Positions 1 to 29,164 of a stretch of DNA of 29,164 nucleotides are shown piece after piece. How positions within the stretch are numbered: the stretch's first letter is position 1; every line of letters begins with the position of its first letter. The position numbers and the translations under genes are program-made. Below the pieces are notes generated by a model. That model searched no databases. It was not told the DNA's origin and was given only the letters and a program-made list of their open reading frames with translations. Source of the stretch: a virus; IMG/VR virus record IMGVR_UViG_3300032294_002075, positions 1 to 29,164 of that record; one strand, 5' to 3'.

Positions 1-102
1 CAACAGCGTTGGCAGGCTGAGGTGATGTATGAATGCATGCTGGTTGCTAAAGGCTTAAGCAATCAAGCGAACAACCCTGAACAGTTTGACCAAGGGGATT
101 AA
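1..102 (+). CDS. C-terminal end of a rightward gene (partial)
   Basis: The frame is open from base 1 to a TAA at 100-102 and encodes 33 hydrophilic residues ending NPEQFDQGD. It is the only plausible plus-strand gene in the window. It meets the leftward operon tail to tail: its stop overlaps the stop of the neighbouring minus-strand gene by four bases, which is how compact phage arms often converge. The start lies outside the window. The function is unknown; the visible part has no recognisable domain. Its reality rests on the open frame, the ordinary composition and the neat convergent junction. Confidence 0.5.
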   Translation, partial: QQRWQAEVMYECMLVAKGLSNQANNPEQFDQGD

Positions 103-284
103 GCCGCTGCTGGTGGCTCAGGGTCGTCCATTTCACGGCTTAGCCACAGCCTTGTATTGTCCTCGTCATAACTGATGTAGGTAATACCATTGGCCATGGC
201 CATCCATACTTTGACGCCAGTTCTGGGGCGTTCCACAGTCCATAGACCGGGCTGAATGCGGCGACTGATGTTGGGTGTACTCAT
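99..284 (-). CDS. Small hypothetical protein, last gene of the leftward operon
   Basis: The predicted protein has 61 residues, starts MSTPNISRRI and ends DDPEPPAAA. I chose the ATG at 284 because it forms an ATGA overlap with the endolysin stop. A longer frame starting at 305 would run into the endolysin gene. The middle (VWMAMANGITYISYDEDNTRLWLS) looks like a small beta-rich fold, and the tail is acidic and proline-rich. There is no signal peptide or membrane segment. I do not recognise the family. Its position directly after the endolysin suggests a lysis-accessory or simply terminal phage gene. Confidence 0.6.
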   Translation of the reverse strand: MSTPNISRRIQPGLWTVERPRTGVKVWMAMANGITYISYDEDNTRLWLSREMDDPEPPAAA

Positions 285-1462
285 GGCTCGGCGATGATGC
301 ACCAACCGCTACGAACGCCCTCGACAAGCCAGCGCGGACCCCAATTGGCTTTGCTGTAGGCAATGCCGCTGCCTTTGCTATTGAGGTAGGTGCCGCGAAC
401 AACGTCCATCTCACCGAAGGGGTCGTTGACGATGACATGGCCGCACGTGACGCCGATCACGGTGAGCCAATGGCCACCGCCGGATGGCTTGCTACTGGTG
501 CCGTGATGCAGGAAGCCGCAAGGGATTGGCACATTCCGTGCGATCTGCCGTTGCAGGTCATCCCAGCCGCCGTTTTGCTTAAAGCTGGCCTTAATGCCGT
601 AATGCGCTAAGGCCTTGAGCTGTGCTTGTACATCAGTGGTATCGCCATAGCGCAGCACTGTCTTGAGGTACTGGTCATCAGCCGCAGCACCGCTGATTAC
701 ACCAGGGCGAAGGTAGGCCAGGAGCATGGCGCAGCTGGAGCTGAAGCACATGCGATTGGCTTGGCCTGCGACCGTGGAATCGCGCTGGCTGTAGTACGGC
801 ACCTTGAGCGGCTCACCCGGCTTTTGCTGCGGCGGTACGTTCAGCCGTTGATGACCGCAGAAGACGGCAACCTCAGCAGCACGGCGCCGCTCTAAACCAG
901 CTAAAACTGCCTCGCCCGCATGCACCCACTTCGGTAGCTCTTCGCGGACGACATTGCAGGGTTCCTCACCAGCCAAAAGCCGTTTACGCAGCGTGCTGTC
1001 TTCCAGTGCACCGAGACCCAGGTTGTAGGCAAAGCTCACGAGAGCACCGACCTGATTGGGCTTCCAACCCTTGGCCATCGGCAAAAGGTGCAGCACACCG
1101 GGGCCAAAAAGGTTTTCGACTTCGTTCTGCAACAGCTCATCGGCAAGGGCTTGGCTGATCGTGTCGCCACTACGCACAGGGGCATCCATCAGCCGTGTCG
1201 TACCCCAACCGATCGTCCACTGACCAGCCGGGCACTTGTACGCCTCTAGGACGCAACCTTCAAATTCACGGATTAACTTCAGTGCTGGCGCTACCCACGC
1301 TGCAGGCAGCGGCTCTTTTGGTTTGGGGTCGGCGCGGTACAACTCCGCAAATTCAATCAGCACCTCATCGCTGAGTTGACCTTGCAGCCAGTCCCACGCT
1401 GCAAGCTGATGCGGCAACTGCTTGAAATGCACTGCTGCTTGCCGTAGCTGAATTACAGCCAT
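281..1462 (-). CDS. Two-domain endolysin: GH24 muramidase plus C39-like cysteine peptidase
   Basis: The 393-aa protein probably degrades host peptidoglycan at the end of infection. Residues about 55-200 form a T4/P22-type lysozyme domain. The catalytic pattern E-8-C-5-T is present as E68, C77 and T83 in FEGCVLEAY-KCPAGQWTIGWGTT; Cys replacing the T4 Asp is usual in the P1/R21-type branch. A proline-rich linker (about 208-220) leads to a second domain (about 221-393) resembling papain-like Peptidase_C39_2. Candidate catalytic residues there are Q234 and C239, H331 in GGGHWLTVIG and D347 in VNDPFGE. There is no signal peptide, so export should depend on a holin, and the membrane-protein genes just upstream fit that need. 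The role of the second domain, peptide cross-link cleavage or cleavage of another protein, is inference. Confidence 0.9.
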   Translation of the reverse strand: MAVIQLRQAAVHFKQLPHQLAAWDWLQGQLSDEVLIEFAELYRADPKPKEPLPAAWVAPALKLIREFEGCVLEAYKCPAGQWTIGWGTTRLMDAPVRSGDTISQALADELLQNEVENLFGPGVLHLLPMAKGWKPNQVGALVSFAYNLGLGALEDSTLRKRLLAGEEPCNVVREELPKWVHAGEAVLAGLERRRAAEVAVFCGHQRLNVPPQQKPGEPLKVPYYSQRDSTVAGQANRMCFSSSCAMLLAYLRPGVISGAAADDQYLKTVLRYGDTTDVQAQLKALAHYGIKASFKQNGGWDDLQRQIARNVPIPCGFLHHGTSSKPSGGGHWLTVIGVTCGHVIVNDPFGEMDVVRGTYLNSKGSGIAYSKANWGPRWLVEGVRSGWCIIAEP

Positions 1463-1465
1463 CGT

Positions 1466-1783
1466 TTATTTCAGGGTTGTGCTGACGTTGCGCAGTACGG
1501 CCTTGATCGGGTCGTAAAACTGCACCACTTGCTCGATTTGGCGAGCGGTCGCTTGATGACCGGTGGCGCTGGCGATACTGGCGGCGATCTTGGCGGTCAT
1601 CACCTCCGGCGTTGCTGTACGCAGCAAATTGGGCATGTCGCTATCGAGCTGCTCATAGACCAGCGGCAGGGCACGGCGTAGCGGGCGATCGATTGCGGCT
1701 TTTGCCAAGGGCTTGATTACAGCCTCGGTTAAACCCATGAACAGGAAAGCCAATAGTGCGTCGCCGAAGGTGCGTAAAGACAT
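1466..1783 (-). CDS. Hypothetical protein with an N-terminal hydrophobic segment (lysis cassette)
   Basis: The protein has 105 residues starting MSLRTFGDAL. I chose this internal ATG because the upstream gene stops at 1788 and the longer frame is only its shadow. Residues about 8-25 (ALLAFLFMGLTEAVIKPLAKA) could be a short membrane or amphipathic helix. The rest is helical and hydrophilic and ends VLRNVSTTLK. It lies four bases after the two-TM gene and three bases before the endolysin start, so it is translated with the lysis genes. A holin accessory or antiholin role is possible but not shown by any motif. Confidence 0.65.
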   Translation of the reverse strand: MSLRTFGDALLAFLFMGLTEAVIKPLAKAAIDRPLRRALPLVYEQLDSDMPNLLRTATPEVMTAKIAASIASATGHQATARQIEQVVQFYDPIKAVLRNVSTTLK

Positions 1784-1787
1784 GGGG

Positions 1788-2045
1788 CTAGGTGGTAGGT
1801 GGACCATTGCGACGGCTGCGGTTGATGGAGCCATCGGATGGACTGCGCGGTGACTCGGTAATGAAGGCCCACATGGTTGATGCCGCACCAGCCGCGACGG
1901 TGAACGCTTGCGTCCATTGGTTGCCGCACTGGCCTGGGCGGCGCAGCTCACAGCTAGCGACATTGGCGCTAGCCATGATCAGCATGTAGCTGTAACAGCC
2001 AACGATTAGGCGCAGAACCAAAGTCACCACGGCAGGGTTGCTCAT
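1788..2045 (-). CDS. Small two-TM membrane protein, candidate holin
   Basis: The 85-aa protein has two hydrophobic stretches: residues about 5-28 (VVTLVLRLIVGCYSYMLIMA) and about 46-62 (QAFTVAAGAASTMWAFI). A polar loop with cysteines (SCELRRPGQCGNQW) joins them, and the C-terminal tail is basic (INRSRRNG). The size, topology and position between a coiled-coil membrane protein and the endolysin fit a class II-type holin, but I see no diagnostic family motif. Its ATG overlaps the preceding stop as ATGA (2042-2045). The loop WTQAFTVAAGAA looks conserved-phage-like from memory; a search would be needed to confirm. Confidence 0.7.
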   Translation of the reverse strand: MSNPAVVTLVLRLIVGCYSYMLIMASANVASCELRRPGQCGNQWTQAFTVAAGAASTMWAFITESPRSPSDGSINRSRRNGPPTT

Positions 2046-2290
2046 GGTTTGTGCTCCGCTTCTAGCTTGGTGACGCGCTGCTCTAACCCATTGAGGCGAC
2101 CATAGGTTTCTTTCTGGTCGGCCTTGATATCGGTATGAAGTACCTCTAGGCGTGAGGCAACGTTTTCAACCGCAACAGTTAAGCGGACGACAGCATCTCG
2201 CGCTTCGGTTGAGCGCTTGGATTGCGAGCCAAAGCCCATTGCTCCAACAGTGATTGCGGCGCCGACGACCGCTGCAGCTACCTCGACCAC
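2042..2290 (-). CDS. Membrane-anchored coiled-coil protein, XhlA-like lysis accessory candidate
   Basis: The 82-aa protein starts at a GTG (2290-2288). Residues about 2-20 are hydrophobic (VEVAAAVVGAAITVGAMGFG). After that comes a long heptad-patterned helix (VVRLTVAVENVASRLEVL ... RLNGLEQRVTKLEAEHKP). A single N-terminal TM followed by a coiled coil resembles hemolysin XhlA and related phage lysis proteins, here with the TM at the N-terminal rather than the C-terminal end. It couples by ATGA to the two-TM gene. No strong Shine-Dalgarno precedes the GTG, so the start is less certain than the frame. Confidence 0.65.
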   Translation of the reverse strand: MVEVAAAVVGAAITVGAMGFGSQSKRSTEARDAVVRLTVAVENVASRLEVLHTDIKADQKETYGRLNGLEQRVTKLEAEHKP

Positions 2291-2329
2291 GGCGACTGGA
2301 ACCCGATGGATTCAGCGTAACGAGAGCTG

Positions 2330-2479
2330 TTATTTGCCTTGGCCGCGATAGCGCTTACGGCGTCGATTACGACTGGTGGCAGCTAACAAGGTCCGCAGCG
2401 ACTTACCTTGCCTGGTTTTTTTGGGAGTACCAGGCTGATGGTCGATGCGAGCTGCGCCCGCTTTTGCCTTTGTCGCCAT
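2330..2479 (-). CDS. Small basic protein of a cyanophage-type family
   Basis: A 49-codon frame runs from ATG 2479-2477 to TAA 2332-2330. The protein begins MATKAKAGAAR, contains HQPGTPKKTRQGKS and AATSRNRRRK, and ends RYRGQGK. It is extremely basic (about a third Lys/Arg). It matches, from memory, the pattern 'PGTPKKTRQG...SRNK.RK.YRGQGK' of short uncharacterised proteins common in cyanophage genomes. It could bind nucleic acid or sit in the virion; neither is shown. The 39 bases between it and the next gene show nothing recognisable. Confidence 0.75.
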   Translation of the reverse strand: MATKAKAGAARIDHQPGTPKKTRQGKSLRTLLAATSRNRRRKRYRGQGK

Positions 2480-2516
2480 GGGAGATGGTTAGCTCACCAG
2501 GTATGCAGAAGCCAGA

Positions 2517-2603
2517 TCAACCGTGATCATCACGGGGATTGATCGCTAACAGGCAGTAGGCAACAAAGAGACCTACTAGCCAAAGACTGAGCAGACCAAG
2601 CAA
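2517..2603 (-). CDS. Candidate single-TM mini-protein with non-ATG start
   Basis: Between the fiber chaperone stop (2643) and the basic 49-aa gene lies an open frame encoding a near-perfect membrane peptide: LLGLLSLWLVGLFVAYCLLA followed by a polar tail INPRDDHG. The only initiator-like codon before the hydrophobic stretch is TTG at 2603-2601; a weak GGTGAA lies about 14 bases upstream of it. The frame is the same as that of the preceding gene, so the open stretch (41 codons, 2642 to 2520) could also be a stop-codon readthrough extension. The composition is unlikely by chance, but start and expression are uncertain. Confidence 0.35.
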   Translation of the reverse strand: MLGLLSLWLVGLFVAYCLLAINPRDDHG

Positions 2604-2642
2604 GGGAGTTGGACGTTCACCAGTGCAGAGTAACCAGGGTGA

Positions 2643-3095
2643 TTACGGCTGCGGTGGCCATTCAATCGTCCAGGGGAAACCTTGTTGTTGTGGCACCATC
2701 CGCAAGGTTTCGCGGTACAACTGCCAAGCGCCTCGGCCGTCTGGATCCAAGGGGCTATCGATTAGTTGGGTCCAGTCACAATCGGCTAGTCGTTTGTTGC
2801 GCTCAGTTCGAACAACGCCACCTTGGGCGGCGTCCATTGCTGCTTTTTGGTCAGCGTCGGGAGTTACGGCGATGTAGTGGGTGAACCACTGCCCGTTGAC
2901 TTCCACCACACCATCGCGCTGGGCGTATTGGTAAGGAGGGATCAACGTGGGCTGCGGTCCTTCCAACACTGGGTCGTAGCCGAAATCTTCGATGATCTCT
3001 GGTGTGAGCACCTGCGGGAAGCTGGTGTTTGGGTTCTCAGCACGAAACTGAGAATCAGTGACGACGGCGCCAGTGGCGCGATTGCGGAGTTCCAT
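2643..3095 (-). CDS. Tail fiber assembly chaperone (Phage_tail_APC-like)
   Basis: The protein has 150 residues. The C-terminal half, RTERNKRLADCDWTQL...SPLD...WQLYRETLRMVPQQQGFPWTIEWP, is the signature of the phage tail assembly chaperone family (Phage_tail_APC, PF16778-like). Members typically end with R.xRLxxxDWTQ...A.YR..LRd.P.....p..i.WP. Such proteins help fold or trimerise the fiber encoded just upstream, and here the gene follows the 649-aa fiber gene by four bases. The N-terminal half (MELRNRATGAVVTDSQFRAENPNTSFPQ) resembles the adaptor part often fused to this domain. It is expected to be cytoplasmic and absent from the mature virion. Confidence 0.85.
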   Translation of the reverse strand: MELRNRATGAVVTDSQFRAENPNTSFPQVLTPEIIEDFGYDPVLEGPQPTLIPPYQYAQRDGVVEVNGQWFTHYIAVTPDADQKAAMDAAQGGVVRTERNKRLADCDWTQLIDSPLDPDGRGAWQLYRETLRMVPQQQGFPWTIEWPPQP

Positions 3096-3099
3096 GGTT

Positions 3100-5049
3100 C
3101 TAGGCTATCGCCAAATAAATGTATGTACCACCTGAAGCGTTGATGGCCACAGGGGCAGTGGAGCTGATCTGGAAGCCCGAGCTGAGTGGGTCGATGTAGT
3201 CGGTATTTGTTACCGGAGTGACAACCGAGTTAAAGAGAAAATATGGATCATTCCCGCTAACAATTCCTCGTGCAGTATCCCAGCCGTACCAATCACCTGT
3301 GCTATCGGTGCGTTTGATAATGACAAATCGGGCTCCGTTGGTGAATCCACAGTCAACGTTCAGCGTGGTGCCCGTACCCGTGTAAGATCCGGTTTTGCTA
3401 ATTCCTGGACAGCTGGCGAATAGATATGAAATATAAGTAGTACTTGCAGTGTTAGTTAGGCTATTGACGATGAAATTTGAGCTGTTTCGCCCTGTAGCCG
3501 GGAATAACCCGTTTGCAAAAGGAGGAGCACCGTTACCGTTAAGATCTAAGTTTGCAGATGTATTGGCAAATGCTGCACTCCAAACCCGCCAGGATCCGCT
3601 ATTATTTCTACTTTTAACGATGATCAGTTCAGGAGTAACACTCAGATTATGCGCAATGGCACGGTTGCTTGTTCCATCTCCCGTATAAGCCACCACATCA
3701 AAGAAGCCGGGGGCGCGGCGGAAGTTAAAATAGACGGTCGAAGTATTAGCAGCTAGAGATCCAATATCAAAACCTGTGCTGCTCCAATCTCTTGTAATTG
3801 TAAAGTTTGCTTCGGCTCCACCAAAATCTGTAAATGTATAGGGAAGACTGAGGCTTGTGTCGACTGTGCTTACTCCGCGTAATCTATCGACAACGTAAAC
3901 ACTATCTGCAATTAAAGTTGAACGCAAGAATTGAGTATCTAAAGGGAAGCCAGTTGATACCGCAGTGCCTTGCGCCGCAGAGGAAACAGTGGCATTAAAG
4001 ACTTTTGTTGCATCCGTAGGCGTCTTCATCGGCCCGCGACGGATGGCAACATATATCCAGTTGCCACTGCCAACGCTTATCTGGAAGCCTGTAGAGGTTG
4101 GGAAACAGATGAAGTTATTAGCGAACTCGGCTGAAGTGGTATTAGGGGATAGTGTCGCTGCCGCACTTATTGATTTTCCTCTATTAGCTGCGCCTCTTAG
4201 TGTATCAACAACAAACCAGTCAAAGCCGCCTGAACTTACATCTTTGACTAATATCCATTGAGGCTCCCAGCCTAGATTTATAGTTTCAATATCGCCGGTA
4301 GCACTAAAAGGACCACAACTAATTACACTGTCGTTGCCGCTATCGCCAAACCCGCCAGCGTCGTGCGCGAAGATATAGGCGACGTAGGTACCACCAGAGG
4401 CGTTGACAGTAGCATCAGTGCCAAGACTGAAGAGCGTGCTGGTGGGTGTGGTGCTATTCCAGCGGGTGGTGCCTGTTGCTTTGGCGGCGGTGCTGTTGAG
4501 CACCATGTATTCGGTGTTGGCGAGGCTGCGGTGGTAAACCTGCCAGTTGCCAGCGGTATCTGTGCGCTTAACAATGATGCAGCCGGGCACGCTGCCTAGG
4601 TTGTGGCTGATGGTGCGGTTAGCGCTTGTGCCCGTATAAGTCACAACATCAAAGAACTTCGGCGCCTTGCGGAAGCTCCAGGAGACATAGCGGTCTGAAT
4701 TACTGTTTAGTTCGCCTACGGCTGAGCCGAGGCCAAAACCTGACGACGTGAAACCTGTAAAGAAAGTAGGGAAGAAACCAAAAAGATTCTGACCAGAAGT
4801 GTCGGATGCAAGGCCTACGTTTGGACCTCTAGCCGTGTCAATCAATGCGCTTGATATAGAAGAGTTGGTTCTATTTTTGAACCAAATCAATCCACCTTTT
4901 CCGCTCAGATCAATTCCATTCGTGATTGTCTGCGTTGCGCCGGTTCCGGTGTACAAGAAAGTGCTAAAAACATCCTCAATGTAAAGCTTGTCCGCAACAG
5001 CACCAGCGCCAGCGGAGCCCATCAGTAGTTGCAGTGTTTTAGGATCCAT
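3100..5049 (-). CDS. Repeat-built tail fiber / receptor-binding protein
   Basis: The 649-aa protein is made of about five or six copies of a roughly 100-residue beta-rich module. Each begins near YTGTGxxxTIxxGLGxxPGxIIVK and continues with RTDxxGNWxVYxxxxANTE and GGTYVAYIFA; clear starts occur near residues 33, 138, 240, 465 and 555. This module type (DUF7483-like) is common in cyanophage fibers. The N-terminus (MDPKTLQLLMGSAGAG) is short and probably attaches it to the tail. A Shine-Dalgarno GGAG lies seven bases before the ATG. Base composition changes sharply inside the gene: about 4323-4640 is GC-rich while 3400-4300 is AT-rich, suggesting module exchange. The chaperone gene downstream supports the fiber assignment. 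Confidence 0.85.
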   Translation of the reverse strand: MDPKTLQLLMGSAGAGAVADKLYIEDVFSTFLYTGTGATQTITNGIDLSGKGGLIWFKNRTNSSISSALIDTARGPNVGLASDTSGQNLFGFFPTFFTGFTSSGFGLGSAVGELNSNSDRYVSWSFRKAPKFFDVVTYTGTSANRTISHNLGSVPGCIIVKRTDTAGNWQVYHRSLANTEYMVLNSTAAKATGTTRWNSTTPTSTLFSLGTDATVNASGGTYVAYIFAHDAGGFGDSGNDSVISCGPFSATGDIETINLGWEPQWILVKDVSSGGFDWFVVDTLRGAANRGKSISAAATLSPNTTSAEFANNFICFPTSTGFQISVGSGNWIYVAIRRGPMKTPTDATKVFNATVSSAAQGTAVSTGFPLDTQFLRSTLIADSVYVVDRLRGVSTVDTSLSLPYTFTDFGGAEANFTITRDWSSTGFDIGSLAANTSTVYFNFRRAPGFFDVVAYTGDGTSNRAIAHNLSVTPELIIVKSRNNSGSWRVWSAAFANTSANLDLNGNGAPPFANGLFPATGRNSSNFIVNSLTNTASTTYISYLFASCPGISKTGSYTGTGTTLNVDCGFTNGARFVIIKRTDSTGDWYGWDTARGIVSGNDPYFLFNSVVTPVTNTDYIDPLSSGFQISSTAPVAINASGGTYIYLAIA

Positions 5050-5062
5050 CAGTTATCTCCGA

Positions 5063-7669
5063 TCAGTTGGTGTAGTTCAGCAGGGAAGAGCCGCGCCAGC
5101 GGGTGCCGCCATCGTCAGTGACAAACATAAATAAGTGCGTCTTGCCGGCAGTCAATGTTGGTGCAACGCCTCCTGGCCATTCAACACCGCTAAACCACGT
5201 CACTGCGCCACTGGTTTGAGTCAGTTCAAGTGTAAAGGCATAAGCACGACTAGCTGGTACGTTGCTGACCGTGAAGGTAGAGGCGCTATTGATCGTCTTG
5301 ATGAAGTAGTTACCCGTGGAGCAATCAATGTCCAGCGCCGAGACCGTAACGACTGTTTGCGCGTAAGTGCCAGCCAGGTCCAGATCGGTATTTGTGGCGA
5401 CGCTGGTTTGACCGACTGCAAGTGTGCCGCTGGAAGCAAGGCCGCTTGTGGCGATTGTTCCAGAAGTAGAAACGGCAGTGGAGCCACCGATAGTGCCGCT
5501 TGTGATCGCGCCGCCGCTGACTTTGCCTGCGGTCGAGATTGTGGCGAGCTTGGTATCAGCAATTGCGGCAGAGGCGTTAATATCCGCGTCAACGATTACG
5601 CCACTTGCGATGGCAGTAACACCAGCATTGCTGATGGTGATGTCGCCAGTTACGGCTGTGCTGGTCGCCACGTTGCTGGCGTTACCGATCAGGATATTGC
5701 CGCTGGTAAGGGCTGCCAGTTTGCTGTAATCAATCGCAGCCGAGGCATTGATATCGGCGTTGACGATGACGCCACTGGAAATGGCAGTAACGCCTGCGTT
5801 GCTAATGGTGATATCACCCGTAATGGATGTGCTGGTGGGAACGTTGCTGGCGTTGCCTAGAACAATGTTGCCACTCGTTAGAGCCGCAAGTTTGCTGTAA
5901 TCAATCGCTGCGCCGGCGTTAATATCGGCATTAACAATCGAGCCATCAGCCAGCATTGCGCTGGTAACTGTTCCAGTGTCACCGCTGGTGATCACCGTGC
6001 CGGAGACATTTGGCAGGTTAATTACGTTATCTGCCGTGGGATCAACAACGCCAAGCGTGGTCTCGAAAGCGTTGTCGGTGGAGCCTTCAAACACCAAGCT
6101 GCCGGCTGAGCCAATTAGCAGTTGACCCGTCAGTGTGCTGCCTGCTGCTTGCAGTGCTTCTGAAGCGACTTCAGCAATCGCGGCCTGTACGTTACTGGCT
6201 GCAATAGTTCCAGTCGGTGAAAACGAAATGTTGACAGCGCTTTGACTGGTGAAGGTCTGCGATACGTCAATAAGGATGTAGTTCGTGCCGTTCGACAGCA
6301 GAATGTCGGGCGGTTGCAATGTGACTGTGGGTGCTGGCGAAGTACCAGTGCCGCCGTTGTTCACCACGACGTAATACCGGCTGTTGCCGCCTGCTGCTGC
6401 CGGAAGGGCGCTGCCATTAATGAAGCCAGCAGCGGATCCATCTGAGGTAACAGAACTCAGCGTGTTCGTGGCTGCGTCATAGGTACCAGCAAAGACGATC
6501 TCACCGGCGCTGATGCCAACCGGCTGGTAAACGTTGCCATCCCACAGCGATAGATCGCGGGAGAGTGGATTAAAGAAGAACTGGCCGATATGCTCGGCTG
6601 TTGGAATGGTGCTACCGATCTTCGTGACCGAGTAGTTGGCCAGCTTGACGCCGGTGACTGCGTTGGCACCAATGCGGTCAATATCAAGGGTGCCGGTCGT
6701 GATCTTGGCGGCCGACAGGTTCGGGATGTCTGCCTCAGCAAGCGATGCTGCGCCAGTGATATGCCCTTCGGTGTCAAAGCTGACCTTGACGCCAGAGCCA
6801 GCACCAATCGAATTGGTGTGATTAACCGTGCCGCTACCGTTTACGCCTAAACCAGAGCCGGGCTTAACAATTCCGTTTGTTGATGCAGTGGCGATCGGTA
6901 CGTCACTAGCACTGATAACACGGCCAGAAGTGACAAGACCTTTGGCGTTGTACTGAACAATGTGAAAGTTACTAGCTTCCGCCGTAACCGTGTTGTTGAT
7001 GGTGATTGTGTCACCGGACAGGGTCAGACCATTGCCGTTAACGATGACGGCGCCTTTAGTCGTGGTGGTAGCAGTCGGCAGGTCGGCGCCAACAATCGGG
7101 CGGTAACCAACAGTGCCAGCAGCTGCCGTAGGACCAGCCAGAAACTCAGCAGCGGCCGTGGTGTTATCCAGCGTCGCGCTGATGCTGACCTGATCGCCGC
7201 TGGTGCTGACAACGATATTGATCGGGCCGCTGGTACTACCAATGACGGCATTGACGCTGCCGGCGCCTTTGACGCTGACCCAGCTGCTGCCGTCCCAGCA
7301 GTAAATCTTGCTGTCGTCAGTATCCAGTGCGATCTGGCCGACAAAAGCGCCGCTAGCTGGAAGCGTGGTGACTAGGTCAACGCTGGATTCGTCAGCAAGC
7401 TTGGCTGCAGTAACAGCGTCATTAGCAAGCTGCGTTGCCGTAATGCTGGCATTCGTCAGTGATCCGCCAGGGATCGTATTGGCACCAAAAACAATCTTGG
7501 CGCTAGGGATGGTCGCATCTGCAATCAGCGTCGTGGCATTACCGATCAGATCGGTAACCGTGATCTTTTTGGTCTCACTAGCGCTGGTATCCGCCAGAGG
7601 CAGGAAGTCACCGGCCGCAAGGTTGGCACCAGCCAGTGTCGCGAGTTCGCTGATCCTCAGGTCGGCCAT
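5063..7669 (-). CDS. Long repeat-rich tail fiber protein
   Basis: This 868-aa protein starts MADLRISELATLAGANLAAGDFLPLAD, an N-terminus typical of cyanophage fiber proteins, preceded by AAGGAAG seven bases upstream. It is very rich in Ala, Ser, Thr, Val, Ile and Asn and poor in charged residues, as expected of an elongated beta-structured trimer. Residues about 95-135 (GQIALDTDDSKIYCWDGSSWVSV) form a WDGSSW-type motif often found in fiber shafts, and a similar element recurs near 365 (LWDGNVYQPVG). A 57-aa unit (SKLAALTSGNI...GDITISNAGVTAI) is tandemly repeated near residues 590-720. The C-terminus (VTWFSGVEWPGG...MFVTDDGGTRWRGSSLLNYTN) resembles a globular tip. The ligand is unknown. Confidence 0.85.
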   Translation of the reverse strand: MADLRISELATLAGANLAAGDFLPLADTSASETKKITVTDLIGNATTLIADATIPSAKIVFGANTIPGGSLTNASITATQLANDAVTAAKLADESSVDLVTTLPASGAFVGQIALDTDDSKIYCWDGSSWVSVKGAGSVNAVIGSTSGPINIVVSTSGDQVSISATLDNTTAAAEFLAGPTAAAGTVGYRPIVGADLPTATTTTKGAVIVNGNGLTLSGDTITINNTVTAEASNFHIVQYNAKGLVTSGRVISASDVPIATASTNGIVKPGSGLGVNGSGTVNHTNSIGAGSGVKVSFDTEGHITGAASLAEADIPNLSAAKITTGTLDIDRIGANAVTGVKLANYSVTKIGSTIPTAEHIGQFFFNPLSRDLSLWDGNVYQPVGISAGEIVFAGTYDAATNTLSSVTSDGSAAGFINGSALPAAAGGNSRYYVVVNNGGTGTSPAPTVTLQPPDILLSNGTNYILIDVSQTFTSQSAVNISFSPTGTIAASNVQAAIAEVASEALQAAGSTLTGQLLIGSAGSLVFEGSTDNAFETTLGVVDPTADNVINLPNVSGTVITSGDTGTVTSAMLADGSIVNADINAGAAIDYSKLAALTSGNIVLGNASNVPTSTSITGDITISNAGVTAISSGVIVNADINASAAIDYSKLAALTSGNILIGNASNVATSTAVTGDITISNAGVTAIASGVIVDADINASAAIADTKLATISTAGKVSGGAITSGTIGGSTAVSTSGTIATSGLASSGTLAVGQTSVATNTDLDLAGTYAQTVVTVSALDIDCSTGNYFIKTINSASTFTVSNVPASRAYAFTLELTQTSGAVTWFSGVEWPGGVAPTLTAGKTHLFMFVTDDGGTRWRGSSLLNYTN
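5574..5915 (-). repeat. 171-bp direct tandem repeat inside the long fiber gene
   Basis: Two full copies of a 171-bp (57-codon) unit lie at 5574-5744 and 5745-5915, with a further partial copy starting at 5916. Each unit begins on the plus strand with a GCGTTAATATC-like motif and includes TTGCTGTAATCAATCGC and CAGTAAC. The copies differ mostly at third codon positions, so they are old enough to have diverged, or were homogenised only in part. They encode a repeating shaft segment. Confidence 0.85.
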
Positions 7670-7716
7670 CGCGGGACTTCCTTGTAGCGCTAACAGTTAC
7701 AAGAAGTCTAGGTCTA

Positions 7717-8613
7717 CTAATCTGGCTCTTCTAGCAGCACAAAGGACGAGCCATCCTGCTCTAGTTTGATCTTGGAGTTATCCTCCTGCAGCAGTCGATT
7801 CGGAATCTGAGTGGACGCACGCAGGCGGATCGGACCTGTCGAGATGAAGTCAATCACGCTGGTGATCACCTGATCAGCGGCAAAATTCACGGCTGATGCC
7901 GTGATGATGCCATTGAAGTCCCACCACAGCGAGTCGTTCAACTGGCTGGCGGCAAAGGAGCCAGCAAAAGCTGGTGTATCAGGTGACTTAATGTAAAAGC
8001 GACCATGAAACGTTGAGCCGATCTCAGTGCGCAGCACCAGCTGCATTAGGTAGTTCACTGGCTCTTCATGCCGGTTGTTGGTGTAATCCCAACGGGCCGT
8101 GAGTCGCCCACTGCCACTGATCAGGCTGCTGTACTGCTGCCGGTACTCATCACTAAGCGTGGTGATATCAACGGTTTCGCGGTTGGTGTTGAGCTCGTAC
8201 TCAGTCACATCACCAAGCACGCGTGCTTCGCGATCTCGGACAATGATGTTGATCGGGATGTTGCGGTTAATCGCCACCAAAGGCACACGGCCTTCCGTAC
8301 CACCATCCAGGCTGGCCGCAAAGCTGGTGTAAAGACGGATGCCACCGAGTTCATCGACAAAGATGTACCAGGCGCCACTGGAGTGCAGAGTATTGTTAGC
8401 CCAACCGCTGGGGTCAATAAAATCGAGATTCGTGCGATCTGTCGAAGTGATCTCGACAAAGTCACCAGTGACTAGATATCCCTCTTCAAAATCAAAGCTA
8501 AAGCGGTCTTTGCTTGGGTTGATGTCGTTGGGATTTAAGACACTCTGCTTCGCGCCCTCTAGGGCTGTGCGTGTCAGCTCAATCTTGCCTATCAGGCCTA
8601 AGTAAATACCCAT
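7717..8613 (-). CDS. Tail-tube-like protein, 298 aa (distal tail)
   Basis: I start the protein at MGIYLGLIGKIELTR because this ATG forms a TGATG junction with the upstream stop (8613); a longer frame lacks support. The core ELNTNRETVDITTLSDEYRQ...LISGSGRLTARWDY matches the phage tail-tube-fold signature 'vDvTTlgd.yr.....ISGSG.lt..wDY'. It is followed by a long beta-rich part (FHGRFYIKSPDTPAFAG...GIITASAVNFAADQVITSVIDFISTGPIRL). The N-terminal 130 residues carry an extra domain (SFDFEEGYLVTGDFVEI, WYIFVDELGGIRLY). As it lies after the tip genes rather than with the main tube gene, it probably forms a ring or spacer at the tail end. The exact role is inference. Confidence 0.65.
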   Translation of the reverse strand: MGIYLGLIGKIELTRTALEGAKQSVLNPNDINPSKDRFSFDFEEGYLVTGDFVEITSTDRTNLDFIDPSGWANNTLHSSGAWYIFVDELGGIRLYTSFAASLDGGTEGRVPLVAINRNIPINIIVRDREARVLGDVTEYELNTNRETVDITTLSDEYRQQYSSLISGSGRLTARWDYTNNRHEEPVNYLMQLVLRTEIGSTFHGRFYIKSPDTPAFAGSFAASQLNDSLWWDFNGIITASAVNFAADQVITSVIDFISTGPIRLRASTQIPNRLLQEDNSKIKLEQDGSSFVLLEEPD

Positions 8614-9038
8614 CAGATTGTCACCGCTGTAAGGGCACCAGTCGCCTGGAAGCTCATCTGTGCGCTGCTGACTTCGCCAACATTGGCACCAAAGGAGACG
8701 CTGGTAATCCAAGCCGTCAGGCTGACGTCATTGCTGGTATTACCTTGAACAAAGCGCAGACTCAAACTGACCGTATCGGTGTCGGAGACGCCGCCAATCT
8801 TTAGTAGCTTCTTCAGCGCACTTGCTGCATCGTTGCGCCCGCTTGAATCGCTGTAATACAGCAGAGTGGCGTTACCACTGAACTCTTGTACACCTGGAAC
8901 GTAGGTGCGCTGGGCATCGCCAAGACTGGTCGTTTCCAGCGCTTCAAGGTTGCCAGTCAAACTCCAACTGGTGACCTTGATTTGCTGAGCGCCGTCGATT
9001 AGGAGGCGGCCGTCGCGTCCGGTGTATGCCTTCTGCAT
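8613..9038 (-). CDS. Tail-tube-like protein, 141 aa (distal tail)
   Basis: This compact protein starts MQKAYTGRDGRLLIDGAQQIKVTSWSL and has GNLEALETTSLGDAQRTYVPGVQEFSGNATLLYY. That is the classic phage tail-tube pattern (strand, W-S, 'E.leTTslGD..r.yvPG....sGs'). The rest (VSLSLRFVQG...AWITSVSFGANVGEVSSAQMSFQATG) completes the beta-sandwich. It is encoded between an M-like tip protein and the 298-aa tube-like protein, with TGATG couplings on both sides. It may be a specialised distal ring resembling the tube subunit, as duplicated tube-fold proteins do in other tails. It is distinct from the major tube protein at 16931-17689. Confidence 0.75.
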   Translation of the reverse strand: MQKAYTGRDGRLLIDGAQQIKVTSWSLTGNLEALETTSLGDAQRTYVPGVQEFSGNATLLYYSDSSGRNDAASALKKLLKIGGVSDTDTVSLSLRFVQGNTSNDVSLTAWITSVSFGANVGEVSSAQMSFQATGALTAVTI

Positions 9039-9412
9039 CAGACTACAGCGACGAGATTTACAGTCACGCTACTGCGACCACGCCGCACTGCTTGGATCAC
9101 AGGGGCCGAGTCGTAGCGCCAACGTGCTGTAGGTGGTGCATCAATTGTGGCCGCTGATCCAGTCCATCCGGCGCGTACATCACTTGGCAGAGTAAACGTA
9201 CGGAATGTCCCGAGTTGGGCTTCGTAGTCAGAGACGAACAGCTGAGCGTTTGCGTCCGTGATGTTGTCGTAACTCAGGCTGAGCGTTGCATTGATGCGGC
9301 GGTTGCCGTACAGGATGCGCACCTCAGCGCCGGACTGAGAGTTAAAGCGCTTGATTGGGAAATCGCCAGGATTGAACTCGCGACCAGTGGGTTTCAAGCT
9401 TGGGAAGGCCAT
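9038..9412 (-). CDS. Minor tail protein, lambda M-like
   Basis: The protein has 124 residues starting MAFPSLKPTGREFNPGDFPIKRF. I chose the ATG at 9412-9410, which gives a TGATG junction with the previous stop; a GTG three bases upstream is the alternative. The pattern GAEVRILYGNRR-INATLSLSYDNITDANAQLFVSDYEAQLGTFRTFTLP parallels lambda gpM/DUF2460-type proteins: an FGDGY-like loop, two strands, an aligned helix, then 'G....F'. Those proteins join the end of the tail tube to the tip. In lambda the gene precedes L, K, I and J, whereas here it follows the J-like genes. Function by analogy, moderate certainty. Confidence 0.65.
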   Translation of the reverse strand: MAFPSLKPTGREFNPGDFPIKRFNSQSGAEVRILYGNRRINATLSLSYDNITDANAQLFVSDYEAQLGTFRTFTLPSDVRAGWTGSAATIDAPPTARWRYDSAPVIQAVRRGRSSVTVNLVAVV

Positions 9413-11238
9413 CACTCAGTCACCCTGAAGTTGCCGGGAGTCAATACGTCCTTTGCAACAATGCTAGCTCCGCTTGAATCAACAGGTACTTGCACGGCAG
9501 AGACATTGATCAGACCTTCTTCGTCAAGCGTGAGCTGTTCGACTTGGAAGATGCTGCTGTTGTTCTGCTGGCTGCGGATCATAAACAGGGTGTTGTGCAG
9601 CGACGGATCGGAGATGACGTTACCCGAGACAAAGAACGAGCGCTCGATAAACTCACCAGTCGTCGGGTTGAAAAACATGGCGTCGTAGCTGCCGTCATCA
9701 ATCGGATTGATGGAAGTCAAGCTGCCTGCATCGGTGATGGCACCCACGCTGTTGGTGTTAAAGGTGGTAGCCGTCGTCATCACGCGGATATAAGAACCAG
9801 GCTGGATACTGAGCGCATCCGGCACCGTTTTGAACGTGACGGTTTGCGTGACGCGGCGCCGCACACTCAACAGGAATCGAGCTGTACGTAACGCCTGTTC
9901 GCGGTTGGTGCAGAACTCGCTGAGATCAAACACCTGCTGGGTGGCGGATGCGTCGTCTTCGGCAATGTCGGCCCATTCCACCAAGGCTGAGGCTTGCGTC
10001 GGCAGGTCGTTTTCTACGGTGACGCGCCAAGAGACCAAAGCTTTGAAGTTTGTGCGCTGCGCGATATCGATGTACTGCAGCTGCAGCGAGTCTTCGATGA
10101 TGTTGCCAGCCGTGAAGATCTGTTCGACAGCGATAGGGCTAGTACTGATCTGAAAGCTGCTGTTGAACGGCAATGCCGGCATCAAGCCAAAACGACCGTT
10201 TTTGATCGTGAAGTTACACAGCTGAAGCGGCGCTGTATTGAAAATGAACGAGCGGAGTGATTCGGTATCTTCTAGTACGCCATCGTAGAAAATCTTGTTG
10301 GCGCGAAGGTAACGACCTGTGGTCTGAAGAGACGCCACATCCACAAGCTCCAGTGGCACGACATTGCCCACGCCTTGTTTGATATCGGTCAGCAGGTAGT
10401 AGACCAGATCAGAGAACAGGTTGCTAGGTCCACTGCCGCCGTCCACCAGCCGTTGGACACTGATGCCACTAGGAATCCAAGCACGGATCTGCCCAACGCT
10501 TCCGATCTGACCGCTTGATTTGACGGAGATAGCAAGGACGGATAGGTCGTCGTAATTTGCATCCGATACGTTTTCTAGATATTCATTGACATAAACAATT
10601 TCATGCTCTGGATTTGATTGATTGGATTTTGTAAGTTCTTGATAAAAGCTGACATCGGCAATTTGTGATTGCTGCTCAAAAATGCGTTGAGCCCTTGAAA
10701 CACCGTTGTCATCTACAGGGCGTCCCGGTATCGGTGTCGGCGCCGCTGTTGGCGCTGGCGTTGGAGCAGGCGTTGGCGCAGGTGTTGGGCCGGGAGTAGG
10801 GTTTGGATTGGGTGGCGCAGGAGTTGGGGTGGCTGTTCTAACAGCTTCCGTTACGCGGTAACTGAGTGTGCTTACGCCTCTGCCAAGCGGGTTATTGACT
10901 GTCTTAGTAAAAGCAAAGACTGTGCCAACGGGTCCATCGCCGACGGACCGAATGACTTTGTAGGTAAAGTTTCGCCATATAAGCCGTGAGCCAGTTAAGT
11001 CAACATATCTCTGGCCAACATCAACACCGATCGTACCTCTAATTACTTCCGTTCTAATGCGGATGGTGATCGTTGAATTACCAGCAAGGCAGATTAGATC
11101 TTCTTCCTGTGTATCCCCAACCCGCTTAGTAGTTGGATCCCCAAAGACATCAAAGTAGATCGCGTTGGCGGGAAACGGATTTAATGTCGTTGCCGGCGAT
11201 ACGCTAGCTAGATCAACTTCGGTAGGAGTGAAAGACAT
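9412..11238 (-). CDS. Tail tip protein, J-like second part, with Pro-Thr-rich linker
   Basis: The 608-aa protein has three parts. Residues 1-135 form an N-terminal beta-domain. Residues about 136-174 form a low-complexity linker of PT/PA repeats (PTPAPTPAP). Residues about 175-608 resemble the C-terminal part of lambda gpJ-type hub proteins, with stretches such as ATRFLL-like ALRTARFLLSVRRRVTQTVTF and LSIQPGSYIRV that are typical of baseplate hub modules. It is encoded 33 bases after the first J-like gene and probably forms the tip together with it. The first 700 bases of the gene are visibly more AT-rich than the rest, so the N-terminal domain and linker may have been acquired separately. 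Confidence 0.75.
   Translation of the reverse strand: MSFTPTEVDLASVSPATTLNPFPANAIYFDVFGDPTTKRVGDTQEEDLICLAGNSTITIRIRTEVIRGTIGVDVGQRYVDLTGSRLIWRNFTYKVIRSVGDGPVGTVFAFTKTVNNPLGRGVSTLSYRVTEAVRTATPTPAPPNPNPTPGPTPAPTPAPTPAPTAAPTPIPGRPVDDNGVSRAQRIFEQQSQIADVSFYQELTKSNQSNPEHEIVYVNEYLENVSDANYDDLSVLAISVKSSGQIGSVGQIRAWIPSGISVQRLVDGGSGPSNLFSDLVYYLLTDIKQGVGNVVPLELVDVASLQTTGRYLRANKIFYDGVLEDTESLRSFIFNTAPLQLCNFTIKNGRFGLMPALPFNSSFQISTSPIAVEQIFTAGNIIEDSLQLQYIDIAQRTNFKALVSWRVTVENDLPTQASALVEWADIAEDDASATQQVFDLSEFCTNREQALRTARFLLSVRRRVTQTVTFKTVPDALSIQPGSYIRVMTTATTFNTNSVGAITDAGSLTSINPIDDGSYDAMFFNPTTGEFIERSFFVSGNVISDPSLHNTLFMIRSQQNNSSIFQVEQLTLDEEGLINVSAVQVPVDSSGASIVAKDVLTPGNFRVTE
10733..10826 (-). repeat. Low-complexity Pro-Thr-Ala codon repeats
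   Basis: Irregular 6- and 12-base repeats (plus strand GGTGTTGG, GGCGTTGGCGCA) encode the PTPAPT linker of the J-like protein. The plus strand here carries four runs of three G at 10787, 10792, 10799 and 10810, a possible quadruplex motif on the template strand. Confidence 0.7.
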
Positions 11239-11271
11239 CGATCTCTGGATGAATAGTAGTGAATAAAGCCT

Positions 11272-13386
11272 TTAGCCGGGAATGAACGTGCCGCCGACAA
11301 ATGCGGTGCTTGCGTTGGTAGTCAGCTCCTTGTTTCGTTCCAGTTGACTGACCGTGAACCGCTTGCCTCTTGTACTCAGGCGAAAGGCACCATAGGGAGT
11401 TGAATAGTCGCTACCAAAATTAGTATCGGCGTTGGCTGATTCGGATTCGGAGTCCAGTTGAATGACGGTCTGGTTTAATTCATCATCGCGGCCAGCTTCG
11501 GCGCCAGTAACAGGAACAAACCGATACTCGTAGTAGCCAGCTGTACGGGGTTGTATCCGGAGGAAGTTGAACTGGTCAACTGGTGCTGTGCCTGACACGC
11601 AGAACAGTTGAGGGATGCGTGCCCAAGCCCTTTCCGCTTCGCCAAACTTTTGCACGGGTCGCACCAGCACAGAGAAAAACGAGGAGCGCGCAAAGTAGCG
11701 ATCCAGTCGTGGTGTATTCAGTGTGATGTTTTTCCTGTCCAGTCGGAAGAGCTTGGCTGGTGTCGGGATCGTGTTGAAATTGGTGAGGCCACTAGCGCGA
11801 TTCCACACTTGGCTTTTGATCCCGATTTCAATGACATCGGCATCACGACGAACTGGCCTGACAGTGGCTTCGCTGTAGCGGCACAGCGGGAAGAACCCAG
11901 TACCAATGTTGGTAGCGGGATCAAAGTCTTGACCGTTCGGACCTGATCCGGGGCCGTCGTAACCAGCTAGTGGTTCGTTAATCGTGCGTGTACCGCAGGC
12001 ACCAATCTGCGGGTTCTTCTGGATTTCAGTGCATTCGAGCGTAACGTTGATGAACTGCGCGCCAGGTTGCGGGTCGCGATCACGAACGATCCAGATGGTT
12101 GAGCCGATAATCCAGCGCGAGCCAATCGTTAGCAAGTCGTCAGCTCGGGTGCGCCAAGCATCAGCGGCGCTTTCAAGGTCGGTCAGGTTGACTTCAGTAT
12201 CAGCGAAATCGCTACGTTCAAAGTCGTCCCAGTTTTGAAGGCGGATCTGAAAAACAGCTGTCGATCCAACGCTGACGTTGACAAATGTGCGGCTTGAGTA
12301 TTCAGTGTTATTGATGCGGACGATGCCCATCCGCCTTGAGTACTGGCGGCCGACTCCGGGCTGGCCAACGGCGAGTTTTGTTGTTGCAGTGGCGTTCTCA
12401 ACGACGGTGAGCACATCAGCTCGCTTGCCGGCAATCTTTCTGCGTCGTGCTTTGATCTCTGCGCGCTGCTCTTGGTTATCTGCACCTAGTGTTCCAGCCT
12501 CTGGCGCAGCGATGATCTCCCAGTTAAAGCGGAAGGCAGTGCCATTTTCGATGGGTGAGTAGGCACCAAACTGCGATTGATTTTGCGGGTTATAGGCTTG
12601 CGAAAAACCTTGGCTAAATTGCTGGCCACCACCAGTCGGTGCGGTAAACACTTGCCTGCCTAATGTGCCAGTCGCTCCAGCACCGGCGGTGCCTGCAATT
12701 AGTGTTGTGGGTCGGTTAGCATCCTTTTTTGATGACCAGAACAACGCATATTCACTGTCATCAAGAGTAGATAAGCCGGTGGTGCCGACACGGATGCCGC
12801 CGAGTTGTGGAGTCGGTAGGCCAAACTGGCCGGCAACGTAGATACCCTCATAGGACTGGAAAGAGCCGTTAGCGAACAGGCGGCTCCACACCAAAGCTGG
12901 GGCGAGAATTAGACCGCCGGTGGCATCACCATCAGCACCTTCGTCGCGTTTGCCGAATGGCACAGGGATGGTTTGGCCGTATTCGGCCAGGGCGCTGACG
13001 TTATCGAAACTGGTGGTTTGATTGAAGCGTGTGGGGCCGATCTGATCGGAGAGCTGTCGGCTACGGATCCGCGGCTGATTTTCAAGCGTCGGCGCTTTGG
13101 GTGCCAGCAGGATGCTGACGGCTGTGCTTGCCAGACCAATGACAAGGCTTACGACAGCAACAGCAACGGCATTTTCAACATCAGGGATATGGTCATAATC
13201 AGCTGGCCTTATACGCGATTTCAGTTCGGCGTGGCGGATGAACTTGCGGTATTCCTGATCGCTACAACCCAGCGTTTCGATTAACGCGACTTCAAACGGT
13301 AACAGCGGCGGATTGAAAGGAGCGCCGCCGGTTTCCAGTCCACGCTTTTGCTGAGGTTGTTGATGTAGAGGAGTCCCTGCTGCCAT
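11272..13386 (-). CDS. Tail tip protein, J-like first part (with one hydrophobic segment)
   Basis: The 704-aa protein has an N-terminal helical region (LPFEVALIETLGCSDQEYRKFI), then a hydrophobic stretch at residues about 73-95 (AVAVAVVSLVIGLASTAVSILL) as in lambda gpI-type or J-type tip proteins, then a large beta-rich body. The body includes ALAEYGQTIPVPFGKRD, a phrase typical of J-like hubs ('aeyGq.ipvvyGr'), and TAGYYEYRFVPVTGAE. The ATG at 13386 overlaps the K-like gene by 106 bases. A strong GGGGTGA lies just upstream inside that gene, and no better internal start exists. Together with the next gene it makes up what is a single large gene in lambda. Confidence 0.75.
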   Translation of the reverse strand: MAAGTPLHQQPQQKRGLETGGAPFNPPLLPFEVALIETLGCSDQEYRKFIRHAELKSRIRPADYDHIPDVENAVAVAVVSLVIGLASTAVSILLAPKAPTLENQPRIRSRQLSDQIGPTRFNQTTSFDNVSALAEYGQTIPVPFGKRDEGADGDATGGLILAPALVWSRLFANGSFQSYEGIYVAGQFGLPTPQLGGIRVGTTGLSTLDDSEYALFWSSKKDANRPTTLIAGTAGAGATGTLGRQVFTAPTGGGQQFSQGFSQAYNPQNQSQFGAYSPIENGTAFRFNWEIIAAPEAGTLGADNQEQRAEIKARRRKIAGKRADVLTVVENATATTKLAVGQPGVGRQYSRRMGIVRINNTEYSSRTFVNVSVGSTAVFQIRLQNWDDFERSDFADTEVNLTDLESAADAWRTRADDLLTIGSRWIIGSTIWIVRDRDPQPGAQFINVTLECTEIQKNPQIGACGTRTINEPLAGYDGPGSGPNGQDFDPATNIGTGFFPLCRYSEATVRPVRRDADVIEIGIKSQVWNRASGLTNFNTIPTPAKLFRLDRKNITLNTPRLDRYFARSSFFSVLVRPVQKFGEAERAWARIPQLFCVSGTAPVDQFNFLRIQPRTAGYYEYRFVPVTGAEAGRDDELNQTVIQLDSESESANADTNFGSDYSTPYGAFRLSTRGKRFTVSQLERNKELTTNASTAFVGGTFIPG

Positions 13387-13655
13387 GTCACCCCAAAAGC
13401 CAGCGGAGCCGCTGTTAAGACTGCAATATCACCATCGTAGATAGGCTCTTTAATGCGCATACAGAATTGGTCTAGATCTTGTAGTACCTGCCGCGGGGTC
13501 ATTGCATACCACTCAGGCTTAAACGGAGGTGGATTCATGCCCATCTCATCCAGCGCATCGATGACAAGCCGGATGCAATCGTTGCCGCCGTATTCGTAGG
13601 GTCGACCAATCAGGTGACTACACACGTAGCTGCGCTGTAAACGGGATGTTGCCAA
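13281..13655 (-). CDS. K-like tail assembly protein with degenerate NlpC/P60 fold
   Basis: The protein has 124 residues. The N-terminal motif GRPYEYGGNDCIRLVIDAL is the hallmark of NlpC/P60-type papain-fold peptidases, with C27 as nucleophile. DGDIAVL (73-80) is the usual GD turn. The segment where the catalytic His should follow reads GVTWQQGLLYI, so Gln appears to replace it. The protein may therefore be structural rather than an active peptidase. In lambda, gpK sits after L and before I/J, the same order as here. The start is a TTG at 13655; a GTG at 13625 is the alternative. It overlaps its neighbours on both sides. Confidence 0.75.
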   Translation of the reverse strand: MATSRLQRSYVCSHLIGRPYEYGGNDCIRLVIDALDEMGMNPPPFKPEWYAMTPRQVLQDLDQFCMRIKEPIYDGDIAVLTAAPLAFGVTWQQGLLYINNLSKSVDWKPAALLSIRRCYRLKSR

Positions 13656-14070
13656 CCAAGTTACGGATCAAGCGGCGCGCGGGCACATTGGCTTGGACTG
13701 AATCCAGCACGGAGTTCAGGCTGATCTGCAGCGTCGTTTCGTCCCAGCCACCGCTAGCGCAGCTGCCGAAATACTCATACAGGGTGCGTTGCACAGCACC
13801 ACTGCTGGGCTCCCACAGGATGGTGGTGACCTTGGCGACCCAGAGGTTTTCCAGCGCTTGCGTTGCCCAGGCGCGGGTCATCTCTGTATTAGGTAGCTGC
13901 AGCGTCGCGTCTAGGTTGTCGCCCTGCAGCGTTGCGACTGCTCCACCAAAGCCGAAGCCGAGGAACATGTAGCCGCTTACGTTTTGAGCGATGGCGTAAT
14001 TCTGGAAGCGGAAGCGGGAGGCCTGCCCGGAAGGGCCAACGTCTAATAGGTGGCCGTAGGCGAATTCCAT
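13618..14070 (-). CDS. Minor tail protein, lambda L-like
   Basis: The 150-aa protein starts MEFAYGHLLDVG at an ATG that overlaps the tape-measure stop as TAATG. The body (NLWVAKVTTILWE...RTLYEYFGSCASGGWDETTLQISLNSVLDSV) and the end (VPARRLIRNLVGNIPFTAQLRV) fit the gpL/DUF1833-type family. That family's members end with a conserved 'P.r......GN.P.T....' segment. L-type proteins sit between the tape measure/tube and the tip. The order tape measure, L, K, J is lambda-like, which supports the call. Confidence 0.7.
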   Translation of the reverse strand: MEFAYGHLLDVGPSGQASRFRFQNYAIAQNVSGYMFLGFGFGGAVATLQGDNLDATLQLPNTEMTRAWATQALENLWVAKVTTILWEPSSGAVQRTLYEYFGSCASGGWDETTLQISLNSVLDSVQANVPARRLIRNLVGNIPFTAQLRV

Positions 14071-16289
14071 TAGAGACCGATGCGACGGCGATTGGCTGGG
14101 CTATTACTCAGCGTACGCAGAGCACGGCGTTCACCTTGTGCGGCACCTTGCTGCGCAGCTTGTGCCAGTCCACGCTGGAACTGATCGGTGGTCACGTAGT
14201 CCACGTTGTTAATGCGCTCCACGCTGAAGCGAACATCGATGGGCTCCATCGGTCCGGCGCTGACTGCAGCAGCTTGGGCGGAACCACCTTCGCCAGCAAC
14301 AACTGCGTCGCCACGGACGCCTTTTGAATAGCGAGCCATGGCGGCGTTCATCTTGCTGGCGGGGATGACGTATTCCGATTCGCCGCCTTCGCCGATGATT
14401 GCGTTGGTGGGACCGGTAACAAAGCCGCCTTCGGCAAAAGGAATTGCTCCGCCTACATTTAGTCCTGGGATGCTTGTTGCAAGTGCTCCGGTGCCAGACA
14501 GGTTGTTAGACGCTGCAGCAAACGGGTTAAGGCCGGCGAATAATCGAGCAATGCCAATTGCTATGTACTGAGCAATAGCGGTAGTTGCGTAGTCAATAAG
14601 AGCCTGTCCGATATTGCCAAAGAATTGAGATATAGCCTCTTGGGCACTTTGCGCACCCGTAACAATGCCTTTGAAGCTATTTGAGAAAGCGGTTCCAATG
14701 GCTTCAGCAGCAACTTTGACGCGGTTTAGTGGAGACGTAAACTCTTCTAGTGCAATTATGGATTCGGCAACAAACTCTGCTATTGATCCACCAGTTGATA
14801 CCTGAAAATCAGTTCCAGCCAGCGCCTCTTTGAATAGTTGAGCTGCTTCATCCGCCTGTCGATTCAAGGCTTCGGTTTGCAGATCAATTAACTCAAGGCG
14901 CTGAATCTCTGTGCTTATTGCTGTTAGGTTTTGCTTCTGTTCTGCGTTTTTCAGTTCGCCAATTTGCTTGGCCCTATCTTGAAAATCAAATTGAATTTGT
15001 AATCTTTTTTTCTCGATTTCACTTGACTCGAACAACAGGGCCGCATCACGGCTGAATTGAGTGCCTAATTGATTGCCAGTCTCAAGGGATTTTTGAAGTT
15101 CCTGTTTAAGTTTTTCAGCTTCACGTGCTGCTTTTTCAGCGGCCTTTTCTGCTTCAGATTTGCCCTTGCGGCCTGCTCCACCCTTGGCGGCCAGTAAATC
15201 AGGGACCCTATCCTGATTTGAAGCAACAGGAAGCAGTGTTGTCGAGCCCGCAGGCGCAACCAAGCCAAGTTTCTTGTCTAGGTCCTTTTGCAGGCTTGAT
15301 CGCAGATTGCGCAGTTCAACAATTTTGGCCTGAACCTGCTTCTCGGTTTGCGAGCCTGGCCTGATCTTTTCTAACTGTTTTTGGTTACTCGCGATAAACG
15401 TATCTAGTTGGCCGATCTGTCCTTGTAGCTCATTCGATGTCTTGCCTCGAAGGTTGGCAAGGAATGTGTTGTAATTACTTTGAATTACTTGCAGGCCTTG
15501 GGCAAAGCCATTGACAAAATTAGTGACATCATCAAGAAGTTCTTTTAATACTGGCGAAAGTGTCTGGCCTAGCACACGCGCCAATTGATCAATGCCATCC
15601 TGAAGAGTGCTCAACTTGCCAGACAATGTGTCGCTTTGCGCAATTGCACCATTGGCATATTTTCCGCCAGCGCTTGTGAGGCGAGTGATAGCTACTTCAA
15701 CAGCCTCAGCGCTAATACGACCTTTCTCAAGCGCATCTTGAAATTCATCTCCAGAAAGCTTGTATAGCTTGCGCAGCTCTTCCTGTAACGCAACTCCGCG
15801 CTCTTGGAACTGCAGCAACTCCTCACCTTGAAGCCTGCCTTTCGCCTGCACCTGCCCATAAGCAGTAACAAGTCCCTGTAGTTCGGCTCCAGTAGCGCCA
15901 CTTACATCTGCAAGACGTTTGGTCGTTTCAACAACTTTTTCAGACTCAACACCAAAGGCTTGAAGCCGCTTGGCAGAGTCGATCAATTCGGTGCTTGTAA
16001 ACGGCGTTACAGCACCAAGCTGCTGAAGCTCTTTAATAATCGCGCCAGCTTTCTGCGCACTACCAGTTAAGACTTGAAGGCTTTTGGTCTGGCTTTCAAT
16101 CTCAGCCGTTTTTGCAAAAATAAATCTGCCCGCCTCAAGAGCTGAAAAGCCAGCTGCCAACTTGGCAATCGCTCCACCAAGTCCACCGAATGCACGTTCT
16201 GTAGTCTTGGACTGCTGCTGCACCTGCTGCAGCCGTTGGATCGCATTGCGCGCATCAACGTTGATGGCAACATTGGCGACAACAGACAC
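14070..16289 (-). CDS. Tail tape measure protein
   Basis: The protein has 739 residues, starting at a GTG (16289-16287) with AGGGGTG eight bases upstream. Residues about 20-240 match the tape-measure N-terminal domain. Examples are LQQVQQQSKTTERAFGGLGG, the conserved GAVTPFTSTELIDSAKRLQAFG and the ISAEAVEVAITRLTS segment with GGKYANG. The central part is a long charged coiled coil (KSEAEKAAEKAAREAEKLKQEL). The C-terminal third has hydrophobic helices (ALIDYATTAIAQYIAIGIARLFAGL) that may reach the host membrane. At about 0.15 nm per residue the tail would be near 110 nm, a rule-of-thumb estimate. Base composition between 14600 and 16300 is more AT-rich than in neighbouring genes. Confidence 0.95.
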   Translation of the reverse strand: MSVVANVAINVDARNAIQRLQQVQQQSKTTERAFGGLGGAIAKLAAGFSALEAGRFIFAKTAEIESQTKSLQVLTGSAQKAGAIIKELQQLGAVTPFTSTELIDSAKRLQAFGVESEKVVETTKRLADVSGATGAELQGLVTAYGQVQAKGRLQGEELLQFQERGVALQEELRKLYKLSGDEFQDALEKGRISAEAVEVAITRLTSAGGKYANGAIAQSDTLSGKLSTLQDGIDQLARVLGQTLSPVLKELLDDVTNFVNGFAQGLQVIQSNYNTFLANLRGKTSNELQGQIGQLDTFIASNQKQLEKIRPGSQTEKQVQAKIVELRNLRSSLQKDLDKKLGLVAPAGSTTLLPVASNQDRVPDLLAAKGGAGRKGKSEAEKAAEKAAREAEKLKQELQKSLETGNQLGTQFSRDAALLFESSEIEKKRLQIQFDFQDRAKQIGELKNAEQKQNLTAISTEIQRLELIDLQTEALNRQADEAAQLFKEALAGTDFQVSTGGSIAEFVAESIIALEEFTSPLNRVKVAAEAIGTAFSNSFKGIVTGAQSAQEAISQFFGNIGQALIDYATTAIAQYIAIGIARLFAGLNPFAAASNNLSGTGALATSIPGLNVGGAIPFAEGGFVTGPTNAIIGEGGESEYVIPASKMNAAMARYSKGVRGDAVVAGEGGSAQAAAVSAGPMEPIDVRFSVERINNVDYVTTDQFQRGLAQAAQQGAAQGERRALRTLSNSPANRRRIGL

Positions 16290-16316
16290 AGCAGCACCCC
16301 TAAGCCTATAAGCAGT

Positions 16317-16502
16317 TTATCGGCGACGCTTCATTTGCCGTTCTTGCTCTTCGTTTTGCAGGTCAAAATAACTCGACCATATCAGTAGCTCTTCAAGTGT
16401 TACCTCTTGATTAAGCCTTGCAAGGCTGTAGCCAAGCTCCTTAGCAACACCAAGTTGAAGCAACAAGAGCTTATCTTTTTTGAGCTCAGCCTTTACCGCT
16501 TT
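16317..16502 (-). CDS. Frame-shifted extension of the tail assembly chaperone (T-like part)
   Basis: A 61-codon open frame with no good start of its own overlaps the end of the 119-aa chaperone gene and continues to TAA 16319-16317, just before the tape-measure start. It encodes LLLLQLGVAKELGYSLARL, NQEVTLEELLIWSSYFDLQN and EEQERQMKRRR, the helix-W-Y pattern typical of T-type extensions. As in lambda G/GT it should be made only as a fusion. The frame relation needs a net +1 (or -2) shift. A stop in this frame at 16505-16503 limits the shift to the last 16 bases of the upstream gene. Predicted fusion: about 175 residues. Confidence 0.75.
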   Translation of the reverse strand, partial: KAVKAELKKDKLLLLQLGVAKELGYSLARLNQEVTLEELLIWSSYFDLQNEEQERQMKRRR

Positions 16503-16845
16503 TCATGTCCAGTTCTTTGCCTTCCTCTGGGTTGGTAATAATGGCCAGCATCAGCGCTTGCAGATCAGAATCATTTACCTCGTTTTTCAGTTCAGCGATT
16601 TCACCAATTTGAAACAGGCGCTGCCCTGCATCATCCACTGCTTTGGTCACGAGCAAGTTCAAGGCAAAGCCGTTGGCATCATCGCCACCAGGCATCTTCT
16701 GCGCTCGCTCACGTTCAGCCATGGTCAGCTGTGACGCGTAGAACTCAAACAGGTCACCATTGGACAAGGTAACCGCACGCTTGATCGGCGTCAGATTGGC
16801 TGCCTTCTTGAGACGGGCAAGAGCTGATGATGCAGGTGCAGGCAT
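16486..16845 (-). CDS. Tail assembly chaperone, lambda G-like
   Basis: The protein has 119 residues. It occupies the conserved slot between the tail tube gene and the tape measure, and is helical and acidic toward the end (NPEEGKELDMKSGKG). The features LKKAANLTPIKRAVTLSNGDLFEFYASQLTMAERERAQ and FALNLLVTKAVDDAGQRLF...ALMLAIITN match G-type chaperones in siphovirus genomes ('...l.dG....f....lt..e...a...'). It should bind the tape measure protein before tube assembly and be absent from virions. A fraction of ribosomes probably shifts frame near its end to add the T-like part. A terminator hairpin lies upstream, between the tube gene and this one. Confidence 0.85.
   Translation of the reverse strand: MPAPASSALARLKKAANLTPIKRAVTLSNGDLFEFYASQLTMAERERAQKMPGGDDANGFALNLLVTKAVDDAGQRLFQIGEIAELKNEVNDSDLQALMLAIITNPEEGKELDMKSGKG
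16497..16504 (-). promoter_or_regulatory. Candidate frameshift site in the tail chaperone gene
   Basis: The zero-frame codons here read AAA-AGC after ATG. A Lys-tRNA on AAA (16503-16501) can slip one base forward onto a second AAA (16502-16500), giving the +1 frame with perfect re-pairing. A second option is AAA to AAG seven bases later (16494-16491). A -1 slip is excluded as productive because that frame meets TAA at 16495-16493. The site is inferred from the frame geometry only. Confidence 0.45.
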
Positions 16846-16876
16846 AAAATCATCTATTTGTTATTACTTTAGGCAC

Positions 16877-16904
16877 AAAAAAGCCCCTGGTCAAAGCCAA
16901 GGGC
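16877..16904 (-). terminator. Rho-independent terminator after the tail tube gene
   Basis: On the minus strand GCCCTTGG, loop CTTTGA, CCAGGGGC is followed by six T. The stem is eight pairs with one G-T wobble. It lies in the 85-base gap between the highly expressed tail tube gene and the chaperone, so it probably reduces read-through to the low-copy tape-measure genes. Confidence 0.85.
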
Positions 16905-16930
16905 ACGAGTATCAGGGCCGGTTAGCCGTA

Positions 16931-17689
16931 TCAGGCAGAAGTGCTGAAATCGAAGCTGGGTGTGCCGGTAGGCCGGAAGGCGATTTCCACCTGTTGCGCG
17001 TCGTCAGGATTGACGTTCTGGGTGGCGCTGATGATCACAGCATCAAAGGAGAAGCCGCGGCTCAGGGCCTCAGTGTTTTGCTTGTCGGTGTAGAGCTTGA
17101 ACGCACAACCGACCTGCTGACGCTGCACTACGTCTTCGACAATGCGATTGGACAGTGCGCTGTCCTCATTGGTGACGTAGATGGTGGCGCTACCAGAACC
17201 ATCAGCAAAGCCAGGGATGTAAGCCCGGAACGGTACATACTGACCGGCGGTTTGACCGATGGTGGTCACATCGATCTCAGCCCGGCTGATCTCAAACGAC
17301 CAGTTCTGCACTTGGCCAACAGCAGCAAAATCGGCGTAGAACACCTCAAACTCGTTGGGAGTTGCAGCGGTGCCATCGTCGGTGATATTGACGGCAGAGC
17401 CACCAGCGGTAGCTGATACCTGCAGTGCGCCAGAGCTAGCGGTATAGGCAATCACGTAGTACGTGGTACCACCCGAGAGACCAGCGGGCAGCGTGCCTGT
17501 ACCTGCCTCACCGGTTTGGCTATTAACCAGACGAAACTTCACCGGATCACCTACCTTGAAATTCAGGTAGGGCTCAACAGTGATCGTTTCAGTAGAAACA
17601 TTGACACCAGACTCACCGAATGTACCGGTGGTGCCAGCGGGTTTGTAGTAAAGAGCGCCGGACGTACCGGACAAAACAGTGACGGCCAT
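16931..17689 (-). CDS. Major tail tube protein with inserted beta domain
   Basis: The 252-aa protein starts MAVTVLSGTSGALYYKP. The tube-fold core is seen in VGQVQNWSFEISRAEIDVTTIGQTAGQYVPFRAYIPGFADGSGSATIYV, the standard 'W......VdvTt.g......y.pG....Sgsati' pattern, followed by EDVVQRQQVGCAFKLYT and FDAVIISATQNVNPDDAQQVEIAFRPTG. Residues about 44-118 (VGDPVKFR...TLPAGLSGGTTYYVIAYT...ALQVSATAGGSAVNITDDGT) look like an inserted small beta domain of a type seen repeatedly in phage structural proteins. It probably decorates the outside of the tube. The position right after the tail terminator gene and before the chaperone is the standard place for the tube gene. No strong Shine-Dalgarno is seen. 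Confidence 0.9.
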   Translation of the reverse strand: MAVTVLSGTSGALYYKPAGTTGTFGESGVNVSTETITVEPYLNFKVGDPVKFRLVNSQTGEAGTGTLPAGLSGGTTYYVIAYTASSGALQVSATAGGSAVNITDDGTAATPNEFEVFYADFAAVGQVQNWSFEISRAEIDVTTIGQTAGQYVPFRAYIPGFADGSGSATIYVTNEDSALSNRIVEDVVQRQQVGCAFKLYTDKQNTEALSRGFSFDAVIISATQNVNPDDAQQVEIAFRPTGTPSFDFSTSA

Positions 17690-17710
17690 GTTTGAACGGC
17701 AGTAGCTGTC

Positions 17711-18130
17711 TCAGTCTAAATAGGCTTCAAATGTTGCCGTTAGCTGCGTTTGGTAAAACGCTTCAGGTGCAGCAGCAATGACTGCTGCAGGACCGGAGAC
17801 CGGATCAAAGATGATGCTGGAGAATTTGGCGCGATCAAATAGATCTTTGACCCGTTCTGCAATCGTCAGATTGCTGCCGGCACCAGTACCAATCGGCGTG
17901 AAGACATTGACAACAAGGGTGCCGTTATGACGGTTGAAGCCAGTGCTAGGCCCTTGCAGGGTGGCGTAGGCGTTATCGCCAAAGCGGATCTGCACCTGCA
18001 GCCACGCACTGTTGTTGGGCGGGCTGTAGGGGACGTTTTGATAGGAGACGGGGTAAGCCGGGCTTTGGGCGAACTCGGTAGCGATGCGCGCTTCAATAGC
18101 GCTGCGAACATCGTTGAGGCTGCTGCTCAT
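17711..18130 (-). CDS. Tail terminator protein (gpU / DUF4128-like)
   Basis: The 139-aa protein starts MSSSLNDVRSAIEARIATEFA. The segment PVSYQNVPYSPPNNSAWLQVQIRFGDNAYATLQG, then FNRHNGTLVVNVFTPIGTGAG and AERVKDLFDRAKF, is the familiar pattern of siphovirus tail terminators (lambda gpU, DUF4128): a short N-terminal helix, beta strands with 'p.....W.rv.i..g......G.....r..G...v.vf.p.g.G', then a helix. It caps the tube when the right length is reached and binds the head. It couples by ATGA to the preceding neck gene and lies 21 bases before the tube gene. Confidence 0.85.
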   Translation of the reverse strand: MSSSLNDVRSAIEARIATEFAQSPAYPVSYQNVPYSPPNNSAWLQVQIRFGDNAYATLQGPSTGFNRHNGTLVVNVFTPIGTGAGSNLTIAERVKDLFDRAKFSSIIFDPVSGPAAVIAAAPEAFYQTQLTATFEAYLD

Positions 18131-18525
18131 GACTGCCTCCCGATGCGCTCAGCGGCAATGCGGACGCGGCCTTGCACATCCTTAGCAATGCCTTGCACCC
18201 AACCTGCAGGCGCTTTAGGGCTACTGCCGTTAGCCAGGAACTCGGCGTAGGAGAGGTTGTTATGGACGCTGTAGACGTTGCCTAACTTCTCCTGCTGGTA
18301 CCCCAACCGGTCGATCGGCGGTGTGGATGGGTAGCTGCCTTCTGGCTTGACACCGCCTGGCGCGGCATTCTCACCGACCTGCCAGCTAGCACGAAAACGG
18401 CCCGTGTCGACAGGGCTGGCGTTCTTGGCCAGGTTGTCGGTTTCTAAGACGGCTGCCCGCAGCAGCTGCTCAAACTGACGCTTGGCATAGTCCCCAATGT
18501 CGCCAACGCGGATCGTGCTAGCCAT
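18127..18525 (-). CDS. Neck / tail completion protein (HK97 gp10-like)
   Basis: The protein has 132 residues. I start it at the ATG of MASTIRVGDIGDYAK (18525-18523), forming TGATG with the upstream stop; a GTG one codon earlier is the alternative. The motif KNASPVDTGRFRASWQVGEN and the later SVHNNLSYAEFLANGSSPKAPAGWV match the HK97 gp10 / Ne1-type family ('PvdTG.lr.sw.......y.v.N...YA..lE.G'). These proteins act at the head-tail interface. Position between head-closure and tail-terminator genes agrees. Confidence 0.85.
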   Translation of the reverse strand: MASTIRVGDIGDYAKRQFEQLLRAAVLETDNLAKNASPVDTGRFRASWQVGENAAPGGVKPEGSYPSTPPIDRLGYQQEKLGNVYSVHNNLSYAEFLANGSSPKAPAGWVQGIAKDVQGRVRIAAERIGRQS

Positions 18526-18881
18526 CACACCCTCAAGATCAGTTCGTAGGTAATGGCCGTGTTGTCCTGCTCAATCGTGTTGACGCGAATCACCTGATGC
18601 TGGACATTGCCGATCAAGACGCGGTCGGCTGTGGTTGGCGTAAACGCCACGTCGCCAGCACCGATAATCAGACGCTTGTCACCAGCCTGCACAAGCTCAT
18701 TCACCTCTCGCAGGCTCACATCCTGCAGTACACCAAGCAGCGTGGTGTCTGACACGGTTTCAGCTGAGCTGCCGGTGCTGGTGTTGTAAGCACCAGAGGT
18801 GATGCGCCGAATCGTGACCTGACCGCCGAAGCGGCCCATTAGCTTGGTGACAACCTTGCGTAGCGGCTTAGCTAAAACCAT
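18525..18881 (-). CDS. Head closure protein (head-tail joining family)
   Basis: The 118-aa beta-rich protein has the head-closure/H-T-join layout: GRFGGQVTIRRITSGAYNTSTGSS, a middle DTTLLGVLQDVSLREVNELVQAGDKRLIIGAGDVAFTPTTADRVLIGNVQHQVIRVN, and a final strand TYELILRV. The phrase 'd.....Gd....i.........p...d.v...g..y.V..v' is characteristic. It should sit beneath the connector and stop DNA leaking before the tail attaches. The gene is coupled by TGATG to the 76-aa gene before it and to the neck gene after it. Confidence 0.8.
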   Translation of the reverse strand: MVLAKPLRKVVTKLMGRFGGQVTIRRITSGAYNTSTGSSAETVSDTTLLGVLQDVSLREVNELVQAGDKRLIIGAGDVAFTPTTADRVLIGNVQHQVIRVNTIEQDNTAITYELILRV

Positions 18882-19111
18882 CAGATCTTGTAAGCGACGA
18901 CCTTGCCGGAGGCCAATGTCACGCTGGTGAAGATCCCTTCAATCTCATCACCCTTGCCAAGGGGCACAGAACTAAAGGCATTACCACTGGCGTTTTCAAT
19001 CGTGGCTGTACTGATCACCGCATCGGCAACGGCATAGAGCTTGCGAAAGCGGCCGGTATGAGCAGCAGTATCACTGATGTACTCAAAGCCAATGCTGTAG
19101 TAGTCCGACAT
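18881..19111 (-). CDS. Small conserved phage structural-region protein, unknown function
   Basis: The protein has 76 residues starting MSDYYSIGFEYISDTAAHTGRF and ending LASGKVVAYKI. GGAG lies six bases before the ATG. The end 'GDEIEGIFTSVTLASGKVVAYK' resembles a short family I know from phage connector regions, where it is usually annotated as hypothetical. The beta-rich pattern and position between the connector and head-closure genes suggest a virion or assembly role, such as a small decoration or spike. No catalytic motif is present. Confidence 0.75.
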   Translation of the reverse strand: MSDYYSIGFEYISDTAAHTGRFRKLYAVADAVISTATIENASGNAFSSVPLGKGDEIEGIFTSVTLASGKVVAYKI

Positions 19112-19113
19112 AG

Positions 19114-19677
19114 CTAGCTCCGCTTAATCGCAAAGTTACCGGGTCCACTAATTCTAAGACCGGTCAGATAACGCTCCACCAGAGGCGGCACCTTGTCAGC
19201 ACCGATCGCGCCAAATCCGTTATTGGGCGTAACCGCAATCGGACCAATCCTGACGTTGACGTAATCCTCTAGACCGCTAAGGCCAAGACCATCAGGGTTG
19301 TTATGCAGGTAAACCGCCAGAAAGACCTGAGCCTTTTTGATCTGATCAGGAATCTCGGTGTCGGTGTAGTAATCGGTGCTGATCCGAAAAGGGAACCCGA
19401 CGGCGTAGGTATTGATGTAGGTGTCGGGCTTGCGTACACCGGTGCGCGGCCACTGCAAGCTTTGCGTGTCGGTAGCACGTGCACCGAGAAACCGCTCCCT
19501 GTCTAGCCGCTGCGTCGCGGTAAACAGAGCGCGGTTCTTTTGGTCGGTGGTAGCTGTCGCCCAGGCGGTGACATCGTCATCCTGGACGAGGCCATCAATG
19601 ATCAGTTCCGCTGCTGCCAGCGTCAGATAAGAGTTGGCGTTTGCGCCGCCCACCGTTGCGTCGAGACTGACTGGCAT
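19114..19677 (-). CDS. Head-tail connector, DnaT-like/Ad1-type adaptor
   Basis: The 187-aa protein starts MPVSLDATVGGANANSYLTLAAAEL, the typical start of the adaptor proteins annotated as 'DnaT-like ssDNA-binding' in siphoviruses. Next come DQKNRALFTATQRLDRERFLGARA and SLQWPRTG, the conserved 'k..AL..At..iD...w.G......Q.L.WPR'. The helical end includes DQIKKAQVFLAVYLHNN and PPLVERYLTGL. By analogy with HK97 gp6 it forms the ring between portal and head-closure protein. The DNA-binding name of the family is historical, and I infer a structural role from position. Confidence 0.85.
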   Translation of the reverse strand: MPVSLDATVGGANANSYLTLAAAELIIDGLVQDDDVTAWATATTDQKNRALFTATQRLDRERFLGARATDTQSLQWPRTGVRKPDTYINTYAVGFPFRISTDYYTDTEIPDQIKKAQVFLAVYLHNNPDGLGLSGLEDYVNVRIGPIAVTPNNGFGAIGADKVPPLVERYLTGLRISGPGNFAIKRS

Positions 19678-19810
19678 GATCGGAATCGGTAGGCGCCGGT
19701 TGTGGCGTTGCTACTTCAAGTTTAGAAACGGGCTCTGCATTAGAAAAAGAGGCCCCAGCCGTAGCTAGAGCCTCCCGTTCACGCAGTCGCCGAAAGGCGT
19801 ACATCGCCAT
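19595..19810 (-). CDS. Small hypothetical protein overlapping the connector gene
   Basis: The predicted 71-aa protein starts MAMYAFRRLREREALATAGASF and is coupled by TGATG to the decoration-type gene. The first 45 residues look natural, with a basic helix followed by SKLEVATPQPAPTDSD. The last 27 residues lie in the first 83 bases of the connector gene read in another frame and are rich in Arg and Ser, so they may be mere read-out. Short 'MYAxxRLREREA' proteins occur at this place in some cyanobacterial phages as I recall. No function can be assigned. Confidence 0.5.
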   Translation of the reverse strand: MAMYAFRRLREREALATAGASFSNAEPVSKLEVATPQPAPTDSDHASQSRRNGGRRKRQLLSDAGSSGTDH

Positions 19811-20178
19811 CAGGCAGCAGCAGCCTTGATCACGGCAAAGTTGAGTACCACAGCTTCACCGGCGGTCGAACCGACGTTGGAAACAGTGATAGCAAAGCTG
19901 CCGTCAGCTGTTGCGCTTACAAAAGGCAGGTACCGACCAGTGGTAGCACCGGACTTTACGGACACGAGAACTACATCAGTGGCAGCCACTTCGCTGTTGG
20001 TCACCGTAAAGGTCACCTCAGCATCAGCGGTCAGCGATGCGTTGTTCATCGTGATGGCGCCACAGGGCTTATTCAGCGTGACGCCAGTGGACTTGCTAGT
20101 GGCCTGGGTAACAGCACCACCATTGCCGCTGACGTAGCCAATGGCCTTGCCGGCGGTTACTTCAAAGAGGGAAGCCAT
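19810..20178 (-). CDS. Head decoration-type protein
   Basis: The 122-aa protein is rich in Ala, Val, Thr and Ser with almost no charged surface patches. The motif GKAIGYVSGNGGAVTQATSKSTGVTLNKPCGAITMNNASL, followed by VTFTVTNSEVAATDVVLVSV and SFAITVSNVGSTAGEAVVLNFAVI, is a widespread phage beta-sandwich family encoded next to capsid genes. Expected role: trimers or monomers on the capsid surface. AGGAG lies ten bases before the ATG, the strongest class of ribosome site in the window, which fits abundant synthesis. It follows the capsid gene by 15 bases. Confidence 0.8.
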   Translation of the reverse strand: MASLFEVTAGKAIGYVSGNGGAVTQATSKSTGVTLNKPCGAITMNNASLTADAEVTFTVTNSEVAATDVVLVSVKSGATTGRYLPFVSATADGSFAITVSNVGSTAGEAVVLNFAVIKAAAA

Positions 20179-20193
20179 GGTTTGTTACTCCTA

Positions 20194-21210
20194 TCAGTCG
20201 TAGTTGGACGTGATCGAAGCACGCACGATTCCAATGTTCTTGGTCTCGTACACCTTGCTCCAGTTACCCACAGTGGCGAGCTGAGCGCGGGTGGGGTTCG
20301 ATGTGGTCACGTTCCACTTCGCACCAACGGGGTGGTGGATGTAGTGCATGTCCACAGACATGGCATCCGACTTGGCGAGGATGTCGCGGTCGGTCTCAGT
20401 GCGCATGGCAGCTTGCTCACCGGTGGCGACAGCGCCATTGGTGAAGAAGTAAGCCGCGTAGACGCCACCAGCATTGGTGATGTCGTCCGACACGATGACT
20501 CGCAGACCCATATAGGTGGGAACGCGATAGTCAGCGTTATAGGCCGAAGCCACCGAGCCAGCGAACGCGTCAGGCATCGAGGAATCGGGGGTGATACCCA
20601 GATCCGAAGCCAGGACGTAGTCGATCGCCTTGCGCTCAACCAAGTCGTAGTAGCAGGCGCTGTGCAGAGCCACAGCGGTCAGCTTGTCGCCTTGGTCGCC
20701 GAGGATGGCGCGAGCTTTAGACACCTGACGCGGGCTCAGAGCGGTCTGAGTGCTGGTGTCGAAGCGCAGTGCATCAAAGGCAGGGGAATCGCCACCGGTC
20801 AGGGAGCCGAAAACGCCTTCAAGGCACTTGTACAGGTCGATCTGCTGTTGGTTGGCAAGGTACTCACCAACCTTGGCGCCGATCGCGGCCATGGGGTCGG
20901 AACCTGCAGCAAGAGCTGCGAGGTCACGGGATTCCCAAGCACGCGCACGGTGCAGGATCACGCCAACTTGCTTATCGGCAACGATCTTGCCGGGGGTCAA
21001 GCTGGTCGAATCATTCATTACCTCCAGGTCGCCAGTGAGATTGGCTTTCCAGAAGGGAACATTCACGAAATCACCGCCTTCGGTGGCATTGAGCGCAGCC
21101 AGAGGCTGTGCCACACCGCTAGCCAGAAACTGGTTGCGCTGAGTGGTTTGCTCAATCAGGTAAGGCGTAAAGATTTCGGGAATGATCACGTCGGAGCGAA
21201 GAGTCGCCAC
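20194..21210 (-). CDS. Major capsid protein (HK97 fold)
   Basis: The 338-aa protein starts MATLRSDVIIPEIFTPYLIEQTTQRNQFLASGV. This is an N-arm followed by the E-loop region (TEGGDFVNVPFWKANLTGDLEVM) typical of coat proteins of this branch. Later elements are AARAW-like VILHRARAWESRDLAALAAG with DPMAAIGAKVGEYLANQQQIDLYKCLEGVF (spine helix), then LTAVALHSACYYDLVER and VPTYMGLRVIVSDDI (A-domain strands), and FFTNGAVATGEQ. Length, the scaffold gene 71 bases upstream and the decoration gene downstream all agree. The Shine-Dalgarno TAGGAGT lies eight bases before the ATG. The 70-base gap upstream shows no clear promoter. Confidence 0.95.
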   Translation of the reverse strand: MATLRSDVIIPEIFTPYLIEQTTQRNQFLASGVAQPLAALNATEGGDFVNVPFWKANLTGDLEVMNDSTSLTPGKIVADKQVGVILHRARAWESRDLAALAAGSDPMAAIGAKVGEYLANQQQIDLYKCLEGVFGSLTGGDSPAFDALRFDTSTQTALSPRQVSKARAILGDQGDKLTAVALHSACYYDLVERKAIDYVLASDLGITPDSSMPDAFAGSVASAYNADYRVPTYMGLRVIVSDDITNAGGVYAAYFFTNGAVATGEQAAMRTETDRDILAKSDAMSVDMHYIHHPVGAKWNVTTSNPTRAQLATVGNWSKVYETKNIGIVRASITSNYD

Positions 21211-21280
21211 GGTGAATACTCCTAAAACGGTTTACGGATTGGGCGCAGCCCGATACACCAGCGCAGCCGGTATCTAGATA

Positions 21281-21970
21281 TTAACGACTCGCAGCTGCTT
21301 TCATTCGCTCGTACAAATCACGATCGGTGCGATACAACCGTGCCTGTTCGGTCAGATTGAATGACTCACGGGTGAATGGATTCTTCATCCCAGATGGCAT
21401 ACCACTCGGTGCCGTGCTGCTTGGTGCACCGGAACCTTGCGGCTTGGGTTGCTTCTGCATCCAGGCGGGCAGATTGTTCTTCGCCCAGTCCGTCACTGGT
21501 GTGCGCTCAAAGCCTTGGACCACAACGACAGTGCCATCGGCTTCGCGTTCGATCTGATCGGCGCTGAGCTTGGTCTTAAGCACCAGATCCGGATCGTGGA
21601 CGATATCGGCCAGTGCCGTAACAGCTGGTGCTACTAGCTCCAGTTCACGTACGCGGGCTTCCAACTCAGCGATGCGTTGATCGCGCTGTGCTGTTGCCTC
21701 GCGAAACTGCTGCTCTAACTGCTGGCGAGCCTCTTGGTACTTGCCCTGTGATTCGAGCTGCTGCTGCTCGTGGTTGCGCTTGAACTCAACGAGCTCTTGG
21801 ATGTTGTAGTCAGAAGGGAGCTGCTCAGCTAGCTGTTCATACTTGCGCAGCTTGCGCTTCTCCTCGGCGAGCTCTTTGTTCTTGCGCTCAAGGTTTTCGA
21901 CACTGCGCTTGAGGGCTTCAACATCAGCCGCTGGAGTCGCTGACTCTACGGCTTGCATTTCATCGGACAT
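21281..21970 (-). CDS. Capsid scaffolding protein
   Basis: The 229-aa protein is acidic and highly helical. Residues about 15-115 form a long coiled coil (LKRSVENLERKNKELAEEKRKLRKYEQL and QARQQLEQQFREATAQRDQRIAELEARVREL). A linker rich in Pro, Gly and Ser (GSGAPSSTAPSGMPSGM) leads to a basic C-terminal helix (LYRTDRDLYERMKAAASR) that would bind the capsid shell. This layout and the place just before the capsid gene are standard for scaffolds. The start at 21970 is supported by an unusual split ribosome site (see separate entry). No protease motif is present; whether the scaffold is cleaved or released is unknown. Confidence 0.9.
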   Translation of the reverse strand: MSDEMQAVESATPAADVEALKRSVENLERKNKELAEEKRKLRKYEQLAEQLPSDYNIQELVEFKRNHEQQQLESQGKYQEARQQLEQQFREATAQRDQRIAELEARVRELELVAPAVTALADIVHDPDLVLKTKLSADQIEREADGTVVVVQGFERTPVTDWAKNNLPAWMQKQPKPQGSGAPSSTAPSGMPSGMKNPFTRESFNLTEQARLYRTDRDLYERMKAAASR

Positions 21971-21999
21971 TAATAACCCGCAGGGTTAATTGCCTCTTT
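21968..21999 (-). promoter_or_regulatory. Probable split ribosome binding site with hairpin
   Basis: The purine-rich AAAGAGG (21999-21993) is 22 bases before the scaffold ATG, too far for normal initiation. Between them sits an exact six-pair hairpin, TAACCC-TGC-GGGTTA (21988-21974). Folding it out leaves seven bases, the optimal distance. T4 gene 25 uses the same device. Pairing is seen in the sequence; the function is inference. Confidence 0.55.
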
Positions 22000-22002
22000 A
22001 CT

Positions 22003-22194
22003 TTACTTCTTGCCCTTCTTTTTGTTAGCGATGCCAGCTTCACTCAGGGCGATTGCAAGTGCCTGCCTGCGGCTTTTGACGCGCGGTCCTTTTCCGCGTC
22101 CTGGTTTGCCGCTGTTCAGCGTCCCGCGCTTGTACTCCTCCAACACTTTCGCCACTTTCCTCTGTGCTTTGGCCATCACGCCAGTCGACGACAT
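22003..22194 (-). CDS. Small basic protein (DUF6496-like)
   Basis: The 63-residue protein includes the stretch MAKAQRKVAKVLEEYKRGTLNSG...GKGPRVKSRRQALAIALSEAGIANKKKGKK. This matches the short DUF6496-type family ('kv.kVM.Efk.G.L.SG....VksrkQAiAIALSEag'), seen in phages and in bacteria. The family usually starts near the second Met (22176-22174), so the true protein may have 57 residues. No clear Shine-Dalgarno precedes either ATG. It is strongly basic, may bind nucleic acid, and is of unknown function. Most of the gene overlaps the 3' half of the preceding frame. Confidence 0.75.
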   Translation of the reverse strand: MSSTGVMAKAQRKVAKVLEEYKRGTLNSGKPGRGKGPRVKSRRQALAIALSEAGIANKKKGKK

Positions 22195-22345
22195 CTAGAA
22201 GCAAGCTACCGCCATCAGCTGTAGCCCAGCCCTTGTCGGTATAGATCGCTGGCTGCCAAGCATCGCCAAGCTTGACCTGCACAGGATCGCTATGCACCGT
22301 GAAGATGCCGCTGTTGACGAAGTGGCGTAGATCAGGGTGTGCCAT
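22040..22345 (-). CDS. Hypothetical protein, 3' half overlapping the DUF6496-like gene
   Basis: The predicted 101-aa protein starts MAHPDLRHFVNSGIFTVHSDP, with a GAAGAAG about seven bases upstream, and overlaps the MuF-like gene end by 14 bases. Residues 1-55 (VQVKLGDAWQPAIYTDKGWATADGGSLLLDVVDW) look like a genuine small beta domain. From residue about 56 the sequence turns into a Gln/Arg/Thr-rich read-out (RDAEQRQTRTRKRTAR) of the basic gene in another frame. Either the two genes truly overlap by about 150 bases, or an earlier stop was lost and the tail is passive. Function unknown. Confidence 0.5.
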   Translation of the reverse strand: MAHPDLRHFVNSGIFTVHSDPVQVKLGDAWQPAIYTDKGWATADGGSLLLDVVDWRDGQSTEESGESVGGVQARDAEQRQTRTRKRTARQKPQAGTCNRPE

Positions 22346-23516
22346 AACGCTTCTTCAGCTGATCCAACGTTAATTCTGATCCGTCATCACGCACCAGTTT
22401 GGCCATGGCATCACCAGGGCCATACTTTTCGGACAGCAGCTGGAAGTAACCCAGTTTGCTAGCACCCAGTACCTCTTCTTGCACGCTCTTAGGCTGTTGA
22501 GCTAACCACTCGCCGTAGCTCAAGTCAATTGGCACCTGACCATTGGTACTCGAACGTGTGGCTCGATCTGATGGCGGCAAGATCTCAGCGCGGACCACGG
22601 GCACCACAACACTGCGGCAGTTGAAATGCTGCGGTGGCCGCGGACCCTTGCCATAAGGAAACTCACGGCCGTCTAAAGCCCGGCAGATCGAGCTGGTGCG
22701 GCTATCGAGTGTGGCCACGTACCTGTAGGTGGTCGTTATGTCTTGATTGGCCTGATACACCTGCATCGAGGAGGTGTTAGCAACCTGGTTGATGCTGGTG
22801 CGCACCAAGGCCACGATTTGGTTATTGGCGACAGCAGTGGCCTGACCGCCGGCGGCCACCACCTGCTTCACCGTGCGGGCACTCTCCCCAAACTCCAGCT
22901 TGCCGACCAGCTGTCGTGCAATCTCCGGTGTCGGTGTGCCCTCTTGTAAGCCAGTGCGGACGACCTGCGCAAAGCGTTCAGCCTGCGTTTCGGCCAGACC
23001 GCGAAATGCTTTCAACACCACCTGGCCATTGGGCAGCGTGATGCGGGTGCCGCGTGCTGCTGTTAACCCATAGGTCTGCGGTACACCCTGCACTGCAGCA
23101 AAGAGATCATCGCTCAGTGTGGCCACATTGAGCTGCGTCGGATCAACGACGACCACCGACTGGCCAAAGTTGGGGCTGACCTTCACGGGTACAACCGTGG
23201 GCCTTAGCGCTACCGGTAACACCCTCTCAAGCTCACGACGGACAAAATCTGTTTGCAGTTCCGCCAGACCCTGCAATTCAGTGGCCGTCAACGCAACAGC
23301 TTGATCGGCCCAGTTGGCTAACGCTAAGCGCAGCTGCGACAGAATCTGCCGCAATGCTGATGCCTTCGCCGGTGCTTCTGCATCGTCAATAGCGCGCAGC
23401 TGGTTCGCAGCGGCCACCATGATCCGGTTATAGAGGTTGATCAGCTGACGCGAGAGGCTATTGCTATAGCGGTTCAGGTCAACCACGTTCCGATACAAGC
23501 GGGACGGAACACTCAT
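22332..23516 (-). CDS. Minor head protein, Mu F / SPP1 gp7-like
   Basis: The 394-aa protein has a helical N-terminal half (residues 1-105). The conserved Phage_Mu_F domain lies at about 225-310: RTSINQVANTSSMQVYQAN, YRYVATLDSRTSSICRALDG with C278, and PRPPQHFNCRSVVVPV with H297 and C300. These are the usual 'lD.rts..C..ldG......p.p..HpnCrc....v' residues. Such proteins bind the portal and are packaged in a few copies inside the head, sometimes aiding DNA ejection. It follows the portal region directly and couples by ATGA to the upstream 106-aa gene. The C-terminal end (DGSELTLDQLKKRYGTP) is short and polar. Confidence 0.9.
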   Translation of the reverse strand: MSVPSRLYRNVVDLNRYSNSLSRQLINLYNRIMVAAANQLRAIDDAEAPAKASALRQILSQLRLALANWADQAVALTATELQGLAELQTDFVRRELERVLPVALRPTVVPVKVSPNFGQSVVVVDPTQLNVATLSDDLFAAVQGVPQTYGLTAARGTRITLPNGQVVLKAFRGLAETQAERFAQVVRTGLQEGTPTPEIARQLVGKLEFGESARTVKQVVAAGGQATAVANNQIVALVRTSINQVANTSSMQVYQANQDITTTYRYVATLDSRTSSICRALDGREFPYGKGPRPPQHFNCRSVVVPVVRAEILPPSDRATRSSTNGQVPIDLSYGEWLAQQPKSVQEEVLGASKLGYFQLLSEKYGPGDAMAKLVRDDGSELTLDQLKKRYGTP

Positions 23517-23833
23517 GTCTCAATACCCAATTCCTTTGGCTGGTAAGACGAACTAATGCTGACGTTGGCGCCAGCACGCAAGGACGAGATGATCAACGTC
23601 GTGAAGTCGTCGTAACTGTGCTCACCCTGTTCGTAGAGCACTGTTTCGCCGATTTCATCAGCGCGGCCGTTTTTGTACCAGCTCACACGCACGATCGCCA
23701 GGATTTCATCCGGCAGGTCGCAGACGTGGTAATCCAGCTCCTGCCGGCGCGGTGGCTTCGGCTCCAGCATGATCATCCAATCAATTAGGTGGCTGGTTGT
23801 CCAATCGAGCAGGTTGTAAATCAAGCCCCGCAT
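23513..23833 (-). CDS. Hypothetical protein between portal and MuF-like genes
   Basis: The predicted 106-aa protein starts at 23833 inside the last 53 bases of the portal gene. I kept this start because AGGAG stands nine bases upstream. Internal ATGs at 23776 and 23770, just after the portal stop, are alternatives that would give a core beginning MIMLEPKPPRRQELDYHVC. The core (LPDEILAIVRVSWYKNGRADEIGETVLYEQGEH...FTTLIISSLRAGANVSI) looks like an alpha/beta fold with no known motif. It couples to the MuF-like gene by ATGA, suggesting a role in head assembly. Family not recognised. Confidence 0.7.
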   Translation of the reverse strand: MRGLIYNLLDWTTSHLIDWMIMLEPKPPRRQELDYHVCDLPDEILAIVRVSWYKNGRADEIGETVLYEQGEHSYDDFTTLIISSLRAGANVSISSSYQPKELGIET

Positions 23834-25178
23834 TGGCCGTTGCTCCTATTTCTTCCTCCACGTTAAAGTCATCTCCCAGCACTTCACCATCGGCTAACTG
23901 CTGCAGCAGCGTTTCCTGCGTGATTGTGCCAGCGGTATAGAGCGACAGTAGCGCTGTGATCTGCTGGGGCTCTAGCTGTGCACCAAGGAAATCACGGTTG
24001 ACCAAACTGCTACCTGCTGCTTGGTTTTGACCTAGGAATTGGGCGTGGTACTGCAAGGAGTTATCAATCATGTCTTGCACGTTCTGAGCGATCACCATCA
24101 TGGTGCTATCGCCTTGGCTGCGATCAATCATCTTGGCGCTAGCCGTTTCACCGACAAGCTTTTGACCCAGCACAGCGGATAGACCCAGTTCGTTGATCTG
24201 ACGCTCTAGCTGATCAAGGCGCTGGAATTGCGAATCAAAGGCATCGCTAGGTGGTGCGATGTACTCGGCGCGGCCGTCGGCAGGAAAGGCGATCGCTTCA
24301 CCAGGACCAGCGGAGACTTCCTCAGCAGCAGAGGGGAAGCCAAAGAATGCGAGCATGGGCACCGCTGAGATATGGAGCTGGTTGTCTAGGTCCGATTGGA
24401 TCTGATACGCCTTTAGGTTGAGCTCGGCGATATCTTCGAGCGGCGGTCGCGATTCGAGGTAATTGATGCGGCCGCAATAGGCCACAGAGAATGGGATTTC
24501 ATCGAGGCTGGTCGTTCCTTCGTCGACCACCTGGTATTCACCGTTATCGGCTTGCTGATGGATCTGGTAAGCGCCAGGCGTTAAGACACGCACCTGCTGC
24601 ACGATTCTTTCGCCGTACTCAGCCTCTGGCATGGTGACCGTCTCCTGTAGACGCAACATGCTCAGGCGCTGCTCACCGTTGCTTTGCTCTGTGCGCCAGC
24701 CAAGGATCTGCCTAGGGGTATAAGTCACCCAGTAAGGCCGGCCACCATCAGACGGTGCATCGACCAGTGTGCCGATATGGCCGTATCGGATCAGCTTGCG
24801 GGTGGTTTCATAGGTCCAGACGTTGAGGTCATTGCCTTGTAGGTCAACATCAAAGAGCTGCTCGCGAATCGTGTCACTGGTGTCGACCAGCCTTACAGGC
24901 TTTCGCGTCAGCATGCCAGCCAGCATGCGCTCCAAGCGCTGGTAATACGGCGGGCAAACGCTACGCGCTAAACGGTTGTCGTAACTTTCGTCGAGCTCAC
25001 GTGGCTCTTGCGGTAGATATCGCCGATGCCGTCTACGCATGCCATAAGTGCCATGCAGCAGGTCTTCAATCAAAATCCAATGCGGTTCTTGAGCGAACCA
25101 GGCTGTATTGGGGTCGCTGACTTTTACTACCGCACGTTGCGCTAGCGGTCGGTCGTATTGCCTAAAACCTGAATACAC
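23781..25178 (-). CDS. Portal protein (DUF4055 family)
   Basis: The 465-aa protein starts at GTG (MYSGFRQYDRPLAQR), with GGTGG four bases upstream and no nearer ATG. The N-terminal SVCPPYYQRLERMLAGMLTRKPVRL, then RKLIRYGHIGTLVDAPSDGGRPYWVTYTPRQILGWR and IPFSVAYCGRINYLESRPPLEDIAELNLKAYQIQSDLDNQLHISAVPML, is the pattern of DUF4055 portals, a branch frequent in phages of cyanobacteria and proteobacteria. The LGLSAVLGQKLVGETASAKMIDRSQGDSTMMVIAQNVQDMI helix corresponds to the portal stem/wing. Twelve copies should form the DNA entry ring. The C-terminus is Asn/Gln-rich (ARLDNQPPN). A terminator lies 58 bases before its start. Confidence 0.9.
   Translation of the reverse strand: MYSGFRQYDRPLAQRAVVKVSDPNTAWFAQEPHWILIEDLLHGTYGMRRRHRRYLPQEPRELDESYDNRLARSVCPPYYQRLERMLAGMLTRKPVRLVDTSDTIREQLFDVDLQGNDLNVWTYETTRKLIRYGHIGTLVDAPSDGGRPYWVTYTPRQILGWRTEQSNGEQRLSMLRLQETVTMPEAEYGERIVQQVRVLTPGAYQIHQQADNGEYQVVDEGTTSLDEIPFSVAYCGRINYLESRPPLEDIAELNLKAYQIQSDLDNQLHISAVPMLAFFGFPSAAEEVSAGPGEAIAFPADGRAEYIAPPSDAFDSQFQRLDQLERQINELGLSAVLGQKLVGETASAKMIDRSQGDSTMMVIAQNVQDMIDNSLQYHAQFLGQNQAAGSSLVNRDFLGAQLEPQQITALLSLYTAGTITQETLLQQLADGEVLGDDFNVEEEIGATANAGLDLQPARLDNQPPN
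24289..24296. other. Single HIP1 octamer (GCGATCGC)
   Basis: This palindrome is hugely over-represented in many cyanobacterial chromosomes. It is the only copy I noticed in the window, lying inside the portal gene. Scarcity is compatible with a cyanophage escaping host-type accumulation but says little alone. Confidence 0.6.
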
Positions 25179-25236
25179 AGCGCCACCGATGCGATGTGAT
25201 CAGTTTAGGCAATGAGCCCCAAGGGCTATAGGCAAT

Positions 25237-25264
25237 AAAAAAGCCCTGGCCCCACCTCCAGAGC
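25237..25264 (-). terminator. Rho-independent terminator between terminase and portal
   Basis: On the minus strand GCTCTGG, loop AGGTGGGG, CCAGGGC is followed by six T. The stem is seven pairs with one wobble. It ends the terminase transcript and leaves the portal gene, 58 bases later, dependent on read-through or its own promoter. I see no convincing promoter in that short gap. Confidence 0.8.
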
Positions 25265-25283
25265 TTGATGTGGTTCGACAAAA

Positions 25284-25415
25284 TCAATATATGCGTATTC
25301 CAGTGCTTCTGCCAGCGCCTGAATGTAAAGGATTAAATTCACGCCAGATCAGGTAGCCAAGCGCATCATTCATGTGGTCGTAACCAGCTTCTTTGCACGA
25401 TTGGCGCCACCCATG
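25284..25415 (-). pseudogene. Remnant of a second terminase large subunit C-terminus
   Basis: Between the terL stop (25517) and the terminator, the minus strand encodes, without a start, HGWRQSCKEAGYDHMNDALG then YLIWREFNPLHSGAGR and STGIRIY, ending at TGA 25286-25284. The motif G-Y-D-H-M-N-D-A-L-G-Y is the last catalytic segment of large terminase subunits (the third nuclease Asp in 'DHxxDALxY'). The order of residues parallels the end of the resident TerL (GGWDHGWDALSYGVIGVFDP...GVRVY), down to the final R-x-Y. It is too short to be a gene. It is probably the stump left when the terL gene was replaced by recombination, or a diverged duplicate of the gene's end. The 100 bases between it and the terL stop carry no recognisable motif. 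Confidence 0.75.
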
Positions 25416-25516
25416 CAGGGGTAGAGGTCGTGACAAAGACAAATGGGGTGTCCGAAGAGGCCGCCGGGTTCAACTAACCGCACCAAGCTTAGTAGATGCG
25501 AGTCATCTGTCACAAG

Positions 25517-26845
25517 TCAATAGACACGCACGCCACGCACTGCCTTGCCAGCTGTGCTCTTCCAAGGATGAACTGGATCGAATACACCGATCACGCCATA
25601 GGACAAAGCATCCCAACCATGATCCCAGCCGCCGTCCTTATCCGGCATGTTCGTGCCTTCCTTAAAGGTCAGGTTGCGCAAACTCTTAATCGTCTGTTTG
25701 CAGTTGGGGTGGATAAACAATCGACGGTTGCCGTTGGCATCGCAGACCATCGCATTGATGGCATTGCGCTTGTCGTCTTGCATATAGGGACGCTTGTTCT
25801 CTGACACCCAGAGACCACGGCTGCGGAGGATGCCGTGGTCGGTCTTACCACCTGCTGAGGTCTTCCTGGCATGACCTGTAGGGTCGGGGTAGACGCGGAT
25901 CATGCGGTCGGGGTAGCGGCGCAGCAGTTCGGAGGCAGCCTCCTCAGTGTGGGTCTCGCGGATGTGGATCTCGTCGAAGCAATGCAGCTGATCGCCCACC
26001 TTCTGGCCGATGATCCAGTGCATGGGTGAGACGTTGAAGTCCGCGCAGACAATCAGCTCACCGCCCAGATCGGTTAGGTCGTCGCGGATGTTGTCGTCAC
26101 TGAAATCAGGCACTACGCGACCGACGAGGTTGACGAAGGATGCTTCGTATTCCTGAGAGAAGGTGCGCGGGTCAAGGGTGCGGCGTGCTGCTTCGATTTC
26201 ATCGGCGCTGACCTGACCGCCTTGTAGGGTGTTGAAGGTGAAGGTGGAGGCGTCGGGATCGTCGTCGGCAGCGTCCCAGGCTTCCGCGAACCAGTTCAGG
26301 CCTGCTGGAGTGGTGGTGAACCACGCTGGGCCTTGCTGATCGGAGAGGGCAGGGCGGAGCACCATGGTCCAGGCGTCTTCGCGGACGTAGGCGGCTTCAT
26401 CGACGACGCAGCCGGAAAGGCTCACACCACGGAGGCGATCTGGATCCTCAGCACCTTTGAGGAAGATCGTGCTGCCGTTGGCTAGGTGAACCGATAGCTC
26501 GGTCTCGTTTTTATGGGAAAAGATCTCTGGAGGCACCATCTGCTTGAGCTGCACCCAAGCGATCTGCTTGGCCATGCGATAAGTGGGTGCCACGTAGTAG
26601 AAGAGGCCGCCTGGACGGTCGAGGCCCCAGGTGATCAGGCGCGTGAGGGAGAGGTAGGTCTTACCGAAGCGACGACCGGAGCAGAGATAGGTGAAGCGTG
26701 TGGAGGCGTCGTAGACCTGGCGTTGTGCGTCGGTTAGGGAGTTGTAGAGGTTGAGCTTGAGGGCATCCAGTTCAGCTGACTGATCTTCGGGGACGAGGAA
26801 GCTGAGCAGGCTGGAGTTAGTGGTGATGCCAGTGAGAAGGCTCAC
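25517..26845 (-). CDS. terL: Terminase large subunit
   Basis: The 442-aa packaging motor and nuclease has a Walker A-type P-loop at residues 56-63 (SGRRFGKT), Walker B at 146-150 (CVVDE), and coupling motif TTTP at 177-180. The RNase H-like nuclease domain has likely metal-binding Asp residues at 269 (CADFNVSP), 321 (VYPDPTG) and 412 (WDALSY). The adenine-binding Q-motif is probably LTDAQRQVYD near residue 38. It is complete, with the usual length for this branch. The ATG couples by ATGA to terS. From about 25880 rightward the plus strand is markedly G-rich, unlike the portal region, pointing to a different ancestry for this part of the arm. Confidence 0.95.
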   Translation of the reverse strand: MSLLTGITTNSSLLSFLVPEDQSAELDALKLNLYNSLTDAQRQVYDASTRFTYLCSGRRFGKTYLSLTRLITWGLDRPGGLFYYVAPTYRMAKQIAWVQLKQMVPPEIFSHKNETELSVHLANGSTIFLKGAEDPDRLRGVSLSGCVVDEAAYVREDAWTMVLRPALSDQQGPAWFTTTPAGLNWFAEAWDAADDDPDASTFTFNTLQGGQVSADEIEAARRTLDPRTFSQEYEASFVNLVGRVVPDFSDDNIRDDLTDLGGELIVCADFNVSPMHWIIGQKVGDQLHCFDEIHIRETHTEEAASELLRRYPDRMIRVYPDPTGHARKTSAGGKTDHGILRSRGLWVSENKRPYMQDDKRNAINAMVCDANGNRRLFIHPNCKQTIKSLRNLTFKEGTNMPDKDGGWDHGWDALSYGVIGVFDPVHPWKSTAGKAVRGVRVY

Positions 26846-27165
26846 GACATCTCAAAGCGGAGCAACTTGGCCTGGTCTTCGAGGGCCTTGAGGGCAACAC
26901 CGAGCTGATTGGATTCAGAGGCGCGGCGTTCGTAGTCGTAAAGGCGAGCGACGGCGGCGGCAAGCCATTGGGGGCGTTCGAGTTCGGCATCCAGTTGCAT
27001 TAACTGGCGTGCGCGTTGGATATAGGTTTCGGCTGTACGTTCGGCCACTCCCCATTCATCCGCCGCGTATCGCAAGATTTGAGTGCGGCTGTAAGCGCGA
27101 AGAAGCAGGTCGTAAACGGCGTTGACCCGTTCGTCAATCTGTACGTTAGTTGCCTTCTTTGCCAT
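26842..27165 (-). CDS. terS: Terminase small subunit
   Basis: The protein has 107 residues starting MAKKATNVQIDERVNAVYDLL. Residues about 24-53 (AYSRTQILRYAADEWGVAERTAETYIQRARQL) form a helix-turn-helix of the 'sr..il.ya...wgvs.rt...yi..Ar' type seen in TerS and phage packaging proteins. The C-terminal half is helical (LAAAVARLYDYERRASE...VALKALEDQAKLLRFE), as needed for oligomer rings. It recognises the packaging site and regulates the motor. Direct ATGA coupling to terL supports the call. The gap before it (27166-27240) is a purine-rich tract on the plus strand and could belong to the packaging signal. Confidence 0.85.
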   Translation of the reverse strand: MAKKATNVQIDERVNAVYDLLLRAYSRTQILRYAADEWGVAERTAETYIQRARQLMQLDAELERPQWLAAAVARLYDYERRASESNQLGVALKALEDQAKLLRFEMS

Positions 27166-27240
27166 GGCCGGAGTTTAACCGGAAGTGAAGAGGAGGTGAG
27201 TGTGTCGAAGGAGTTTAGAGGGTGGAGGAGGGGGTTTTAA

Positions 27241-27822
27241 TTAGGTTAGTGAGAGGGGGATGATCGTGATGAGAGCGCCTGGGTGTTCACCTGGTGTGGT
27301 GTAGCGCTTGGTATGCGAAGAGATTGCAATCCGCGCGTCATCTTGAAGCAGGCCGCTATCGACGAGGGCATCTTCAGTAGAGCGGAGGCATTTGGAGCCA
27401 TCCGGCTTGACGCTGTGAAAGGTGGGGGCTGAGGGTTTGAGGATGCCCTTTGTGTTGTAGTGGGATTTGGGTCTAGGGAAGATAAAGACGATGGACAGGG
27501 AGACCGGACCAGAGATAGTGGGATGGTTAGTGGCTACTGCGGCTTGTTGAACGAGGTAGCGCCAGGGTTTGAGGTTTTTGCAGGATTCGAGCATTACGCC
27601 ATTGCCTACATGTCTCTTGCTTCCTTGTGGCTGGGGTGCCATGCCAGCGACGGTAAAGGTGATGGCTTCAGGCTGCGGCGACGGTGGTGATGACGGTTGC
27701 GACGATAGCTTCGAGTTGACAGCGTGGGATACCGGAGACGGTGCGAGCTGCGTTGTCGATGGCACGTTGATAGGTGCTGAGGTCAACGGGAGGTGGCGCG
27801 ATAGCACCGAGGGCGCGCTCAC
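27241..27822 (-). CDS. RusA-family Holliday junction resolvase (start uncertain)
   Basis: From residue about 54 on, the frame reads ITFTVAGMAPQPQGSKRH, a YLVQQ helix, VSLSIVFIFPRPKSHYN, VKPDGSKCLRSTEDALVDSGL and LQDDARIAIS. These are the landmarks of RusA: glycine-proline loop, 'f..prp.sh', 'KPD..kl.R...DAL...g...DD..i'. RusA dimers cut branched DNA to clear recombination or replication junctions before packaging. The first 53 residues are Pro/Ser-rich read-out of the preceding gene, so the true start is unclear. The ATG at 27642 would lose the first strand, and a GTG at 27765 overlaps the previous gene. The acidic residue that follows KPD in E. coli RusA (D72) is Ser143 here. Confidence 0.8.
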   Translation of the reverse strand: MSAPSVLSRHLPLTSAPINVPSTTQLAPSPVSHAVNSKLSSQPSSPPSPQPEAITFTVAGMAPQPQGSKRHVGNGVMLESCKNLKPWRYLVQQAAVATNHPTISGPVSLSIVFIFPRPKSHYNTKGILKPSAPTFHSVKPDGSKCLRSTEDALVDSGLLQDDARIAISSHTKRYTTPGEHPGALITIIPLSLT

Positions 27823-27925
27823 GGATTAGCTGTCCGCGTGAGGTATGAAGAGCAGCGGCTTGGTGATCAAGGGTTTGACGTTCTTGATGGGTTAGCCAGA
27901 TTTTGATCTGCTCGCGCTTTTGCAT
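27668..27925 (-). CDS. Ribbon-helix-helix-like small protein
   Basis: The 85-aa protein starts MQKREQIKIWLTHQERQTLDHQAAALHTSRGQLIRERALG. A short strand (QIKIWLT), a helix, an HTSR turn and a second helix (LIRERALG) give the ribbon-helix-helix pattern found in small repressors and in MobC/relaxosome-type proteins. The second half (DLSTYQRAIDNAARTVSGIPRCQLEAIVATVITTVAAA) is helical and unassigned. It may regulate the early operon. The palindrome at the upstream promoter is a candidate site, but the link is speculative. It overlaps the RusA frame and the previous gene. Confidence 0.6.
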   Translation of the reverse strand: MQKREQIKIWLTHQERQTLDHQAAALHTSRGQLIRERALGAIAPPPVDLSTYQRAIDNAARTVSGIPRCQLEAIVATVITTVAAA

Positions 27926-28109
27926 GCGTTTTAGTGATTATTGCCCGGATGATCAGTGTGGCGACTGGTAGGCGTGATTGTTGACGTTGGAGGTACCAGC
28001 GTTCGGCGATGAGGGCTTCTGCGGGATTGTCGGAGAAGGTGCCGAAGGGGGTTAGGTAGGAGCCGGTGACGGAGATGAGCCAGCAGGGTTGATGGTCGTG
28101 TGGGCTCAT
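27867..28109 (-). CDS. Small hypothetical protein
   Basis: The 80-aa protein starts MSPHDHQPCWLISVTGSYLTPFGTFSDNPAEALIAERWYLQRQQS and couples by ATGA to the 118-aa gene. The first 60 residues look like a real small alpha/beta protein, with a strand, GTFSDNPAEALIAERW helix and PVATLIIRAII strand. The last 20 residues overlap the start of the RHH-like gene. The family is not recognised. Similar small unknowns fill early phage operons. Confidence 0.6.
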   Translation of the reverse strand: MSPHDHQPCWLISVTGSYLTPFGTFSDNPAEALIAERWYLQRQQSRLPVATLIIRAIITKTHAKARADQNLANPSRTSNP

Positions 28110-28462
28110 GATCCACGCACTTCCCAGAAGTGCTTCAGGGTTACCGAGGCCTCGCCCAAGGCGAGTGATAATCGTTCGGATGCCTTGAGCTGTTCGCGTT
28201 GTTCGAGGATGTGATCGGGGTAGGTGACGGATTTACGGGTGCGGCGGGTGATTTTGTAGTCGTTCCAGGTGAGTTGATCTTCTGCTTCACCCGTTTCCAC
28301 CATTTGATCCAGTAGGTCAAGGAGTTGTTGGCGTCGGTTTTGGATGGCCTTCTCACTAGCTGCTAGGGAGGTGAGTTCCTCCAGGGTGGCGTCAAGAGAA
28401 GGCGGTGTAGACGAGTGCAGCGATGAGGATGCAGGTCCAGAGGAAGGTGATGAGATCGCCAT
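28106..28462 (-). CDS. Hypothetical phage protein
   Basis: The predicted 118-aa protein has its only usable ATG at 28462, inside the one-TM gene. Its first 23 residues (SSPSSGPASSSLHSSTPPS) are read-out of that gene and may be nonnative. The rest looks genuine: a helical LEELTSLAASEKAIQNRRQQLLDLLDQMVETGEAED, then LTWNDYKITRRTRKSVTYPDHILEQREQLKASERL and VTLKHFWEVRGS. The YxxxRxxRKSxxYPxxI...W.VR pattern resembles a short, uncharacterised phage family encoded near replication genes. No catalytic motif is seen. Confidence 0.65.
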   Translation of the reverse strand: MAISSPSSGPASSSLHSSTPPSLDATLEELTSLAASEKAIQNRRQQLLDLLDQMVETGEAEDQLTWNDYKITRRTRKSVTYPDHILEQREQLKASERLSLALGEASVTLKHFWEVRGS

Positions 28463-28595
28463 GACGAGCGAGGAAGGATTGGGGTTTGGAGGTTTTGCGG
28501 TGAGGGCGTGATGGCACTGATGGGTGTGTTGTGGTGCGGGAGTAGACGCGGCGATTGGTGCGGGTGATGAAGGGAGGTAGGGATGGTGAGGTCAT
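28392..28595 (-). CDS. Small C-terminally anchored membrane protein
   Basis: The 67-aa protein has a long basic, Ser/Pro/Thr-rich N-terminal part (TRTNRRVYSRTTTHPSVPSRPHRK) and a single hydrophobic helix at residues about 47-66 (DLITFLWTCILIAALVYTAFS). The positive-inside rule puts the N-terminal part in the cytoplasm. GGAG lies six bases before the ATG and the start overlaps the previous stop as ATGA. A role at the host membrane early in infection is possible; the family is unknown. Confidence 0.65.
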   Translation of the reverse strand: MTSPSLPPFITRTNRRVYSRTTTHPSVPSRPHRKTSKPQSFLARHGDLITFLWTCILIAALVYTAFS

Positions 28596-28765
28596 TGAGG
28601 TCTCCAGCCGTTGCGGTAGGCGAGGGTGATGAGGGTTTGACGGTTGTGGGAGAAGAAGGGGATGCCGTGGTCGTCGAGGAACTCGGTGGCGTCTTCTTCG
28701 TGGATGTCGTTGGTGACGGCCTGCTCCAGCAGCAGAGTTAGCTGCCGCTCGCTAGCGCTAGTCAT
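28592..28765 (-). CDS. Small hypothetical protein, 57 aa
   Basis: This frame runs from ATG 28765-28763 to TGA 28594-28592 and is joined by ATGA overlaps on both sides, strong evidence that it is real despite its size. The protein begins MTSASERQLTLLLEQAV, has an acidic middle (NDIHEEDATEFLDDHG) and ends IPFFSHNRQTLITLAYRNGWRPQ. It is helical at the start and has no membrane segment. I know no family for it. Confidence 0.75.
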   Translation of the reverse strand: MTSASERQLTLLLEQAVTNDIHEEDATEFLDDHGIPFFSHNRQTLITLAYRNGWRPQ

Positions 28766-29013
28766 TGACGCTGCGCAAAGGAGTTACGGGAGGCTGCGGA
28801 GCGGCATTCGTCTGCCCAGCTGCTGTCATCAGCGCGGATAGCTGGCGGGACGTATTGGACGGTGTAGGGGATGCCTGCCGCGAGGAAGGTGGCATGCATG
28901 TCGTCGAGATCGTGCTCGTGACACCAGTCGGAGAGGATGGCGCTGTTGAAGAGGTAGCGCTCAGCCCAGCCGGATGGTGCGGCATCTGGGAGAACCGTGT
29001 GGAGCTGGTTCAT
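28762..29013 (-). CDS. First gene of the leftward operon, hypothetical
   Basis: The 83-aa protein starts MNQLHTVLPDAAPSGWAERYLFNSAILSDWCHEHDLDDMHATFLAAGIPYTVQYVPPAIRADD. The Trp-, His- and Asp-rich composition and the helix-strand pattern look natural. It ends in a polar tail and couples to the 57-aa gene by ATGA. It follows the promoter at 29049-29077 by about 36 bases. There is no strong Shine-Dalgarno before the ATG. Function unknown; as first gene of the operon it may be a host take-over or regulatory factor, which is only a guess. Confidence 0.65.
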   Translation of the reverse strand: MNQLHTVLPDAAPSGWAERYLFNSAILSDWCHEHDLDDMHATFLAAGIPYTVQYVPPAIRADDSSWADECRSAASRNSFAQRQ

Positions 29014-29048
29014 GGGTGGTATGCGGTGGGGTCGCCCCCGTGATCAAG

Positions 29049-29077
29049 ACAATAGGCTAGCCAACGCTAGGCGTCAA
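29049..29077 (-). promoter_or_regulatory. Sigma70-type promoter with palindromic spacer
   Basis: On the minus strand TTGACG (29077-29072), an exact 17-base spacer, then TATTGT (29054-29049). The spacer contains the inverted repeat CTAGC-CAAC-GCTAG (plus-strand 29057-29070), a likely operator. The first gene starts 36 bases downstream. This is the best promoter match I found in the window and suits the whole leftward operon. Confidence 0.75.
29057..29070. promoter_or_regulatory. Candidate operator palindrome
   Basis: Inverted repeat CTAGC-N4-GCTAG inside the promoter spacer. A related perfect palindrome, CTAGCGCTAG, lies at 28752-28761 at the start of the second gene, and a half site (CTAGCGA) at 29084-29090. 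A repressor bound here would block RNA polymerase. No repressor gene is identified in the window except possibly the RHH-like protein. Confidence 0.45.
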
Positions 29078-29164
29078 GGGTGACTAGCGATTGGGTGCCG
29101 GGATTCCGATGGAGCCGCATGCTCCTGCCCTGATTCCCCTTGCGGGTGTTGTATTCGGGCCATC
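29074..29164 (-). CDS. Possible C-terminal end of a gene entering from the right edge
   Basis: The minus-strand frame is open from the window edge to a TGA at 29076-29074 and reads MARIQHPQGESGQEHAAPSE then SRHPIASHP. Its stop falls within the -35 box of the promoter, which is a common arrangement where one transcription unit ends at the next promoter. It could equally be a chance frame; the composition (His, Pro, Ser, Gln) is not decisive. A short inverted repeat (GGAGC-CGCAT-GCTCC, 29111-29125) lies within it. Confidence 0.25.
   Translation of the reverse strand, partial: MARIQHPQGESGQEHAAPSESRHPIASHP

Follow-up and report, generated by a model that had tools for sequence, protein, structure and literature searches.

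Recombination scar with the 3' end of a second terL gene behind the resident terL of a cyanobacterial virus

The usual evidence for terminase exchange is conflict between trees. Mosaicism of phage genomes has two standard models, one based on short boundary sequences and the other on illegitimate joints (PMC3233612), and measurements exist of exchange driven by homology between diverged phages (PMC3945230). In phage lambda, the last five residues of TerL are needed for prohead binding, and that end docks on the portal (PMC4856287).

Here we analyzed a stretch of 29,164 nt (the window) from a cyanobacterial virus, in which a short piece of a second terL (the stump) lies between the resident terL and the portal gene (Table 1). 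We compared it with other genomes of its group, all of them metagenomic. We call phages carrying the resident-type TerL A-type and stump-type phages B-type. The resident TerL family of the window is newL, and the terS-terL pair of two close relatives, L012 (IMG/VR 3300010354_013996) and L002 (IMG/VR 3300042331_000577), is oldS-oldL. Two other genomes, L001 (IMG/VR 3300033571_010427) and L120 (IMG/VR 3300005662_004249), have the arrangement of the window. We conclude that the segment is very probably a recombination scar, in which A-type DNA was joined to a B-type terL at its last 36 codons.

Table 1. Features around the scar (positions in the window).
Feature	Position	Strand	Basis or remarks
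Portal gene (B-type), first gene right of the scar	23781..25178	-	76% identical to KBS-S-2A
Terminator-like hairpin, located between stump and portal; shared with L012 and L002	25241..25266	-	
Stump: last 36 codons and stop of a B-type terL (KBS-S-2A/S-H1 clade)	25284..25394	-	TerL similarity; collinearity with L012 and L002
Sequence 3' of the resident terL (A-type), fused directly to the stump	25395..25516	-	Continuity in L085 and L120
Site between CACCCC repeats where 19 nt are deleted in comparison with L120 and L085	25444..25445		Alignment
Resident terL (A-type, 442 aa), intact	25517..26845	-	PHROG terminase large subunit, 1.7e-42; Pfam Terminase_6N, 3.7e-11
Resident small-terminase candidate (107 aa)	26842..27165	-	Position before terL; phrog_34910 (unknown function), 3e-17
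Left junction: conserved 28-nt block CTTCCGGTTAAACTCCGGCCATGGCAAA at the start codon	27158..27185	-	Identical in L012 and in A-type phages, for example L091 and L103
Gene for a RusA-like resolvase, in the A-type left arm	27241..27822	-	

The end of a different terminase gene

The stump encodes the end of a TerL from another clade. The minus strand from 25394 to 25284 encodes the peptide KEAGYDHMNDALGYLIWREFNPLHSGAGRSTGIRIY followed by a stop codon. In tblastn searches of isolated phages, this peptide was 80.6-83.3% identical over 36 residues to the annotated TerL C-termini of KBS-S-2A (E = 4e-16), S-H1 (9e-17), and MED4-184 (3e-15), a similarity far beyond chance, and its relatives are encoded in at least 523 IMG/VR stretches. 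The TerL of L002 was a 100% match to residues 17-52 of the listed 52-aa open reading frame (ORF). The preliminary description had proposed a remnant of another terL downstream of the resident one and before its terminator. The matches and the position of the hairpin agree with this, and the best match was to the KBS-S-2A/S-H1/MED4-184 clade, not to the resident TerL, as replacement predicts. The remnant had been drawn over 25284-25516; it occupies 25394-25284, and the remaining part, 25395-25516, flanks the resident terL on its 3' side. Of TerL, the stump comprises no more than the last 36 codons; these include the C-terminal DHxxDA motif but neither the ATPase domain nor the bulk of the nuclease domain, and the stump is a remnant, not a terminase. 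The resident terL is full length, with a Terminase_6N ATPase domain, and its stop is at 25517.

A diverged duplication of the resident terL end, the alternative raised in the preliminary description, is extremely improbable. The segment does mirror the end of the resident TerL, as had been noticed: both ends have a DHxxDAL motif and finish in R[IV]Y, and the likeness is genuine but weak (43%, E = 1e-4). However, 43% identity to the resident protein compares with 100% to the TerL of L002 and 80.6-83.3% to those of the isolates, and the stump is collinear with L012 DNA through the portal gene. The matches to another TerL clade and this collinearity refute duplication.

The stump is also very unlikely to be functional, either as a small protein or as an alternative C-terminal tail reached by readthrough of TerL. 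It is free of new substitutions, and in L120 (271-525) only one TGA separates it from TerL in the same frame, so that the frame stays open for approximately 83 further codons. In the window and L001, however, the loss of 19 nt puts it out of frame with TerL, and because the frame is destroyed a role in readthrough is unlikely. The surrounding 300 nt, non-coding parts included, are conserved equally, and the stump was found in none of the other fetched portal-bearing relatives. The listed ORF starts with TTG at 25442, the best start available, with no recognizable Shine-Dalgarno sequence, and is a chance fusion of the resident terL 3' flank and the stump. Its first 16 codons (the junction half) were matched among relatives only in L001 and L120, and we therefore rejected an independent small gene, which had been named as an outcome that would argue against a remnant. 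A promoter-like match inside the stump occurred at chance frequency only. A plus-strand reading of 25395-25475 (IGATHAGVEVVTKTNGVSEEAAGFN and a stop) looks protein-like, but its frame is broken in L120. As judged from its sequence, with no ATPase domain, little of the nuclease domain, and no plausible start, the stump would be non-functional, and it would persist because of its place downstream of the resident terL stop and ahead of the portal operon.

Edges of the exchanged block

Close relatives of the window have the same flanks and a different gene block, the pattern of a mosaic-exchange scar. L012 and L002 encode a complete 452-aa TerL, the last 36 codons of which are the stump (107-108 of 108 nt). 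In both genomes, a different terS-like gene and the complete terL are followed by the same portal gene, a gene for a 106-aa protein, and a MuF-like head gene. At the nucleotide level, the window was collinear with L012 over 21287-25394 (97.1%) and 27158-29164 (97.4-97.9%), and with L002 over 22439-25394 (95.2%). Across the terminase region, collinearity with L012 stops at 25394 and 27158, and there was no nucleotide match to L012 or L002 in 25395-27157, indicating that the exchanged block comprises terS, terL, and 122 nt behind terL. Relative to L012, the block runs from the terS start codon to just behind terL, and terS and terL therefore differ together; the resident small-terminase candidate was swapped along with terL, and terS is completely different between the two haplotypes. 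Approximately 254 nt present in L012 and L085 are absent from the window and L001, at window position 28598/28599.

The probability of an assembly chimera is close to negligible. Every sequence is metagenomic, but the junction of the window is also present in L001 (99.9% identical) and in L120, which is 95.6% identical and differs by 19 nt. Assembly error is excluded because these two genomes have the same arrangement, and L120 in particular refutes it.

At the right joint, the sequence at 25395-25516 is present in L120 and absent from L012 and L002. In L085, the TerL region of which is 93.7% identical, nearly the same DNA as in the window follows terL over 25516-25445, until the contig ends. 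The simplest reading of 25395-25516 is DNA that naturally follows the resident terL, joined at 25395/25394 to the B-type tail; for 25444-25395, which is covered by no donor, continuity in L120 suggests this origin. An exact DNA pattern search for a complete A-type parent continuing past 25395 returned only L001, L120, and L085, which ends early.

At the left joint, the window and L012 are identical around the 28-nt block, and the chance expectation of such a block in the window is zero. A 20-nt core of the block, with zero to three mismatches, precedes at least five different first genes (beginning MAKKxTN, MAKERGHY, MANISDLKF, MAKDKTHY, and MAVKTSEH or MAAKTSEH), and was absent from the fetched B-type loci except L012. 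The block may be an operon-start signal that doubles as a recombination boundary.

In A-type phages, we also observed GGTTAAACTCCGGCCATGGC where the packaging operon opens, at the start codon of its first gene, whichever gene follows (window 27185-27158 on the minus strand, L084, L086, L088, L091, L092, and L103); the following genes are small-terminase types and others. A TAAACT approximately 7 nt before the ATG could be the -10 element of a leaderless transcript.

Order of events

The window and L012 are both A/B hybrids with joints at different places, because their left arms are A-type and their head genes are B-type. The left arm of the window had nucleotide relatives only in A-type phages (among L084-L099; L109), L001, and L012, and no matches in the other B-type loci, of which 57 extend 2.5 kb or more upstream of TerL. 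L012 continues for another 4 kb on this side; the first kilobase of it is A-type too, and the scattered matches beyond are mostly to A-type phages. In the window, the A-type segment comprises the left arm, terS, terL, and approximately 120 nt behind terL. It would have been joined to the B-type terL tail, with no visible homology, by non-homologous joining, and from the joint onward the terminator, portal, and head genes are B-type.

The preliminary description had an incoming terL join beyond its own stop and leave the 3' end of the old gene. The scar and the near-identical genomes with the whole gene support such a joint; the direction is another matter, as two orders requiring an equal number of events can produce it. 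In one, for and against which we consider the case evenly balanced, an incoming A-type pair replaced oldS-oldL of an L012-like phage and left the old 3' end, with the conserved 28-nt block serving for the crossover on the left and an illegitimate joint forming on the right. The left block is identical in A phages and L012, which makes every such A phage a possible donor, and L012 equals the window around the block. This order is met, however, by the equally economical alternative, and by 1-2% internal divergence in both haplotypes: oldL differed by 1.2% between L012 and L002, and newL by 2.2% (6 of 273 nt, in the sampled part) between the window and L120. Because both have diverged internally to this extent, neither haplotype is clearly younger, and the scar, which had been expected to date the exchange, gives a relative but not an absolute date.

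In the alternative order, which is plausible and somewhat short of evenly balanced, an A-type phage gained a B-type head module, consisting of the terL tail, the portal, and the head genes, in one illegitimate crossover downstream of its terL, and genomes of the L012 type arose later by gain of a B-type terS-terL. One crossover would then explain the whole window, the entire left arm of which is A-type up to terL, with no nucleotide match in other B-type loci; in L012, the part of the additional 4 kb that lies closest is A-type as well. The later gain, however, needs a B donor with a TerL tail nearly identical to the stump (107-108 of 108 nt). Site patterns in the right arm were scrambled among the four genomes, for example with the window and L012 versus L120 and L002 across 23183-22947, and the SNP patterns gave no ordering of the two haplotypes. 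The scrambled patterns suggest a recombining group in which both terminase haplotypes circulate.

TerL tails, portal types, and known systems

The last residues of TerL appear to follow the type of portal, not the body of TerL, across two TerL families that are approximately 22% identical. We took each TerL and the portal that follows it from the fetched loci (67 dereplicated pairs) and counted portals with at least 65% identity as members of the window's portal family. All 52 TerLs paired with this portal family end in [GNS][IVL]R[ILV]Y, and AG[RK]xTG[IV]R[ILV]Y ends 31 of 32 in the oldL family and 18 of 19 in the L135-like family. The bodies of these two families are 21-24% identical. In L135 (321-1634), L181 (2368-3690), and L189, this portal family is accompanied by a third TerL family, which has the C-terminal tail of the oldL family, and there is no stump; these are further natural combinations of terminases. 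The body of the L135-like TerL is 50% identical to that of S-2L; the portal of S-2L is a different one and its TerL tail is dissimilar (27%; NFSLV). In the newL family, TerLs with an A portal end in [GN][VL]RLY (6/6), and none of the seven with other portals fits (0/7; IPGFR, GQIRR, NRRLS, IGQVW, GWRVY).

The window breaks the usual pairing. It is the single newL case with this portal family and bears the A-type tail AVRGVRVY, which has R[ILV]Y in common with the usual tail. The hybrid probably works because the tail of its TerL, GVRVY, is close to the GIRIY usual for the portal family.

The association of tail and portal may reflect functional matching as in lambda, simple linkage of the terL 3' end to the neighboring portal gene when recombination occurs, or both. 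Because the pattern was noticed while viewing these same data, we raise it here as a hypothesis. The dozen C-terminal residues of TerL could be a portable portal-docking tag that limits terminase exchange, a proposal we make tentatively and rate just short of balanced. With similar reserve, we suggest that any TerL body, once recruited, retains or introduces a tail compatible with the portal already present. If so, phages like the window, with a foreign but similar tail, mark the edge of tolerance.

Other features of the group were seen in the same loci. In many B phages (67 oldL-type loci, for example L015 and L151), relatives of the window TerS (56-80%) were paired with a B-type TerL, indicating that TerS and TerL families reassort here. 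The gap between terL and the portal gene is an insertion hot spot in relatives; in L094, L099, L007, L031, and L063 it holds up to approximately 3 kb of variable cargo, with HNH-like genes recognized by eye. A tail-region protein of 704 aa (11272-13386, minus strand) had no matches in the isolated-phage collection (tblastn). A contig scan with the portal gave only a 70% relative (in a Flavobacteriaceae bin, possibly a binning error) and a 53% relative (in a cyanobacterial bin), and thus identified neither a prophage nor a host.

Both states are present in close relatives, which makes them a natural test of matching within the packaging motor, between TerS and TerL and between the TerL tail and the portal. 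The association of tail and portal across TerL families that are approximately 22% identical is directly testable.

The scar adds a clear new case to a process already known and does not represent a new kind of system. As in the modular evolution of tailed phages, similarity breaks abruptly at gene edges, with a conserved block at one edge of the window's block and no visible homology at the other, and a non-functional gene remnant lies at the joint. Here, in contrast, both haplotypes occur in one closely related group (95-97% identity), and the edges can therefore be placed to the base. The head modules of KBS-S-2A, S-H1, and MED4-184 resemble that of the window (TerL tail 81-83%, portal 60-76%, and major head protein 60-71% identical, with the window's portal and major head protein closest to those of KBS-S-2A, at 76% and 71%), but these isolates retain a complete cognate terL. 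The TerL of cyanophage S-2L is the best isolate match of the resident TerL (48%), with another portal and another C-terminal tail. As in lambda, the last residues of TerL appear to be matched to the portal; unlike in lambda, the matching here is suggested by natural exchanges between TerL families in uncultured phages.
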